From Ignavibacteria bacterium (lineage in GTDB: Bacteria > Bacteroidota > Ignavibacteria > Tepidaquicellales > Tepidaquicellaceae), in assembly GCA_036262055.1 (NCBI GenBank), contig DATAJP010000003.1, positions 744,001-808,000 of the forward strand: a stretch of 64,000 bases of DNA, written 5' to 3'. This document shows, piece by piece, positions 1 through 64,000 of this stretch. Below the pieces are notes generated by a model, which saw only the letters and a list, made by a program, of their open reading frames with translations, searched no databases and was not told where the DNA came from. Each line of letters opens with the position of its first letter. Within the stretch, counting starts at the first letter, position 1. The position numbers and the translations under genes were made by a program.

Positions 1-562
1 CAGTATTGGAGTTACTTAAAATTTCATTTGCAAAATTCATCATTGCGGGAAAATCTGTTTTCACATAAGAATAATTTATATTTGCGAGATTATCATTAAA
101 CTCTTTAAAGCTCGAAAAAATAAAATTTTTGTCTTTGAGATAAATATTAGATGCAGGAATTAAATAAACGTTGTCGGTTTCTTTGTAATTTGCAAGAATA
201 TTACTAACATATGTTTTTGCCTGGTCGAGATATGTTCCATTTGCATTTTTTATGTTCATGCTGAACGAATCATCTATGAATATCAAAGCAGTTTTAGTTG
301 CGGATGAATTTCCTGCAGAAAGGTTATTAACAACAGGTTTTGCAAAAGCAAGAACGGCAAATGTAATAATCAAAATGCGGCATGCAAGAAGCAGCAACTG
401 TTTCAGTTTTATTCTTCGGAGCTTGGATTTTTGCAGTTCTTTGAGGAACATTAATGTCGAGAACTCAACTTTTTTAACTTTGCGCAGATTAAAAAGATGA
501 ATTAATATGGGAATGCTGACCGCAATTAACCCCCACAAAGCCGCAACGTTAAGGAAAGACAT
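1..562 (-). CDS. BatA-like N-terminal membrane and vWA domain protein (partial)
   Basis: This gene runs off the left edge, so only about 187 N-terminal codons are visible. The start is the ATG at 560-562, read leftward. The protein begins MSFLNVAALWGLIAVSIPIL and continues into LFNLRKVKKVEFSTLMFL, which matches the N-terminal region of the BatA aerotolerance family. A second hydrophobic helix follows (LLLLACRILIITFAVLAF), then IDDSFSMN, the DxSxS metal-site motif that opens a von Willebrand A domain. The family is membrane anchored, with the vWA domain facing the periplasm; its exact role is unsettled. It is divergent from the plus-strand operon starting at 607. Confidence 0.75.
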   Translation of the reverse strand, partial: MSFLNVAALWGLIAVSIPILIHLFNLRKVKKVEFSTLMFLKELQKSKLRRIKLKQLLLLACRILIITFAVLAFAKPVVNNLSAGNSSATKTALIFIDDSFSMNIKNANGTYLDQAKTYVSNILANYKETDNVYLIPASNIYLKDKNFIFSSFKEFNDNLANINYSYVKTDFPAMMNFANEILSNSNT

Positions 563-606
563 TAATTTGAATTTTATTAGTTTATTTTTTTCACAAAATT
601 ATTCAG

Positions 607-1248
607 ATGAGCAAAAATTCTGCTGTTTTATTCCTCAACGGTAATAAAACGAATATCAAAATTATCAATAAGTTTTTAAGTAAAAAGTCATTAAAAGTCA
701 GTGCCGACGGTGCTTCGAACTATCTTAGGAAGCTAAAAATCATTCCCGATATTATCATAGGTGACCTTGATTCTATCACTGCGAAAAACTTAAAATATTT
801 TTCCAAAAAAAAAGTTAAAATTATTAAGCTTGAAGAACAAGAAACGACCGATTTTGAAAAAGCTTTAAATTATATTATTAGTCTAAAAATTAAAAAAATC
901 TCGGTTTTTGGTGCAATGAGCCGACGTTATGACCATACTTTGAACAATCTTAGCGTTCTAAAACGATATTACAAAAATAGCAGTATAACTTTATACGATA
1001 ATAAATACGAATCGTTTTACTGTGGCAAATCCTTATCCTTTAAATACAAAAAAAATAAGATAGTTTCATTTTTGGGCATACCTTATGCAACGGATGTAAC
1101 AACAGAAGGCTTAAAGTATCCTCTTAAAAATGAAACTCTGTATTTTGGAATTCGTGAAGGAACTTTAAATGAATCTGTTTCAGATGAAGTGAAGATTAAA
1201 TTTAAGAAAGGTGATTTATTGTTGTTTAAAAGACATTTTTGGGAATGA
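607..1248 (+). CDS. thiN: Thiamine pyrophosphokinase
   Basis: The enzyme transfers pyrophosphate from ATP to thiamine to give thiamine diphosphate in the cytoplasm. The 213-residue length is normal for the bacterial family. Visible signatures are ADGA near residues 33-36, GDLDS at 52-56 and QETTDFEKAL at 78-87, which form the magnesium and ATP site. It starts the plus-strand run, and its TGA stop overlaps the ATG of the downstream symporter. No TPP riboswitch-like leader is apparent in the 44 bases between it and the divergent gene. Confidence 0.88.
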   Translation: MSKNSAVLFLNGNKTNIKIINKFLSKKSLKVSADGASNYLRKLKIIPDIIIGDLDSITAKNLKYFSKKKVKIIKLEEQETTDFEKALNYIISLKIKKISVFGAMSRRYDHTLNNLSVLKRYYKNSSITLYDNKYESFYCGKSLSFKYKKNKIVSFLGIPYATDVTTEGLKYPLKNETLYFGIREGTLNESVSDEVKIKFKKGDLLLFKRHFWE

Positions 1249-2666
1249 TGATTCAATTCACGATATTAGATTACATTATAATTGTTGTATATTTTTTAAT
1301 CGCTATATACATTGGTTTAAAATCCAAGAACACTGAAAATTCCAAAGTTGATTATTTAGTTGCGGGAAGAACTTTGACTCTGCCTGCGTTTGTGGCGACA
1401 TTAGTTTCGACTTTTTACGGAGGTGTTTTAGGAGTTGGTGAATTTGTTTACACATTCGGGATTTCAAGCTGGTTTCTGAACGCATTCCCGTATTATTTTT
1501 TTATAATAATATTTGCTTTGTTCTTTGCATCCAAAATTAAAAAGACAAATATGTTCACAATTCCTGACAAGCTCGAAGCTACATATGGGAAAAGCGTGAG
1601 CTTGCTCGGAGCGTTTTTTATTTTTTTACTTACAACACCTGCCCCGTATATTTTCATGATGGGGATTTTGATGCAATTAATTTTTGGATGGTCTTTATTG
1701 CTTTCGGTAATTGTGTCGCTGCTGGTATCAATATTATTTTTGTTTAAGGGTGGACTGAAAGCAGATGTGAACGTAAATAAATTTGAATTCATACTAATGT
1801 ATGTCGGGTTTGCGGTCATCATACCTTTTTGTTTCGCAAATATCGGCGGCTTAAACTATTTGAGTGAAAATTTGTCAGACTTGCATCTTGATTTAACAGG
1901 GGGAAATTCACTTCAATATATTTTGGTTTGGTTTTTTATAGGGGCATGGGCAATCGTTGACCCGTCTTTTCATCAAAGATGTTATGCAGCAAAGACAGAA
2001 AAGGTTGCAAGAAATGGTGTGTTCATCAGCTTAATTTTTTGGTTTATATTTGACATGCTGACATTACTAACAGGACTTTATGCGGCGGCATATTTTTCAA
2101 ATCTCGAAAACCCGACATTTGCTTATCCTGTTCTTGCTGATGCGATTTTGCCTCAGGGAATAAAAGCATTATTTTTTCTGGGATTAATTGCAACGATTAT
2201 GTCGACGCTTCATTCTTATGTATTCGTTTCTGCTTCTACGTTGGGCAATGATGTATTTTCAAAAATTTCTAAATGGAACATTAAGATGAAAGGCGACAAG
2301 AATTTATATACTCAGGCAGGAATTTTAATCACGAGTATTATTTCATTATTAATTATTTTTCTTATTCCATCAGTGGTAGCAATGTGGTACACAATAGGCA
2401 GTCTTGTGATACCCGCTTTGCTTATAGGTGTTGTAACTTCTTATTCGAATAAGTTGCAAGTGGAGGGGAAATTTATTTTCTTTGCAATGCTTGCCTCGTT
2501 TTTTATTTCGCTTGTTTCATTTTTATACGGAAATATTAATATAAATGGAGGTTACCCGGTTTATCCATTAAATCTGGAACCGATGTATCCGGGGTTGTTT
2601 GCAGGATTGCTTATTTATTTAACAGGATATTTAATTCAAAGAAAGTCTAAGCTTAATAATGCTTAA
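1245..2666 (+). CDS. Sodium:solute symporter (SSS family) permease
   Basis: This is an inner-membrane protein of about 473 residues with roughly 12-13 hydrophobic helices. The N-terminal pattern (helix 1, then YLVAGRTLTLPAFVATLVST and FYGGVLGVGEFVY) is typical of the SSS family, which couples substrate uptake to sodium. The substrate cannot be read from sequence. I chose the ATG at 1245 because it overlaps the thiN stop in a classic ATGA arrangement; a TTG two codons upstream is possible. Its own stop overlaps the next start by 8 bases, so the three genes are probably cotranscribed. Placement beside thiN hints at thiamine or precursor uptake, but that is only inference. Confidence 0.82.
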   Translation: MMIQFTILDYIIIVVYFLIAIYIGLKSKNTENSKVDYLVAGRTLTLPAFVATLVSTFYGGVLGVGEFVYTFGISSWFLNAFPYYFFIIIFALFFASKIKKTNMFTIPDKLEATYGKSVSLLGAFFIFLLTTPAPYIFMMGILMQLIFGWSLLLSVIVSLLVSILFLFKGGLKADVNVNKFEFILMYVGFAVIIPFCFANIGGLNYLSENLSDLHLDLTGGNSLQYILVWFFIGAWAIVDPSFHQRCYAAKTEKVARNGVFISLIFWFIFDMLTLLTGLYAAAYFSNLENPTFAYPVLADAILPQGIKALFFLGLIATIMSTLHSYVFVSASTLGNDVFSKISKWNIKMKGDKNLYTQAGILITSIISLLIIFLIPSVVAMWYTIGSLVIPALLIGVVTSYSNKLQVEGKFIFFAMLASFFISLVSFLYGNININGGYPVYPLNLEPMYPGLFAGLLIYLTGYLIQRKSKLNNA

Positions 2667-5397
2667 AAGTTTTTCTAAAATATTTATAATTGGTTTTTTG
2701 TTTCTTTCGTGCAGCTTTCTCAGAGCACAAGATTCTACAACTTCAATAATTGAATTGGAATTAAAACCAAAGTATCAATTTGATTCTGTTCTCTTTAATG
2801 TATTTCCCGGAAAAATAAACAAAAACAAATATGCACTTGTGCTCAGCGGAGGCGGCGCAAGAGGAATATCACAAATCGGTGTGCTAAAAATTTTGGAGAA
2901 ACACGACGTTCCGGTTGATTTAATTGTAGGAACCAGCATAGGAAGCTTAGTCGGAGGTTTATATTCAAGCGGTTATAAACCTGTTGAACTTGAAAAAATG
3001 TTTGCTAAAATTGATTGGGAGAATACTTTACGCCTTTCAAATTCTTCCGTTCGTGAGAACTTATATTTTGAACAAAAACGAATCCAGGATAAGAGCCTTT
3101 TGACAATTTCTCTTGAGGGGTTCTCACCTGTAATACCAACTTCTCTTTCAAATGGACAAAACATTTTAGAACTTATTAACCTCCAGGTTCTTAATTCACT
3201 TTATAATGATAAAAATGACTTCACTAAATTAAAAATTCCCTTTGCAACAGTTGCTACAAATATAGACAATGGAGAAAGAGAGGTTTTAACAAAGGGAAAT
3301 TTGAGCGAAAGCATAAAGGCATCATTGACATTTCCTATAATTTATTCTCCTACCAAAGTTGGCGATAAAAATCTTGTTGACGGAGGATTAACTGCAAACA
3401 TTCCCACAGATGTTGCTGATGAGCTTGGCAGTAATTTTACAATAGTCGTCAATACAACAAGTCCATTAAGAGATGCAAAAGAATTAATTAACCCTCTTAA
3501 TACCGCAGACCAGATACTTTCGATAACTATGGATAAACTGAACGATATACAGTTATCAAAAGCTGATTTCATTATCACACCCGATTTAGGAGACTATTCA
3601 TCAAATGATTTCAGTAAAATAGATTTTTTAATAAATAAAGGAGAACAGGCAGCAGAGTTAAAAGTTAATGAGCTTTTGCATATTATTGATTCGCTTGAAA
3701 CAACCACGTCAAAATACTTCAATAATTTTGTTACAAATCCGAGATTGGAATACGATTTAAATTATTTTCCCCAGAATATAAATGACGAAGTATTTAATTT
3801 ACTAAACAAAAACTTTGTCAGGTTTACCGAAATAGAAAAAGCACTAAAGATTATTTATAAAACAGGGTATTACAAAAATGTATATGCAGTTACCGGAAGA
3901 GATGAGACAGGCGCATATATAAGGTTTTATGGAAATATGAATCCCGTTTTAAAGGAAATTAAAATTAATCAAGAATATAGTTTTTTAGATTCCTTGTTAA
4001 CGAATTTCAAACAGAACTTTGGTGGTTCTAATATTAATTCTGATTCTGCATTCCGGCTTTATGAAGATATACTCACAAAATTTCGTGAAAACAATTTTAG
4101 CTTTGCAAACATTGATAAGTTTTATCTTGAGTATGATACCGGAATTTTGGACTTAATTATAGATGAAGGGAAAATTGATACAATGATTATAACAGGAAAT
4201 TCAAGAACAAATAATTCTTTAATTATGCGTGAACTGACTTTAAACGCGAATAAGCCTGTAACAAGCTCAGAACTCTCCCAAAGCATGAAGAACCTTGGCA
4301 GTATGAACTTATTCAGGCAAGTCAGTTTAAATTATACAATAAATAATTATTACAAAAATTTGATAGTTGATTTAGTTGAAAAGAATACAAGAAATATACG
4401 TCTTGCAATAAGATCGGATAATGAAAGGAAAGTTCAGGGACTAATTGACTTAAGAGATGAAAATTTTCTCGGCACGGGAAATGAAATCGGGTTTAATGCC
4501 AGCGCAAGTGTCATTGGATATGAATTCAGAGGTGAGTTCAGGTCAAACAGGTTTTTTGATACTTATCTAACATATAATTTATCTGCATATTACGGAGCTA
4601 ATGATCTGAATACTTATATTGAGATAACAGATAACGAGGCGAATAGTTTCCAGCGTGAAAAAACCGGAACATACCGTGACTTAAGGAGAGGTTTAAGCTT
4701 TTTACTGGGGACGCAGCTGGAAAAGCTTGGTATGTTATATGGACAGTTTTTTTATGATTTTTATAAGCTGGAGACAATATCGGGCAGTAATGTAATTTCA
4801 GATGATTTGCGCATTTTAAAAATAAGAGTCGGAAGTTTTATAGACTCACAGGATAAGATTCCTTTTCCTACACGAGGTACTAAACTTAATTTATTTTATG
4901 AAACAAGCCAGAGTAATTTGGGAAGCAACAATAGTTACTCAAGATTATTTTTAAATTATGAGCAGAATTTTTCTTTAAAAAAATCTTTTACTTTAAAACC
5001 AAGATTTATTTTCGGATTTGCCGATAAGACAACCCCCTACCAGGACCAATTTTCAATGGGCGGCGAATCATCTTTTTTTGGAATGGTGGAAAATCAGCTG
5101 CGGGGGAGACAAATTCTTGAAACATCATTTGAACTCAGATATTTATTCCCTGTTAAAATCTTTTTCGATACATATGCTAAAATCCGTTATGACATAGGCA
5201 AAGTTTGGGAAAATGCAGAAGATATTCGCCTGAAAGATTTACGTCATGGAATCGGTCTATCAATTGCATTTGATTCCCCGATAGGTGAGGCATCCTTTTC
5301 AGTCGGAAAAACTTTCCTTATTAATCGCGGTTTGGCATCGGATTCATTTCTTTTTGGTCCCTACACATTTTATTATTCCATAGGTTATGATTTGTAA
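2659..5397 (+). CDS. Patatin-like phospholipase fused to a surface-antigen beta-barrel
   Basis: The protein has 912 residues. A signal peptide (about 1-23) is followed by a patatin domain with the oxyanion loop SGGGARG (63-69), the nucleophile motif GTSIG (91-95, Ser93) and the catalytic DGG (Asp241). Roughly residues 370-580 look like POTRA repeats. The C-terminal 300 residues are rich in alternating aromatic strands and end in a BamA/TamA-like barrel. Known relatives include PlpD-type (type Vd) autotransporters and the common Bacteroidetes patatin-BamA proteins. It probably sits in the outer membrane; whether the lipase is released is unknown. All patatin catalytic residues are present. Confidence 0.85.
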   Translation: MLKSFSKIFIIGFLFLSCSFLRAQDSTTSIIELELKPKYQFDSVLFNVFPGKINKNKYALVLSGGGARGISQIGVLKILEKHDVPVDLIVGTSIGSLVGGLYSSGYKPVELEKMFAKIDWENTLRLSNSSVRENLYFEQKRIQDKSLLTISLEGFSPVIPTSLSNGQNILELINLQVLNSLYNDKNDFTKLKIPFATVATNIDNGEREVLTKGNLSESIKASLTFPIIYSPTKVGDKNLVDGGLTANIPTDVADELGSNFTIVVNTTSPLRDAKELINPLNTADQILSITMDKLNDIQLSKADFIITPDLGDYSSNDFSKIDFLINKGEQAAELKVNELLHIIDSLETTTSKYFNNFVTNPRLEYDLNYFPQNINDEVFNLLNKNFVRFTEIEKALKIIYKTGYYKNVYAVTGRDETGAYIRFYGNMNPVLKEIKINQEYSFLDSLLTNFKQNFGGSNINSDSAFRLYEDILTKFRENNFSFANIDKFYLEYDTGILDLIIDEGKIDTMIITGNSRTNNSLIMRELTLNANKPVTSSELSQSMKNLGSMNLFRQVSLNYTINNYYKNLIVDLVEKNTRNIRLAIRSDNERKVQGLIDLRDENFLGTGNEIGFNASASVIGYEFRGEFRSNRFFDTYLTYNLSAYYGANDLNTYIEITDNEANSFQREKTGTYRDLRRGLSFLLGTQLEKLGMLYGQFFYDFYKLETISGSNVISDDLRILKIRVGSFIDSQDKIPFPTRGTKLNLFYETSQSNLGSNNSYSRLFLNYEQNFSLKKSFTLKPRFIFGFADKTTPYQDQFSMGGESSFFGMVENQLRGRQILETSFELRYLFPVKIFFDTYAKIRYDIGKVWENAEDIRLKDLRHGIGLSIAFDSPIGEASFSVGKTFLINRGLASDSFLFGPYTFYYSIGYDL

Positions 5398-5456
5398 ATT
5401 TAGTAACTTTATGAATACTTTTCCCGTATTATAACGTTATTAAATCAATACTTTAA

Positions 5457-7982
5457 TTGAGATTCCTCAATAAGCTACCCGATAATTATTTACGAGGCAT
5501 TATAATCACAATAACACTTTATTGCGTGATTATTATCGGCATTGTGTTTATTAAAGCTACATTTACCGACCGTCTTACTATTGATGACATAACAAAAACA
5601 TTTGAATATGACGGCAAGAAGCTTGAAAAAGGAGCTCTTGTCATTGATGTAAAAGAAGGCGGAGCGGGATATAACGCCGGAATCAGGGAAGGTGATACAA
5701 TTGTTTATGTTAACGGAAACGGATTTTTTGATTTTAATACTTTTCAAAGCACGCTAAACAAATCCAAAGACGGTGAGATTTTAAACTATACCGTTATCCG
5801 CAACGGTCAGCTTCTGAATTTCAAAGTAAAGGTATATAAATATTTCCACCTGATTTATTATGTATTTTTTACTTTATCGTTCGGATTTTTAGTCATCGGG
5901 TTTATTGTCGGTTATTCCAAACCTAAAGAGTATGTTTCCCAGATATTTTTTCTTTTGGGATGCGCTGCAGCGCTTGGCTTTAATGTCTTTGGAGGCATAT
6001 GGTATTATATAACCGTGGATTCCTTTATATGGTATAATTTTGCGTTTGGCGAAATATTTGTGTTCCCTCTTTTCTTTCACTTCTTTTCAATTTATCCGAT
6101 TCAATATAATTTCAGACTCAGAAAGAGCATCATTGCTTTTGCATATATTTATGTTTTCCTTCTGGTTATTTCGTTTTATTTCTTATCCTATCAGAGTGTA
6201 ATCTTAGGGAATTTGTTAAGAAACTTATTAGGTTTATCTCCTGTAATATTTTTATTTGCCGGCATAGCATTGTTCATCCGTTCATATACAAAAATTAAAG
6301 ACCCGCAGTTAAAAAAATCCCTGAAGGTCATAGCGATAGGGTTTTTAATTGGAGCAATCGGGTTAATCTATTATTTCTTTTTGTTTTCATTGATATATGA
6401 GAGATTCGGAATGAACCCGATTTTCAGACTGCCCACAATTCTTGTGCTTGCCATACCGCTTTCGTTTGGTTATTCCATCTTCAAATATAGGATTCTGGAT
6501 ACCGAGTTCATTGTCAAAAAAAGCCTTGTTTTCGGATTCGTAACTGCAATTACAATCTGTATTTACCTTGCGGTGCTTTATATAATCGATTCACTTCTAA
6601 GCCAATTTTTGGTTTCAAACAGACAGCTCATAACAATTTCTTTAATTATAATCATAACTTTTTCGTTTGATTTCGTAAATAAAAAAGTAAAAGAATTCGT
6701 TGACAAACAGTTTTATCGAGAGAGATATAATTACCGGCAAGCATTGCTCAAGTTCGCAGAAGAGCTTCCGTATATTAAAAACATAAATGAGATTTTAAGC
6801 AAAATCGGGAAATCGATTTATGAAACCATCGGAATTGAATCAATCAATATCTGGCTGAATGACAAATATTATTCACAACTGACTGAAGATGATGAAAATC
6901 AAAAAACAAAATCCGAGAAATTGAGCGAAGCATTCAGAGACCTTTATGCATATAATTCAGAACCGGTATCGCTTTATGAAGTGAATCTTGAGGAGCTGCA
7001 TATAAAACCCGTGTTAAAGCAAATCTTCACCGAAGAAAAAATTGTATTATCCGTTCCTGTTTTTCTGAAAAATAATTTACTCGGGGCGATTAATTTCGGA
7101 AAGAAAAAATCCGGCAAAGCATATTCTGATGAAGACATCGATTTGTTAAAAACTCTTGCCTCACAAAGCGCCATTGCATTTGAAAACGCGCGTCTTCAGG
7201 CAGAAGAGATAAAGAAAAGAAAATTTGAGGAAGAGCTTAGAATTGCCCAAACTATTCAGGAAGGGTTACTACCCAGCAAAAGAAATCTAATAAACGGAAT
7301 TGAAATAGATTGCTTTTACAAACCTGCAAAAATTGTAGGCGGTGATTTTTATGATTTGATAAAAATCGATAATGATAAGATTATTATTGTTGTTGCAGAT
7401 GTTTCAGGCAAAGGCATACCGGCAGCTTTGTATATGTCGAAGATTCAGGCAATGATTCAGATTGCAGCCAAAATTTACAAAAACCCGAAGGATATTTTAA
7501 TTGAAGTAAACAAACAGATAAAAAATAAAATTGAACGCAAATCTTTTGTTACCGTTGTGATGGCATTATTTGATTTAAAAACAAAGACTGCGAAGATTTG
7601 CCGCGCCGGACATCCTCCTGTTATTTATAAATCACACAATGGAACGAACATTATCTGGGATAAAGGCATCGGTATCGGATTAGTCCGAGAAGGAAGTCAA
7701 ATTAATGAAATCGGTCTATTCAAGGAAAATATGCTCGAGACAGAGATTAAATTTAAAGATGATGACTGTTTTATGTTTTATTCGGACGGACTTATTGAAG
7801 CAATGGATTTCAATAATGAACTGTTCGGAACCGACAGATTGCTAAACATTATTAACTCAAATTCGTATAATAATACCGGAGAAATGAAGGAAAAAATCAT
7901 TAACGCCGTCAATGAATTCAGAAACGGTCGCGAACAAAATGATGATATAACCTTTGTAATTGGAAAAATAAAACCCTTATGA
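5457..7982 (+). CDS. Membrane PDZ-GAF-SpoIIE (PP2C) serine phosphatase, copy 1
   Basis: The 841-residue protein has one N-terminal helix (about 13-33), a PDZ-like domain (about 45-125), a block of some eight or nine helices (about 132-405), a GAF domain (about 435-580), a short coiled coil, and a C-terminal PP2C/SpoIIE domain. The metal-binding motifs GDFYD (629-633) and ADVSGKG (647-653) are intact, so it should be an active cytoplasmic phosphatase. The TTG start at 5457 is supported by the downstream paralog, whose N-terminus aligns from the same residue (MRFLNKLPD versus MKFFNKFSD). The PDZ domain probably lies in the periplasm. Its target is unknown, since no anti-sigma antagonist gene is adjacent. 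Confidence 0.85.
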   Translation: MRFLNKLPDNYLRGIIITITLYCVIIIGIVFIKATFTDRLTIDDITKTFEYDGKKLEKGALVIDVKEGGAGYNAGIREGDTIVYVNGNGFFDFNTFQSTLNKSKDGEILNYTVIRNGQLLNFKVKVYKYFHLIYYVFFTLSFGFLVIGFIVGYSKPKEYVSQIFFLLGCAAALGFNVFGGIWYYITVDSFIWYNFAFGEIFVFPLFFHFFSIYPIQYNFRLRKSIIAFAYIYVFLLVISFYFLSYQSVILGNLLRNLLGLSPVIFLFAGIALFIRSYTKIKDPQLKKSLKVIAIGFLIGAIGLIYYFFLFSLIYERFGMNPIFRLPTILVLAIPLSFGYSIFKYRILDTEFIVKKSLVFGFVTAITICIYLAVLYIIDSLLSQFLVSNRQLITISLIIIITFSFDFVNKKVKEFVDKQFYRERYNYRQALLKFAEELPYIKNINEILSKIGKSIYETIGIESINIWLNDKYYSQLTEDDENQKTKSEKLSEAFRDLYAYNSEPVSLYEVNLEELHIKPVLKQIFTEEKIVLSVPVFLKNNLLGAINFGKKKSGKAYSDEDIDLLKTLASQSAIAFENARLQAEEIKKRKFEEELRIAQTIQEGLLPSKRNLINGIEIDCFYKPAKIVGGDFYDLIKIDNDKIIIVVADVSGKGIPAALYMSKIQAMIQIAAKIYKNPKDILIEVNKQIKNKIERKSFVTVVMALFDLKTKTAKICRAGHPPVIYKSHNGTNIIWDKGIGIGLVREGSQINEIGLFKENMLETEIKFKDDDCFMFYSDGLIEAMDFNNELFGTDRLLNIINSNSYNNTGEMKEKIINAVNEFRNGREQNDDITFVIGKIKPL

Positions 7983-10525
7983 AATTTTTTAACAAATTTT
8001 CCGACAGCACATTCCGTTTTGTTTATATAGCAATTGCAATATTTTGCTTTATTATACTTGGACTTATTTTTGTCAATACGATGATTGTGGAACGTATAAC
8101 TGTCGATGATTGCTTATGGGTTGAACAATTACAAAAAGAAGGCGAAGGTCAAGGCCGGGAATACTCACGGCTTGATTCTGCAGTTTACATAATTCAGATA
8201 ACTCCGGGTGGCGTTGCAGATGAAGCCGGAATAAAAAACGGTGACGTGCTTGTTGCAATAAACGGAAGATTATTTAAAGGAAGTTTTGAGGCTCAGGATA
8301 TTCTTAATGAATTTGATAACGAAACAATAGTTTATACAATTTTGAGAGGCAATGAAGTTCTAAATCTGCCGATTTATGTTTATAAGTTTTTCAATACGCA
8401 ATTTTTAATTTTCAGCATATTCGGATTTTGTTTTATCATAGTGGGCTTGTTAGTCGGTTATTCCAAACCGAAGGAATTTACTTCCAAATTATTTTTCTTT
8501 TTGGGATGCACTGCTGCTTTTGGTGTGGTTGCATACTCAAACGTAAATTTTATTACGACCCGGACCGAAGCGTTTATCTCGTGGCTTCTTGCGGCGTGCA
8601 CAGTAATATTCCCACCGATGTTTCTGCATTTTTTTCTTAGCTATCCTGTTAAGTACCAATTCAGGAACAGAAGAATCGTCATATTCATTTTATACGGATT
8701 AAATCTTGCTTTCTTTTTACAGCAATTTATTCTTGTGAACGTATTGAAAATCAGTTTCGCAAGCTGGATAGCAAGAATATCGTTTACATCTTTGTATATA
8801 ATTGCCGGGGTAGTTTTCCTTATAATATCATACAGAAGAGTTACTCAAGACAGTCCGTTGAAAAAAGCTCTTGGAATAGTTCTCTTCGGAACGATACTCA
8901 CCGCTGCGGGAATTATTTATTTTTTCTCGATTCAATTTTCTACAAACGTTCCGTTGTTTTTACAAAACCCGCTATTGCTGCTCCCGTCGTTTTTAATCGT
9001 GGCAGCTCCGCTTTCATTCGGGTATTCAATTTTTAAATACAAAATTTTAGATACAGAATTTATTGTCAAACGCGGAATCGTGTTTGCAATACTTACAACA
9101 TTTATTATTTGCGTTTATCTTTTAATTGTGTTCGTTCTTAATTCGCTGTTAAGCGGATACCTGCGTGACAACGGACAATTGATAATAATTTTATCAATAG
9201 TTGTTATAATTCTTTCATTCGATTACATAAATAAAAAAGTTCATCAGTTTGTAGATAAACAGTTTTATAAGGAAAGATATAATTACAGGCAGTCGCTTCT
9301 TGATTTTACCCAGGAGCTTCCCTATCTGAAAAACATTAATGAGATATTAAAAAAAATCTCTTCCTCGGTTCAGGAGGTCATGGGTATTTCAAAAGTGTCC
9401 TTATGGATAAAAGATGTTGAATACGAAAAATTGCTCGATAAAAATTTCAGCGATTACTTCGGCGATAAGTATGATGAAATTGCAAACCGTTCGTTTGATG
9501 ATATGCTATTATATTTGTACAGGGATAATAAAGAACCGGTTTTACTATACGATGCCAATCTTAACGAAATGGCAATACCTGATGAATGGAAAAACATAAT
9601 AAAGCAGCAAGGGATAGTTTTATCGACTCCGATTTTTTTTAAGAATAAACTTATCGGGGCGGTGAACTTCGGCGATAAAGCTTCAAATAAAGCATTCACC
9701 GAAGAAGATATTGACCTGCTGAAAACTCTCGCATCACAATGCGCAATATCATTTGAGAATTCACGTCTGCAGCAGGAGGAGTTGTCAAAAGAAAAAATCG
9801 AAGACGAGCTAAAGATTGCAAGACAGATTCAGGAAGAATCTAAACCGGTTGATGAGCATAACATTGCAGGTCTTGATATCTTCAGTTATTCACAGCCCGC
9901 AAGAATGATAGGCGGAGATTTTTATGATTTGATTAAATTAAGCGAAGATAAAATTCTTCTTGTTGTTGCGGATGTTTCAGGCAAAGGGATTCCTGCAGCA
10001 CTTAATATGTCGAAGATTCAGACAATGCTTCAGTTTGCATCGGGAGTTTATCAGACCCCAAAAATTTTATTAACTGAGCTTAATAAATTGATACATGAAA
10101 AAATCGAAAGAAAATCTTTCGTAACAATGGTTGTTGCTTTATTCGATTTAAAAGAAAAGAAAGTCCGCATTGCAAGAGCGGGGCATAATCCTGCGCTTGT
10201 TTCAAAAAACAATGAGGTGAATATTCTGCTAACCAAAGGAATGGGACTGGGTCTCGAAAGCGAATCGTTATTTGAAAATACGCTCGAAGAAGAAGTGCTT
10301 GATTTATCTGATGACAGCTTGTTTATATTTTATTCCGACGGATTAACTGAAGCGCGCAATGAAAAGAAACAGGAATTCACCACAAATAATGTAATTGAAA
10401 TAGTCAAAAACTTCAGGAATTTTGACTCAAAGACAATTGTTAAAGAGTTAGTAAACTCAGTAAAAAAATTCACAGGTTTTGCCGAACAACATGATGACAT
10501 TACGCTTGTTGTGGTAAAGACCTGA
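7979..10525 (+). CDS. Membrane PDZ-GAF-SpoIIE (PP2C) serine phosphatase, copy 2
   Basis: This 848-residue protein is a tandem paralog of the preceding gene with the same domain order: N-terminal helix, PDZ (about 65-130), multi-helix membrane block, GAF, then SpoIIE phosphatase with GGDFYD and ADVSGKG intact. The linker FVDKQFYKERYNYRQ after the last helix is nearly identical in both copies, while the PDZ-like domain has diverged most. The ATG overlaps the upstream TGA by four bases, so the two are cotranscribed and probably translationally coupled. This suggests two sensors with different periplasmic ligands that share a signalling output. Confidence 0.85.
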   Translation: MKFFNKFSDSTFRFVYIAIAIFCFIILGLIFVNTMIVERITVDDCLWVEQLQKEGEGQGREYSRLDSAVYIIQITPGGVADEAGIKNGDVLVAINGRLFKGSFEAQDILNEFDNETIVYTILRGNEVLNLPIYVYKFFNTQFLIFSIFGFCFIIVGLLVGYSKPKEFTSKLFFFLGCTAAFGVVAYSNVNFITTRTEAFISWLLAACTVIFPPMFLHFFLSYPVKYQFRNRRIVIFILYGLNLAFFLQQFILVNVLKISFASWIARISFTSLYIIAGVVFLIISYRRVTQDSPLKKALGIVLFGTILTAAGIIYFFSIQFSTNVPLFLQNPLLLLPSFLIVAAPLSFGYSIFKYKILDTEFIVKRGIVFAILTTFIICVYLLIVFVLNSLLSGYLRDNGQLIIILSIVVIILSFDYINKKVHQFVDKQFYKERYNYRQSLLDFTQELPYLKNINEILKKISSSVQEVMGISKVSLWIKDVEYEKLLDKNFSDYFGDKYDEIANRSFDDMLLYLYRDNKEPVLLYDANLNEMAIPDEWKNIIKQQGIVLSTPIFFKNKLIGAVNFGDKASNKAFTEEDIDLLKTLASQCAISFENSRLQQEELSKEKIEDELKIARQIQEESKPVDEHNIAGLDIFSYSQPARMIGGDFYDLIKLSEDKILLVVADVSGKGIPAALNMSKIQTMLQFASGVYQTPKILLTELNKLIHEKIERKSFVTMVVALFDLKEKKVRIARAGHNPALVSKNNEVNILLTKGMGLGLESESLFENTLEEEVLDLSDDSLFIFYSDGLTEARNEKKQEFTTNNVIEIVKNFRNFDSKTIVKELVNSVKKFTGFAEQHDDITLVVVKT

Positions 10526-10534
10526 TTTCCCCTT

Positions 10535-11830
10535 ATGATAGAAAGATACTCCCGAAAAGAAATGAGCTACATCTGGTCTGATGAAAACAGATATAAGATA
10601 TGGCTCAACATCGAAATTCTTGCCTGCGAAGCACAGGCAATGCAAGGATTGATTCCAAAAAAGTCGCTTGCAACAATCAAGCAGAAAGCCAACTTCAACG
10701 TAAAAAAGATTTTAGAAATCGAAGAAAAAGTTAATCATGATGTGATTGCTTTTCTAACGAACGTAGCGCAATATGTCGGTCCTGACTCACGGTTTATTCA
10801 TATGGGCATGACAAGTTCCGATGTTGTAGATACGACGATTTCGGTTCAGCTTAAGCAAGCAGGAAAAATTTTGCTCAATGATTTACAGCGTGTTCACAAA
10901 ACTTTATACTCAAAAGCTAAGAAATACAAGCATCTTTCGATGATTGGAAGAACGCATGGGGTTCATGCAGAGCCGATTACGCTTGGGTTAAAATTTGCAC
11001 TTTGGTATGATGAAACGACAAGGAACATTGAAAGACTAAAACGAGCGATTGATGTTATCTGCGTCGGGCAGATTTCAGGAGCCGTGGGAACTTATGAGCA
11101 TCTTTCACCGCAGGTTGAAAAATATGTCTGCCAGAAACTCGGGCTTAAGACTACAAATATTGCAACACAGATTTTGCAGAGAGACAGACATGCGGAGTTC
11201 ATGACAACACTTGCAATCATTGCATCGTGCATTGAAAAATATACGACTGAAATCCGTCATCTTCAAAAAACGGAAGTGCTTGAGATGGAAGAATTTTTTG
11301 CAAAAGGACAAAAAGGTTCTTCGGCAATGCCTCATAAGAAAAACCCGATATTGTCGGAGCGTCTTTCAGGAATGGCGCGTGTAATTCGCGGCAATGCTCT
11401 TGCGGCTTTAGAAAACATCCCGCTCTGGCATGAGCGCGACATTTCGCATTCATCGGTCGAGAGAATTATTCTTCCTGATTCAACGATTCTGATGGACTAC
11501 ATTCTTTATAAGTTCAATGGGCTGATTGATAATCTTGTGATTAATGAGCATAATATTAAACGTAACATTAATCTTACTAACGGGCTAATATTTTCACAGA
11601 CTGCTTTGCTCAGGATGATTGCAAAGGGAATGAAGCGCGAGGATGCTTATGCGATAATTCAAACAACAGCAATGAAGTGCTGGGAAGAAGGCGTGCCGTT
11701 TGAAAAACTTTTACGCAACGACGGCGAAGTTGTGAAATACCTCAATGAAGAAGATATAAAAGAAATTTTCGATTACGAAAAATCGAAAAAGAATGTTGAT
11801 TATATTTTTAAAAGAGTTGGAGTGAAGTAA
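10535..11830 (+). CDS. purB: Adenylosuccinate lyase
   Basis: The enzyme acts twice in purine synthesis: it splits SAICAR to AICAR and adenylosuccinate to AMP, releasing fumarate. The length of 431 residues is typical. The fumarase/aspartase superfamily signature GSSAMPHKKNP is at 261-271, with the catalytic loop serine. GRTHGVHA (138-145) holds the general-acid histidine, and TSSDVVDTT (93-101) is the N-terminal substrate motif. It follows the phosphatase gene by 9 bases, so it may be in the same transcript even though the functions are unrelated. Past its stop lies a hairpin repeat, not a clear terminator. Confidence 0.95.
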   Translation: MIERYSRKEMSYIWSDENRYKIWLNIEILACEAQAMQGLIPKKSLATIKQKANFNVKKILEIEEKVNHDVIAFLTNVAQYVGPDSRFIHMGMTSSDVVDTTISVQLKQAGKILLNDLQRVHKTLYSKAKKYKHLSMIGRTHGVHAEPITLGLKFALWYDETTRNIERLKRAIDVICVGQISGAVGTYEHLSPQVEKYVCQKLGLKTTNIATQILQRDRHAEFMTTLAIIASCIEKYTTEIRHLQKTEVLEMEEFFAKGQKGSSAMPHKKNPILSERLSGMARVIRGNALAALENIPLWHERDISHSSVERIILPDSTILMDYILYKFNGLIDNLVINEHNIKRNINLTNGLIFSQTALLRMIAKGMKREDAYAIIQTTAMKCWEEGVPFEKLLRNDGEVVKYLNEEDIKEIFDYEKSKKNVDYIFKRVGVK

Positions 11831-11850
11831 AAATTTTATTAACACAAAAT

Positions 11851-11920
11851 GTGTCATTCTGAGTGCAACGAAGAATCTCCTCTTTTAAAACGAGATCCTT
11901 CACTTCGTTCAGGATAACAA
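11851..11920. repeat. Dispersed intergenic repeat (TGTCATTCTGAG type)
   Basis: This contains the motif GTGTCATTCTGAG followed by CGAAGAATC and CTTCACTTCGTTCAGG. Related copies, some inverted, occur at about 13876-13933 and 52285-52323. It sits between the convergent purB and lexA genes. Such palindromic elements are common extragenic repeats in this bacterial group. Confidence 0.6.
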
Positions 11921-11934
11921 TAGTAGTAAATATC

Positions 11935-12573
11935 TTACGCTGCTGAAATAAGGTTATACTGCCTTCTGAGTTCAATTACCTTACCAATAATAGAAAACGG
12001 TCTGTTAATGATTGCCTTATATTTCGAGTTTGAGGCTTCGAGATAGGCATTGATGCGGCTGTTTTTGAGAGTTTTTACGGTAACTTCATCTTCCAAAAGT
12101 GCAATCACAATATCACCGTCATCGGCAGCATCCTGCTTGCGGACGATTACGATATCGCCGTCATAAATCCCGGAGTCAATCATACTATCCCCTTTTACCT
12201 TGAGAGCAAAATGAATCTGATGCGAGTTGCGGCTTTTTGTGTGCGAGATGTATCCGCGAACGTTGTCATCGACAAAAACGGGCTCGCCTGCTGCTACATT
12301 GCCGTAAAGCGGGATGAGTTCGTATTTGCTCGGGTCGATGCGCTCGGCGATTTTATCGTCCTGACGGATTACGCGGAATCCGCGGGCAACGTCTTTCACG
12401 CGCTCGAGGTAGTTCTTTTTCTGAAGCGCGGCGATGTGGTCCTGCACGGTACCGATGGTGATTTTGAACTTATCGGCGATTTCCTTTAAGGTCGGCGGAT
12501 AAGCGTTGTTGTAAGAATATTTCTCGATATAATCGAGAATTGACTTCTGACGTTTGGTTAGTTTTGTTACCAT
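11935..12573 (-). CDS. lexA: LexA SOS-response repressor
   Basis: A 212-residue repressor-protease. The N-terminal winged helix (about 1-65) is followed by the S24 autoprotease domain. The self-cleavage site Ala95-Gly96 lies in GNVAAGEP, and the catalytic pair is Ser130 (KGDSM) and Lys167 (TVKTL). RecA filaments trigger self-cleavage and derepress DNA-repair genes. The gene stands alone and converges with purB. A TTGACA hexamer lies about 30 bases upstream of the start. I could not recognise a LexA operator with confidence, and operators differ among phyla. Confidence 0.93.
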   Translation of the reverse strand: MVTKLTKRQKSILDYIEKYSYNNAYPPTLKEIADKFKITIGTVQDHIAALQKKNYLERVKDVARGFRVIRQDDKIAERIDPSKYELIPLYGNVAAGEPVFVDDNVRGYISHTKSRNSHQIHFALKVKGDSMIDSGIYDGDIVIVRKQDAADDGDIVIALLEDEVTVKTLKNSRINAYLEASNSKYKAIINRPFSIIGKVIELRRQYNLISAA

Positions 12574-12578
12574 AACTT

Positions 12579-12607
12579 AATATGGCATAAATAATTTTGA
12601 TTGTCAA
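12579..12607 (-). promoter_or_regulatory. Possible lexA promoter
   Basis: Read on the minus strand, TTGACA (12602-12607) is followed 17 bases later by CATATT (12579-12584), close to -35 and -10 spacing and just upstream of the lexA ATG. The -35 match is perfect and the -10 match is weak. Promoter rules in this phylum may differ, so this is tentative. Confidence 0.3.
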
Positions 12608-12756
12608 CTCAAATTTCAAACAGCCATAAAGACACGAAGGCGCAGAGAGATGCCCCACGAATTTCACGAATGACACGAAGCCCGCGAAGAAGTAACGTAG
12701 AGAAAAACAAAAAAGGCAATCACAAAATCACAAAAACACAAAAATTTTAACAAATG

Positions 12757-12794
12757 GCATTCACGCGCAGGCGGGGGGAACCCTCCGGGTCATC
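12757..12794 (-). repeat. Composite GC-rich hairpin repeat, inverted copy
   Basis: Read on the minus strand this begins GATGACCCGGAGGGTTCC and continues into CGCCTGCGCGTGAATGCC. It closely resembles the plus-strand copy at 38389-38432. Both combine a GACCC..GGGT box with the CGCGGGAATGAC-type hairpin. Confidence 0.6.
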
Positions 12795-12887
12795 TAAGCA
12801 AAAATAATAATGAAAAGGATAATGCATACGCACAAAACAGAACCACAGATTAACACAAATTAGCACAGATTATTTTATTCAATTATC

Positions 12888-12976
12888 ATTCTATCTTATT
12901 CTATTTGTAATCTACTTTCATTCTATTTTTATTCTATTTGCATTCTATTTATATTCTATCATTCATTCTATTTTTA
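12888..12976. repeat. Array of about eight ATTCTAT units at 11-bp mean spacing
   Basis: ATTCTAT or close variants start at 12888, 12898, 12910, 12920, 12931, 12942, 12953 and 12965, so the step is 10-12 bases. The units are T-rich and lie about one DNA helical turn apart. This is not a CRISPR, because units and gaps are too short and the gaps are low complexity. It could be a bent-DNA region, a multi-site protein binding array or a simple slippage product. Confidence 0.7.
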
Positions 12977-13049
12977 GAGTGGAAAGTTTGATTGAGGTTT
13001 AGAATTGAAGAATTTTTCATTTTTATTTTTTATTCTATTTATTTAAGAC

Positions 13050-13140
13050 TTGCCGCGAATTATCACAAATTGCACGAATAGTTTGCCACAAAGGGCACAG
13101 AGAAAGACAGACCGCAGATTTACACAGATGACACAGATTA
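13050..13140. repeat. ACACAGATTA-type dispersed repeats
   Basis: Units such as CCGCGAATTATCACAAATTG (13052) and CCGCAGATTTACACAGATG (13112) match the earlier unit at 12841-12874. The shared core alternates (T/A)CACA and GATTA. They lie only in gene-free DNA. Confidence 0.55.
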
Positions 13141-13156
13141 ATTTAATGTATAGACA

Positions 13157-13204
13157 ACACACCCCGTCAGCTACGCTGCCACCCCTCTCAAGAGGGGAAT
13201 TTTT
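13157..13204. repeat. ACACCCCG...CCCCTCTCAAGAGGGG hairpin repeat
   Basis: The core CCCCTCTCAAGAGGGG is a perfect inverted repeat preceded by ACACACCCCG and a small GC-rich arm. Other copies are at 15897-15948, 16641-16693 and 18201-18246, all between genes. Confidence 0.7.
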
Positions 13205-13325
13205 ACGACTTCGCAATTTCGCTATTCACGATTTGAGTTGCAGGAGAAATCGGGTTGGGATGAGGAAGATAACGGATATATTATTATTTATAAATTATTA
13301 GTAGTTTTGTAAAATATTTTTAAAG

Positions 13326-13856
13326 ATGCCGAAAGAAAATTCAATGGAAGTAATATTAGAATCTGAAGATTTTAAAAAATTCCTTAAACACGCCCGTGAA
13401 TATTGCAGATATATTGAAGAGAGCAAAGATAGTGGAGTAGTATTTTTGAATAATATTCAAAATTATTTATTAAATTTATATCAATACATAGTGAAAGTTA
13501 AACTTGTTGAAATTATCTATGAAAACAATTCTTCACAAGTTTCTGATATAGATTATAATCAGATAAGAAAAATTATTGAGGAGAGACTACCTATTAATTA
13601 TTATTGGAGTGTATTTAATCCATTAGATGAAAAGGAACATGATGCGATTATCGGTTCATTGGATGACGATTTAGCAGATATTTATGTAAATATAAAAGAA
13701 GCTATAGTTTCTTTTGACACAAATAAAATAGAATCAATTGAAGATGCCTTATGGGGATTTAAATATGATTTTATTATTCACTGGGGATACCATTTAAATT
13801 CAGCATTAAACGTTATTCATTGGTATTTACGAGAAAATTATGAATTTGAATATTGA
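13326..13856 (+). CDS. DUF5063 family protein
   Basis: A 176-residue soluble protein without signal peptide or membrane helix. The segment YYWSVFNPLDEKEHDAIIG, then LADDL-like DDDLADIY, then HWGYHLNSALNVIHWYL matches the DUF5063 pattern I know (a tryptophan-rich C-terminal WxxxF..HWGxH..AL..IH signature). The biochemical role of the family is unknown. It stands isolated between repeat-rich spacers, with lower G+C than its neighbours, which suggests accessory status. Confidence 0.65.
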   Translation: MPKENSMEVILESEDFKKFLKHAREYCRYIEESKDSGVVFLNNIQNYLLNLYQYIVKVKLVEIIYENNSSQVSDIDYNQIRKIIEERLPINYYWSVFNPLDEKEHDAIIGSLDDDLADIYVNIKEAIVSFDTNKIESIEDALWGFKYDFIIHWGYHLNSALNVIHWYLRENYEFEY

Positions 13857-14318
13857 AGTAGATTCCCTTATTAAATCTGAAACAAGTTCAGGGTGACAGA
13901 ATGGGATTCTTCGCATCGCTCAGAATGACACTTATTTTATTTTTGTGATTTAGTGTGTTTTGTGTTAAATATCTTCTTGCCTGGATTCCTGCATCCGCAT
14001 GAACGACATAACTATTTTTTCTTCCTGTTCTGATGACCCTTATGCTACTTAGTGGTTTTCGTGTTTTACTTTTTGTGCTACTCTGTGTTCTCTGTGGCGA
14101 TTTTTGAAAAGTTGGTATACAAAGAAGAGAAGCCGGGTGGACTTATCCAACCGGCTTTCTATGGTAGGTTATAGGAGAAAAAAATGAGAGAGAAAAATCT
14201 TTGAGAGAACGTTTCGGGTTACTTCTGGGTTGACCCTAAGGGTACCCACCGTTTTCACGGGAATGACTTCTGAAGTTGAAGTCTCCCTATGGGATTTGAG
14301 TCCCGTTAATTCTTAAAC
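13857..14318. other. Gene-free spacer with dispersed repeats
   Basis: No gene is seen. It holds a TCTGAAAC..CAGGGTGACAGAATGGGATTCTTCGC repeat related to the 11851 copy (13876-13933), AT-rich text of the TTTGTGATTTAGTGTG type, a short inverted repeat AGCCGG..CCGGCT (about 14131-14157), and a GACCCTAAGGGTACCC composite repeat (14222-14308). Confidence 0.6.
14222..14308. repeat. Composite hairpin repeat (GACCC box plus CGGGAATGAC)
   Basis: GGGTTGACCCTAAGGGTACCC is joined to TTCACGGGAATGACTTC, then to a GTCTCCCTATGGGATTTGAG arm. The parts match pieces of the copies at 38389-38432, 43405-43456 and 52241-52283. It lies directly past the stop of the minus-strand gene at 14319. Confidence 0.6.
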
Positions 14319-14639
14319 TTATTTGCTATACTTACCTAAGTGTTTCAGGTATTTAATTTCTTTGTTTTGATTTGTTTCAAGCTCGTAATAATAGTCCCCC
14401 GGCGGTAATGTGTTGAGGTCAATTCTCTTTGAATGAAATCCTGTCTTCAAATGTTTATTGTTATAAACCATCATTGCAAGCTGTCCTGATAAGTTGAATA
14501 TGTTCAGCTTTACGTCGCTGTCATAAGGCAGATTAAAATCTATGCAGCAGTTAACGCCTTTGCCTTTACCCAGTGCATTGAGATTATAATACTGAACCAT
14601 TCTCAGGAAAAAATTTGTCTTGTTTAGTGTTGCTTCCAT
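14319..14639 (-). CDS. Small protein resembling an isolated T9SS C-terminal sorting domain
   Basis: A 106-residue protein. From about residue 35 onward it follows the T9SS type A tail pattern: FNLP, then VKLNIFNLSGQLAMMVYN, a turn with KTGFHSKRIDLNTLPPGDYYYEL, and a final basic strand. It has no signal peptide, no passenger domain and no N-Y-P-N-P-F-N motif. It is either a relic of a longer secreted protein, a stand-alone domain, or an exported protein whose N-terminus is outside this frame. Its coding status is moderately secure because the frame is open and patterned. Confidence 0.5.
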   Translation of the reverse strand: MEATLNKTNFFLRMVQYYNLNALGKGKGVNCCIDFNLPYDSDVKLNIFNLSGQLAMMVYNNKHLKTGFHSKRIDLNTLPPGDYYYELETNQNKEIKYLKHLGKYSK

Positions 14640-14818
14640 TATTCTTTCTTTTAGTCTTTTTACTTTTCCTTCTTCTTGCTTATTGTTTCAAAAGACTGAC
14701 ACTATAGTTACAAAGACCGTGCCAAAGTGTGAGGATGCGGAAATGAGCAAAATTTGCATTATTTATAATAATTGGCGGTAAATGGTTAAGTTTATGGCTA
14801 TGTTTTATATAAGACTGG

Positions 14819-14842
14819 GATTCCCGCTTTCGCGGGAATGAC
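14819..14842. repeat. GATTCCCGC..GCGGGAATGAC hairpin repeat
   Basis: The perfect inverted repeat TTCCCGC-TTTC-GCGGGAA is followed by TGAC. Further copies are at 16008-16032, 16753-16776, 52069-52094 and 52107-52130. This is a dispersed palindromic intergenic element. Confidence 0.7.
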
Positions 14843-14941
14843 TTCTTTTTAGGCGTTTCTTTGTAGATTTCATTATTAATTCATTGAATAGATTTTAAAA
14901 TATAGTTAAATTGTAGTATAAGCATTAAAAAAATGCAAAAC

Positions 14942-15015
<74 letters not shown>

Positions 15016-15032
15016 CAATCAATAAATAACTG

Positions 15033-15065
15033 AAAATAGCGGATTTATCTCCGCTATTTTTGTTT
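15033..15065 (+). terminator. Rho-independent terminator after tRNA-Arg
   Basis: The stem AAAATAGCGGA pairs with TCCGCTATTTT around a six-base loop, and is followed by a short T run. It lies 18 bases past the tRNA. Confidence 0.8.
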
Positions 15066-15082
15066 ATGATTTAAAATATAAA

Positions 15083-15126
15083 GGGAAACAACCCCCTTTA
15101 TCCCCTTTATTAAGGGGGAATTTTCT
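15083..15126. repeat. CCCCCTTTAT..AAGGGGGAATTTT hairpin
   Basis: The inverted repeat CCCCCTT..AAGGGGG ends in GGAATTTT, like the ends of the ACACCCCG repeats. It lies just upstream of the SDR gene. Confidence 0.5.
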
Positions 15127-15157
15127 TTTAAAAAAAATTATATAAATCGGAGTTAAA

Positions 15158-15847
15158 ATGGATAAAATTGCAGTTGTTACAGGTGGTTCAAAAGGAATCG
15201 GCAGGGCTTGCGTGAATGCTCTGATAAAAGACGGTTATAAAGTGATTGATGCATCGAGAACAAAACATAGTCTCGATAATGCGAATTATAATTATTTTAA
15301 GACGGACGTTGCCAGCGAAGGTGATGTGAAGAATCTTTTTGATTACGTTGCGAAGGAGTTCGGAAGACTTGACGTGCTGATTAACAATGCAGGGTTCGGG
15401 AAGTTTGCGAATCTGGCTGAGACAACCACAAAAGATTTTGATGAGATGTTTGCGGTGAACGTGCGCGGATTATATTTATGCTGTCGGTATGCTTTGAAGA
15501 TTATGATTCCGCAGAATTCGGGAGTAATAATAAATATGGCATCCATTGCGGGGAAGAGTTCGATTGCGACTGCGTCAATTTACAGCGCTACGAAGCATGC
15601 AGTGATGGGACTTTCAGGCGCATTGATGCTCGAAGTAAGACAGCATAACATAAGAGTTGTGAAAGTTTGTCCGGGGTCAGTCGATACGAATTTCTTTGAT
15701 CATCCGGGTTCGGTGCTGACATCGGCGAGAGAATCGATTTTGAGTCCGGAAGACATTGCCGAGGCGTGTATGTTTGCGATTAATCTGCCGGATAATGCAA
15801 TGGTGAGCGAGGTTGAGTTAAGACCAACGAATCCGAAAAAGAAGTAA
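15158..15847 (+). CDS. SDR-family NAD(P)-dependent oxidoreductase
   Basis: A 229-residue Rossmann enzyme. The cofactor motif TGGSKGIG (about 9-16), NNAG (about 76-79), the catalytic serine in MASIAGKSS and the YSATK pair (Tyr-x-x-x-Lys, about 148-152) are all present, so it should be active. Classical SDRs reduce or oxidise alcohols, ketones or acyl chains; the substrate cannot be named. Asp/Ser choices after the second strand (DASRTKHS) suggest NADP(H). It is a single gene bounded by repeats. Confidence 0.88.
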   Translation: MDKIAVVTGGSKGIGRACVNALIKDGYKVIDASRTKHSLDNANYNYFKTDVASEGDVKNLFDYVAKEFGRLDVLINNAGFGKFANLAETTTKDFDEMFAVNVRGLYLCCRYALKIMIPQNSGVIINMASIAGKSSIATASIYSATKHAVMGLSGALMLEVRQHNIRVVKVCPGSVDTNFFDHPGSVLTSARESILSPEDIAEACMFAINLPDNAMVSEVELRPTNPKKK

Positions 15848-15857
15848 AAGTTTCTTT

Positions 15858-15877
15858 GGAGTCCCTGCGGAGACTCC
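15858..15877. repeat. GGAGTC..GACTCC hairpin repeat
   Basis: GGAGTCCCTGCGGAGACTCC is an inverted repeat located just after the SDR gene. An identical 20-base copy is at 52017-52036, and both follow TTTC(T/G)TT. Confidence 0.7.
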
Positions 15878-15896
15878 CAAGGAGAGAAGTAAAGTG

Positions 15897-16051
15897 ACAC
15901 ACCCCGTCTTCGACTTCGTCGCATCCACCCCTCTCAAAAGGGGAATTTAATGAGGGCTATTTTGATTTTAGATTATTAAAATTTTCAGATTAATAATCAT
16001 ATTCATTAGATTCCCGCCTGCGCGGGAATGACATTAATATTGATTTTTGTG
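15897..16051. repeat. 155-bp composite direct repeat, left copy
   Basis: This module consists of the ACACACCCCG...GAGGGG hairpin, an AT-rich linker with TATTTTGATTTTAGA, and the TTCCCGC..GCGGGAATGAC hairpin. By eye it differs from the right copy (16641-16795) at only about ten positions. Together they bracket the DinB-like gene. Confidence 0.8.
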
Positions 16052-16078
16052 TTTACATCAAATATATAAATTAAATTA

Positions 16079-16618
16079 ATGAACACTGAAGCGAAACTTT
16101 TAAAGCTTATGCTTGAAGATGCGCGCAGAAAAACTTTGAAAGGTATTGAAGGTCTTACTAAAGAGCAGTTATTCGCTCCGCCGGTTCCAAACGAGGATTG
16201 CATTGGCGCATACCTAATGCATCTTGGCGAGTGTGAAATCGGGTGGTATGAAACAACTACCGGTGAAACTCTCCCGCAGGAATTAAAAGACAGAAATTAT
16301 TATGCGGTATGGATTGGATGTCCGGCTGAAGAAGCCCATCCGCCTAAAGAAGCCCTTGAAGTCAAGGAATACATTGATGCAATTACAGATGTGAGAAAAC
16401 TGTGGCTTGATTTTTTGGACATCATAGACGACAGTGTGCTGGATGAAATTGTTGTGGTAAGAAGAGGAGAGAATGAAGCAAGAATGACGAAACGTGATAT
16501 TGTCAACCGTTTAATCTCGCATGAAAACCATACTCACGGGCAGATGTTTTTGTTAATGGGAATGGGTGGAATGAAAAAGGATTTCGGGGACATATGGAAG
16601 ATACGGCTTGAGAAGTAA
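16079..16618 (+). CDS. DinB/YfiT-like four-helix bundle protein
   Basis: A 179-residue soluble protein. The first histidine lies in LMHLGECEIGWYE (about residues 46-58) and the other metal-ligand positions are in SHENHTHGQMFLL near the C-terminus. This spacing matches the DinB-like superfamily, whose members bind a divalent metal and often act as thiol-dependent transferases. The true substrate is unknown and the name does not imply DNA polymerase IV. The gene lies exactly between two 155-bp direct repeats, so it may have arrived or been duplicated as a cassette. Confidence 0.7.
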   Translation: MNTEAKLLKLMLEDARRKTLKGIEGLTKEQLFAPPVPNEDCIGAYLMHLGECEIGWYETTTGETLPQELKDRNYYAVWIGCPAEEAHPPKEALEVKEYIDAITDVRKLWLDFLDIIDDSVLDEIVVVRRGENEARMTKRDIVNRLISHENHTHGQMFLLMGMGGMKKDFGDIWKIRLEK

Positions 16619-16640
16619 AGGGTATTCGATTCACCAGCAA

Positions 16641-16795
16641 ACACACCCCGTCTTCGACTTCGTCGAATCCACCCCTCTCAAGAGGGGAATTTAATGATGC
16701 TATTTTGATTTTAGACTATTAAAATTTTCAGATTAATAATCATATTCATTTAGATTCCCGACTTCGCGGGAATGACATTAATTTTGATTTTTGTG
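16641..16795. repeat. 155-bp composite direct repeat, right copy
   Basis: Same order of hairpin, linker and hairpin as the copy at 15897-16051, in the same orientation. It lies between the DinB-like gene and the convergent minus-strand gene ending at 16813. Confidence 0.8.
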
Positions 16796-16812
16796 ATTTA
16801 GTGGTTTTGTGT

Positions 16813-17259
16813 TTAAATTTTTCTTTGCAAAGCCCGTTCATAGAGCGTTGCCGCAGTGGCAATTAAAGCAAAAACGAAAGCGGCAAAGAGTCCCATAGCA
16901 ACACCGCCTGCGCGGTCATCACTTGTATTTGACATAATAAAGATTTCTGCTATCACAACAAAACCAATGAGAGCTAACGCACAAAATTTTATTGTCCGCA
17001 AAGCTTTCACGGTTGCCTGAGAGAATGTCTTATCTTGCCTTATGTAACCCATCACTTTGAATGCCTGATAGAGCGCTACAAAAAACAAAATCGATGATAA
17101 ATACGCATACGCCAAAAAGGGGTCATTGAAGTAGATTTCAAAGACCGAAGCATTTGCATTTCTGCCTTCGAGGTGTGGTTCCCAAAGCATAAAAACAAGA
17201 GTCCCGATGCCGATGAGGACAATTACAATCTGGGAAAATATTGTTAAGGATTTTTTCAT
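16813..17259 (-). CDS. DUF2975-like four-helix membrane protein
   Basis: A 148-residue protein with four predicted membrane helices (about 7-25, 47-68, 91-109 and 120-140). The cytoplasmic loop GYIRQDKTFSQATVKALRTIKFCAL resembles the DUF2975 family, where a short F-S/T motif precedes the third helix. Function is unknown. In other bacteria such genes often sit next to a small helix-turn-helix regulator, but none is present here. Confidence 0.6.
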   Translation of the reverse strand: MKKSLTIFSQIVIVLIGIGTLVFMLWEPHLEGRNANASVFEIYFNDPFLAYAYLSSILFFVALYQAFKVMGYIRQDKTFSQATVKALRTIKFCALALIGFVVIAEIFIMSNTSDDRAGGVAMGLFAAFVFALIATAATLYERALQRKI

Positions 17260-17312
17260 CTTACTTAAAATATAATGCTACTATGAATAAAATTAAATTG
17301 AAATTAATTTCC

Positions 17313-18122
17313 CTATTTATATTTATAAATATACTCATAAGTATATTTACAGCAAGGGGTTTTGTAATCTGGTTTATACTGAATCTCTTCAATTAATTTT
17401 CTTTCATTATTATATTTATATTCTATTTTATTATAATATGAGGTAATAAGTAGACCTTCAGAATGGATAAATGGTGTATCTGAATTTATTGTTGTATCTA
17501 TTGTCATACTAAGCAAACCAAAGTCATTATATTGCATTTCTCTGATATGCACTTCAGTCTCATCGGATTTTCGTCGTTCCTTTCTAATTAATCTATTGTT
17601 TATATCATAATATAAGCTATCCACTATGTAGGATTCTGACCTATTAGTTCTTATAACATTCATTGAATCGCCTTTATATGTATAATATTCAACATCAAGA
17701 TAAGGATCTTCCCCTTTTCGTTTTTCGATTAAACGATTTTTTTCATCATAAATATTGTGTTCAACAAGATTATTATACGGAAATGTTATAATTTTTTCAA
17801 GTTTTCCATTAGAATTATAAAAATATTTATAAGTATAAGGTCTGTCACACCAATCCATGCAAACATGTTTTTCAATCATTCTGCCTACAGAATCATACAC
17901 ATAAAATTCGCGGTTATTTAACCCTATTTTTTGATTTTTGTTATTGTACGTTTCAAATGTTGCACTCGAATCTTTTAAGAAATATTCACCGTCAAAAAAG
18001 TTATACTCTTTTTTAATGATTATAATTCTATATACTTCCTGATCGTGAAATGCTCTTATCCAGCTAACGAGACCGCAGGAAAAGATTATAAAGATTAACG
18101 GTATGATATATGCTTTTTTCAA
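17313..18122 (-). CDS. Lipoprotein with YD/RHS-like repeats
   Basis: A 269-residue protein with a lipoprotein signal (FIIFSCG, Cys16). The body has at least five units of the kind Y-Y-N-x-N-G/R-x-L-I-x-K, for example FYNSNGKLEKI, IYDEKNRLIEK, YYDINNRLIRK, QYNDFGLLSM and KYNNERKLIEE. This is the short tyrosine-rich strand pattern of YD/RHS-type and MORN-like toxin-shell repeats. The protein is far too short to be an RHS toxin shell. It probably faces the periplasm or cell surface. Function is unknown and it stands alone. Confidence 0.6.
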   Translation of the reverse strand: MKKAYIIPLIFIIFSCGLVSWIRAFHDQEVYRIIIIKKEYNFFDGEYFLKDSSATFETYNNKNQKIGLNNREFYVYDSVGRMIEKHVCMDWCDRPYTYKYFYNSNGKLEKIITFPYNNLVEHNIYDEKNRLIEKRKGEDPYLDVEYYTYKGDSMNVIRTNRSESYIVDSLYYDINNRLIRKERRKSDETEVHIREMQYNDFGLLSMTIDTTINSDTPFIHSEGLLITSYYNKIEYKYNNERKLIEEIQYKPDYKTPCCKYTYEYIYKYK

Positions 18123-18200
18123 TTGTTGACGCTTGATATTAAAATAACTTATTTATGTTATTTAATAAATTGCTTTTGATTTTGTTCCGCCTCATTGATA

Positions 18201-18246
18201 ACACACCCCGGCACTTCGTGCCACCCCTCTCAAGAGGGGATTTTTT
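18201..18246. repeat. ACACCCCG...AGAGGGG hairpin repeat
   Basis: This is a short version of the repeat seen at 13157-13204, with GGCACTTCGTGCC as the small arm and CCCCTCTCAAGAGGGG as the large arm. It lies between divergent genes. Confidence 0.7.
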
Positions 18247-18364
18247 AGTGTCCGTATTTGAATTTCATTTAATTTCCGTTTTAAATTATTTATATTTATA
18301 TACTTAATTACATTCTTAATTCATATTTTTTTATTTTTAGTTACTCCTTACCTTAAAATAGCTG

Positions 18365-20956
18365 ATGAAGGTAGCTTCATATCTAATTTTATTTACATTT
18401 CTTTTATTACTTCACAACACAAGTCAGGGACAGGTCAGGATTTTTGAACGTAACACGAACGATACGATTGAAAATAAGGGGCTTTTTCTTGAAAGCAGTC
18501 AGAGGACTTTAATAAATCTGAACGGACAGTGGGAGCTTTCATTTAATGAGGGACATAATTTTGCAAAGGTAATCGTTCCGCTTGCGTATGATTTCACCGG
18601 TACGACGATTTTCAAGAAAAGATTTGCAGTGAGTGATGAGCTTGTGAGCAAGTATAGTTTTATTCTTGTAGCTGAGGGGATAAATTACGAGTCGGAGATT
18701 TCGATTAACGGTGTTTTCGTTACGAAGCATATTGGCGGGTCGTCATCGATTATAAATCTCATCGAGGAGAATATAATTTCAAAAGATAACACGATTGAAA
18801 TTAAGGTTAATAATTGTCTGAGTTATTCGAATACCATTCCCCTATCAAATCAGGTTAACTATTCTAAAAATTACGGAGGAATTAATCGCGATATTTATCT
18901 GATTGCGGTTCCGAAAATTTTTGTATCTGATGTTCAGTTTTTGACCTCATACGAAAGCGCATCGAACGTGAAGCTGACGAACAAGATAAACATCAAGGCA
19001 ACAGAGCTGACTAAGATATATTCCGGCAATGAATTCAGCGTGAGAACGTTTGTTATCCGCGAACAGATTACGGATTCTTCAAACTCGGTAGATACGGTTG
19101 GCAAAAGCGATGAGATTAAGTTTAATCTCGAGAATTTTAAGTCGCAGACATTTGAGAACAGCGTGAATATTCCAAATCCTGCTTACTGGAGCCCGCAGAA
19201 CCCGAATTTGTATAAAATTCGCACGGTGATTAGTGATTCAGAAGGTAATGTGATTGATGAATATAATGTGAATTACGGTTTCAGGGATGTGAAGTTCACG
19301 AGCAATGCTGTTATTGTAAATGGTACTGAAATGATTCTGAAGGGCATAAATTATTACGAGGATTCATATAAATTTGCATCGGCATTGAGCTATGGTGAGG
19401 TTGAGGCAGACATAAAAAACATTAAAGCCCTTGGCTGTAACGTAATCAGAGTTCCGGGAAAGAGCGCGCATCCTTATATAATTAGTCTTGCGAATAAATA
19501 CGGTTTGTTTGTTATGATGGAGATTCCGTTCAATGAGGTTCCGTATGAGATTATGAAGGATGATGATTACAGATTTATTGTAAGTGAATATATTGACGAA
19601 GTTATTAATGTGAACAGAAATAATCCGAGCATTTTAATGTGGGGCATAGGGAATGATTTTGATGTTACGCAGGAAATTTCTTCAAATTATGTGAGAGACT
19701 TCAAAGAGCTTGCCGGGAAGCTTGACAGCAGAAAGGTTTATTTCACGACAAGAAATTTATCTGAAATAAAATGCATAGATGAAGCTGATGTGGTTTGCCT
19801 GAATCTTGAACATTACTCTTTTGATTACATTAAAAAATTTCTTGATGATGCGAATAATGTTTCATTGGCAAAGAAATTTCAGAACAAAACAGTTTTCATT
19901 TCGGGATACGGAAGAAGAATAAATAATAACAACCGGAACGGGTACAGCGACATTCATTCGGTGGAATATCAGACAAAATTTTTAATGGATGTTTATAGTA
20001 TGGTGAAAGCAAAGTTTCCCGGTTCGATTATTTCAAGCTATGCCGACTGGACTGCTGACAGACCATTGAATTTCCCTTTAAATGAGAATTATTTTATTAA
20101 TACCGACGGTATTTATACGCAAAAACGCGAGCCAAAGCAGGCGCAGCAATATGTGCAGAGAATGCTAAACAATCAGGAATCGCCCAAGATTCTCGAAGGC
20201 AATTCTTCCCAAAGCTCATCGAATGTTTTTATAATTGTCGGACTGGCGTTTAACATTATTTTTTTATTCCTGGTTACGAACTTGAAACGTTTAAAAGAAA
20301 GTTTCTGGAAAGGTCTTTACAGACCTAAGAACTTTTTTCTTTTTGCAAGCGAACAGTTCTTAATACCTACTTTTTTGAATGTAGTTTTAGCGATTTTTAT
20401 TTCTGCAGGCATTGCGTTATTCTGGGCATCAGTATTTAATTTATATAAAGAGTCGAATGTGTTCGACATGCTGCTGGCGAATATATTTTCTTCGGACACT
20501 TTAAAAACTTTCTTTTCAACGCTTTCGAACAGCCCTGAGATTTCGATTCCGGTTTTAACGGTAATAAATTTTTTGCTGATATTTTTTACAGCAATAATAA
20601 TTTTTGTTATTTCATTGTTCACGAGAAGAGGTGCGAATTTCAAAAATGTTTATAAAGTTGCAGTCTGGTCGGCTCTGCCGTTCATTCTTTTTCTGCCCAT
20701 AGGAACAATAATTTATAAACTGGGGCTTGCAAATACGGAGTATATTTTTCTCTCAATAATTTTGTTTCTTTTGATTCATCTGATATATCTTTACCGATTG
20801 ATTAACGGGGCGAGGATAGTTTTGGAGTTCTCGATTTTGAGGGCATTTTCTTATGCGGTCATAATAATTTTGATATTATATGGCGGATTTATTTCTTATT
20901 TTTACTACGGGCGTAATACGTTCTATCTAATCAACTTAATTTCGAGTTATAATTAA
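18365..20956 (+). CDS. GH2-like protein, probably non-catalytic, with C-terminal membrane domain
   Basis: An 863-residue protein. After a signal peptide (1-22) come a GH2 sugar-binding domain (about 45-185), an immunoglobulin-like domain (about 186-308) and a TIM-barrel domain (about 310-600). In active GH2 enzymes the acid/base is the Glu of an Asn-Glu pair; here the matching site is GIGNDFD (Asn430-Asp431). The nucleophile is normally Glu in a TEYG-like motif; here it is ISGYGR (Gly514). Both catalytic glutamates therefore seem absent. From about 620 on there are some six hydrophobic helices resembling a Yip1-type domain. It is six bases upstream of smc. A sugar-sensing or polysaccharide-binding role is possible. 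Confidence 0.7.
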   Translation: MKVASYLILFTFLLLLHNTSQGQVRIFERNTNDTIENKGLFLESSQRTLINLNGQWELSFNEGHNFAKVIVPLAYDFTGTTIFKKRFAVSDELVSKYSFILVAEGINYESEISINGVFVTKHIGGSSSIINLIEENIISKDNTIEIKVNNCLSYSNTIPLSNQVNYSKNYGGINRDIYLIAVPKIFVSDVQFLTSYESASNVKLTNKINIKATELTKIYSGNEFSVRTFVIREQITDSSNSVDTVGKSDEIKFNLENFKSQTFENSVNIPNPAYWSPQNPNLYKIRTVISDSEGNVIDEYNVNYGFRDVKFTSNAVIVNGTEMILKGINYYEDSYKFASALSYGEVEADIKNIKALGCNVIRVPGKSAHPYIISLANKYGLFVMMEIPFNEVPYEIMKDDDYRFIVSEYIDEVINVNRNNPSILMWGIGNDFDVTQEISSNYVRDFKELAGKLDSRKVYFTTRNLSEIKCIDEADVVCLNLEHYSFDYIKKFLDDANNVSLAKKFQNKTVFISGYGRRINNNNRNGYSDIHSVEYQTKFLMDVYSMVKAKFPGSIISSYADWTADRPLNFPLNENYFINTDGIYTQKREPKQAQQYVQRMLNNQESPKILEGNSSQSSSNVFIIVGLAFNIIFLFLVTNLKRLKESFWKGLYRPKNFFLFASEQFLIPTFLNVVLAIFISAGIALFWASVFNLYKESNVFDMLLANIFSSDTLKTFFSTLSNSPEISIPVLTVINFLLIFFTAIIIFVISLFTRRGANFKNVYKVAVWSALPFILFLPIGTIIYKLGLANTEYIFLSIILFLLIHLIYLYRLINGARIVLEFSILRAFSYAVIIILILYGGFISYFYYGRNTFYLINLISSYN

Positions 20957-20961
20957 ATTAT

Positions 20962-23900
20962 TTGCATCTAAAAAAAATCGACATATTCGGTTTTAAGTCC
21001 TTTGCAGACAAGACTACTATGGAATTCAGTAAAGGTGTGTCTGCGATTGTCGGACCAAATGGTTCCGGAAAATCGAACATAGTTGATGCACTCAGATGGG
21101 TTTTGGGCGAGCAGGGCGACAGAGCACTGCGAAGCGAAAAACGTGAGGACGTTGTTTTCAACGGAACGCGAAACAGAAAACCTTTGAGTGTTGCCGAAGT
21201 TTCCCTCACAATTGTTAACGACAAAAATATTTTACCGACGGAATTTGCCGAAGTGCAAATTGCCCGCAGATTTTTCAGAAGCGGTGAGACAGAATATTAT
21301 CTCAACGGAACTAAGGTTCGTCTTAAAGACATAAAGCATCTTTTTGCAGGAACAGGAATTGGTCCGGATGCGTATTCGGTTATTGAGTTGAAGATGACTG
21401 AGGTTATTCTTTCTTCCGTAAAGAATGAAAGAAGAAAGATGTTCGAAGAAGCTTCAGGTATTGTGACATACAAGCAAAACCGAGATGCAACTCTTCTAAG
21501 ATTGAACTCCGTTCATGAAACGCTCTCAAGAGTCAGCGATATAATCCGCGAGAAGCAACGAAATGTGAACTCGCTTGAAAGACAGGTGAAACGAAACGAA
21601 GAAGCTAAACGAGTAAGTGAGGAATTAAGACAGCTTGAACTTTTAGTTTTTAATTTTGATTACCATAAGCTAAATAGCGAGATTGAATATATTAAAGCAC
21701 ATGAGAAAGAAAATATCGAACTCAAGGAAAAACTTGAAACAGAAATTAAAGCGAACGATGCGTTAATAGATGAGCTGCGAAGCAATATTCAGGAAAGCGA
21801 GGCTTCCCTATCCGAGATGACGAACTTACGAGAGGAAAGAAGAAAAGAGATTGAGTTTCTTGAACGAGAAAACATAAAGTTAAATGAAAGATTAAATTCG
21901 ACGAATGAAAATATAAAGAGATTAACAGATGAAATTTTAAACACAAAGGCAAGCATAAGCAAAAACGAAGCGAGAAAAATAGAAAAGACTGAAAAAGTAA
22001 ATATTCTGAAAGAAGCTTTTCAGGTTTCCGAACACGCTTTACGCGAGAAAAAAGAAAAAGTTGATTCACTGCGAATTGTTATTAATGAAAATAAAGCCAA
22101 AGTTTCCTCAGTGACTTCTCAGCTTAAAGAAGTTAATGCGTCTATACACTCAAAGCAAGATGAACACAACAAGCTTAATCTGCGTCTCGAAAATAATTTT
22201 GAAAAGCTTACGAAACTAACGAACAGCAATGAAGAAAATATTTTACAGATTAAGAGCTTTGAAGAAGAGAAAAGCATTTTGACAAATAAGCTTTCAAAAG
22301 AAAAAGAATCACTGAAGAATTTAGAATTAAGACAGCGTGATATGGAGATTCAGAAAGCGGAACTTGAGACCGAAAAGATGAAACTTGAGGAAGAGCTGAA
22401 GAATGAGAACCTTGAATATAATAAATTAAAAACAAAGATAGATTATTTTTCCGGATTATCCGAATCGCTTGAAGATTACTCCGAAGGGATTAAATATCTT
22501 ACAAAAGAATTAGAGCACCCGAATATTTCTACAATTGCGAATTTAATCGAAGTTGATGACAAATATAGAATTGCTGTCGAGACTGCGTTAGGCGAGGTGG
22601 CAAACTATCTTGTTGTGGATGATTCCCGCGACATTAATAAATTGATTAACCTTCTTGTAAATAACCGCAAGGGAAAGATTACATTCATATTAAACGACAA
22701 AATAAATTATAATAATTTTTATTATACGGAATATTTTGGTGACCCTGAATTTATTAAAGATAAGGGAATTATCGGATTTGCGGATAAGTTTGTTAAATGT
22801 GCCGATAAAAAGCATGAGCTTTTGATAAAATACATTCTTGATGAATACATAATTGTAGAAAGTCTTGATATCGGGATGAAGTATGCAAAGGATAATTATT
22901 ATAAATTTATTACTCTTGACGGCGATATAATTACGGACAGTGTGATAAGAGCGGGAAGCGAGACGAATCCTGACATAATCCGTCTCGGACGAGACAAGAG
23001 CATTGAAAATATGCAAACACGTCTCGATACTATAAAACAAAAAATGGAAAACGCAGAAGAGTCAGTTGCACAGATAAATTCGAAGATTGATGAATTGAAA
23101 CTCGATGACATTGCGATGAATATTTCAGCATATAATAAGAGCGTTGACCAGCTATCCAACGAAATGGCGCAGCTGAACTTTAAAATCGATGAGCTTAACA
23201 AAACCATAACCAAGAATGAGGATGATTACAAGCAGATTTCAGGTGAGAACAAACATCTGCAGCAGCAGGTAACCGGTGTTTTAACCGAGTTAAATGAATC
23301 TAATGATGCGCATAAAATTCTCGAAGAAAAAGCTGTGAAATTAGCTGAGGAAGTCAACGACATACAAAATGTTTATAACGATGCGACAAATGATTATAAT
23401 GAATACAATTTAAGTGTAATCGGTTCAAAGAAAGAACTTGAGTATGAAGAAGAAAATTTAATAAGAATTACGTCAACGATTGAGAACCAGACCGAACTTA
23501 TTGCAAAAAATGAGAGCGCAATGGAAAGCGGAATGCAGGAACTTGCCGAATTAAACCAGACAATAAAGAGTAATACCGATAAAATTAAAGAACTGAATTC
23601 TGATTTTGAAATTGTGGAGAAAGATTACCGCAAACTGAAATCAGAGTATGAAGCAAAGCGTGAGGAAATGAATGTTACGGACATTCAGCAACGCGACCGA
23701 AGAACAAAGTTTGATAAAGTTTCATTTTATCTTATTGATTCAAATACAAAGATTGCGACAAACAAAGCAAATGCATCTTCCCTGTCGAGATTTATTCACG
23801 GAAAATATGAAGTTGACCTGCCGCTTTCAGATGAAATCATTAATAATGAAATAAAGAATAATGAATTTTTAGAAATTCTGAATGAAGATATTGATATAGA

Positions 23901-24579
23901 GAAATTCAAGAAGCGAATTGATAACCTGACAGAGACGTTAAAGAAGCTTGGCGGATATCAGCAGTTGTTGTTCGAAGATTTTGATAAAGAAAAAGCAGAA
24001 TTGGAAAACTTGATTACACAGAAGAATGATTTGCTTGATTCTGAGAAAGACATTCTGAAAGCAATTGAAAAGATAAATCAAGAAGCAAGAGAAAGATTTT
24101 TAATGACGTTTGAAAAAATCCGTGAGAATTTCATAATGATATTTAAAGAACTGTTTCAGGAAGGTGATGAGGCGGATTTGAAACTTGTATATGAAATGGA
24201 TGAAGACGGAAAGCTGGAGAGTGACCCGCTTGAAGCAAAAATCGAAATCAGCGCTAAGCCGAGAGGTAAAAGACCTACATCGATTGAACTTTTATCGGGC
24301 GGAGAGAAAACTCTTACGGCGATTGCATTACTCTTTGCAATATATCTTGTGAAACCGTCACCGTTCTGCGTACTTGATGAGGTAGATGCACCGCTTGACC
24401 CGAATAATTTGGGAAGGTTCAACAACATGATAAGAAGATTTTCGGAGAATACTCAGTTTATATTGATTACGCACAATGAGAGAACCATGGAAACCGTTGA
24501 CAGGTTATATGGTGTTACGATGCAGGAAGCCGGCGTTACCACCATCGTCGAAACTAAATTCAAAAATAAAGTTGCCTAA
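20962..24579 (+). CDS. smc: Chromosome partition protein SMC
   Basis: A 1205-residue ATPase that folds and segregates the chromosome as a dimer with ScpAB. The TTG start gives the family-typical MHLKKIDIFGFKSFADK. The Walker A motif is GPNGSGKSN (about 32-40). Two long coiled coils flank a hinge at about 500-680, containing ALGEVANYLVVDD and the GDIITDSVIRAGS segment. The C-terminus has the signature LLSGGEKTLTA and Walker B FCVLDEVDAPLD. All motifs are intact. No scpA or scpB is nearby in this window. Confidence 0.95.
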   Translation: MHLKKIDIFGFKSFADKTTMEFSKGVSAIVGPNGSGKSNIVDALRWVLGEQGDRALRSEKREDVVFNGTRNRKPLSVAEVSLTIVNDKNILPTEFAEVQIARRFFRSGETEYYLNGTKVRLKDIKHLFAGTGIGPDAYSVIELKMTEVILSSVKNERRKMFEEASGIVTYKQNRDATLLRLNSVHETLSRVSDIIREKQRNVNSLERQVKRNEEAKRVSEELRQLELLVFNFDYHKLNSEIEYIKAHEKENIELKEKLETEIKANDALIDELRSNIQESEASLSEMTNLREERRKEIEFLERENIKLNERLNSTNENIKRLTDEILNTKASISKNEARKIEKTEKVNILKEAFQVSEHALREKKEKVDSLRIVINENKAKVSSVTSQLKEVNASIHSKQDEHNKLNLRLENNFEKLTKLTNSNEENILQIKSFEEEKSILTNKLSKEKESLKNLELRQRDMEIQKAELETEKMKLEEELKNENLEYNKLKTKIDYFSGLSESLEDYSEGIKYLTKELEHPNISTIANLIEVDDKYRIAVETALGEVANYLVVDDSRDINKLINLLVNNRKGKITFILNDKINYNNFYYTEYFGDPEFIKDKGIIGFADKFVKCADKKHELLIKYILDEYIIVESLDIGMKYAKDNYYKFITLDGDIITDSVIRAGSETNPDIIRLGRDKSIENMQTRLDTIKQKMENAEESVAQINSKIDELKLDDIAMNISAYNKSVDQLSNEMAQLNFKIDELNKTITKNEDDYKQISGENKHLQQQVTGVLTELNESNDAHKILEEKAVKLAEEVNDIQNVYNDATNDYNEYNLSVIGSKKELEYEEENLIRITSTIENQTELIAKNESAMESGMQELAELNQTIKSNTDKIKELNSDFEIVEKDYRKLKSEYEAKREEMNVTDIQQRDRRTKFDKVSFYLIDSNTKIATNKANASSLSRFIHGKYEVDLPLSDEIINNEIKNNEFLEILNEDIDIEKFKKRIDNLTETLKKLGGYQQLLFEDFDKEKAELENLITQKNDLLDSEKDILKAIEKINQEARERFLMTFEKIRENFIMIFKELFQEGDEADLKLVYEMDEDGKLESDPLEAKIEISAKPRGKRPTSIELLSGGEKTLTAIALLFAIYLVKPSPFCVLDEVDAPLDPNNLGRFNNMIRRFSENTQFILITHNERTMETVDRLYGVTMQEAGVTTIVETKFKNKVA

Positions 24580-24602
24580 CCTCCTATATTGTATTTACAC
24601 TT

Positions 24603-25664
24603 ATGGAAACCAAAAAAAAAGATTTCTTAGTACGTTTAATTAATGAGCCGGGTCCTTCCGGTTTTGAAGAGAAAGTCCAGAAAATCTGGAAGACTGAAGT
24701 AAGCAGTTTCTGCAGGAACATCAAAGGAGATGTTCACGGAAATCTCACCGCTACGCTTAACCCTGACGAAGAATTTTCTATAATGATTGTGGGACATTCC
24801 GATGAAATCGGACTGGTGATAAACTATGTCGATGACAATGGATTTATATATTTTTACAGCATTGGCGGAGTTGACGCGAGCATTCTCGGTTCACAACGTG
24901 CGCGAATAATCACAAAGAACGGTATCATTGAAGGAGTTTTCGGTCAGAAGTCTTTGCATCAGGAAGACGGCGGGAAAAGAAGTGTTCCAAAAAGATACGA
25001 AGTATTTATTGATATAGGCGCAAAGAGCAAAGCTGAAGTTTTGAAGCAAGTTACAATCGGCGACCCGGTGATTTTTGGAAATGATTACCGTGATTTAAGA
25101 AACAATCTTGCTGCATCAAGATGCTTCGATAACAGGATAGGAATTTTTATCGTTGCCGAAACATTACGCAAGCTCTCGAATAAAAAATTTAAGACAAAAG
25201 TTTTCGGAGTTTCTTCCGTTCAGGAAGAAATAAATACGGGCGGCGCAGGAAATGCGGCATACTATCTAAATCCGACTATGGCAATTGCAATTGATGTTAT
25301 GCCTGCAACGGATTATCCGGGAGTTTCACAGACACAATTCGGTGATTGCAAGCTCGGTAGCGGTCCTGTAATAAGAAGAGGCGTAAGGACAAACAAAAGA
25401 ATTGCCGATAAGATGCTTGAGGTTGCGAAGAAGAAGAAATATAAGTATCAGATTGATATGGATAACGGAAGATTTGGAACCGATTCTGATTATATTGCTC
25501 CAATAAGAAGTGGAATACCTGTCGGCGGAATCGAGGTTGCAACGAGATACCTGCATTCATGTGAAGAAGTGCTATCGCTTAAGGATTTGGATGAAAGCGT
25601 AAATTATATGACCGATTTGATTCTTGAAATAGATAAAGATAAAAATTTCCTGAGAAAGGAATAA
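24603..25664 (+). CDS. M42-family metallo-aminopeptidase
   Basis: A 353-residue cytoplasmic peptidase of the M42 (PepA/FrvX/tetrahedral aminopeptidase) family. Metal ligands appear in MIVGHSDEIGLVI (His), RCFDNRIG (Asp) and SVQEEINTGGA (the Glu-Glu pair), with a C-terminal HSCEE histidine. These enzymes trim N-terminal residues from short peptides; some relatives were misnamed endoglucanases. It follows smc by 23 bases and may start the long co-oriented run that ends at about 35 kb. Confidence 0.85.
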   Translation: METKKKDFLVRLINEPGPSGFEEKVQKIWKTEVSSFCRNIKGDVHGNLTATLNPDEEFSIMIVGHSDEIGLVINYVDDNGFIYFYSIGGVDASILGSQRARIITKNGIIEGVFGQKSLHQEDGGKRSVPKRYEVFIDIGAKSKAEVLKQVTIGDPVIFGNDYRDLRNNLAASRCFDNRIGIFIVAETLRKLSNKKFKTKVFGVSSVQEEINTGGAGNAAYYLNPTMAIAIDVMPATDYPGVSQTQFGDCKLGSGPVIRRGVRTNKRIADKMLEVAKKKKYKYQIDMDNGRFGTDSDYIAPIRSGIPVGGIEVATRYLHSCEEVLSLKDLDESVNYMTDLILEIDKDKNFLRKE

Positions 25665-25671
25665 TGAAAGA

Positions 25672-26418
25672 GTGAAAAAAGAAAAACCGATATTGAAAAT
25701 TTTCTGCGACTTTGACGGAACGATTGCAAAAAATGACGTATGCATAAATTCATTCGATAATTTTATAGAGGATAAAAAAGCACATGTTGAAATAATCGAA
25801 AAATATTGTAATTACGAATATTCATCAAGAGAGGCAAATCTGAAAGAGCTTGAGCTGATTGATAATTTTGATTTCAAAAAATTCAATGAACACCTTGATA
25901 TCGAACCACTTGATGAGACGTTTAAAAATTTTGTTCGGTACTGTAAAGATAATCAACACGAACTGATAATAGTAAGCGAAGGATATGATTACTACATAGA
26001 GCATATTATGAAGCGTGAAAAAATTGACTTAAAATTTTATGCGAATAAGCTCACGACTTATGTAGGCAAAGACGGAAAGCTGAAAGTCACCTGCGAGTTC
26101 CCGAACAGCGAGGAGATGTGCTCGTGGTGCGGGACATCGAAACGAAATGTTATTATAAACAACACGAACGACTTATACAACGAAGTTTCAGTTTTTATTG
26201 GAGATGGAGCTTCAGATGCGTGCGCGGTTAATTATGCGGATATTGTTTTTGCCAAAGGACGGCTTGCATCATTCTGCTGGAAGAACAATATAACTTATCA
26301 CGAGTTTAATAATTTTGACGACATTTTAAAAAAACTCGATAAGCTGAAATCGGAAAATAAAATCAAGCACAGACAAACTGCAAAAACACACAGAAAGGAT
26401 GTACTACTTGGCGGATGA
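25672..26418 (+). CDS. HAD-superfamily (MtnX-like, HAD-IB) phosphatase
   Basis: A 248-residue enzyme with the HAD nucleophile motif FCDFDGTIAKND (about 11-22), the second motif IIVSEGYD, and the third IFIGDGASDACAV. The cap region holds the Cys pair CSWCG. It is closest to the MtnX-like family, whose best-known member dephosphorylates a methionine-salvage intermediate, but other phosphoserine-phosphatase-like roles are equally possible. The GTG start at 25672 is required because the nearby ATG is out of frame. The stop overlaps the next start. Confidence 0.75.
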   Translation: MKKEKPILKIFCDFDGTIAKNDVCINSFDNFIEDKKAHVEIIEKYCNYEYSSREANLKELELIDNFDFKKFNEHLDIEPLDETFKNFVRYCKDNQHELIIVSEGYDYYIEHIMKREKIDLKFYANKLTTYVGKDGKLKVTCEFPNSEEMCSWCGTSKRNVIINNTNDLYNEVSVFIGDGASDACAVNYADIVFAKGRLASFCWKNNITYHEFNNFDDILKKLDKLKSENKIKHRQTAKTHRKDVLLGG

Positions 26419-27017
26419 GCTTTTTCAAAAAAACAGGAAATTTTTTATTTAAATACCGCAGTTACACTCCCCTCCCGTTTGTAATCTTAATGTTAGTTTT
26501 TATTAACCCGACTTTTTTAAGTATAATCATTGGGTTCGTTATTGCTCTTTGCGGTGAAGCAATCAGGATATGGGCAGTTTCTTATGCGGGAAGCGAAACA
26601 CGGACAACATCAGGAGTGGGAGGAACTTATTTAGTTACACAAGGTCCATATAGCATAACGCGTAATCCTTTATACATAGGGAATATTCTGATTTACACCG
26701 GCATCGGTGTAATGAGCAAAGCATTATTTCCATATCTTCAGATTGCAGGATTGATTTTTTTTACATTTCAATATTACTGCATCATCCTCAATGAAGAAGA
26801 ATATCTTCAAAAAACTTTCAGGGATAAATTTCATATTTATACCGTAACGGTCAACAGATTTTTTCCGAAGTTCAAATTACTTCCGGAAGAAATAAAATCC
26901 GATTTACCGTTAGATGTTGCGGCGGGTTTAAAGTCGGAGCGCAGAAGCCTTCAGGCATTTTTAATTTTATCATCAATCATAATCATATATTTTCTTTTTA
27001 AAACTTTTTCTTCATAA
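26415..27017 (+). CDS. Isoprenylcysteine carboxyl methyltransferase-like membrane protein
   Basis: A 200-residue membrane protein with five or so helices. The motif GPYSITRNPLYIGNILIYTGIG (about 92-113) and the later NEEEYLQKTFRDKFHIY are the SAM- and lipid-binding signature of the ICMT/PEMT group. Bacterial members methylate lipids or small membrane substrates; the substrate is not evident here. The position before lpxB suggests a role in envelope lipid modification, which is inference. Confidence 0.75.
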   Translation: MSFFKKTGNFLFKYRSYTPLPFVILMLVFINPTFLSIIIGFVIALCGEAIRIWAVSYAGSETRTTSGVGGTYLVTQGPYSITRNPLYIGNILIYTGIGVMSKALFPYLQIAGLIFFTFQYYCIILNEEEYLQKTFRDKFHIYTVTVNRFFPKFKLLPEEIKSDLPLDVAAGLKSERRSLQAFLILSSIIIIYFLFKTFSS

Positions 27018-28141
27018 TGTCCGGTAAAGTATTCATAATTACGGGTGAATCTTCGGGTGAAATGTACGGAGCTGCCTTAATTAATGAGCTAAAAAAAATA
27101 AAACCGAATATTAAAGTTTCGGGTATCGGAGGAAAAAATCTTGAAGCAGAAGGAGCAGAATTGCTTCATCATTATAACGAAGTAAACTTTATCGGATTTT
27201 CTGCGGTTGTAAAAAATATTTTTAAGATTAAAAAAATTTTGAAAGACTGCGTCGATCATGTTTTAAAAGAACATCCGAGAGTAGTTATACTTGTTGACTT
27301 TCCGGGGTTCAATCTTAAGTTCGCATCAACCATAAGACAATTTTATAAAGGGAAAATAATTTATTACATATCGCCTCAGCTGTGGGCGTGGCATAAAGAA
27401 CGGGTAAAATCGATTAAAGAAAATATCGATGAAATGCTTGTAATATTTCCCTTTGAAGTTGATTTTTATGCTAAAGAAGGTGTGCAGGCAAAATTTGTCG
27501 GGCATCCGCTGAAGGAAAAAACGGATGTATTTTTGAAAAACAGAACTAAGAAAACTAATTCATATAAAATTGTCACGATTATGCCGGGCAGCAGAAAGGA
27601 GGAAGTTGAACGAATCCTTCCCACGCTTCTTATTGCTTCACGTGAAATAAAGAAAAATATTAACATAACTATTAATATTTTATGTTCGGGAAACATTGAG
27701 AAAAGTTTTTATCAAAAATTTTTACAGGGCTATAATGTGAACTTAATTTACGATGACGGGACAAAGCAGATTGAGTTTGAAACAATATATAACTCCGATT
27801 TATTGTTCACAAAATCCGGAACTTCGACGGTAGAGTGTGCTTTGCTTGGATCACCTTTCTGCATTGTGTACAGAACCGGTTCAATGAATTATATTATCGG
27901 AAAAAATTTAATTAAGGTCGATAAAGTTGGCATGGTGAACATTCTTGCAAACAAGGAGATTGTAAAAGAGTTTATACAGAATGATTTTACGGTAGAAAAC
28001 CTGGTTAAAGAAGGGATAAAATTACTTTCAGATGAAAATTATATTGCTGAAATGAAAAATAGTTTTGAGATTGTTAATAACATACTTGGCAAAGAACATG
28101 CTTCCCAAAATGCTGCAAAAATTATAAGCCAATATCTTTGA
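27017..28141 (+). CDS. lpxB: Lipid-A-disaccharide synthase
   Basis: A GT19 glycosyltransferase of 374 residues that joins UDP-diacylglucosamine to lipid X, forming the disaccharide core of lipid A at the inner membrane. Visible motifs are ITGESSGEMYGA near the N-terminus, ILVDFPGFNLKFA, YYISPQLWAWHKERVKSIKE, MPGSRKEEVERILP and the C-terminal KSGTSTVECALLGSPFCIVY. The start ATG overlaps the preceding stop. It is followed by a DUF374 acyltransferase and lpxK, which gives an lpxB-lpxK lipid A cluster. Confidence 0.95.
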   Translation: MSGKVFIITGESSGEMYGAALINELKKIKPNIKVSGIGGKNLEAEGAELLHHYNEVNFIGFSAVVKNIFKIKKILKDCVDHVLKEHPRVVILVDFPGFNLKFASTIRQFYKGKIIYYISPQLWAWHKERVKSIKENIDEMLVIFPFEVDFYAKEGVQAKFVGHPLKEKTDVFLKNRTKKTNSYKIVTIMPGSRKEEVERILPTLLIASREIKKNINITINILCSGNIEKSFYQKFLQGYNVNLIYDDGTKQIEFETIYNSDLLFTKSGTSTVECALLGSPFCIVYRTGSMNYIIGKNLIKVDKVGMVNILANKEIVKEFIQNDFTVENLVKEGIKLLSDENYIAEMKNSFEIVNNILGKEHASQNAAKIISQYL

Positions 28142-28725
28142 GCAAGATAAAATATTTCATTGGAAACAGCTTACTCCCCTTTTTTATAAACTTATATTTA
28201 AAAACTTTAAGAATATCCGTAAAAAACTTCCATAATGAGGACGGAATTTATATTTTTTGGCATTCAAAAATGCTTGCTGGATGGTATCTTTTCAGAAACT
28301 TAAAAGCTGCATCACTTGTGTCGCAAAGCAAAGATGGAGAGGTTCTTACAAAGATTTTAGATAAGTGGGGCTATAAAATAATACGCGGGTCGAGCTCGCG
28401 CGGAGGGAAAGAATCTTTGGCTGAGTTAATTGCAATTTCTAAACAGGGCTACAAAGCGATTGTTACTCCCGATGGTCCCAGAGGTCCGAAAGATGAAATA
28501 AAAAACGGGGTTTTAAAATTATCTATTGAAACGGGAAAACCAATTATTCCGGTTAAAATTATTTATAAAAACAAATTTATTTTGAATAAAAGCTGGGATA
28601 ATTTTGAAATTCCATATCCGTTTTCAAAGTGTGAAGCCCAATTTGGAAAGCACTTTTATTATAATGAGTATAAATATGATTATGAACTTGATAATTTTAA
28701 AAAAGAAATTTCAAATTATTTATAA
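28138..28725 (+). CDS. DUF374 / lysophospholipid acyltransferase family protein
   Basis: A 195-residue protein beginning at a TTG that overlaps the lpxB stop (TTGA). The segments YIFWHSKMLAGW (catalytic His), SQSKDGEVLTKIL and VTPDGPRGPKDEIKNGVLKLS are the DUF374 signature. These proteins resemble LpxL-type late acyltransferases and are often found in lipid A clusters. A role in acylating a lipid A precursor is plausible given its place between lpxB and lpxK, but is not shown by sequence alone. Confidence 0.82.
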   Translation: MSKIKYFIGNSLLPFFINLYLKTLRISVKNFHNEDGIYIFWHSKMLAGWYLFRNLKAASLVSQSKDGEVLTKILDKWGYKIIRGSSSRGGKESLAELIAISKQGYKAIVTPDGPRGPKDEIKNGVLKLSIETGKPIIPVKIIYKNKFILNKSWDNFEIPYPFSKCEAQFGKHFYYNEYKYDYELDNFKKEISNYL

Positions 28726-28735
28726 TAATTTATAA

Positions 28736-29752
28736 TTGAAATATTTCAGATTAATATTGCTCCCCTTTTCATTATTGTATGGTCTGATTATTTTTTTCAG
28801 GAATTTGTTTTATGATAAAAATATTTTTAAACCGGAAAGGTTTGACGTTCCGATAATATCCATTGGGAATCTTACCACGGGCGGCACCGGCAAAACTCCG
28901 CTTGTATTATTTATTGCTCAATTTTTTTTATCTGAAAACAAAAAAATCGGAATTGTTTCAAGAGGGTACAAAAGAGATTCGAAAGAAACTGAGATTGTAT
29001 ATGACGGGAAAAACTTAAGCGCAGTTGATGTTAGCGGTGATGAACTCTACATGATTGCCGATGAGCTTAAAGGCAATTATGGTGGGAATTTTTTTATTAC
29101 CGCAGGAAACAATAAAATTGATGCGATTAAAAAATGCATCAACTTCAAACCGGATGTAATTATCTTAGATGATGCTTTTCAATCGAGGTATATTCATAGA
29201 AATCTTAACTTACTAATTATCGATGCGGAAGATTATTTTGAAGATAATTTTAGCTACAAATTTTTATTGCCTGTTGGGAATTTAAGAGAGTCATTTTCGA
29301 ACTATAAACGCGCCGGCTTAGTTATTCAAAATAATAAGTCAACTGATATCAGAAAAAAGATAATTGATGAAAGCATTATTATGAATTACAAGATTGACGG
29401 ATTTTATGATTTGAATGATAAAAAAATTTTGGCACATGAAAAAAATGTAATTGCATTCTGCGGAATTGCGCGACCGGTGGCTTTTTTGAACTCACTGGAA
29501 AAAACCGGTGTTAATGTTTTTGATTTTTATAAATATGAAGATCACAAAAAATATTTTATTAATGAATTGCTTGATTTATTTAGTAGATTTGATGTCAGAA
29601 CACCATATGTTACGACCCAAAAAGACTCAGTTAAACTCAAACAATTTGCTGAGAAATTGAAAAATTTTAGAATATATTATTTGAAAATAGATGTAGAAAT
29701 TGCAGATAATCGAGAATTATTTTACGATAAACTAAACCAGGTTTTAAAGTGA
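28736..29752 (+). CDS. lpxK: Tetraacyldisaccharide 4'-kinase
   Basis: A 338-residue kinase that phosphorylates the lipid A disaccharide at the 4' position. The N-terminal membrane anchor (about 1-22) is followed by SIGNLTTGGTGKTPLV (Walker A, about 42-57), then ISRGY-like VSRGYKRDS, VIILDDAFQSRYI and the C-terminal TTQKDSVKL. Length is typical. The TTG start gives MKYFRLILLPFSLLYG, the usual start of the family. Its stop overlaps the next GTG. Confidence 0.93.
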   Translation: MKYFRLILLPFSLLYGLIIFFRNLFYDKNIFKPERFDVPIISIGNLTTGGTGKTPLVLFIAQFFLSENKKIGIVSRGYKRDSKETEIVYDGKNLSAVDVSGDELYMIADELKGNYGGNFFITAGNNKIDAIKKCINFKPDVIILDDAFQSRYIHRNLNLLIIDAEDYFEDNFSYKFLLPVGNLRESFSNYKRAGLVIQNNKSTDIRKKIIDESIIMNYKIDGFYDLNDKKILAHEKNVIAFCGIARPVAFLNSLEKTGVNVFDFYKYEDHKKYFINELLDLFSRFDVRTPYVTTQKDSVKLKQFAEKLKNFRIYYLKIDVEIADNRELFYDKLNQVLK

Positions 29753-30459
29753 AAATCGGCATATCCAAATCAGACTCAAAGTTTGACAGATATCTAAAAT
29801 GGCTGGATTTCTGGAAGGTCGATTATGCCGTTTTGGATTATGAAAGCAAAGATGATTTAGCAAAACTTGATGAATGCTCCGGGTTAATTTTAACCGGAGG
29901 AGTCGATATTTATCCGGAGCTTTATTGTGATTGGGATACGGTTGAAACAAGAGGGACTTACCTGCCGATGCGTGACGGGTTTGAGTTTAAGCTTTTGGAA
30001 AAAGCAATCAATGTGAAAATGCCTGTTCTTGGAATTTGCAGAGGATGCCAGCTGGTGAACGTGTTCTTCAGAGGTAGCTTGATATTTGACCTCGAGCAGA
30101 TTCGCGGAGTAAACCACAGAAAGATTTCACAAACTGAAGACCGCATACATAAAGTCGTGATAAATAAAAATTCTTTATTGTTTGAAATAATGGGAATTTC
30201 CGAAACCGATGTTACAAGCTCACATCATCAATCGGTTGACCGTCTTGGTGAAGGTCTGATGATAAATGCAAAGGCTTCCGACGGGGTTGTTGAAGGTGTT
30301 GAATATCTAAACAAAGAGGATAAAGGATTTTTGGTTGCTGTTCAATGGCATCCTGAAAGATTTTTAGACTTCGAAGATATTGCATCCAAAAATTTATTGT
30401 TAAAATTTTTGAATGAAGTAAAGCTGTTTTATAACATGAAGATTATTAATGAGGTTTGA
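29749..30459 (+). CDS. Class I glutamine amidotransferase (peptidase C26, PuuD-like)
   Basis: A 236-residue protein with the nucleophile elbow LGICRGCQLVN, GLILTGGVDIYPELY at the oxyanion region, SSHHQSVDRLG and AVQWHPER, giving the Cys-His-Glu triad. This matches gamma-glutamyl-gamma-aminobutyrate hydrolases and related peptidases. Its natural substrate could instead be another gamma-glutamyl compound. GTG start with 4-base overlap to lpxK. Confidence 0.8.
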   Translation: MKIGISKSDSKFDRYLKWLDFWKVDYAVLDYESKDDLAKLDECSGLILTGGVDIYPELYCDWDTVETRGTYLPMRDGFEFKLLEKAINVKMPVLGICRGCQLVNVFFRGSLIFDLEQIRGVNHRKISQTEDRIHKVVINKNSLLFEIMGISETDVTSSHHQSVDRLGEGLMINAKASDGVVEGVEYLNKEDKGFLVAVQWHPERFLDFEDIASKNLLLKFLNEVKLFYNMKIINEV

Positions 30460-31240
30460 ACTGAATAACAGATTTTCATACATAACGGGATTTTTATGTC
30501 TTGTCTTGTTTATCAGCTCATGCACAGCATCACGAGACCAGTCATCGGCGATATATTCGAAGTCTCTTGAAGAAGTTATTCAGGCAATAAATGAAAACGC
30601 TGATAGGATTGAAACCGTCGTTGCGGAGGGTTCTATTACGATTGATTCTCCCGAGATGTATAATTCGGGAAGCATAGAATTTGGAATCGCAAAGCCCGAT
30701 TCCGCATATATAAAAATAAACGGACCATTCGGAATTTCGATTGCAAGAGTTAAAATTAACCGTGAAGATTTTGTTTATTATAATGTTCAGGAAAGCTATG
30801 TGATTAAAGGTTCATCGACCCCTATTAATCTCGGAGCGATACTCAGCATAAAGATTGATTATGATGATATGATTCATGGAATGTCGGGCTCGCTTAAGAT
30901 TGAAAATAACGAAGGAGACAATATTATATTCAATGAACGGTCTTTGCTGTATGAAATTGTGAAAACATCTGCTGATGGAACTGTAAAAAAATATTTTATC
31001 GATAAAGAAACCGGGAATTTAATTAAATATACAGCTGATAATCAGGGCAACAGCATTGATGTTGAGTACATGGAATACTCACGTTCCGGCGGTATAAAAT
31101 TTCCCGGAAAGATTTTTATTTACAATAAAGAAAAAAAACAAAACGTTATCATAGAGCTTTCGGATAAAATTTTAAATTCTGAATATCCTTATTTTAGAGT
31201 TAATTATCCCTCAAGCGCTCGAGTAATTCAATGGCAGTAA
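30449..31240 (+). CDS. DUF4292 (LolB-like fold) lipoprotein
   Basis: A 263-residue lipoprotein with lipobox ISSC (Cys25). The repeated beta-strand pattern (EGSITIDSPEMYNSGSIEFG, then SAYIKINGPFGISIARVKI) fits the DUF4292 family, which has a LolB/LppX-like lipid-binding fold. It may help move lipoproteins or lipids to the outer membrane. It overlaps both its neighbours and is followed directly by the EnvC-like gene, a pairing that looks functional. Confidence 0.75.
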   Translation: MRFELNNRFSYITGFLCLVLFISSCTASRDQSSAIYSKSLEEVIQAINENADRIETVVAEGSITIDSPEMYNSGSIEFGIAKPDSAYIKINGPFGISIARVKINREDFVYYNVQESYVIKGSSTPINLGAILSIKIDYDDMIHGMSGSLKIENNEGDNIIFNERSLLYEIVKTSADGTVKKYFIDKETGNLIKYTADNQGNSIDVEYMEYSRSGGIKFPGKIFIYNKEKKQNVIIELSDKILNSEYPYFRVNYPSSARVIQWQ

Positions 31241-32397
31241 TTAAAAAATATTGGATATTTTTGTTTTTATTTTCGTTCTGCTTTAGCACAGCAAAAGCGG
31301 ATTACGATTTTGTTGCCGACAAGCTAAAACAAATTGAGAATTACAGACAGGACTTATATGAAATCGATAACATGCTTAAAGAAAATGATTTGTCGATTAT
31401 TAATTATCAGCAGGAACTGGCGCAGATAAACGAAGAGCTTAGCTACATAATAAAATTCATAAATTATGTTGATAAGTCACAGATTGCGGATTATGATTTG
31501 ATTGAAGATGAAATTGAAATAAGAAACTTAAAAGAAAAAGCAGACAATCTTAAAGAAAATTTAAAAAATAAAATAGTAAATCTTTACAAATCGGGGAAAA
31601 TTTATGAAGACCAGCTTTTACTTTCATCAAAATCGTTAAATGACTTTAAAATACGTTTAACGTATCTAAATAAATTTGCCGAATCACGGAAAAAAGAATT
31701 TGATAACATTAAAGAAACTTATTATCTACTTGAGGATAAAAAACGGCTTTCATTTTTAAAGAGCCGGGAAAAACTTAGATATATTCTCGATAAAAAAGAA
31801 GACCAGAGGACTTTATCCGAGAAAAAAATTATTGTCGAAAATAACCTGCATGATTTATTGAACGTTAATGACAACCTTGTACGCCAGCGTGATAAAATAT
31901 TAAATGACATTGCTGTATTGGAGAAAATTATAAATGAGAGATTTGTAAATCCTGTTTTCAAAATAAATCAGGTACCAAATTATCCTGATTCGAATTTTAG
32001 CCTGCTAAAAGGCAAATTAATATTGCCTGTGCAAAGCGTAAACATTATTGAAAATTTTGGAAATACGTTTAATAGATTAACCAAAACCAATTCTTTTAAT
32101 AACGGAATGGATGTTTCGATTGCAGAAGGTTCGGATGTAAAAGCAATTGCAAATGGCGTGGTTACAGAGGTTACTTTTCTTCCCGTGCTCGGAAATATTG
32201 TTATTGTTGAACATGAAAACGGCTATAAAAGTATTTATGCAATTGTGAAAGATATAAGTGTAAATGTTGATGATGAAATTGTCGCGGGTCAGATAATCGG
32301 AAAAACTTCACAAAACTTCAGGGGGCAATCTTTTCATTTTGAGTTATGGAAGGATGATGTTCCTTTAGACCCGAAACAATGGCTGAGATTAAATTAA
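31231..32397 (+). CDS. EnvC-like periplasmic murein-hydrolase activator (degenerate M23)
   Basis: A 388-residue protein: signal peptide (about 1-23), long coiled coils (about 25-235) and a C-terminal LytM/M23 domain (about 265-388). In active M23 peptidases zinc is held by HxGxD and HxH. Here these read NNGMD (290-294) and SFH (367-369), and the usual YAHL is YAIV. Asp294 and His369 remain, but two histidines are gone, so it should not cleave peptidoglycan. EnvC and NlpD share this state and activate amidases during cell division. Confidence 0.82.
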   Translation: MAVIKKYWIFLFLFSFCFSTAKADYDFVADKLKQIENYRQDLYEIDNMLKENDLSIINYQQELAQINEELSYIIKFINYVDKSQIADYDLIEDEIEIRNLKEKADNLKENLKNKIVNLYKSGKIYEDQLLLSSKSLNDFKIRLTYLNKFAESRKKEFDNIKETYYLLEDKKRLSFLKSREKLRYILDKKEDQRTLSEKKIIVENNLHDLLNVNDNLVRQRDKILNDIAVLEKIINERFVNPVFKINQVPNYPDSNFSLLKGKLILPVQSVNIIENFGNTFNRLTKTNSFNNGMDVSIAEGSDVKAIANGVVTEVTFLPVLGNIVIVEHENGYKSIYAIVKDISVNVDDEIVAGQIIGKTSQNFRGQSFHFELWKDDVPLDPKQWLRLN

Positions 32398-33053
32398 AAA
32401 CCGAAATAGAAAAGTTTACTGTTTCTGTGATACTTACGATTTATAACAGGAAAGGATTTATTACACGTGTAATTGATTCTGTTTTAAATCAAACTTATAA
32501 AGATTATGAGCTAATAATTGTTGATGACGGGAGCACAGATAATGTTGAAGAAATTCTTTTCCCTATTTTGAAAGAACATCGTAATTTTAAATATATTAGA
32601 CATTCAAATAGGAAAACAGCTTATTCATTAAATACAGGCATTTTGAATGCTGCGGGTAAATACATAACTTTTCTTGATTCTGATGATGAATATAAGAAAG
32701 AGCATTTAAAAACACGAGTTAATTTCTTTAAAGATCACAAAAAAGTTGATTTGATTTATTCTTCAGCGACGTTAGTTGGTGATGAAAAAGATTTTTTTGT
32801 TCCGGATGCACGGGATACGTCAAAAAAAATTCACATAAATGATTGCGTAATAGGTGCAACATTTTTCGGAAAGAAAAAAGTTTTTACCGTGCTCGGAGGG
32901 TTTAAAGACATGTATTCTTATGATTCCGATTTTTATAAACGTGCTAAGAAAACCTTTAAAGTTAAAAAAATTGATGTTCCGACATATGTATATTACAGGA
33001 ATCACCCGGATTCGGTTATAAACCAATTCAGCAATTTGTTATCAGATGAATGA
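32379..33053 (+). CDS. Family 2 glycosyltransferase
   Basis: A 224-residue GT-A enzyme. VSVILTIYNRKGFITRVIDSVLNQTYKDYELIIVDDGSTDN is the canonical nucleotide-sugar binding start, and TFLDSDDEYK carries the DxD metal motif. It lacks membrane helices, so it is peripheral to the inner membrane. The acceptor sugar is unknown; surface polysaccharide or lipid-linked glycan is likely. It overlaps the EnvC-like gene by 19 bases and ribD by 8. Confidence 0.85.
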   Translation: MAEIKLKTEIEKFTVSVILTIYNRKGFITRVIDSVLNQTYKDYELIIVDDGSTDNVEEILFPILKEHRNFKYIRHSNRKTAYSLNTGILNAAGKYITFLDSDDEYKKEHLKTRVNFFKDHKKVDLIYSSATLVGDEKDFFVPDARDTSKKIHINDCVIGATFFGKKKVFTVLGGFKDMYSYDSDFYKRAKKTFKVKKIDVPTYVYYRNHPDSVINQFSNLLSDE

Positions 33054-34128
33054 TATGAATGGAAATATATCTAATGAAGAAATGTATATGTTCAGGTGCC
33101 TTGAACTTGCGAATAAAGGTGCGGGATATGTATCACCTAATCCGCTGGTCGGAAGTGTGATTGTAAAAGACGGGCAGATTATCGGCGAAGGATACCATGA
33201 AAAATACGGTGAAGCACATGCCGAAGTTAATGCAATCAATAATGCCAAAAGCAAAGGTTATGATTTGAAAGGAACTGAGCTTTATGTAAATCTTGAGCCG
33301 TGCTCACATTCGGGAAAGACTCCCCCATGCGCAAAGGCAATTGTGAGCGAAGGCATACAGAAGGTTTTTATAGGGATGCAGGACCCTTATGAAGAGGTGA
33401 ACGGCGGCGGGATAAAAATTCTCGAAGATGCGGGGATTGAAGTCAGTGTTGGTATATTGAAAGAGCAATGCGAAGAGATAAATAAATTTTTTATAACTTT
33501 TGTTACGAAGAATCGTCCGTATGTTTCATTGAAGATAGCACAAAGCATTGATGGAGTTATTGCTTTGAAGAATCACGAATCGAAGTGGATTACGGGAGCA
33601 GAATCGAGAAAGTATGTTCATTATTTGCGAAGCATTTATGACGGGGTTTTGGTTGGAAAGAATACTGTTAAACACGATAATCCTTTCCTTGACGTTAGAG
33701 ATGCTGAAGGAAGAAATCCATATAGGATTATAATTGATAAGGCAAATGAACTTCCGAGAGATTTGAATGTTTTCAAGAATGATGATGGGAAGACAATTTT
33801 GATTACCTTTGTGAGTTCGGATGAGCAGAATACAAAAGAAGTGTGGCTTGAGTCTCGAAATGGATTTGCGGTTGAAGATATTTTGAAGAAACTTTATGAA
33901 ATGAATATTGCAAGTGTTTTGATAGAAGGCGGTGCGCATACTTTTGCTAATTTTTTGAAGAGTGATTTATATGATGATATTTATTTTTTTGTTGCTCCGA
34001 AGATTTTAGGAGAAGGAATACGAACATTTAATGATTTAGGAATAGATTCTTTAAATTCAGAAAGTAAATTAAGAGCAACTAATGTTTTTAAATTAGAAAA
34101 TGATACATTAATTTATTGCAGAAAATAA
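33046..34128 (+). CDS. ribD: Bifunctional riboflavin biosynthesis deaminase/reductase
   Basis: A 360-residue enzyme doing two steps of riboflavin synthesis. The N-terminal deaminase has zinc ligands in HAEVNAI and PCSHSGKTPPC, and the C-terminal reductase begins RPYVSLKIAQSIDG with NPFLDVR and SVLIEGGAHTFANF. Both halves look intact. It is followed after one base by ribE. No FMN riboswitch is visible, which fits its position inside a long run. Confidence 0.94.
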   Translation: MNDMNGNISNEEMYMFRCLELANKGAGYVSPNPLVGSVIVKDGQIIGEGYHEKYGEAHAEVNAINNAKSKGYDLKGTELYVNLEPCSHSGKTPPCAKAIVSEGIQKVFIGMQDPYEEVNGGGIKILEDAGIEVSVGILKEQCEEINKFFITFVTKNRPYVSLKIAQSIDGVIALKNHESKWITGAESRKYVHYLRSIYDGVLVGKNTVKHDNPFLDVRDAEGRNPYRIIIDKANELPRDLNVFKNDDGKTILITFVSSDEQNTKEVWLESRNGFAVEDILKKLYEMNIASVLIEGGAHTFANFLKSDLYDDIYFFVAPKILGEGIRTFNDLGIDSLNSESKLRATNVFKLENDTLIYCRK

Positions 34129-34129
34129 A

Positions 34130-34741
34130 ATGTTTTCAGGGATAATAGAAATAACAGGATTAGTAAAAGATAAAGTCAAACACGGTTCGGGGATTGCGTT
34201 TCAGGTTGAAACAGCTGATAAGAATTTCCTTAAAGGTATAAAACCCGGGAGCAGCATTGCAATTAACGGTGCGTGCATGACGGTTGAGAAAATTCAGAAA
34301 AATAATTTTGAGTTTACGACAATAAAAGAATCGCTTTCAAAGACAAATCTCGGTTTGCTTGAGAAAGGCAATTATGTGAATTTAGAAAAACCACTGCAAT
34401 TGAACTCATTTATTGACGGACATCTTGTGCAGGGACATATCGATACAACGGGGAAAATTGAAAAAATAAAAGACGTTAAGCAAAGCAGGGAATATTTTAT
34501 TTCATTTTCAAAAAAATTTAAAAATTTTATAATTTATACCGGCTCGATTACGATTAACGGAACAAGCCTGACGATTGCAGAAATTGCAAAAGAAGGCAAA
34601 AAAAATATTACAGTTAAAGTTGCGATGATTCCTTATACGCTTGAGCATACGATATTCAAATACAATAAGGAGAAAGATGTTGTTAATATTGAGTTTGACA
34701 TGGTCGGAAAATACATTTCAAAAAACTTAAATAAAAAATAA
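34130..34741 (+). CDS. ribE: Riboflavin synthase, alpha subunit
   Basis: A 203-residue enzyme that dismutates two lumazine molecules to riboflavin. It shows the internal duplication of the family: MFSGIIEITGLVK opens the first lumazine-binding half and SFIDGHLVQGHIDTTG the second. SIAINGACMTV and SITINGTSLTIAE are the matching substrate loops. The ribA/B and ribH genes are not in this window. Naming varies between ribC and ribE in different species. Confidence 0.94.
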   Translation: MFSGIIEITGLVKDKVKHGSGIAFQVETADKNFLKGIKPGSSIAINGACMTVEKIQKNNFEFTTIKESLSKTNLGLLEKGNYVNLEKPLQLNSFIDGHLVQGHIDTTGKIEKIKDVKQSREYFISFSKKFKNFIIYTGSITINGTSLTIAEIAKEGKKNITVKVAMIPYTLEHTIFKYNKEKDVVNIEFDMVGKYISKNLNKK

Positions 34742-34742
34742 T

Positions 34743-35024
34743 ATGGCATTTGAATCAGATAAAACAATGTTTGAGATTTACCGCGAAAAAGATTTTAACA
34801 GAAAATTCAGGTGCATTATTTATACAGAGCTGAATGAGCATAACAAACATTCTGAAATCAACAAAGCAATGGATGGTGAATCTGTATTTGATGGTTTCTT
34901 AAAAGATTTAACCAAGAAAGAAGGTAAAAAAATTTTAGCTGACATTATTAATGAGATGAACCAAAGAGAAGAAGCTTATTCGCAAGAAGAGATTAAAGAA
35001 AGACTGAAAGAGTTTTTAGTTTAA
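34743..35024 (+). CDS. Small acidic hypothetical protein
   Basis: A 93-residue soluble, charged and probably helical protein (FEIYREKDFNRKFRCIIYTEL, later KEGKKILADIINEMNQREEAYS). It follows ribE by one base, so it is in the same transcript. I recognise no family. No signal peptide, cysteine pair or membrane helix is present. The open frame, spacing and start support it as a real gene. Confidence 0.6.
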   Translation: MAFESDKTMFEIYREKDFNRKFRCIIYTELNEHNKHSEINKAMDGESVFDGFLKDLTKKEGKKILADIINEMNQREEAYSQEEIKERLKEFLV

Positions 35025-35028
35025 GAAC

Positions 35029-36075
35029 TTATTTGAATTTTTTGTTAATTATTTCCGCGATGTTTTTCTCATCAATTGCATTCATGCACTCCAAAGTTCC
35101 GAGCGGACAGGCAGTTCGACCGTGAATCCCGCAGGGACGGCAAGCCAAGCCGTTAATTTCAAAAACCATATCATTCTTTCCAAAGGGATAAAATCCGAAC
35201 TGCGGAATTGTCGAGCCGAAGATTGCATATACGTTGGTTTCAACAGAATTGCCGATATGCAATGGAGCCGAATCGTTTGTGATAAGAATTTGCGAACGCC
35301 TAATTGCTTCTGCTGATTCGAGAATATTTAACTTCCCTATCAGGTTTATTAAATTTGAATCAGGGTAATTTGACTTCAAATACTCTCCTATTGAAATGTC
35401 ATCCTTACCGCCAATTAAAATTATTTTAATCTGATTATCTAAGCTTTGAATAAGTTTTAAAAACTTTTCCTGTGGGAAACGTTTTGTAAACCATGCAGAG
35501 CCGGGTGCGATGGAAATTATCTTATCGTTTGATGAAATATTGTTTTGTAGAAATATTTCATCGATTTTTTTTCTTTCAGTTTCACTTATATAAATATCAG
35601 GTTTAATGATTTGTGTTTCGTTAATGCCGAGAGGTTTTAGCAATGATAGATTTCTCTGAATCTCATGAATGTCCTTTTGATATGGTATTTTTATTTTATA
35701 TAATGAGCGGAAAGCAGAATTATCAAATGCAATTGAGTACTTAGCAGAAGTAAAATAAGTTATCAATGTGCTTCGTGCCGAGCGGTGCGGTGAAATGATT
35801 AAATCGTATTTGTTTTTTTTGAGCTTATTGGTAAGATTAAATAACTTCCCTATTCCTTTATATTGACGCTTGTCATATAAAATAACTTCGTTTATATCAG
35901 GATTATTTTTAAGAACGCCGGCAGTTTCAGGAATGCAAAGAAAATCAATCTGCAAACCGGGTTTATGTTTTTTTAAAACCTGAACAAGAGGAAGCGTGAG
36001 GATTACATCGCCGAGAAACGCGGTTTGTATGATTAAAACTTTATTTATTTCATTAAGATTAATCATGTCAGTCAT
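35029..36075 (-). CDS. waaF: Family 9 glycosyltransferase (LPS heptosyltransferase-like)
   Basis: A 348-residue GT-B enzyme. The start VLIIQTAFLGDVILTLPLVQVLKKHKP and the C-terminal ITNDSAPLHIGNSVETNVYAIFGSTIP match ADP-heptose:LPS heptosyltransferases. The C-terminal cysteine cluster CRPCGIHGRTACPLGTLECM is typical of WaaF-type members. It would add heptose to the LPS core at the cytoplasmic face. It is the last gene of the minus-strand operon and converges with the ribE run. Confidence 0.8.
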   Translation of the reverse strand: MTDMINLNEINKVLIIQTAFLGDVILTLPLVQVLKKHKPGLQIDFLCIPETAGVLKNNPDINEVILYDKRQYKGIGKLFNLTNKLKKNKYDLIISPHRSARSTLITYFTSAKYSIAFDNSAFRSLYKIKIPYQKDIHEIQRNLSLLKPLGINETQIIKPDIYISETERKKIDEIFLQNNISSNDKIISIAPGSAWFTKRFPQEKFLKLIQSLDNQIKIILIGGKDDISIGEYLKSNYPDSNLINLIGKLNILESAEAIRRSQILITNDSAPLHIGNSVETNVYAIFGSTIPQFGFYPFGKNDMVFEINGLACRPCGIHGRTACPLGTLECMNAIDEKNIAEIINKKFK

Positions 36076-36940
36076 TCCTCATGTGCTTGAATCTTTTATG
36101 AAACCATAGCCATTGCGAAGGATTTTCACTGACAACTTTTTCGAGTGAGGTCTGCAATCGCTGAGTAATATCGATTGATGAATCTTTTTGCTTATCGTAA
36201 TTTATTTTTTCAAGATAAATGTCATATGAATAATCATCGTTCCGAATACCATAGCCGAAAATAATATCTGCATCGAATCTCAAGGCAAGCTTAGACAGCC
36301 CTGCGAATGTTGCAACTTTTTTCCCGAAGAAGTAAACATATTCAGAATAATCGGGATGCGCTGACTGGTCAATTAGAAAAGTTAAAATCGATTTTGGTTT
36401 TACTGCCGTAAAAACTTCGCGAAGTGATGAACCTGTTTGAATAATATTGTTTCCCGAAAGGCATCTGTAACGGTTAATAAGCTTATTCAATCCGGTGCTC
36501 GCCTGTTTTTTGGCGATGATGTCGAGCTCTTTATTAAAAAAATAAGGAGAAGCAAAAGCAGTTAGCTCCCAATTCGAGAAATGCCCGCTTGCGAGCATAA
36601 CGGGTTTGTTTGCATTCAGACTCTTCAGCATTAAATCGGGATTTTTAAAATGGACAAAGCTTTTGGTTCCGGTTTCATCAAGTTTTGGAAAATATAAAAA
36701 CTCGAACATATCGATGAATAGATTCTTATAGCATTTTTTTACGATGTCTTTTTTCCAATGTGAATCTTTTTCGGGAAAGCAGATGTTGAGATTATCTAAT
36801 GCAACTTTCTTGCGAATTGGTATGACATAAAAAAAAATTAGTCCAATGAAGCTTGCTGTTCTCTGGACTAATTTTAATGGAAATAATCGGACAAAAAAAC
36901 TTAGGGATTTAAATAATATTTGGCTTACATAGTCAGTCAA
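36068..36940 (-). CDS. LpxL/HtrB-like late acyltransferase
   Basis: A 290-residue inner-membrane enzyme. An N-terminal helix is followed by the catalytic HX4E motif in LASGHFSNWELTAFASP (His..Glu) and by SLREVFTAVKPKSILTFLIDQSA and FFGKKVATFAGLSKLAL. This family adds the secondary acyl chains to Kdo-lipid A. It overlaps the heptosyltransferase gene by 8 bases, in line with a shared lipid A/core role. Confidence 0.85.
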   Translation of the reverse strand: MTDYVSQILFKSLSFFVRLFPLKLVQRTASFIGLIFFYVIPIRKKVALDNLNICFPEKDSHWKKDIVKKCYKNLFIDMFEFLYFPKLDETGTKSFVHFKNPDLMLKSLNANKPVMLASGHFSNWELTAFASPYFFNKELDIIAKKQASTGLNKLINRYRCLSGNNIIQTGSSLREVFTAVKPKSILTFLIDQSAHPDYSEYVYFFGKKVATFAGLSKLALRFDADIIFGYGIRNDDYSYDIYLEKINYDKQKDSSIDITQRLQTSLEKVVSENPSQWLWFHKRFKHMRND

Positions 36941-36951
36941 ATAATTATTTT

Positions 36952-38370
36952 TTAGATGGGTTCAGCGAAGAGGGTTCCCGAATTAGCTTTTGTTATCTTA
37001 ACTTTTATAGTATCCCCTATATTGAAAGCTTTTTCTTCAACAAGCTCGCCATTTTCATTTACAAAACTTTTATGTTTCGGGACAATAACGGATTTATTGC
37101 AATCTGTTCTGCCCATATAGTAATCATCGGATTTTTTACTCAGCGTTTCGAGTATTATTTCTTTTTCTTTTCCGATTTGCTCTTTATAAAGCTCATAAGA
37201 ATGCTCACGCTGTAAAGAAATTATTTCATCAAGACGGCGTGTTTTGGTTTCAGGGTCGATGTCATCTTCCATTCTAAATGCCTTTGTGTTCGGTCTGCGT
37301 GAATAAGTGAACATATAAGCGCCGTCGTATTTAACTTCTTTCATCACGTTCATTGTTGCCTGATGGTCTTCTTCGGTTTCAGTCGGAAAGCCGCTGATTA
37401 TGTCAGTCGAAAGACCGATGTCAGGCATGAGCTTACGAGCTTTTTTCATGACATTCATGTAATGCTCGACGGAATATTCGCGATTCATTAGTTTTAAGAT
37501 TCTATCAGAACCTGACTGCACAGGCAAGTGAATATATTTGCAGATGTTTTCATGCTCAGCCATTGTATAAAGAAGCTTATCGGATAAGTCATAGGGATGT
37601 GAAGTTGTATAACGGACTCTCATCTGCGGCACAGCTTTTGCGACATTGGCAAGCAAGTCAGAGAAATCGTATTCCTCATAGCGATATGAATTCACGTTCT
37701 GACCAAGAAGCCAGATGTCTTTTATGCCTTCATCATATAATCTTTTTGCTTCATCAACAATGCTCGAAAGCTTTCGGCTGCGCTCGCGTCCGCGTGTGAA
37801 CGGCACAACGCAATATGTGCAGAACTTATCACAGCCGCGCATGATGGTTATCCATGCGGAAATACCGTCGCGTCTGATTGGAACGATGTCATCATAAGTT
37901 TCAACTTTAGAAAGTTTAACAGCAATTCCCTTTTCACCTGTCTCGAGAGCATTATCAATAAGATGCGGGACTTTACGGTATTCATCAGGTCCTACGATTA
38001 AATCTACAATCGGTTCGTTTTCAAGAAGCTCCTTACGCATGCGTTCTGCCATACAGCCAAGAATACCGACAACCATGTTCGGATTTTTTTTCTTGAACAT
38101 CTTCAATGCTTCGAGACGATTAAAGATTTTTGTCTCAGCGTTTTCGCGAATGCTACAGGTATTCAGTAGAATAACATCCGAGTTATGTATGTCTGTTGTT
38201 TCGTTATATCCGAACTTGCTCAAAACGCTCAGAACTATTTCCGTGTCGGAATAATTCATCTGGCATCCGTAAGTTTCGATATAAACTTTTTTATCGTTAT
38301 CTGATTTATCGAAGCTTTGCCTGGTTGCTTTCGCTTTGTTATCTAATATTAAGCTGTTTAAGTCTATCAT
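36952..38370 (-). CDS. miaB: tRNA-2-methylthio-N6-isopentenyladenosine synthase
   Basis: A 472-residue radical-SAM methylthiotransferase. The N-terminal UPF0004 domain has cysteines in ETYGCQMNYSDTE, NTCSIRE and ILGCMAER, which bind one iron-sulfur cluster. The radical-SAM cluster is held by CDKFCTYC. A C-terminal TRAM domain is present. It modifies A37 of tRNAs reading UNN codons, which abound in an AT-rich genome. The length and all six cysteines are as expected. Confidence 0.95.
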   Translation of the reverse strand: MIDLNSLILDNKAKATRQSFDKSDNDKKVYIETYGCQMNYSDTEIVLSVLSKFGYNETTDIHNSDVILLNTCSIRENAETKIFNRLEALKMFKKKNPNMVVGILGCMAERMRKELLENEPIVDLIVGPDEYRKVPHLIDNALETGEKGIAVKLSKVETYDDIVPIRRDGISAWITIMRGCDKFCTYCVVPFTRGRERSRKLSSIVDEAKRLYDEGIKDIWLLGQNVNSYRYEEYDFSDLLANVAKAVPQMRVRYTTSHPYDLSDKLLYTMAEHENICKYIHLPVQSGSDRILKLMNREYSVEHYMNVMKKARKLMPDIGLSTDIISGFPTETEEDHQATMNVMKEVKYDGAYMFTYSRRPNTKAFRMEDDIDPETKTRRLDEIISLQREHSYELYKEQIGKEKEIILETLSKKSDDYYMGRTDCNKSVIVPKHKSFVNENGELVEEKAFNIGDTIKVKITKANSGTLFAEPI

Positions 38371-38388
38371 TACTTATTTAAAACTACC

Positions 38389-38432
38389 GGGATGACCCAA
38401 AGGGTTCCCCCCGCCTTCGCAGGAATGACTTC
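38389..38432 (+). repeat. Composite hairpin repeat inside the operon spacer
   Basis: GGGATGACCCAAAGGGTTCC is joined to CCCGCCTTCGCAGGAATGAC. It fills most of the 69-base gap between the lipoprotein gene and miaB. Its inverted counterpart is at 12757-12794. Confidence 0.65.
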
Positions 38433-38439
38433 AAAAAAT

Positions 38440-38883
38440 TTATCTCGCGTACATTTTAAAATCTCTAACTGATAAGTGATATATATGCCCTGTGCAAACA
38501 GACGAATTTAATATCATTCGCAGATACACTTCTCCGTTATAATCAGGTGCCGGAATTTGCCAATGACTTATTTCCGAAAGTGACTTACCCTGTAAATACA
38601 TAAGATAGTTAGAAGCCCCCGGGTAATATACCTGTATGAGAGCTAAGTCCGCATCAGTAGAGTTTGAAAATTGAAACAACAAACTATCATATTGCGCAAG
38701 GTCATGTGAGCCCAAGCTAAATGTTCTAATCTGAGAAGCAGAACAATCACCCCGGAGACTATCAACTAACCCAGGCTTTTCATAAATCACTTGAAAGAAC
38801 GGTGACGGTGTAAAGATTTTATCCGTGCATGAATAAATTGCAACGGAAAGAAAAAGCAATATTAAAAGGTTAGCTTTTAACAT
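38440..38883 (-). CDS. Small lipoprotein of unknown function
   Basis: A 147-residue protein with lipobox AIYSC (Cys19). The mature part has a few cysteines (GDCSASQ, SSVCTGH) and short beta-strand-like segments. No family is recognised. It overlaps the end of dxs by 14 bases and sits between dxs and miaB, so it is cotranscribed with unrelated genes. It probably resides in the outer membrane or periplasm. Confidence 0.6.
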   Translation of the reverse strand: MLKANLLILLFLSVAIYSCTDKIFTPSPFFQVIYEKPGLVDSLRGDCSASQIRTFSLGSHDLAQYDSLLFQFSNSTDADLALIQVYYPGASNYLMYLQGKSLSEISHWQIPAPDYNGEVYLRMILNSSVCTGHIYHLSVRDFKMYAR

Positions 38884-40792
38884 TAATTTTGTGTTCAGCT
38901 AAAAATGATTTAACCGTTTCAGAAATTCCCTTTGCATCGAGATGAAGCTCTGCCTGAAGCTCCTCAGGTTTTCCGTGTTCGATGAATTTATCAGGAATGC
39001 CGTGTATCATAATATCATTTTTGAAATTATACTGCGCTGCAAACTCAACTACCGCGCTTCCGAATCCGCCTTTAATAGTGTTATCTTCAATCGTGATAAC
39101 TTTGTTAAAGCGTTCCAGTATATTTAACAATAATTCTTTGTCCAAAGGTTTCACAAAACGCATATTAACGACTTCGACATTGATGCCTGATTTTTCAAGA
39201 AGCTCTGCAGCATGCATTGAATTTTCAACCATGTTTCCTATTGCAAGAATTGCAACATCATTTCCCTTTCTGACGATTTCACCTTTTCCGATTTCAAGCT
39301 TTTCAAAATCTTTTATCTCGACACCAAGTGCGTTTCCGCGAGGATAACGGAGAGCAATCGGTCCGCGTTTATACTGCGTTGCGGTATAAATCATATTGCG
39401 AAGCTCCTGTTCGTCTTTCGGAGCCATGATTACCATACCAGGAATTAAACGCAGGTAGCTCAAATCAAATGAACCGTGATGCGTTGGTCCGTCAGCGCCG
39501 ACAAGTCCGCCTCTATCAAGAACAAAAACTACAGGTAATTTCTGAATTGCCACATCGTGAATAATCTGGTCAAAAGCTCTCTGCAAGAATGTTGAATAAA
39601 TTGCGCAAACAGGTGTAAATCCTTCCGTTGCAAGTCCTGCGGCAAATGTAACGCCGTGCTGTTCAGCTATTCCAACATCGAAGTATCTGTCAGGCAATTC
39701 TTTTTGCAAATGGTTTAATCCCGTTCCGTCAGGCATAGCAGCAGTAATACCGATTATCTTATCGTCTTTTTTTGCAAGCTCGATTAATGCTGTTCCGAAA
39801 ATTTTTGTATATGCAGGAACAGTAGATTTTTTATGTTCAATGCCTGTTGTCTTATCAAATGGTGTCAATGCGTGAATCTTCTGCGGATGCGCATCTGCAT
39901 AAGAAGGTCCTTTTCCTTTTTCAGTTACAACGTGAAGAAGAATAGGTCCTGAGAAATTTTTAATTTCTTCTAAAGTTTTTACAAGGTTAACTACGTTGTG
40001 TCCGTTGATTGGTCCGAAATATCTGAAGCCGAGAGACTCAAACAACATTCCCGGAGTGATAACGCCTTTTAGTCCGCCTTCGATTTTTGCAGCAACGTGA
40101 CGCAAACGGTCGGTTGTTTTTTTATCAAATGAACCCGTAAGCTCCCAGACTTTTCCGCGGAATTTGTTGTAAGTATCGTTAGTTAAAATGTCGGTAAAAT
40201 AATTTTGTATTGCCCACACGTTTGGAGCAATCGACATTTTATTATCATTTAAAATTACGACTATGTCCTTTTTCAGTAGTCCGATGTTGTTCATCGCTTC
40301 ATAAGCCATACCGCCTGTCATTGAGCCGTCACCGATTACAGCAACGACTTTGTAATTTCTTTTCTGGAAATCACGAGCGGTTGCAATACCAAGCGCTGCA
40401 GAGATAGAAGTTGTTGCATGACCTGCGCCGAAAACATCGTATTCGCTTTCGCTGCGTTTGAGGAAACCGCTGATGCCGTCTTTCTGACGGATGGTTTTCA
40501 AGCTGTCGCGTCTGCCGGTTAAGATTTTATGAATGTATCCCTGATGTCCTACATCCCAGATAAGCTTATCATCGGGAGTATTATAAACATAATGAAGCGC
40601 AAGGGTAAGCTCGACAACGCCAAGCGATGCGCCAAGATGCCCGCCGATTTGTGAAATAACGTCCATCAAGTACTCGCGAATCTCATCGGCGAGCACACGC
40701 AAGTCCATGAGGTTCAACTTTTTTAAATCGTTAGGATAATCTATATCCTTTAAAAATTTCGTCTTTGATAAATCGAAATCTTTATGTTCCAT
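38870..40792 (-). CDS. dxs: 1-deoxy-D-xylulose-5-phosphate synthase
   Basis: A 640-residue thiamine-diphosphate enzyme that condenses pyruvate and glyceraldehyde 3-phosphate, the first step of the MEP isoprenoid pathway. Signatures are DVGHQGYIHKILTGR, the ThDP motif GDGSMTGGMAYEAMNN, and DRGGLVGADGPTHHG. The second MEP enzyme, dxr, is at 49323. The gene follows xseB by three bases, a common dxs-xse neighbourhood in bacteria. It needs ThDP, made by thiN at the left end. Confidence 0.96.
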   Translation of the reverse strand: MEHKDFDLSKTKFLKDIDYPNDLKKLNLMDLRVLADEIREYLMDVISQIGGHLGASLGVVELTLALHYVYNTPDDKLIWDVGHQGYIHKILTGRRDSLKTIRQKDGISGFLKRSESEYDVFGAGHATTSISAALGIATARDFQKRNYKVVAVIGDGSMTGGMAYEAMNNIGLLKKDIVVILNDNKMSIAPNVWAIQNYFTDILTNDTYNKFRGKVWELTGSFDKKTTDRLRHVAAKIEGGLKGVITPGMLFESLGFRYFGPINGHNVVNLVKTLEEIKNFSGPILLHVVTEKGKGPSYADAHPQKIHALTPFDKTTGIEHKKSTVPAYTKIFGTALIELAKKDDKIIGITAAMPDGTGLNHLQKELPDRYFDVGIAEQHGVTFAAGLATEGFTPVCAIYSTFLQRAFDQIIHDVAIQKLPVVFVLDRGGLVGADGPTHHGSFDLSYLRLIPGMVIMAPKDEQELRNMIYTATQYKRGPIALRYPRGNALGVEIKDFEKLEIGKGEIVRKGNDVAILAIGNMVENSMHAAELLEKSGINVEVVNMRFVKPLDKELLLNILERFNKVITIEDNTIKGGFGSAVVEFAAQYNFKNDIMIHGIPDKFIEHGKPEELQAELHLDAKGISETVKSFLAEHKINVKS

Positions 40793-40795
40793 TTA

Positions 40796-41014
40796 TTATT
40801 TTTTATTAAATTCGGAATTTATTTTTTCTATTTTAAGCTCTGCGTCTTTTAACTTAGAGCGGCAGGAATTTATCAGCTTCAATCCTTCCTGATAATATTC
40901 CATTATTTTATCGAGCGAAGCATCATCAACTTCGCTTTCAAGCTTTTCTACAATATCCTGTAAACGTTTGTAATTATACTCAAACGATTCTGTGTCTTTT
41001 GATTGTTTCGCCAT
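40796..41014 (-). CDS. xseB: Exodeoxyribonuclease VII small subunit
   Basis: A 72-residue subunit with the family pattern SFEYNYKRLQDIVEKLES, DASLDKIMEYYQEGLKLINSC and LKDAELKIEKI. It binds XseA along a helical surface; four or more copies join one large subunit. It abuts xseA with no gap. Confidence 0.9.
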   Translation of the reverse strand: MAKQSKDTESFEYNYKRLQDIVEKLESEVDDASLDKIMEYYQEGLKLINSCRSKLKDAELKIEKINSEFNKK

Positions 41015-42223
41015 TTACGAAATTATCTCCGCGTCATTTTCGCCGTCTTTGAACTGAATTTTCACGCGGTCGAACAAAACAAGCTCATCTGAATTTGAAA
41101 CATATTTACCGTTTTTCTTAACGAGTGAATAACCGCGCTTGAGAGTATTTTGCGGAGAGATATTGAATAAAATCTTTTCGATGTAATTTAAGTCGTTTTT
41201 GATAGCGCTGAACTTTTCGGTTGTCAGGTTCTTTAACTCATCCTCACAGTCATCAAGTTTCATTTTATAATCATTCAAAATGTCGATTGGCTTATTGAAA
41301 AAATAATTGTTTTTTAAGCCGTCAAGATATTCACCTAAGTTATTGATTTTTCCGCTAACTATCTTCTTTATAAGATACTCAGATTGCTTTATTCTTTCAA
41401 GATAATCATTTTTATCGGGGAATATCAATTCCGCCGCCGCGGAAGGCGTAGCAGCACGAATATCCGCTACAAAATCGCATATTGTGAAGTCGATTTCATG
41501 TCCGATTGCGCTCACGACAGGAATCATACAGTCGCAAATTGCCCGCGCGAGGGCTTCATCGTTAAATCCCCATAAATCCTCAATCGAACCGCCTCCGCGT
41601 GCTATACAAATTACGTCGATTTTGTAGCTTAGGTTTTGAGCAAACTTCAGAGCTTTGATTACGTTTTTTGCGGTGGTTGTTCCCTGAACGGTTGCGGGAA
41701 TGAGAGTAATTTTCGATGCAGGGAAACGTTTTTTTGCTATGCGCTTGAAGTCCTCGATGACTGCGCCGGTTTCGGAAGTTATGATGACAACGTTTTCGGG
41801 AAACTCGGGAAGAGGTTTTTTTCTTGCTTCATCGAAAAGTCCTTCATCGAAAAGTTTTTGCTTGAGCATTTCGAATGCCATCTGAAGCTCGCCGAGTCCT
41901 GCCTGGTGCATTTCGAAAACATCAATCTGGTATGTCCCGCGGGTTTCATAAAGAGAAATGCGTCCTTTGATGACGACGCGCTGTCCGTCTTTGGGCTCGA
42001 ATCCAAGCTTGACGCTTCGCGAGTTCCACATAACTGCGCTTACCTGCGACTTGTCGTCTTTGACTACAAAATAAAAATTTCCCGATGGAATATGTTTTTT
42101 GCAGTTCGAAATTTCACCCGTTACGAATATATATTGAAATTCATATTCAAGCAGGGATTTTATTCGTCTGGATAACTCACTGACTGTTATGGGAGTTTCG
42201 GAAGTTTTGATTGGCAATTCCAT
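41015..42223 (-). CDS. xseA: Exodeoxyribonuclease VII large subunit
   Basis: A nuclease for single-stranded DNA ends, about 402 residues. The N-terminal OB fold (TVSELSRRIKSLLEYEFQYIFVTGEISN) is followed by the catalytic domain with IARGGGSIEDLWGFNDE and SAIGHEIDFTICDFVADIRAATPSAAAE. The ATG at 42223 gives MELPIKTSETPITVSELS, the normal family start; a start 16 codons upstream would add an unlikely hydrophobic lead. It opens the minus-strand operon and is divergent from the gene at 42314. Confidence 0.93.
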   Translation of the reverse strand: MELPIKTSETPITVSELSRRIKSLLEYEFQYIFVTGEISNCKKHIPSGNFYFVVKDDKSQVSAVMWNSRSVKLGFEPKDGQRVVIKGRISLYETRGTYQIDVFEMHQAGLGELQMAFEMLKQKLFDEGLFDEARKKPLPEFPENVVIITSETGAVIEDFKRIAKKRFPASKITLIPATVQGTTTAKNVIKALKFAQNLSYKIDVICIARGGGSIEDLWGFNDEALARAICDCMIPVVSAIGHEIDFTICDFVADIRAATPSAAAELIFPDKNDYLERIKQSEYLIKKIVSGKINNLGEYLDGLKNNYFFNKPIDILNDYKMKLDDCEDELKNLTTEKFSAIKNDLNYIEKILFNISPQNTLKRGYSLVKKNGKYVSNSDELVLFDRVKIQFKDGENDAEIIS

Positions 42224-42313
42224 ATACAAAAATACGAAGAAAAAGGAGGAGAAATTATATAATAATTTCATTATATAATTAATATTTTATTAAAAGCGCA
42301 ACCACATATTATT

Positions 42314-43369
42314 ATGAAATCAAAGAAAAAAGCCAAAACAATTAAATTAAATTTTAATGATATTATACCTTCAAAATTGAGGTTTAGTCACGATTATTGT
42401 TTATTTCTTTTAAAACATATTCTGCACGTTCAGGATTCTTTAATAGCGAATAAAATTTATCACACAAAAATACTTAAAAAGGATTTAAAAGAAGAAGATA
42501 GAGAAGAATTTGATAAAGTTTTAAAAAATAAAAATTTTGATTGGTTAATAGAAAAAGGTTATACTAAAATTCATTTTGAGATTATATATAAAGCACTTAT
42601 TCAAAGATTAATTGATGACTTAATAATATTTATTAGAGAAGCCCTTTTTAATTCTATCAAAGGAGATCTAGTAATCACTTTTACTTTATTAAGAAAACCT
42701 TTAAAAGAAAATTTATTAATTTTGGAATGGCTTCTTGTAAATCCTAAAGAGTGTCATAAATTATTTTATTCAGATGTTTCTAAAATCAGCCCTTTAAAGA
42801 CGAAAGACGAAAAGAAAAAGTTCTTAATTAAAGAAGCTTTACAGAAAATTGACAATTTATTATTAAATGATGAATTAATATTTAATATTCGATATAATAA
42901 AGATGCATACTATACATTTCATGTCCTTTGGAATCATTCAATTCATTTAATTACAACATTTGAAGGAACAAAAACTCAAAATACTAACATTAATTATATT
43001 TTTTCAACTAATAAGGACATTCAGAATCAATGGAAAGGATTATACTTTTTATTGCCCTATTTACTTTATTACATCTCAGAGATTCAAAATGGACTATTTG
43101 GTTTAAAAGAAATTTTAAAAGAAAATGATTACTTTGCAAAAGAAGAAGGCAAAAAAGTATTAGGATTTATTGTATGGGGGATCGAAAATAAATTTTGGGA
43201 TAAAAAAATTGTCAATTTAAATGTCTTATCTCAGAAAGATAAAATAAAAGATATTGAATGCCCTAAATGCAGTTATATTTTTTCGCTTGATGTTAAAAAA
43301 ATTAAACAACTGGTTATAGATGATTTCATCCGATGCAATAGATGTAAAACAAAATTCGAATTAAAATAA
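42314..43369 (+). CDS. Hypothetical protein with C-terminal zinc ribbon
   Basis: A 351-residue, lysine-rich, mostly helical protein. The C-terminus carries two cysteine pairs, CPKC and CNRC (about 318-321 and 341-344), 20 residues apart, forming a likely zinc ribbon. The middle (TFTLLRKPLKENLLILEWLL) is reminiscent of DUF5677-like helical proteins, but I do not claim membership. The gene is AT-rich compared with its neighbours, stands alone and may be acquired. No function can be assigned. Confidence 0.6.
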   Translation: MKSKKKAKTIKLNFNDIIPSKLRFSHDYCLFLLKHILHVQDSLIANKIYHTKILKKDLKEEDREEFDKVLKNKNFDWLIEKGYTKIHFEIIYKALIQRLIDDLIIFIREALFNSIKGDLVITFTLLRKPLKENLLILEWLLVNPKECHKLFYSDVSKISPLKTKDEKKKFLIKEALQKIDNLLLNDELIFNIRYNKDAYYTFHVLWNHSIHLITTFEGTKTQNTNINYIFSTNKDIQNQWKGLYFLLPYLLYYISEIQNGLFGLKEILKENDYFAKEEGKKVLGFIVWGIENKFWDKKIVNLNVLSQKDKIKDIECPKCSYIFSLDVKKIKQLVIDDFIRCNRCKTKFELK

Positions 43370-43370
43370 C

Positions 43371-43401
43371 TCCTTCAAGATTTCTCGAGAAGGGGTTTGA
43401 T
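43371..43401. repeat. CCTTCAAG..GAAGGGG hairpin repeat
   Basis: TCCTTCAAGATTTCTCGAGAAGGGG is an imperfect inverted repeat. Its relative at 45112-45144 has a perfect 14-bp stem. The two lie on either side of the T9SS gene at 43729. Confidence 0.5.
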
Positions 43402-43404
43402 TAT

Positions 43405-43456
43405 AAAGGGATGGGGTGACCCAAAGGGTACCCTTCGTTGCGTTCACAATGACACC
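43405..43456. repeat. Composite hairpin repeat (GACCC box variant)
   Basis: GGGTGACCCAAAGGGTACCC is followed by TTCGTTGCGTTCACAATGACACC. It lies exactly where the relic gene copy loses its 3' end. Confidence 0.6.
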
Positions 43457-43465
43457 ACACTCAAA

Positions 43466-43610
43466 TCAGTCCCGTCAATGGTTGTATATTTAACATCCCA
43501 CAAACATTCCGATACCGGAAAATCCATCCAGCTATAAATATGTGAAGTTATCGTTAAAAAATATGTGAAGTTATCGTTAAATGCTGGTTGCCGGAACCAA
43601 TAAATAACTG
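43466..43610 (-). pseudogene. Relic of a second copy of the small secreted protein gene
   Basis: Read on the minus strand this encodes SWMDFPVSECLWDVKYTTI followed by DGTD, almost the same as RWMDFPVAECLWDIKYTTI-DGTD in the intact gene at 45357-45734. Upstream, DNA similarity continues through the LTT-like strand and the CCGG segment to about 43610. The signal peptide half and the C-terminal strand are missing, and a tandem duplication breaks the frame. Confidence 0.8.
43536..43581. repeat. Perfect 23-bp tandem duplication
   Basis: Two identical 23-base units begin with AAATATGTGAAG and end with TTATCGTTAAA (43536-43558 and 43559-43581). They lie within the relic gene copy and shift its frame. 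Confidence 0.9.
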
Positions 43611-43728
43611 TTTTTTAGTTATTTGCACCAAAAAATAATTTTTAATTATATGACCTAAATCATTCCGAAATTAGTTTTCTTTGTTTAAGTTATAAATGAA
43701 GAGATTTAATAAAATAAATATAAACAAA

Positions 43729-45099
43729 ATGAAAAAGATAATTACAATATTATTTCTGTTTATAATAGCAGTCAGCAATGAAAGTTTTTCACAGAACTGG
43801 ACTGTGATGGAAAGTCCAAATCCAAGTTCCGTCCGTAATATTTTAAGAGGAGTGGGATTCATAAGTTCTAATGACGGTTGGGCAGTTGGAGTATCAGGTG
43901 AAACCCAATCAAAGACTTTAGCTTTGCATTGGAACGGCATCAATTGGTCAACAGTTAACTCACCAAGTCCCGGTTCGGAGTATAACGAATTATATGCAGT
44001 TCAAGGATTGTCTTCCAATGATGTTTATGCAGTAGGAAATTATGCAGGGATTCCTGCAACTCCTCAGATGCTAATAATACATTGGGATGGCTCTTCGTGG
44101 TCACAGATAAGCACACCTGTAATTACAGGCGGAAGCAGCTTGGAATGCATTTTAGCTTTTGGTCCCGATGATATTTATGCAGGCGGTTATCAAGCTATAG
44201 GAGCGCCCGGTCCTTTAGTTGGCAATTTGATAGTTCATTGGAACGGTTCAAGCTTGAACATTGAATCTGTTCCAAACCAGGCAACCAATAGAACTAACAT
44301 GATAACAGATATTAAGGGTGTATCAACAAATGATGTATGGGCAGTAGGTTATTCAAGAAATTTTGGTGAAAATTTTCAAGCAATGGTGCTGCATAAAACC
44401 GGTTCAACCTGGAATCTTGTATCAGTTCCTCAGCCCGGAGCTGAAAATTTCTTGTACAGTATTGATGTTATTTCACCCAATGACATTTGGGCTGTAGGTG
44501 AATACAATGACGGCACTCAGTATTTCCCATTATATTTGCATTATAATGGAAGCACATGGACTTCGGTCAGTAGTCCGGGCGGAGGTGCAGGAATTGTTCA
44601 TAACTCAGCAAATGATATTTGGTCAGTGGGTTCATCGTTTGTTCATTATGACGGAAACACCTGGAATACGGTAAGTGCAGCTATACCTTTTCAAGGAAAT
44701 ATGTTAGATATTTCAAGAGTAACATCTTCGGATATGTGGGCTGTAGGTAGATATTACGACGGAGATGTGCCAAAAACTCTGATAATGCATTATGGAAAGT
44801 CAACAGGTATTGGACCAACATCAAATATAGTTTCAAAGGATTTCATGTTATACCAAAATTATCCTAATCCATTTAATCCGGCTACAACCATTTCATTTAA
44901 TATTCCATCAAAAACATTTGTAACAGTAAAAGTTTATGATGCATTAGGAAAAGAATTAGAAACGTTAGTTTCTAAAGAATTGTCAGCAGGATTTTATGAA
45001 AGAAATTGGAATGCAGAAAATTTAGCCAGCGGAATTTATTATTATTCAGTGATAACAAATAATTTTACTGATACAAAGAAAATGATTTTGTTAAAGTAG
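43729..45099 (+). CDS. T9SS-exported beta-propeller-like repeat protein
   Basis: A protein of about 456 residues, with the start chosen at 43729 so that the signal peptide MKKIITILFLFIIAVSNESFS is at the N-terminus. The body has about six units of the type SSNDVYAVG, STNDVWAVG, SPNDIWAVG, each with HWDGSSWS or HYNGSTWT, consistent with a surface-exposed propeller. The last 90 residues are a T9SS type A tail opening with LYQNYPNPFNPATTISF and ending in KKMILLK. It is secreted across the outer membrane by T9SS. Function of the repeats is unknown. Confidence 0.82.
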   Translation: MKKIITILFLFIIAVSNESFSQNWTVMESPNPSSVRNILRGVGFISSNDGWAVGVSGETQSKTLALHWNGINWSTVNSPSPGSEYNELYAVQGLSSNDVYAVGNYAGIPATPQMLIIHWDGSSWSQISTPVITGGSSLECILAFGPDDIYAGGYQAIGAPGPLVGNLIVHWNGSSLNIESVPNQATNRTNMITDIKGVSTNDVWAVGYSRNFGENFQAMVLHKTGSTWNLVSVPQPGAENFLYSIDVISPNDIWAVGEYNDGTQYFPLYLHYNGSTWTSVSSPGGGAGIVHNSANDIWSVGSSFVHYDGNTWNTVSAAIPFQGNMLDISRVTSSDMWAVGRYYDGDVPKTLIMHYGKSTGIGPTSNIVSKDFMLYQNYPNPFNPATTISFNIPSKTFVTVKVYDALGKELETLVSKELSAGFYERNWNAENLASGIYYYSVITNNFTDTKKMILLK

Positions 45100-45111
45100 T
45101 TTATTATAAAA

Positions 45112-45144
45112 CAGACCCCTTCAAGACTCTCTTGAAGGGGTCTG
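45112..45144 (+). terminator. Strong hairpin after the T9SS gene
   Basis: A perfect 14-bp stem, CAGACCCCTTCAAG with CTTGAAGGGGTCTG, encloses the loop ACTCT and lies 12 bases past the stop. It lacks a T run, so it may be a repeat element or an RNA-stabilising hairpin instead of an intrinsic terminator. Confidence 0.55.
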
Positions 45145-45356
45145 ATAGGTTATATTGGTAAGAAATTAGGGGCTAAATTTGTTTTACATTAAATATATTT
45201 GCTTATCAAAATCAACAGTTTATCGTTTCTTCGAATTTGTTTGATATCCATCGAATCGCAATTGTTTTGAACATGATTACCGGGTTTTCATTTTTTAAAA
45301 ATATTTACAACTAATAACAAACTACATTCATTAATCTACAAATCTATTAAACTGAT

Positions 45357-45734
45357 TTATTTTGTTAAGCCGTAGAATGTTATTGTGCGGCTCTGGCATA
45401 AGTCAACGTTATTTACCACATAGTCCGTGCCATCAATAGTTGTATATTTTATATCCCACAAACACTCTGCAACGGGAAAATCCATCCATCTATAAGCATA
45501 ATTATTTGTTGTTAAAATACTTACTCCGGGGACTAATATATCATCACCATATTTTTCCATATTTGCGGGTGAAAAATATATTGAATGAATTGTGGTGCCG
45601 GTATTATTTATGATTGCATAATCGCGGGTTTCGACAGTTCCTGTTGATGCGTCTGCATCTTGAGCATTTGCAGCCGCTGTTGCCGCAAACAAAATCCCGA
45701 TGAAAAGCAATGCTGATAAAATAAATTTCTTCAT
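45357..45734 (-). CDS. Small secreted protein of unknown function
   Basis: A 125-residue protein with a clear signal peptide (about 1-24, ending ANA). The mature part has conserved-looking strands: RDYAIINNTGTTIHSIYFSP, then PVAECLWDIKYTTIDG and SRTITFYGL. Two cysteines (ECLW and DLCQS) could form a disulfide. I know similar small exported proteins in environmental Bacteroidetes and Proteobacteria with no known role. GGAG lies upstream of the ATG. A decayed second copy is 1.8 kb away. Confidence 0.72.
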   Translation of the reverse strand: MKKFILSALLFIGILFAATAAANAQDADASTGTVETRDYAIINNTGTTIHSIYFSPANMEKYGDDILVPGVSILTTNNYAYRWMDFPVAECLWDIKYTTIDGTDYVVNNVDLCQSRTITFYGLTK

Positions 45735-45992
45735 AATTTAATTCTCCTATGATAATTTTAATCGTGTTTATAGTAATTGTATAACATTATAATAACAAAA
45801 GTCATACCACAGCAAAACATTCATTTTTTATGGAAATTAAGGATTTAATGGGACACTTTAATAAAAAATAATGACAACACAGTCACTTTTGACAAAAGCC
45901 ATCAACGTTTATCCCTAAAAACTGTTATTATAAAAAGTTTATACTGGCATAAGAATTGTTTTTAATTTTATGGCAATCTATGATAATACAGT

Positions 45993-46472
45993 ATGAATGA
46001 ATTTTTATTTGTAATATTAAAGACAATCGGCATATACATTCTGATATTAGTTTGTTTGCGTTTACTCGGAAAAAAAGGAATTGCCGAATTATCTGCAGCT
46101 GATTTAGTTCTGATTATAATTATAGGTGAAGGAATCAGCACAATGATTCCACAAGAGACAGGGTTTGGCGGAGTTGTTATTTATGTCATTGCTCTTTCGG
46201 CAGCTAATTACGGAATCGAATATTGGGCTTTTAAATCGAAAAAGTTTAATAAGATACTTGAAGGAGAACCGGTAATACTGATTCGCAAAGGAAAAATGAT
46301 GAAGAGAAATATGGATAAAGAAAGAGTAACACTTGAAAATTTAAAAGAAGCATTGAGAACAAAAGGAGTTTCGCATGTGGATGAAGTGGATTTGGCAATT
46401 TTAGAAACAGACGGTGAAATCAGCGTAATACCCGTTAAATCTATGGTAACGGAAAGTTCAGAGAAGAATTAA
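45993..46472 (+). CDS. DUF421 (YetF-like) membrane protein
   Basis: A 159-residue protein with three helices in the first 75 residues (ILILVCLRLLGKKGIAELSAADLVLIIIIGEG is the DUF421 signature) and a cytoplasmic alpha/beta domain with EGEPVILIRKGKM and the EVDLAILETDGEISVIP end. YetF-type proteins are widespread, form dimers and lack a proven function. It is a single gene, followed by its own terminator. Confidence 0.88.
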   Translation: MNEFLFVILKTIGIYILILVCLRLLGKKGIAELSAADLVLIIIIGEGISTMIPQETGFGGVVIYVIALSAANYGIEYWAFKSKKFNKILEGEPVILIRKGKMMKRNMDKERVTLENLKEALRTKGVSHVDEVDLAILETDGEISVIPVKSMVTESSEKN

Positions 46473-46526
46473 GAGTGAAAATACAAGTGTAGTACTGTTC
46501 TTTCAATATTATTTCATACTGTTAAA

Positions 46527-46563
46527 GAGAAAACCCTCCGCGTACTACCGGGAGGGTTTTCTC
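46527..46563 (+). terminator. Rho-independent terminator after the DUF421 gene
   Basis: GAGAAAACCCTCC pairs perfectly with GGAGGGTTTTCTC around an 11-base loop. The T run is short but the stem is strong. Confidence 0.75.
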
Positions 46564-46585
46564 GCTTTATACATATATAAAATGC

Positions 46586-46611
46586 AAAAGCCACTAAAAA
46601 GTGGCTTTTTT
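46586..46611 (-). terminator. Bidirectional hairpin terminator beside tRNA-Asn
   Basis: AAAAGCCAC pairs with GTGGCTTTT around TAAAAA. It carries T runs on both strands and lies five bases downstream of the minus-strand tRNA-Asn. Confidence 0.75.
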
Positions 46612-46615
46612 GTTG

Positions 46616-46687
<72 letters not shown>

Positions 46688-46860
46688 ATAATATTATAAT
46701 TTAGCATATTTACATTTTTTAATCAATTTTAAAATCAATACATGATAGAAAATTTACAATATTTTCGTTGACCTTAATCAAGTTGAGTGTGACATTTAAT
46801 ATGAATTGAAATAGGCATTATATTTGTATATTTTTACAGTAATTAGTAGTTTAGTCAACG

Positions 46861-46933
46861 GCGAACGTAGCTCAGTTGGTAGAGCGCCAGATTGTGGCTC
46901 TGGTGGTCGCGGGTTCGAGCCCCGTCGTTCGCC
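46861..46933 (+). tRNA. tRNA-His (anticodon GUG)
   Basis: Acceptor GCGAACG/CGTTCGC, anticodon stem CCAGA/TCTGG with loop TTGTGGC (anticodon GTG), and T arm GCGGGTTCGAGCCCCGT. A genomic G at 46860 can supply the histidine-specific extra G at position -1, opposite C at 46933. Confidence 0.95.
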
Positions 46934-46959
46934 CTCTTTTATTATGTATATTTTAAATT

Positions 46960-47655
46960 TTGTCTTTGAACCCTGAAACAAAAGTTAAATTATCCGAGGA
47001 ATCGAACATAAATTCAACCGAGGATGAAAACCTAAACGAGGATGAGTTTAATGAGTCCGAACCCGACAATCTATCGGAAGAAGACTTAAAGCAGCTCAAA
47101 AAGGACTTCGAAAATGAAGCTCTTCCTCATATGTCACTGCTGCACAATTATGCATATAGAATGTGCAATAGCCAGCTTGACGCAGATGACCTCGTACAGG
47201 AGACATATTTGCGCGCATACAGATTCTTTCATAAATTTGAGAAAGGAACTAATTGCAAAGCGTGGCTGTTTAGGATAATGAAAAATTTGTTTATCAACAA
47301 GTACCGGAAAAACCAGAAAGAACCCGGAAAAGTTGACTATGAGGACATAGAGAATTTTTATGACAGCATAAAGTCAGAGCGAGTAGATTCAACAGACCTT
47401 CAGGAGAAAATGTTTGCGAATACTCTTGATGATGAAGTAATCACTGCTCTGAATTCGCTGCAGGACGATTTCAAAACAGTAGTTATTTTATGCGACCTTG
47501 AGGGACTAAGCTACGAAGAGATAGCGGAGTTCGTTCAATGCCCGATAGGGACTGTCCGCAGCCGTCTTCATAGAGGGAGAAAGATGCTTCAGCAAAAGTT
47601 ATTGGAATATGCACGCGACAAGGGCTTCGATGTAAAAAAAGCTTTAGAGGATTAA
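46960..47655 (+). CDS. ECF-type RNA polymerase sigma factor
   Basis: A 231-residue sigma-70 family protein. An acidic N-terminal extension (about 1-50) precedes region 2 (QLDADDLVQETYLRAYRFFHKF, about 72-93) and region 4 (LSYEEIAEFVQCPIGTVRSRLHRGR, about 183-207). The TTG start is the only in-frame candidate near the tRNA; an internal start such as Met58 would cut into the sigma domain. The anti-sigma gene follows 28 bases later, the usual pairing. It probably controls an envelope-stress regulon that includes its own operon. Confidence 0.85.
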   Translation: MSLNPETKVKLSEESNINSTEDENLNEDEFNESEPDNLSEEDLKQLKKDFENEALPHMSLLHNYAYRMCNSQLDADDLVQETYLRAYRFFHKFEKGTNCKAWLFRIMKNLFINKYRKNQKEPGKVDYEDIENFYDSIKSERVDSTDLQEKMFANTLDDEVITALNSLQDDFKTVVILCDLEGLSYEEIAEFVQCPIGTVRSRLHRGRKMLQQKLLEYARDKGFDVKKALED

Positions 47656-47683
47656 TTGAAGAATAGAAGAATAATTACCTAAT

Positions 47684-48571
47684 ATGTCAGACTTAAACCA
47701 CAACAGTAACAACAGTAAAGAAAAACTTTACGAAGAAATTACTTCTTTCATCGACGGAGAAATTACCGACGATAATGAAAAGAAGAGAATTGAAAAACTC
47801 ATTTCCGAAAATGAGGACTTAAGAAACAGATACATTCTTGAGCTGAAGACAAAGAAGCTTCTTAAGGCACGCCTCAAAAACATTGACACACCTTTATATC
47901 TAAGACAGAACATCCAGAACGGTATAAATGCAGAGTTTGAAAAGAAACTAAGCGAAGTCAGCGTAAAAAATTCAACACACGTTAATAATCATAAACCAGT
48001 TCTACAGCAAAGAAAATATTTTTATTATTTTGCATCGGCATTTGTGGTGCTCCTTGCTGTTTTCATTGTAATGAATTTTGTGAACTTCAACAAAACCGCA
48101 ACTGCAAACGAGGACATGGTAGAAAAATCTGCGGAGCTTTATGAAAGAATTGCGGCAGGTGATTTCCAGATTCAATATAAGACTTCTGATGCAAAAAGTT
48201 TGGAAAACTTTTTCAAAGAAAGATGTGATTTTCAAGTTTTTGTTCCTGATTTAAATGATGCTCAGCTTTTAGGCGGCGTATATAATGAAGTAAACGGCTT
48301 GAAAGCGGTTCATTTTGTGCATAAAAAAGGCGACCATTTGATTTATACTCTTCAGCTGAAAAAGAAAGATATGATGGATGACAATGATAACGGCTTATTG
48401 CTTACCGAAGAATTTAAGAATAACATTTTCGCTGGAAAAAACTGGCAGCCGTGCAAACGAAAGCAATCTGATAATGTAATTGTATGGTACAAAGATGATG
48501 ACGTTGTTTGCTCATCAGTATCTAAACTTCAAAGCGATGAAATTCTCACTACCCTTAATAACATAAAATAA
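47684..48571 (+). CDS. Membrane-spanning anti-sigma factor
   Basis: A 295-residue protein with a short N-terminal cytoplasmic domain (EEITSFIDGEITDDNEKKRIEKLISENEDLRNRY) that looks like the anti-sigma fold without the zinc-binding cysteines. One helix lies at about 112-133. The periplasmic domain contains Cys181, Cys257 and Cys276. Its position between the sigma factor and a thioredoxin-like gene suggests that it holds the sigma factor at the membrane and may respond to redox or folding stress. That role is inference. Confidence 0.72.
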   Translation: MSDLNHNSNNSKEKLYEEITSFIDGEITDDNEKKRIEKLISENEDLRNRYILELKTKKLLKARLKNIDTPLYLRQNIQNGINAEFEKKLSEVSVKNSTHVNNHKPVLQQRKYFYYFASAFVVLLAVFIVMNFVNFNKTATANEDMVEKSAELYERIAAGDFQIQYKTSDAKSLENFFKERCDFQVFVPDLNDAQLLGGVYNEVNGLKAVHFVHKKGDHLIYTLQLKKKDMMDDNDNGLLLTEEFKNNIFAGKNWQPCKRKQSDNVIVWYKDDDVVCSSVSKLQSDEILTTLNNIK

Positions 48572-48581
48572 AAATTATAAA

Positions 48582-49208
48582 ATGAAATATTTTAATTTCT
48601 TATTCGTTGCATTGCTCAGTGGTTTTTTAATTTCATGCGGCACTAATGACAAAAACACGACAACTACTACTAACAATAATAACAACACGACTAATACCAC
48701 TACAAATAATCAGACCACGCAGACTCCTAAATCCACAACAGGTCAGATAGCAGCTGTTTCATCAGTTCAGCCGTCAACAGGCAAGAACGTTGCTCCGAAT
48801 TTCACATGGACAGCAGACGGAAAAAGCGCTTCATTAAATGACCTCAAAGGCAATGTTGTATTCGTTAACCTTTGGGCAACATGGTGCGGACCATGCAAAG
48901 CAGAGATGCCTGACCTTTCTGAAATTTCTCAGGAGCTTAACGGTAAAAATTTCAAGATGCTCGGAGTGAGCGTATTTGAGCAGGAAGACGGAGCAGTCCA
49001 AAGCTTCTTACAGAAGAATCCTGTTTCATACCAGATTTTAACCGGCAATGATGATTTAGTCAGCGCTTTCAGTAAAGCAATCAACAAAGATATTAATGCT
49101 ATCCCTATGACGCTGATAATCGATAAAGACGGAAACATTGTAGAAGCAATTGAAGGGAAAAGAAGCAAGGAAGAGTTTTTGAAAATGATTAATAAATATC
49201 TCGTTTAA
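48582..49208 (+). CDS. TlpA-like thioredoxin lipoprotein
   Basis: A 208-residue periplasmic lipoprotein: lipobox LISCG (Cys19), a linker of Thr and Asn runs (about 24-50), then a TlpA/ResA-type thioredoxin domain with WATWCGPCK (CGPC at 102-105) and the cis-proline motif NAIPMTLI. Reductive partners are usually cytochrome c assembly factors or other disulfide-bearing proteins. It ends the sigma operon and is followed by a strong terminator. The low-complexity linker likely reaches from the membrane into the periplasm. Confidence 0.88.
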   Translation: MKYFNFLFVALLSGFLISCGTNDKNTTTTTNNNNNTTNTTTNNQTTQTPKSTTGQIAAVSSVQPSTGKNVAPNFTWTADGKSASLNDLKGNVVFVNLWATWCGPCKAEMPDLSEISQELNGKNFKMLGVSVFEQEDGAVQSFLQKNPVSYQILTGNDDLVSAFSKAINKDINAIPMTLIIDKDGNIVEAIEGKRSKEEFLKMINKYLV

Positions 49209-49242
49209 AAACGTTGTAAACATTATAGAATAAATGATTTGG

Positions 49243-49278
49243 AAATTGTCCCGTGCAACGCGGGACAATTTTTTTATA
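49243..49278 (+). terminator. Rho-independent terminator after the TlpA-like gene
   Basis: AAATTGTCCCG pairs with CGGGACAATTT around a seven-base loop, and a run of seven T follows from 49269. This is a textbook terminator and ends the sigma/anti-sigma/TlpA operon. Confidence 0.9.
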
Positions 49279-49322
49279 TATGGGGATTTAGTGAACAGTC
49301 AGGACATCTGTTCAGCTACAGG

Positions 49323-50498
49323 ATGAATAAAAAAATTTCAATATTAGGTTCGACCGGTTCGATTGGCGTTAATACTTTAAACGTCATAAAAAACCTTAAT
49401 TCTAACGGTTATGGTATAGAAATTGTATATTTAACCGTTAACAAAAATATTGATGAATTATCCGCTCAAATAAAAGAATTTAAGCCAAAAGGTGTTGTAA
49501 TAACAGATGAAAAGGCATATTCTGATTTTTTAAATGCAGGAAAGTTTAAAGATATAGAAGTTCTTAAAGGTGATGAAGCATTAGTTGAAATATGCAAGCG
49601 TGATGATTACGACATTCTTGTAAGCTCGCTTGTCGGGTTTGCAGGTTTGATGCCGACAATTGAAGCAGTGAAAAAAGGAAAGCGTGTTGCGCTTGCTAAC
49701 AAAGAGACTCTCGTAGCAGGCGGAAAGATTATTTATGATTTGGCTGCAAAGCATAAATCAGAAATACTTCCGATTGACAGTGAGCATTCTGCAATACTTC
49801 AGTGTCTTACTGGTGAAGATACTTCAGGTGATAATTCGACAATATCAAAATTAATTTTAACTGCATCCGGAGGACCGTTCAGAAATTTAGATAAAAAAGA
49901 TTTCAAGAATATTTCAATCGAGCAAGCGCTTAATCATCCTAACTGGAAGATGGGCAGAAAAATCACGATTGATTCCGCGACATTAATGAACAAAGGACTC
50001 GAAGTCATTGAAGCAAAATGGCTTTTCAATTTAGATGTTGACCAGATTGAAATTCTTGTTCACCCGCAGTCAATCATTCATTCAATGGTTGAATTTGTCG
50101 ATGGCTCGATTAAGGCGCAACTCGGAATTCCCGATATGCGTATCCCTATACAGTATGCCATTACATTTCCCGAGAGAATCCAATCGGATTTCCCGAGGAT
50201 GGATTTCAGGAAATATAATACTTTATGTTTCGAGGAGCCTGATTTTGACAAGTTTGAATGCCTGAAAATTGCTTATGACGTTATCAAGCAGGGAGGCACG
50301 TATCCCACGGTTATGAACGCCGCAAATGAAATTGCAATCGAACTTTTCCTCAATTCTAAGGTAAAATTTACAGATATCCCGGCTATTATCAAAAATAGTC
50401 TTGATAGTCATAAAAATCTAAAGGATTTTGAAGTAGAAGATATATTATATATTGATAAAAACACTAGAAATGATGTTTTTATGAAGTACTCAAATTAA
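49323..50498 (+). CDS. dxr: 1-deoxy-D-xylulose-5-phosphate reductoisomerase
   Basis: The second MEP-pathway enzyme, about 391 residues. The ATG at 49323 gives MNKKISILGSTGSIGVNTL, the NADPH-binding start of the family; longer starts would run through the upstream terminator. Other signatures are ALANKETLVAGG, LPIDSEHSAI, LTASGGPFR, NHPNWKMGRKITIDSATLMNKGLE and VHPQSIIHSMVEFVDGS. It is followed by rseP, a conserved dxr-rseP neighbourhood in many bacteria. Confidence 0.95.
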   Translation: MNKKISILGSTGSIGVNTLNVIKNLNSNGYGIEIVYLTVNKNIDELSAQIKEFKPKGVVITDEKAYSDFLNAGKFKDIEVLKGDEALVEICKRDDYDILVSSLVGFAGLMPTIEAVKKGKRVALANKETLVAGGKIIYDLAAKHKSEILPIDSEHSAILQCLTGEDTSGDNSTISKLILTASGGPFRNLDKKDFKNISIEQALNHPNWKMGRKITIDSATLMNKGLEVIEAKWLFNLDVDQIEILVHPQSIIHSMVEFVDGSIKAQLGIPDMRIPIQYAITFPERIQSDFPRMDFRKYNTLCFEEPDFDKFECLKIAYDVIKQGGTYPTVMNAANEIAIELFLNSKVKFTDIPAIIKNSLDSHKNLKDFEVEDILYIDKNTRNDVFMKYSN

Positions 50499-50517
50499 AA
50501 ATTTATAAAACTGATAA

Positions 50518-51885
50518 ATGGAATTATTTAACACAATATTTTACTTTCTGATAGTTATCGGAATACTTGTTTTTGTCCACGAATTTGGACATTTCGCGGC
50601 AGCCAGAATGATGGGAATGCGCGCGGAAGTTTTTGCTTTGGGAATCGGATACAGATTATTCGGATGGAATAAAGTAACCGGATTTTCATTCGGCAAAATG
50701 AAAGAAAACGTCGAGCTTGGCGACCATACGGATTACCGTTTATGCGCCTTCCCTATCGGCGGATATGTTAAAGTAGCGGGAATGGTTGACGAATCTATGG
50801 ATAAAAATTTCATAGAAGAAGCTCCGAAACCTTGGGAGTTCCGCTCAAAGCCCGTTTGGAAAAGAATGGTTGTTATAACCGCAGGTGTTATAATGAACAT
50901 CCTGCTTGCATTTTTTATTTTTTATGCGCTCACGCTTATCAAAGGAAAAAATTTAACCGAGACAACAACCGTCGGTTATGTAAGCATAAATACACCGGCA
51001 TATAGTGCAGGCATAAGACCAGGCGACAGAATTCTTTCAATCAATAATAATCCTGTTCATTACTGGGAAGACATTACTTCTTCCATTTACATTGATAATC
51101 TTGGAGAAGCATTGACTTTTGCAATTAACAGGAACGGAAAAGATACCGTCATAAGAGTTACAAAAGAACAGCTTGGCGATATCACCGAAAAGAACGTCGG
51201 GTTGTTTCCCGAAAAAGTTATGCCTCTTGTGAATATGGTTGTATCAGGCAAACCGGCTGAATTAGCAGGATTGCAGGTGAATGACATTATAACTGAATTT
51301 AACGGCGTTAAGATAAGCAACTCACAACAATTGATTGAAACGATTAAAGCAAATGCTAACAGAACTTCTGAAATTAAATGGACGCGCGATGGTCAGGTGA
51401 TGTCGGGAATGGTTACGCCGGGAGTTGACTCAACAATCGGAATAGGCATAAGCGCAAAATACGAAGGACCTGTTAAGACCGAAAATTACAACGTAATCAG
51501 CGCAGTTCCAAAAGCGGCTTCGGATATGTATTATTACGGTGTTGAGGTTTTCTTTAGTTCGATTTACAAAATCATAAAGGGCGACATTCCTTTTAATAAA
51601 GCAATCGGTGGTCCTGTGAAGATTGCGCAGGTATCTGCACAATCTGCTGAGGGCGGTATTTTTACTTTCATTAGTTTCCTTGCATTGCTCTCGATGTCGC
51701 TCGCGGTAATTAACATACTTCCCTTCCCTGCTCTTGACGGCGGACATTTCGTGATGCTTGCTTATGAGGGAATCGTGAGACGTCCCGTGCCTTACAAAGT
51801 TCAGATTGTTTTACAAAACGTCGGCTTCGCGTTATTGCTTGTGCTGATGTTGTTTGTGATATATAATGATATAATATCGCTGTAA
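50518..51885 (+). CDS. rseP: RIP metalloprotease (site-2 protease)
   Basis: A 455-residue intramembrane zinc protease. HEFGH (21-25) is in the first helix, the third zinc ligand Asp407 is in NILPFPALDGGH, and two PDZ domains lie between (about 160-235 and 240-320). It cleaves anti-sigma factors within the membrane after a first cut. The likely local target is the anti-sigma factor at 47684, which has a matching single-helix topology. All catalytic residues are present. Confidence 0.93.
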   Translation: MELFNTIFYFLIVIGILVFVHEFGHFAAARMMGMRAEVFALGIGYRLFGWNKVTGFSFGKMKENVELGDHTDYRLCAFPIGGYVKVAGMVDESMDKNFIEEAPKPWEFRSKPVWKRMVVITAGVIMNILLAFFIFYALTLIKGKNLTETTTVGYVSINTPAYSAGIRPGDRILSINNNPVHYWEDITSSIYIDNLGEALTFAINRNGKDTVIRVTKEQLGDITEKNVGLFPEKVMPLVNMVVSGKPAELAGLQVNDIITEFNGVKISNSQQLIETIKANANRTSEIKWTRDGQVMSGMVTPGVDSTIGIGISAKYEGPVKTENYNVISAVPKAASDMYYYGVEVFFSSIYKIIKGDIPFNKAIGGPVKIAQVSAQSAEGGIFTFISFLALLSMSLAVINILPFPALDGGHFVMLAYEGIVRRPVPYKVQIVLQNVGFALLLVLMLFVIYNDIISL

Positions 51886-51915
51886 GAGAGTTTTAAAATA
51901 AAATTGTAATAACAC

Positions 51916-51940
51916 AAAAGGGGCGAAAGCCCCTTTTTAT
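51916..51940 (+). terminator. Rho-independent terminator after rseP
   Basis: AAAAGGGGC pairs with GCCCCTTTT around a GAAA tetraloop, followed by T residues. It ends the dxr-rseP transcript. Confidence 0.9.
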
Positions 51941-51971
51941 TTATACACAGATCTTCTGAACTTGAAAAGCC

Positions 51972-51995
51972 CTTGTTGGTGTTTTCACCAACAAG
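51972..51995. repeat. CTTGTTGGTG..CACCAACAAG hairpin
   Basis: A perfect 10-bp stem with a TTTT loop. It has no T tail and lies 30 bases past the rseP terminator, so it is more likely a palindromic repeat element than a second terminator. Confidence 0.6.
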
Positions 51996-52016
51996 CATCA
52001 GAAATTATGTTTCGTT

Positions 52017-52036
52017 GGAGTCCCTGCGGAGACTCC
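52017..52036. repeat. GGAGTC..GACTCC hairpin repeat, second copy
   Basis: Identical over 20 bases to the copy at 15858-15877, 36 kb away. Confidence 0.75.
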
Positions 52037-52068
52037 AGCGGGGGCGTAAAATGTTTATTTCTAATAAT

Positions 52069-52130
52069 GGGATTCCTGCCTGCGCAGGAATGACATAGAG
52101 GGGGTGGATTGCCGCCTACGCGGGAATGAC
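52069..52130. repeat. Two adjacent GGAATGAC hairpin repeats
   Basis: GGGATTCCTGC..GCAGGAATGACA (52069-52094) is followed by a GCCGCCTACGCGGGAATGACA half-copy (52107-52130). They differ by C/T changes that keep the hairpin arms complementary in the first copy. Confidence 0.65.
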
Positions 52131-52240
52131 ATTGGTTATTTGTTTTGTGCTTTCGTGTTTTTGTGTTCAGAAAAACTTCGTTTTTTACTGTTATTTTTTA
52201 TTTTCTCTGTGTTCTCTGTGGCAATTTATGTTTCACTAAT

Positions 52241-52323
52241 GGGATTCCTGCGTGACCCAAAGGGTACCCCGCAGGAATGACACCCTTAAGGGGATTCTTC
52301 GTCGCAAGCTCCTCAGAATGACA
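52241..52323. repeat. Nested repeat: GACCC box inside a GGAATGAC hairpin
   Basis: GGGATTCCTGC and GCAGGAATGACA form the outer arms, as in the copy at 52069. Between them sits GTGACCCAAAGGGTACCCC in place of the usual short loop. A GGGGATTCTTCG..CTCAGAATGACAC element follows at 52289-52323. Confidence 0.75.
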
Positions 52324-52411
52324 CACGGTGCAGTTTTTTATTCCATTGTAACAGTATCGGTAATTAGCTATTTTTGTATATATTTAAAAATCAGCTTATA
52401 TATGTACCACC

Positions 52412-52501
52412 GGAGAGGTGGGTGAGTGGCTGAAACCAACGGTTTGCTAAACCGTCGTAGGGGGTAAACCCTTACCGAGAGTTCGAATCTCTCCCTCTCC
52501 G
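52412..52501 (+). tRNA. tRNA-Ser (anticodon GCU)
   Basis: A class II tRNA with acceptor GGAGAGG/CCTCTCC, anticodon stem ACGGT/ACCGT and loop TTGCTAA (anticodon GCT), a long variable arm (CGTAGGGGGTAAACCCTTACCG) and T arm AGAGTTCGAATCTCT. The discriminator is G. Confidence 0.95.
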
Positions 52502-52535
52502 CAACGTGAGATAGTGTTGAAAATACTTCCAAATT

Positions 52536-52566
52536 AAACCTTAAAGATGTCTTTAAGGTTTTTTTG
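52536..52566 (+). terminator. Rho-independent terminator after tRNA-Ser
   Basis: AAACCTTAAAG pairs with CTTTAAGGTTT around ATGT, followed by a T run. It lies 34 bases past the tRNA. Confidence 0.85.
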
Positions 52567-52590
52567 TTTATAAATAAATCAGCTCGTTGA

Positions 52591-54636
52591 TTGAGTAAAA
52601 CCAAAAATAATATCGTAAAAAAAGATTCTTATAAAGATTCTCCTGCCGAGCTTAGCAGTAAGCCGCTTAACGGAGAGCTTAGTGATGAATTCACTGAAAC
52701 GTCTAATGAAGAAGCTCTCAGGGAATTAATCGACAAGCAGAATGATGAGAATGCTGCGCTGAGGTATAATAATCCAATTTCGGCAATCAAAAATTCGCAA
52801 GAGATACTAAAGCAGTCGAAAGAAATTAATTATGTCAAAGGGCAGGCAAAAGCATATTTAAATATTGCTTCGGGAAATCTTGCGCTCGGTGATGCACAAA
52901 AAGCAATCGAGTATTCAAAGATTGCTCTTGATCATTATGCGAAGATAGACAACAAAGCAGGAATTGCATCTACTTACGGTTCATTGAGCAGCGCTTATTC
53001 AAGTCTGGGAGATTATGAGCTTGCGCTGAGGTATGCGTTTGAAGCGCTGAAATTTGCAAATGAAATCAGCAATGAACGGAATAAAGCATACCTATTAAAT
53101 AACATAGGCAACATTCACGAAGCAATCGGCGACTATGAGGAAGCACTGGATTACTATTTTCAAAGTCTGGAGCTAAAAGAAAAAATTAATGAAGAGCCAA
53201 GCACAACGTTCACGCTAATGAACATAGGACTTGTATATATTGAGCTTCAGGATTATGAAAAGGCACGTGAGTATTTAAATCAGGGATTGAGAACTTTAAG
53301 GAAACTGAAAAACCTTGATGGGATGGCAAACGTCATTAACAATCTAGGAATGATTGAAAGCCATACAGGTAATTACAAAAAAGCAGTCGACCTTTATTCC
53401 GAGGTGGTTGATATCAGAAGACAGCTTAAAGACAGAAAACACGAGGCAGGAGTGCTGATAAACCTTGCTTATAATCTTCATAAGACAGGCAAAGTAAAGG
53501 AAGCGATGAACGAGATTAATCACGCGATGAAAATTTTGAATGAGATTGAGATGCCTGAGTTTAAATCCACCGGATACAGCACTCTCGGTGATATTTACTT
53601 AGATGAGAAACAATATGAAGAAGCATATTATAATTACACAAAAGCGCTTGAAATTGCCAAGAAAATAAAAAACAAGAAGTTGATTTTCAGACTGCATAGC
53701 AGTCTTTCGGATTATTATGAAAGAAAAGGCGATTACAAAAAAGCCCTTGAAGAGATAAAAACTTCTGAAAAAATTCAAAAAGACCTGATAACTGAGAAGA
53801 CTCTGCTTAAGACAAAAAGCTTTAACATAAAATATGAAGTAAAAAAATTCCGGGAAGAAAAAGCAGCCGCAGAAAAAAAGAGCAAGGAGATTATGGAAGC
53901 TCTTAAAAAAGTCGAACACCTTAATAAAAAATTAATCGATTTAGACAAAGATAAAAACGAAATGATTGGCATTGTTGCGCATGACATGCGGAATCCTGTT
54001 TCAACGATTATTATGATAACCGATCAGCTTCTCGAAGATTTCAACGCCTTAAAAAAAGAGGAACTTGTATCCAGCATTGAGGACATTAAAGCAACTTCCG
54101 AAAAAATGCTTAACCTTCTGAAGAACATTTTAAACCTGAATTTAATCGAAGCTGGAAAAATTGAGTTAAAGCCGACTAAACTAAACCTTGTGAATTCCAT
54201 AAAAAAATCCGTTGATGCGTTTAAAAAACATGCCCAGCAAAAAAATATAAATCTAATTTTTAATACCAAAGAAAAATCAATAACAGCCAAGTATGATAAA
54301 GATGCATTCTCACAGATATTGGATAACCTTCTTTCCAACGCCATAAAGTTTACACCCAAAAATAAAAATGTTTTTGTGAATGTATCACGCAACGAAAAAA
54401 TTGCAAGAATTGAAATTATTGATGAAGGCGAAGGCATCAGGAAAGAGGAAATAAGTAAACTATTTCAGAAGTATTCACGCTTAAGCTCGACTCCGACAGG
54501 CGGAGAGACCTCGAACGGATTAGGACTTTCTATTGCAAAAAAATTTACAGAAGAAATGCACGGAAGATTATGGTGTGAAAGTGTGTACGGCAAAGGTGCA
54601 AAATTCGTCATCGAACTGCCCGTAATGACAGATTAA
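52591..54636 (+). CDS. Cytoplasmic TPR histidine kinase
   Basis: A 681-residue soluble sensor kinase. At least eight TPR units fill about 80-400 (for example SLGDYELALRYAFEAL, AIGDYEEALDYYFQSL, HTGNYKKAVDLYSEVV). A coiled coil (about 400-455) leads to HisKA with phospho-accepting His464 in IVAHDMRNPVST, then a HATPase_c domain (DNLLSNAIKFTPKNK; DEGEGIRKEE; SNGLGLSIAKK). There is no signal peptide, membrane helix or receiver domain. TPRs probably bind a peptide or protein signal. No response regulator is adjacent. TTG start. Confidence 0.87.
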   Translation: MSKTKNNIVKKDSYKDSPAELSSKPLNGELSDEFTETSNEEALRELIDKQNDENAALRYNNPISAIKNSQEILKQSKEINYVKGQAKAYLNIASGNLALGDAQKAIEYSKIALDHYAKIDNKAGIASTYGSLSSAYSSLGDYELALRYAFEALKFANEISNERNKAYLLNNIGNIHEAIGDYEEALDYYFQSLELKEKINEEPSTTFTLMNIGLVYIELQDYEKAREYLNQGLRTLRKLKNLDGMANVINNLGMIESHTGNYKKAVDLYSEVVDIRRQLKDRKHEAGVLINLAYNLHKTGKVKEAMNEINHAMKILNEIEMPEFKSTGYSTLGDIYLDEKQYEEAYYNYTKALEIAKKIKNKKLIFRLHSSLSDYYERKGDYKKALEEIKTSEKIQKDLITEKTLLKTKSFNIKYEVKKFREEKAAAEKKSKEIMEALKKVEHLNKKLIDLDKDKNEMIGIVAHDMRNPVSTIIMITDQLLEDFNALKKEELVSSIEDIKATSEKMLNLLKNILNLNLIEAGKIELKPTKLNLVNSIKKSVDAFKKHAQQKNINLIFNTKEKSITAKYDKDAFSQILDNLLSNAIKFTPKNKNVFVNVSRNEKIARIEIIDEGEGIRKEEISKLFQKYSRLSSTPTGGETSNGLGLSIAKKFTEEMHGRLWCESVYGKGAKFVIELPVMTD

Positions 54637-54663
54637 AAATTTAATAATATTTTTTTGTATAAA

Positions 54664-54697
54664 AAAAGACCGTATAGCTTCCGCCATACGGTCTTTT
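54664..54697 (+). terminator. Bidirectional terminator between convergent genes
   Basis: AAAAGACCGTAT pairs with ATACGGTCTTTT around a short GC-rich loop, with T or A runs on both sides. It serves the kinase gene and the convergent T9SS gene ending at 54720. Confidence 0.88.
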
Positions 54698-54719
54698 AAT
54701 TTAGGATAAATAAAATATT

Positions 54720-56513
54720 TTATTTTACCAAAAGCATTTTCTTTACGTCAGAGAAATTATTTGCGGTTAGCTTATAGAAATAAACCCCTGATGATAATGA
54801 AGACGCATTGAAATCAACTGTATACGAGCCGGCATTTAATTCAGAGTTAATCAGAGTCGCAACTTCTCTTCCGAGAGCGTCATAAACAACAAGACTTGCA
54901 AATCCTTTTACAGGCAAACTAAATTTAATATTTGTTACCGGGTTAAAAGGATTCGGATAATTCTGAGAAAGAGTATATTGCTCAACGATTCCGTTATTCG
55001 GATTTATGCCGGTTGGAGTAATGTTTGAACCATCATACCAGACACTTGATGAAAACCCTGCAAAAGTAACTCCGCCACCGAATCCGCCACCACTTCTGAA
55101 ACCTGCTACATCAGGAGAAATTATTGTTGAACCGTCATTAGTTTGATTTACAATAGTTCTGCCTGCAAATCCTGATGTAATATCTGTTGTGGAAGTATAA
55201 ATAACCGTGTCATATAAAACATCCTGAGACACGAAGCTCACTCGATATGCTCCTTGTCTTTCCTGACAATCAATTCTCGGTCTGCTTTCATTATTAGGAT
55301 TGGCAGATATATCAGCGGTGTTCCCCCACCAGCTGCTTAATCCCGGTACCCAATAATTATATCTTGCATTTCCGTTTGCAGCACCGAAATCTTCTCTGAA
55401 GACAATTGCCATTCCGTTATTTTGTCTGTTGACTGCTAATTCGCATTCCAATTCCGGTTGGGCACTTGCATTGATGTTAAATTGTGTCCAAGCCGGCGAG
55501 TTTCCGAGAATACCGAGCCATACTCTCATAAGCCTTAAATTAGGATTTGCGGGAGTAACATCGTTTGTCATTATGACATAAATGGAATCAGCCGTAGGAT
55601 AAGAATTATATTCTATATCAATACTAAAATCATTAAAAGTATTTCTAACCGTATCAATTCTCCATGTCCAACCCCAGTCCGTAGAGAATGAACAAAGAAG
55701 CTGGTTTCCTGCGCCAGTTCCGGAGTTTACTCTCTGGTATGCCGTGTACCAATATGTTAGTCCTGCGCTGTACAAAAATCCGTCTGATGTGATTGAAGGA
55801 TTTGCATATCCTGAACCTGCAGGCGTTGCATAAATGCTCGCTGCACGAAATCCTGTACCCTCTGTTGTCATACTTATCCAGAAAAGTTGTCCGTCATTTT
55901 CACTTCCGATAGTATTTACAGCACAGGAAATTCCGATTCTAAATGCATTCGCAGAATCTGTTATGAACATATCAAAAGAATGAAATTGCAAAGGGGCGGC
56001 AATGATGACAGTCTGAAAATTTGTCCATATGGTTCCATCATTTGTGGATTTATAAAGCTTTATCGAGTCTCTCGTGCTTACAATAAAAGCTGCATATTTA
56101 TTTCCGAGGGAATCTACTTCCAGGTCAAGAGTTTTATTATTTCTTGCATTACCCGTAAAGACATTCCTCGGGTAAAGCCTTACATCGCCCGGACCCCAAT
56201 CCCCTTCTATGAAAGGAGCTTTCATATTTCCTTCAGGATACTGTGCTCTTATTTGAAATGCATCCTGCGAATAATGAAATTTTTCAGGAAATTGGCTTTT
56301 TAACTGCTCACTTAGTTGTTTATATTGCTCAAAGTTACCTGCTTTCTTTGCATTGGCAATTTGCGCTAATAAATTTGCATAAGGAGAGTTATCCGTTTGA
56401 ACGGTTTGTTCCGGATTTGCCTCTCTGTAAACTTCGTCATGGGACTGAGCATTGATATTGGCAACAAAAAACATCAATGAAATAAATATAATTATGGAGT
56501 AGAACGGTTTCAT
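54720..56513 (-). CDS. T9SS-exported sialidase/BNR-like protein
   Basis: A 597-residue protein with a signal peptide (about 1-22), a short charged helix region (about 40-75), and a beta-rich body with BNR-like turns (KSTNDGTIWT, STDWGWTWR) as in sialidase-type propellers. The tail begins LSQNYPNPFNPVTNIKFSLP and ends KKMLLVK, a T9SS type A domain. The sialidase Asp-box pattern is partial, so an enzymatic role cannot be claimed. AAGGAGA lies just upstream of the ATG. Confidence 0.8.
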   Translation of the reverse strand: MKPFYSIIIFISLMFFVANINAQSHDEVYREANPEQTVQTDNSPYANLLAQIANAKKAGNFEQYKQLSEQLKSQFPEKFHYSQDAFQIRAQYPEGNMKAPFIEGDWGPGDVRLYPRNVFTGNARNNKTLDLEVDSLGNKYAAFIVSTRDSIKLYKSTNDGTIWTNFQTVIIAAPLQFHSFDMFITDSANAFRIGISCAVNTIGSENDGQLFWISMTTEGTGFRAASIYATPAGSGYANPSITSDGFLYSAGLTYWYTAYQRVNSGTGAGNQLLCSFSTDWGWTWRIDTVRNTFNDFSIDIEYNSYPTADSIYVIMTNDVTPANPNLRLMRVWLGILGNSPAWTQFNINASAQPELECELAVNRQNNGMAIVFREDFGAANGNARYNYWVPGLSSWWGNTADISANPNNESRPRIDCQERQGAYRVSFVSQDVLYDTVIYTSTTDITSGFAGRTIVNQTNDGSTIISPDVAGFRSGGGFGGGVTFAGFSSSVWYDGSNITPTGINPNNGIVEQYTLSQNYPNPFNPVTNIKFSLPVKGFASLVVYDALGREVATLINSELNAGSYTVDFNASSLSSGVYFYKLTANNFSDVKKMLLVK

Positions 56514-56614
56514 TATATTTCTCCTTTTAATTTTAACAGATTAAATTTAAATGAAAAAAATAAGAATAAAAAGGTAAGTGGGCATTGAAAAAATTGACAA
56601 ATAATGCAGATTAA

Positions 56615-57502
56615 CTAATTATAATTAAAAATGTCTTTGAATTTTCCTGAATTAATTAATTCTTTAAAATAAGCGGCAAAGTCAGGGGAAATCTGAAACG
56701 GCTGGGTTCTGAAAAGGTCTTCACAAACTTCCTCCGATAAATTAATAAACTCATTAAGTTTTTTTCCAACTTCTTTTTCAATCGTGTTATAATAATTTAC
56801 ATTAAATCTCAAACTTTGCGGATTGACATATCCCACATCAAGCAATTCTTTTGTTTTCTTCTCGCATCTGCAGGGATTATTTTTATTTACAAGCCCGCAT
56901 TTATTATTCATAAAGCTATACATATCTTTTCTTGCACGTGAGAGTTTCTGACGAAAATTATCACGGCTTATGTTCATAATCTCAGCTCCGGTTTTGTCGG
57001 TAACACCAAACATTGCACCAAGAACATATACCATTCTTTGTTCCCTATCGAGGCAAAGCAGCATTCCGAACATACAGCTGTATTTAACTTCTTCAACAAT
57101 TATTTTCATATCCACCGAGTAATTGCTATTATCGGGCAATTCATAATCAGGTGTTTCATCAATCAGATTTCCGTAAATCGAGAAAGAATTCGCATGCATT
57201 TTTTCACCGGAAGTTTTTTTGAAATTCAGGATATGGTTTACTGCAATTCTATAAATCCATGTTCTCAATTTACTTTTAGCTTCGAAACGGGAGAGGTTCG
57301 TAATTACTTTAATGAGGACTTCCTGAGTAATATCTTTTGCTTCCTCGGGATTGAAAACCATCCGTAATGCAATGTTGTAAATGTAATTCTGATTGTCTTT
57401 TATAATTTGTTCAAGCGCTTTTTTATCACCGTTTTTTGCTAATTCGATGGTTTCAAGGTCATTTTCATCAAATTTATAGTTTTCCGACAATGGGTTTTTC
57501 AT
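56615..57502 (-). CDS. Sigma-70 family factor with cysteine-bearing C-terminal extension
   Basis: A 295-residue protein. Regions 2 (NPEEAKDITQEVLIKVITNLSRFEAKSKLRTW, about 51-82) and 4 (TGAEIMNISRDNFRQKLSRARKD, about 171-193) are clear. About 100 extra residues follow, beginning KCGLVNKNNPCRC (Cys202, Cys211, Cys213), a possible metal or redox site. I know similar NPCRC tails in other Bacteroidetes and Firmicutes sigma factors. No anti-sigma gene is beside it; the tail may do that job. A TATAAT-like hexamer lies upstream of the start. Confidence 0.8.
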   Translation of the reverse strand: MKNPLSENYKFDENDLETIELAKNGDKKALEQIIKDNQNYIYNIALRMVFNPEEAKDITQEVLIKVITNLSRFEAKSKLRTWIYRIAVNHILNFKKTSGEKMHANSFSIYGNLIDETPDYELPDNSNYSVDMKIIVEEVKYSCMFGMLLCLDREQRMVYVLGAMFGVTDKTGAEIMNISRDNFRQKLSRARKDMYSFMNNKCGLVNKNNPCRCEKKTKELLDVGYVNPQSLRFNVNYYNTIEKEVGKKLNEFINLSEEVCEDLFRTQPFQISPDFAAYFKELINSGKFKDIFNYN

Positions 57503-57560
57503 ATATAATAATTTATTATATACATTAGACAGTTGAAATGCACAAGTGTGACAAAATAAA

Positions 57561-57593
57561 AAAGACCGTTCCGCAAGTTGCAGAACGGTCTTT
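57561..57593 (-). terminator. Terminator downstream of the T9SS gene at 57615
   Basis: AAAGACCGTTC pairs with GAACGGTCTTT. On the minus strand the hairpin is followed by a long T-rich run. Confidence 0.85.
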
Positions 57594-57614
57594 CCGTATG
57601 AAGAATAAAAAAAA

Positions 57615-59762
57615 TTATTTAATCAGCATCATTTTTTTTGTCATTTGATATTGCTGTCCGTTGTTTCCGTTTGCAAAGAGTCTATAGAAATATACTCCGC
57701 TTGCAAAACTGGAAGCATTGAAAGAAACTGTGTAATAGCCTGCTGTCTGAATTTCGTTCACAAGCTGCGCAACTTCTCTTCCTGTAATGTCATAAATTTT
57801 TAACATGATTTTTCCGTCAAGCGGTAAATCATAATTTATTTTTGTTACAGGATTAAACGGATTCGGATAATTCTGTGATAAATCGAATTTATTCGGAATA
57901 CCGACATTTATTTCAGATGATAAATTATAATACTCAAAGTTGCCATTGTAATCTATTTGTTTGAGTCTGTAATTATATTTACCTGTATTCAATCCTCTGT
58001 CAGTAAATGAATATGATTTTGTTTCATGTGTGGTACCGCTTCCGGTTACAAATCCGGCTTTCGTCCATTGACCGTCACTTGTTTTTCTTTCAATATCAAA
58101 ACCTGAATTATTTATTTCTTCAGCTGTTGACCAATTCAGATTAACGTCTCGTTGAGATACTGAAGCTGTGAATGAAGAAAGCTCAACAGGAAGAACGCCT
58201 CCATTATTTTCAATCCATTCTGCAATTTTCTGGAATACATTAATAGGTGCTTCAACAACATCAGTGCTTGGTCTGAATGCCCAATACTGATTTGTTCCAT
58301 AAAACATATTATATGTTGAACCGGCATAATATACAGCGTTAGCAGTATCATTAGTTGTCAGCGTAGCAGGAACGAATGCTGCTGAACCTCCGTTAACTGC
58401 CATTACGAAGTCAGGATAGCTACCCGTAACATAATTATTATTTAAACCTGAAAAATCATTAACTCCATTAAATGTGCTGTCAGCCGCTGCAATTGTAGAT
58501 AGCCAGTTATCGCCCCAATACATTGATCTCAGATATTGACGGTAGAAGACAGTATCTGCTGCAGGAGCTGATGCATTTCTTCTCGGGTCATTATAATATC
58601 CTAAATCATTGGAGAAAATCATAAAGGTTTTTTTAACGCCTGAACCGGATAAAGGCAATGGAGCATTATCCAGGAATGATTTCATTGAATCTCTTAATGC
58701 AGGACTCCAGTTTGCACTATTACCAAGCAATACAATAAGTGTTTGCCAGCTGCTGAAAGATACATTCGGGAAAGTTGTAAGAACATCATACTTTCCTGCA
58801 TAACCAGATTGGTTCATGTGTGACATTAATGAATCAGCACTTTGCTGGTCAGCATTAAGTATTAGAACATCTTTAGGATTGCTTACTGTGAATGATGTCT
58901 TTAATGTATCATTGCTTCTATCCTGGTCAGTTACCAAACTTGTATAGATTGTTACGTTATATGTTCCTGCAACATTCGGAGTAAAGTTATCCGGGAAAGA
59001 AATGCTTTTTGAAGTTCCGGCTGCTAAAGTATCTGATGTTGTAGTAGTTAAGTTTGCAGGACCTGTTATCTGATAAGTAATGTTAAACGGAACTATTTGA
59101 GAAAGAGTACCGAAATTTCTTATCGTTGCATTGGGAGTAATCTGTGTATTTGATGTGAACAATGTGCCCGTAGGAGCATTATTGGCTGTAACACCGACAT
59201 CATTTAAAACCGGTTCACCTACTGTTACATCGTCAATAAAAATTCCATTTCCGTCATAATTCTGATGTCTGAAACCAATCCAGCAAGTCTGTCCGGAATA
59301 ACCACCGATATAGACTGTGAACTTATTCCAAGTGCCTGATGTGATTTCGTTTGTGTTAAATTCAACAAGAACAGTTGAAAAACTAGTATAGACAGAGTCT
59401 GTATTTGAAATAAATACAAACATAGAATCGGGCGGGTAATTACTTGAATATTGTCTTCTGGCATAAAATGTAAGTGAATCCGTTACGCCGGGAACAAATC
59501 TTTTTGAAATGAGCCAGTCCATGGAAGGTTCAGATGCATCATAATTACTGAATGCACTTGCAACACCTGTTCTTTTCTGGGCAGTGCTTCTCACCCATTC
59601 AACACTGCCGGAAATGTTAGCTCTAGTCCAACCAGCTGGAGGAAAGGTCGTATCTTCAAACCCTTCATTCAACTTGTATTGAGCTTCAGATGTAGGTGCG
59701 GAAATTAAAAAAATTGAAAAAATAAATAAAAGAATAGTAAACGTTTTTCGTTTCATTTTCAT
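57615..59762 (-). CDS. T9SS-exported choice-of-anchor/adhesin-like protein
   Basis: A 715-residue protein. A signal peptide (about 1-27) is followed by a choice-of-anchor J-like domain (EGFEDTTFPPAGW..WIGFRHQNYDGNGIFIDDVTVG, about 34-180), a CARDB/immunoglobulin-like domain (DVGVTANNAPTGTLFTSN..., about 185-290), an alpha/beta region with LNADQQSADSLMSHM, and a fibronectin-like strand region. The tail opens LSQNYPNPFNPVTKINYDLP and ends KKMMLIK. It is likely a surface or secreted adhesin or hydrolase accessory. AAGGGGATG precedes the start. Confidence 0.8.
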   Translation of the reverse strand: MKMKRKTFTILLFIFSIFLISAPTSEAQYKLNEGFEDTTFPPAGWTRANISGSVEWVRSTAQKRTGVASAFSNYDASEPSMDWLISKRFVPGVTDSLTFYARRQYSSNYPPDSMFVFISNTDSVYTSFSTVLVEFNTNEITSGTWNKFTVYIGGYSGQTCWIGFRHQNYDGNGIFIDDVTVGEPVLNDVGVTANNAPTGTLFTSNTQITPNATIRNFGTLSQIVPFNITYQITGPANLTTTTSDTLAAGTSKSISFPDNFTPNVAGTYNVTIYTSLVTDQDRSNDTLKTSFTVSNPKDVLILNADQQSADSLMSHMNQSGYAGKYDVLTTFPNVSFSSWQTLIVLLGNSANWSPALRDSMKSFLDNAPLPLSGSGVKKTFMIFSNDLGYYNDPRRNASAPAADTVFYRQYLRSMYWGDNWLSTIAAADSTFNGVNDFSGLNNNYVTGSYPDFVMAVNGGSAAFVPATLTTNDTANAVYYAGSTYNMFYGTNQYWAFRPSTDVVEAPINVFQKIAEWIENNGGVLPVELSSFTASVSQRDVNLNWSTAEEINNSGFDIERKTSDGQWTKAGFVTGSGTTHETKSYSFTDRGLNTGKYNYRLKQIDYNGNFEYYNLSSEINVGIPNKFDLSQNYPNPFNPVTKINYDLPLDGKIMLKIYDITGREVAQLVNEIQTAGYYTVSFNASSFASGVYFYRLFANGNNGQQYQMTKKMMLIK

Positions 59763-59817
59763 CCCCTTAAAATGATTTTTAATTAATAAATAAGATTTTC
59801 TACCTTGAACAGGTATA

Positions 59818-59857
59818 TTACTAAACTTAAAAAAAATCCTAACAAAATCCTAACAAA
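59818..59857 (-). promoter_or_regulatory. Paired 11-bp direct-repeat element upstream of the 57615 gene
   Basis: On the minus strand two perfect copies of TTTGTTAGGAT lie head to tail (plus coordinates 59836-59857). The gene-proximal copy supplies a -35-like TTGTTA; 16 bases on is TAGTAA. The same layout precedes the gene at 59954-62905. Confidence 0.65.
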
Positions 59858-59895
59858 AATGGTGATTTTTAATTTTATTGGTTAGGAATTTTAAC

Positions 59896-59923
59896 AAAAA
59901 AGGGGCTTTTAAGCCCCCTTTTT
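59896..59923 (-). terminator. Terminator downstream of the T9SS gene at 59954
   Basis: GGGGCTT and AAGCCCC form a compact stem flanked by A and T runs. On the minus strand it ends in CCCCTTTTTTG. Confidence 0.8.
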
Positions 59924-59953
59924 AAGGAAAACAAAAAATATTAAAATATATTT

Positions 59954-62905
59954 TTATTTAATCAGCATCATTTTCTTTGTCATTTGATATTGCTGTCCGT
60001 TGTTTCCGTTTGCAAAGAGTCTATAGAAATATACTCCGCTTGCAAAACTGGAAGCATTGAAAGAAACTGTATAATAGCCTGCTGTCTGAATTTCGTTCAC
60101 AAGCTGCGCTACTTCCCTGCCGCTGATGTCATAAACTTTCAGAATTACTTTTCCTTCAACAGGAAACTCGTAATTTATTTTTGTTGTAGGGTTAAACGGA
60201 TTCGGATAGTTTTGTGACAAATCAAATTTATCAGGTATACCAACATTAACTTCAGAAGACAAGTTAAAATATTCAAAATTCCCGTTGTAATCAATTTGTT
60301 TTAATCTGTATTTATATGTTCCTGCATTCAGATTATTTTCGGTAAAAGTATAATTATGAGGTTCGCTTGAATTACCGTTCCCTTGAACAAAGCCGACTTT
60401 TGCCCAGTTTTCATTTGTAATTGTCCGGCGTTCAATATCAAATCCCGAATTATTCTCTTCGGTCGAAGTTGTCCAGTTTAAAGTAACATTTCTTTCATTA
60501 ACGACTGCGGAAAATGAAGCTAATTCAACAGGAAGAGGACCGTCGGTATAATAAACACTTCTTCCGTGAGTAAAAGCAAAACCTGTTTGCGTAGTTGTTT
60601 GAAGCACTAACTCATCAACCGGAACATATTTCGGCATTCCCGTTGCAAAACTAGTCCAGCTCACACCTGAGTTAGTAGTTTTAATTACTCCAGTTTCAGT
60701 TCCTGCATAAATTATCGAAGCATCGTTCGGGTCAAAAATTGCCGTATGAACGGGAACGTTTCCAATTGGGGTTGAAATGTCAGACCAGCTTAGCCCTCCA
60801 TCTGTTGTGAGCCATATATGTTTTGCGCTTAATGGCGGGACTATATTATATCCGGAATAACAGGCAATAACCCGTCCGGGGTCGGAACTGTTTATAACTA
60901 ATCTGCGAACCCATGCTCCGTTTGTTCCCGGAGGTGTAACATCAGTCCATGTATCTAAACCGATTGCCGGGTCAAGTGAACTGCATTTAAATATTTTTCC
61001 ATCTGTTGTTCCGGCGTATCCGAGATAAGGCGAGCTTGGTCCTTTAACAGAAACAGCACTTACATATTCATCCGCTGAAAGCACACCGCTTGACGCAGTC
61101 CATAATGTTGCGCCGGTTGATGTTATCCATACTTTATTTGAACCGGCTATGAGAACACTTGATGCATCGGGATTCATCGAAAACGGCGAAATGAATAAAC
61201 ATAGCGAACTGCTTGTTGCGTCGGTTAAACCTGTTATGCTTGAGAACCAGGATGAACCGCCGTCTGTAGTTTTTGACATTTCAAGATAAACGTATTCTTC
61301 GTATGCTGTAGTTGATGTTGTCTGGTCAACAGCAGCATAACCACCATCGCCTCCGAAGACCATAGTCCAGTCAGTTCCTGCAGAATATTTTAAATGCCCG
61401 TTATCTTGCGTTCCTCCGTATAAAGCACCAACACCCAACGGAGAAACTGCGCCGCCATAATATTGAGTTATTGCAAGTCCATTATTCAGAGAAGTCCAGG
61501 TTGTTCCTCCGTCCGTTGTCTTAAAAATTCCACCATCATTTCCTTCATAAACAATGTCAGGAGTTACCGGGTCATAAGCAGTTGCATGATGGTCAGCATG
61601 AATTACAGGAGAGCCATAAAAGCTATGCCAATAGGTCAACTGAGTCCAGTTTGTTCCACGGTTGGTTGATTTCATCATATCCACACCGCCGACATAGATA
61701 TTTGCCGAGTTATGCGGGTCAACGGTTATAACGTTGTCATACCATCCCTGCGTTCCGAGATATGAACGTGTTCCGGTGGAACTGATTTTTGGAGGTGTTG
61801 TAACGCCTGTCCAGTCAACGCCGCGGTTTGTGGACATAAAAATTCCCTCAAGCCCTCCATCACCTGCGGGTGACCCGTCGGTTGATTGAAATACCGAATA
61901 CAAAGTATCTTTATGCGAAGGGTCTTGTGCTAGAGCAATTCTTGCATGCCCTGTTGTCGGTAAACCGGAAGTGATTTTAGTCCAGTTAGTTCCGCCGTTC
62001 GTTGTTCTGTAAATTCCACCAAAGGTTGCACCGTTGTTATTAACGGCAAATAAAATTTCTGACGGGGTCATAGCAATTACATCTGTCGGATTAAAATAGT
62101 TATCCGCAAAAGTAGAGGAGCTTATTTTTGTCCAGCTGGTTCCGGAATTTGTGCTTTTAAATAACCCTCCTGCGAGTGTATATTCACCACCGCCTTGTTT
62201 TGTGTTTATGCTTTTTGTTGCAGCGTAAATATTTCCGGCAGTATCTGAAGCCATCCGCAGAACATTTCTGAAAGATGTTGAAGTTGTAGCAGCGAGAAGC
62301 TCCCAGGTGTCTCCGAAGTTTGTCGAACGGTAAATTCCATTTCCATAAACTGCATCTGAGTTTCCCCAACCTTCGCCGGTACCTGCAAATACCGTGTCAG
62401 GATGTTTGGGGTCGAATACCATGCTTCCGATTGCAATGGGGTCAAGCTCATCCATTGTTGGTGTCCAGTTAAGACCTGCATTTGTTGATTTCCAAACCCC
62501 TCCTGCAACTGCTCCAATTAAAATGGTAGATGGAGATGACGGCTTTATTAATATAGACCTTATTCTTCCGCCTATATTTCCGGGTCCAATCGGAACCCAG
62601 TCGGTTCCAGCGCTTGAATTATCTCCCTGCGGTGTTAAATTTTGCTTAAAAAATTCAACCGCTTCCCGTCGCAATTCCGGCAAGTCTACAAATTTGTCTT
62701 TGGAATCTTTCGTGGTGGCAAGCATTTTGTATCTGAACTCTGCGGCTTCATAAGGATTATCTTCCTTGCCCTGAATCATTTTCAGAGGTTCTTTTAGTTC
62801 AGAAGATTTATTGTCAGATGGGAAATATTTAAAATCGGTAATGAGAGATAAGAAAAAAAGAACGAACAGGAAAGGCGTGAAGATATACAGGAAAAACTTC
62901 TTCAT
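59954..62905 (-). CDS. T9SS-exported BNR/sortilin-like repeat protein
   Basis: A 983-residue protein with a signal peptide (about 1-25). The body has at least eight BNR or VPS10-like turns: KSTNAGLNWT, RSTNFGDTWE, KSTNSGTSWT, RTTNGGTNWT, STNRGVDWT, KTTDGGTTWT, TTDGGLSWS, KTTNSGVSWT. They form a sialidase-like or sortilin-like propeller pair. The tail (LSQNYPNPFNPTTKINYEFP...KKMMLIK) is almost the same as that of the 57615 gene. Similar proteins are annotated as glycosyl hydrolases, but no catalytic residues can be confirmed. GGAGG precedes the ATG. Confidence 0.82.
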   Translation of the reverse strand: MKKFFLYIFTPFLFVLFFLSLITDFKYFPSDNKSSELKEPLKMIQGKEDNPYEAAEFRYKMLATTKDSKDKFVDLPELRREAVEFFKQNLTPQGDNSSAGTDWVPIGPGNIGGRIRSILIKPSSPSTILIGAVAGGVWKSTNAGLNWTPTMDELDPIAIGSMVFDPKHPDTVFAGTGEGWGNSDAVYGNGIYRSTNFGDTWELLAATTSTSFRNVLRMASDTAGNIYAATKSINTKQGGGEYTLAGGLFKSTNSGTSWTKISSSTFADNYFNPTDVIAMTPSEILFAVNNNGATFGGIYRTTNGGTNWTKITSGLPTTGHARIALAQDPSHKDTLYSVFQSTDGSPAGDGGLEGIFMSTNRGVDWTGVTTPPKISSTGTRSYLGTQGWYDNVITVDPHNSANIYVGGVDMMKSTNRGTNWTQLTYWHSFYGSPVIHADHHATAYDPVTPDIVYEGNDGGIFKTTDGGTTWTSLNNGLAITQYYGGAVSPLGVGALYGGTQDNGHLKYSAGTDWTMVFGGDGGYAAVDQTTSTTAYEEYVYLEMSKTTDGGSSWFSSITGLTDATSSSLCLFISPFSMNPDASSVLIAGSNKVWITSTGATLWTASSGVLSADEYVSAVSVKGPSSPYLGYAGTTDGKIFKCSSLDPAIGLDTWTDVTPPGTNGAWVRRLVINSSDPGRVIACYSGYNIVPPLSAKHIWLTTDGGLSWSDISTPIGNVPVHTAIFDPNDASIIYAGTETGVIKTTNSGVSWTSFATGMPKYVPVDELVLQTTTQTGFAFTHGRSVYYTDGPLPVELASFSAVVNERNVTLNWTTSTEENNSGFDIERRTITNENWAKVGFVQGNGNSSEPHNYTFTENNLNAGTYKYRLKQIDYNGNFEYFNLSSEVNVGIPDKFDLSQNYPNPFNPTTKINYEFPVEGKVILKVYDISGREVAQLVNEIQTAGYYTVSFNASSFASGVYFYRLFANGNNGQQYQMTKKMMLIK

Positions 62906-62932
62906 TTTTCCTCCAATTTTATGTTAGGTAAT

Positions 62933-62972
62933 ATTATAAACTTAAATATTATCCTAACAAAAACCTAACAAA
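62933..62972 (-). promoter_or_regulatory. Paired 11-bp direct-repeat element upstream of the 59954 gene
   Basis: On the minus strand TTTGTTAGGTT is followed directly by TTTGTTAGGAT (plus 62951-62972). TTGTTA of the second copy is followed after 16 bases by TATAAT (62933-62938), an excellent promoter pair. A further GTTAGG lies inverted at 62923-62928. Confidence 0.7.
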
Positions 62973-63012
62973 GCAAACAAAATAGGAAGAATTGTTTTGA
63001 ACCTATATTAAT

Positions 63013-63039
63013 AAAAAAGGGGCTTGAAAGCCCCTTTTT
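63013..63039 (-). terminator. Terminator downstream of the T9SS gene at 63064
   Basis: AAAAAAGGGGCTT and AAGCCCCTTTTT form a hairpin with T runs on both strands, 25 bases past the stop. Confidence 0.85.
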
Positions 63040-63063
63040 GTAAGAAATTATGTGAATTAAGAA

Positions 63064-64000
63064 TTATTTTACAAGAACCATCTTTTTAGTCATTACAAAC
63101 TGCTGACCTGCAGTTCCTTCAGAAATAATTCTATAGAAATAAACACCGCTGGCGAAATTAGAAGCATTGAACTGAATTGTATAATAACCTGCAGTCTGAA
63201 TTCCGTTTACCAGATTTGCTACTTCTCTACCTGTAATATCATAAATTCTCAAATTAACTTTACCGTCAACAGGCAAATCATAATTTATTTTTGTTACAGG
63301 GTTGAACGGATTCGGATAATTTTGTGATAAGTCGAATTTACCCGGAACACCAACAATAACTTCACCTGAAAGATTATGGTATTCATAATTTCCATTGAAG
63401 TCAATTTGTTTTAAACGATAATTATATTTTCCGGTTTGCAATCCGTTATCGGTGAATGAATAATTTTTTGGTTCGTTAGTATTTCCTGAACCTTCAACAT
63501 TTCCAATTTTTGACCATGTGTTTGATCCGGCAATTCTTCTTTCGATGTCGAAACCGGAATTATTTATTTCAGAGTTAGTAGACCAGTTTAAATTTACAAT
63601 GTTTCTATTAACATTATAAGTAAAGGACATTAGCTCAACAGGCAATATACCGCCGTTTGCTTCTATCCAGTCTTTGATGGCAACGAAGATACCAAGCGGA
63701 TTATCAACAACTCCTATTCTGGTTCTATATGCAGAATATGTATTTGTTCCGTAGAAGAGATTATAAGTTCCGGAATAATATAATGCGCAAGCAGAGTCAC
63801 CGCTACTTGAAGAATCAACCGTAAGCGGATAGAAACCTGACGTACGTTGTCCTTGAGGATTTGAATCAGAAGGTCTGACCATGTCAGGGAAAGAATCTGA
63901 ACTTGAATCAGCAGTTACTGAAGAAAATGGTCCTGCTCCGTAAAACTTTCTGGTAGCAGTAGGAACTGCCGTAAGCCAGCTATCTGCCATATAGGTTCCA
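63064..64000 (-). CDS. T9SS-exported protein (N-terminus beyond the window)
   Basis: Only the C-terminal part of about 312 residues is seen; the frame stays open to the right edge, so the gene begins outside. SGTYNLFYGTNTYSAYR and IKDWIEANGGILPVELMSFTY match YAGSTYNMFYGTNQYWAFR and the following stretch of the 57615 protein, so the two are paralogs. The T9SS tail opens LSQNYPNPFNPVTKINYDLP and ends KKMVLVK. An internal methionine near 63990 should not be taken as the start. Confidence 0.78.
   Translation of the reverse strand, partial: GTYMADSWLTAVPTATRKFYGAGPFSSVTADSSSDSFPDMVRPSDSNPQGQRTSGFYPLTVDSSSSGDSACALYYSGTYNLFYGTNTYSAYRTRIGVVDNPLGIFVAIKDWIEANGGILPVELMSFTYNVNRNIVNLNWSTNSEINNSGFDIERRIAGSNTWSKIGNVEGSGNTNEPKNYSFTDNGLQTGKYNYRLKQIDFNGNYEYHNLSGEVIVGVPGKFDLSQNYPNPFNPVTKINYDLPVDGKVNLRIYDITGREVANLVNGIQTAGYYTIQFNASNFASGVYFYRIISEGTAGQQFVMTKKMVLVK

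Follow-up and report, generated by a model that had tools for sequence, protein, structure and literature searches.

A GH2-like ectodomain lacking its catalytic glutamates, fused to a predicted membrane domain and encoded beside smc in Ignavibacteria

We showed that the gene directly upstream of smc in the window (the whole stretch of 64,000 nucleotides of Ignavibacteria DNA that was analysed) encodes a GH2-like protein in which, judging from alignments, both catalytic glutamates have been replaced. On balance, we consider it probable that this is an inner-membrane, Yip1-like protein made together with smc, whose ectodomain, descended from a catalytic ancestor, has turned into a non-catalytic binding or scaffold module. 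In the mechanism that we propose, a Yip1-like membrane domain would carry a GH2 ectodomain in the periplasm, and the protein would be produced together with smc; several lineages have independently lost the acid/base and the nucleophile glutamate, yet purifying selection has continued to act on the fold. The ectodomain may hold a glycan, or a glycan-bearing envelope partner, in the old active-site cleft and act through the membrane domain; the glycan is a guess made from the fold. The job performed at the cell envelope is probably a non-cutting one.

A membrane-fused and serially inactivated GH2 appears to be novel relative to the literature searched, since no earlier publication on a GH2-membrane family was found in the open-licence literature, as judged from listings and the openings of abstracts.

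Architecture and predicted topology

The features of the gene and its conserved neighbour are as follows.

18365..20956, + strand: whole gene, GH2-like ectodomain and six-helix membrane domain (ORF of 863 aa with ATG start; Pfam, AlphaFold2, structural alignment)
18365..18430, + strand: putative signal peptide, residues 1-22 (read by eye; helix 2-16 in the model)
18503..18913, + strand: GH2 N-terminal jelly-roll domain, residues 47-183 (Pfam PF02837, 27.6 bits, cut-off 28; covered by the fold match)
18920..19285, + strand: GH2 middle Ig-like domain, residues 186-307 (Pfam PF00703, 48.6 bits, cut-off 23)
19292..20167, + strand: GH2 TIM barrel, residues 310-601, catalytically degenerate (Pfam PF02836, 76.2 bits, cut-off 21; Foldseek and VIA-align to glucuronidases)
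19652..19657, + strand: acid/base site, Asn430-Asp431, which is Asn-Glu in active GH2 enzymes (alignments)
19901..19912, + strand: nucleophile site, Ser513-Gly514-Tyr515-Gly516, which is (Thr/Ser)-Glu-Tyr-Gly in active GH2 enzymes (alignments)
20216..20911, + strand: predicted six-helix membrane domain, residues 618-849, Yip1-like (models; weak Yip1 match)
20285..20368, + strand: basic stretch, residues 641-668, conserved, following membrane helix 1; its positive charges predict a cytoplasmic location (alignment, conservation)
20962..24579, + strand: smc, the conserved downstream neighbour (ORF, adjacency counts)

The GH2 fold claimed by the original prediction was confirmed, with both the barrel and the middle domain above their Pfam cut-offs, the N-terminal domain 0.4 bits short, and the predicted three-domain fold lying on glucuronidases across residues ~37-609 with Z of 33-37. 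The AlphaFold2 model of the window protein (30-row alignment) has a mean pLDDT of 86.5 and a pTM of 0.83. Foldseek placed the ectodomain on beta-glucuronidases (8dhe, E 1.7e-39), and VIA-align 2 gave Z 36.9 against 6ncw (535 residues, rmsd 2.5), 35.1 against human GUSB (3hn3) and 33.8 against E. coli GUS (3k46). The three domains and the barrel are thus shared with GH2 beta-glucuronidases and beta-galacturonidases (3k46, 3hn3, C. perfringens 4jkm and E. tayi 6ncw; Z 33.4-36.9, rmsd 2.1-2.5, 520-535 residues), from which the window protein differs in the replacement of both catalytic glutamates and in its carboxy-terminal six-helix membrane domain.

The fusion to about six hydrophobic helices was likewise recovered in the AlphaFold2 model, which contains six of membrane length (618-639, 669-693, 724-751, 771-789, 792-820 and 824-849). 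Compared alone with solved folds, the membrane domain gave a best Foldseek E of 1.3 and a best VIA Z of 5.5, values that speak neither for nor against a common fold. Like Yip1 domain proteins (PF04893), it is made of several membrane helices; the window protein itself scores 21.0 bits at residues 675-844, under the Pfam cut-off of 28.6, while three of four stand-alone homologues exceed it (29.7, 31.2 and 32.8) and the fourth does not (26.6). Unlike Yip1 domain proteins, the window protein bears a large, presumably periplasmic, ectodomain.

The basic stretch at residues 641-668 has the consensus RRFRE...RAL.RP.NFFADIRDQR in the family alignment. If the signal peptide is cleaved, this loop and two others (752-770 and 811-823) would all be cytoplasmic, which would place the GH2 part in the periplasm; the loops were read by eye. 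The predicted topology therefore fits a protein of the inner membrane, its ectodomain in the periplasm, better than one exposed on the cell surface. Of the two locations in the earlier proposal, surface or periplasmic, the periplasmic one is thus favoured.

Loss of the catalytic glutamates

When the protein was aligned with solved GH2 enzymes, both as a single sequence and as a profile, Asn430-Asp431 paired with the Asn-Glu of the acid/base site, and Ser513-Gly514-Tyr515-Gly516 with the (Thr/Ser)-Glu-Tyr-Gly of the nucleophile site. The glutamate that follows strand 4 in GH2 enzymes is thus Asp431 in the window protein, and that of strand 7 is Gly514. The two sites occupy the expected places in the AlphaFold2 model, with 430-431 directly after strand 423-428 and 513-516 at the end of strand 509-514. 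The original prediction had suggested this double loss, to be abandoned if another glutamate took a catalytic position; none was found on either site in these alignments. Among 30 rows of the window's order, Asn430 is invariant, position 431 is D in 22, N in 6 and E in 2, and position 514 is S in 10, N in 8, G in 5, Y in 5, F in 1 and A in 1. The lack of a fixed substitute at either position is not the pattern expected had catalysis merely moved.

These data bear on the idea that the protein is still an enzyme, with Asp431 as the acid/base and some other carboxylate (e.g. Glu386, Glu391 or Glu482) as the nucleophile. Although Glu386 is almost invariant in a separate 30-row alignment and Asp is the commonest residue at 431, strand 7 aligns without any Glu, 431 is Asn in a fifth of the rows, and 514 varies among six residues. 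Moreover, the EIP stretch containing Glu386 also occurs in relatives having both catalytic glutamates, and its conservation is therefore probably structural. We regard continued catalysis by the window protein as very unlikely.

The alignment was extended to 108 members of the family, a table from which L050, truncated at its contig end, and the duplicates L051-L054 are excluded. Neither glutamate is present in 82 of them, only that of the acid/base in 9, only the nucleophile in 11, and both in 6; four rows of family f12, gapped at the acid/base column, were scored as lacking that residue. All members with both residues belong to family f49 (L155 and L175-L179, 6/6 fetched; a match in a seventh genome is a fragment and falls outside this count). 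They have the same GH2-Yip1 architecture as the window protein but keep both glutamates, and the three rows printed also retain KGISRHEDH, GHYP, GNEFD and (T/S)EYG, the HYP stretch included. From these motifs, the f49 proteins are probably active enzymes, and they offer a natural control with an intact-looking active site. Their retention of both residues is one point that, on the aligned sequences, speaks against the non-catalytic reading.

In one common alignment, 12/12 unfused GH2s of the phylum (hand-picked from match lists) carry Glu at both columns, and in a 90-row ectodomain tree they fall outside the fusion clade with a support of 100. This validates the alignment columns and points to an ancestor with catalytic activity, which most likely was a GH2 enzyme tethered to the membrane. 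In a tree of 81 rows (27 of the 108, mostly near-duplicates, were omitted by hand), f49 is nested inside the fusion family, and the presence of the glutamates is scattered, requiring at least 8 and 7 state changes at the two sites or, without any regain, 21 and 18 losses. The exact counts are soft, because the trees come from quick searches and carry no support values other than SH-aLRT. Nevertheless, the aligned residues indicate that the catalytic glutamates were lost separately in several lineages, that of the window included. Regain of the f49 active site by an ectodomain swap is unsupported, as the f49 ectodomains nest within the fusion clade and away from the 12 unfused GH2s; in this 90-row tree (30 of the 108 omitted, three of them because they aligned poorly or had long branches, and the 12 unfused GH2s added) several forks within the fusion clade are weak.

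In lineages without the Glu pair, dN/dS was 0.024-0.141 for the ectodomain (computable in 7 of 19 pairs) and 0.029-0.116 for the membrane domain (computable in 4), values which are rough because dS approaches saturation in the majority of pairs. Ectodomains without the Glu pair are therefore still under purifying selection. Taken together with the loss of the glutamates in the window's lineage, this suggests that the ectodomain works without catalysis in the window's species. A decaying pseudogene was rejected on the strength of the open frame, the deep conservation and the low dN/dS. In f49 the ectodomain is the tighter part (0.037-0.066 versus 0.094-0.134 for the membrane domain in six pairs computable for both). 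Of the four other pairs with both values (ectodomain/membrane 0.029/0.029, 0.045/0.031, 0.141/0.035 and 0.102/0.116), three have a membrane domain at least as constrained as the ectodomain, and one has a membrane domain that is slightly less so. These few pairs fit a shift of constraint off the ectodomain after catalysis was lost.

Within the window's order, conservation is higher in the loops of the cleft, a hand choice made after the model was seen, than in the remaining barrel (0.69 vs 0.58, p 2.8e-4). The sister clade without the Glu pair shows no such excess (0.61 vs 0.60, p 0.45), and a shared ligand pocket is therefore not a feature of the family as a whole.

The family thus offers a natural series from enzyme to non-enzyme, with both-intact, one-lost, both-lost, shortened and ectodomain-lost forms of one membrane-tethered GH2, most of which sit in the same genomic place. 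Other pseudoenzymes of glycosidase descent are the chitinase-like proteins, which belong to GH18; they are mammalian chitinase relatives, homologous to the window protein neither in family nor in setting. Two of them, BRP-39 and Ym1, are described as glycosidase relatives without activity (PMC4195342).

Distribution of the family and linkage to smc

Homologues were detected in 58/59 relatives searched, and the fusion protein, at E up to 1e-25, in 132 of the 149 genomes sampled from the class Ignavibacteria; since most matches span nearly the whole protein, the fusion must be old. An alignment-based search of genome contigs returned 33 named loci, of which 25 were titled Ignavibacteria, Ignavibacteriae or Ignavibacteriales, 6 Bacteroidetes or Bacteroidota, and 2 Chlorobi or Chlorobiota; a single-sequence search of genome contigs gave no relative. 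Viral origin was considered and set aside after one scan of viral contigs, in which no relative appeared. Within the window's genome, a search to E 0.001 found no second homologue of the protein. A membrane-domain profile run against 247 genomes of the phylum revealed the full fusion outside the class in families f20 (4 genomes), f23 (2) and f38 (5), together with weak matches in f39 (2) and f48 (1, in a locus containing a run of N). The two f39 proteins (L170 and L172, 520 and 536 aa) seem by eye to consist of part of the barrel and the membrane domain, and do not adjoin smc. We conclude that this is an old, vertically inherited family of Ignavibacteria and some related families, generally present in one copy per genome.

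The original prediction placed the gene six bases ahead of smc and called for a search for further GH2-membrane fusions at that site. The spacing was essentially right: the stop codon ends at 20956 and smc starts with a TTG at 20962, leaving five bases in between. The search was productive: in 103 of the 132 class genomes the gene sits immediately upstream of smc, in the same orientation, and all 11 full-length members outside the class adjoin smc, while the surrounding genes differ. By "upstream" we mean the same strand and -300 to 1500 bases between match ends, the largest distance found being 782; for genes split across contigs one hand-chosen fragment was used (in G306 and G343 not the best-scoring one). 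In the window's family the distance is 3-61 bases in 12/12 genomes. The pairing was seen in 44/48 flanked class loci, where the commonest gene following smc keeps its place in 26/44 and the commonest clustered gene preceding the GH2 gene in 10/48. The gene is presumably co-transcribed with smc.

Adjacency is not universal. Of the 29 class genomes without it, 24 seem real (f5 4/5, f7 5/5, f14 9/9, f15 2/2, f17 3/3 and f53 1/1), and five (G050, G322, G341, G357 and G360) were not judgeable, each involving a fragment or a match near a contig end. Family f49 adjoins smc in 5/7 genomes, the other two being fragments or contig ends that could not be judged.

The ectodomain can also be missing. In all seven genomes examined of genus g28 (family f11; L044, L131-L133 and L136-L138), the ORF directly upstream of smc consists of the membrane domain alone (254-368 aa between stops); the GH2 part had no match in the stretches fetched, nor did the whole protein in these genomes at E up to 1e-25. 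Three further f11 genomes (G257, G319 and G323) have neither the fusion nor the stand-alone form beside smc; this survey covered f11 apart from G329, G335 and G342. As families outside the class carry the full fusion, f11 has probably lost the ectodomain. The membrane domain looks like the core of the protein, and the former enzyme like its dispensable part.

Such linkage invites the thought that the protein is a membrane tether or regulator of SMC, whose basic cytoplasmic loop would bind or regulate SMC-ScpAB while the ectodomain senses or grips cell-wall glycan. The close same-strand spacing, the persistence of the pair amid differing flanks, and the stand-alone membrane domain that stays beside smc after loss of the GH2 part all favour action on SMC, as does the basic loop, whose conservation exceeds that of the remaining membrane domain in all four groups computed. 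Nevertheless, we consider this unlikely: the gene is unlinked in the relocated families f7, f14, f15, f17 and f53 and in most f5 genomes, three f11 genomes have neither form at the site, and many SMC-bearing families lack the protein, smc (E up to 1e-40) being present in 209/247 phylum genomes and the membrane domain in only 73. SMC is, moreover, not short of a kleisin, as a separate ScpA was found in 29/30 genomes, the window's own included. Replacement of the kleisin by the window protein, among whose Pfam matches the ScpA family is absent, was rejected for the same reason.

Distinctly unlikely, in our judgement, is an envelope link for SMC, by which the Yip1-like protein, translated with smc, would anchor or regulate SMC-ScpAB through the basic loop while the periplasmic ex-glycosidase reads a cell-wall or envelope sugar. 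Were it true, chromosome organisation would follow envelope growth, and the ectodomain could be dropped while the membrane-SMC part stayed. An unstudied membrane protein of most of a class, kept beside smc over deep divergence, makes a possible link between envelope and chromosome organisation testable.

Downstream of smc, the window (24603-28141, + strand) encodes an M42-type peptidase, an HAD phosphatase, a methyltransferase-like protein and lpxB (names assigned by eye), in an order largely kept in the class.

It is a real possibility, though one we rate as somewhat less than even, that an envelope protein without any dealings with SMC is simply held in a growth-linked operon by inertia and translational coupling. 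Families in which the gene has moved elsewhere still retain it, and the HAD phosphatase, methyltransferase-like and lpxB genes are also often conserved in the class. Outside the class, however, the neighbours vary and yet the pair is kept throughout; inertia alone should not single out these two genes.

Relocated copies and sprA

In the 81-row tree, the unlinked families f7, f14, f15, f17 and f53 form one clade, which is consistent with a single relocation. At L040 (f7) and at L041 and L096 (both f14), the gene's neighbour is a divergently oriented sprA/sov rather than smc, and that at L096 matches TIGR04189 (T9SS translocon sprA/sov) with 876 bits.

One may ask whether the protein is an accessory of the type IX secretion system. 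The divergent arrangement with sprA was found in one f7 genome (G048) and in 4/4 f14 genomes checked (G058, G111, G138 and G153), a broken copy lies near sprA in an f15 genome, and SprA is nearly universal, being present in 60/61 of the class sample. On the other side, the gene does not adjoin sprA in the window's genome or in any of the four unlinked f5 genomes, and its neighbours in L149 (another f7 genome) and L146 (f53) include no ORF of SprA size. SprA also occurs in f11 genomes, where the GH2 part is missing, and the unlinked families other than f5, as one clade, may owe their position to a single relocation. We therefore hold a role in type IX secretion to be very unlikely, and continue to prefer the envelope module with a non-catalytic ectodomain.

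The f15 copy (G095, C1:1994223-1994925), in which the membrane-domain match is split over two frames ~2.3 kb from sprA, is either a broken gene or an assembly error. Outside the window, at C3:1148008-1149713 of its genome (G000), two adjacent ORFs (347 and 348 aa) each score 84 bits against a short segment of the SprA model, the full SprA gene being separate. Finally, the window contains at 14319-14639 (- strand) a 106-aa ORF, which we take to resemble a T9SS carboxy-terminal sorting domain.
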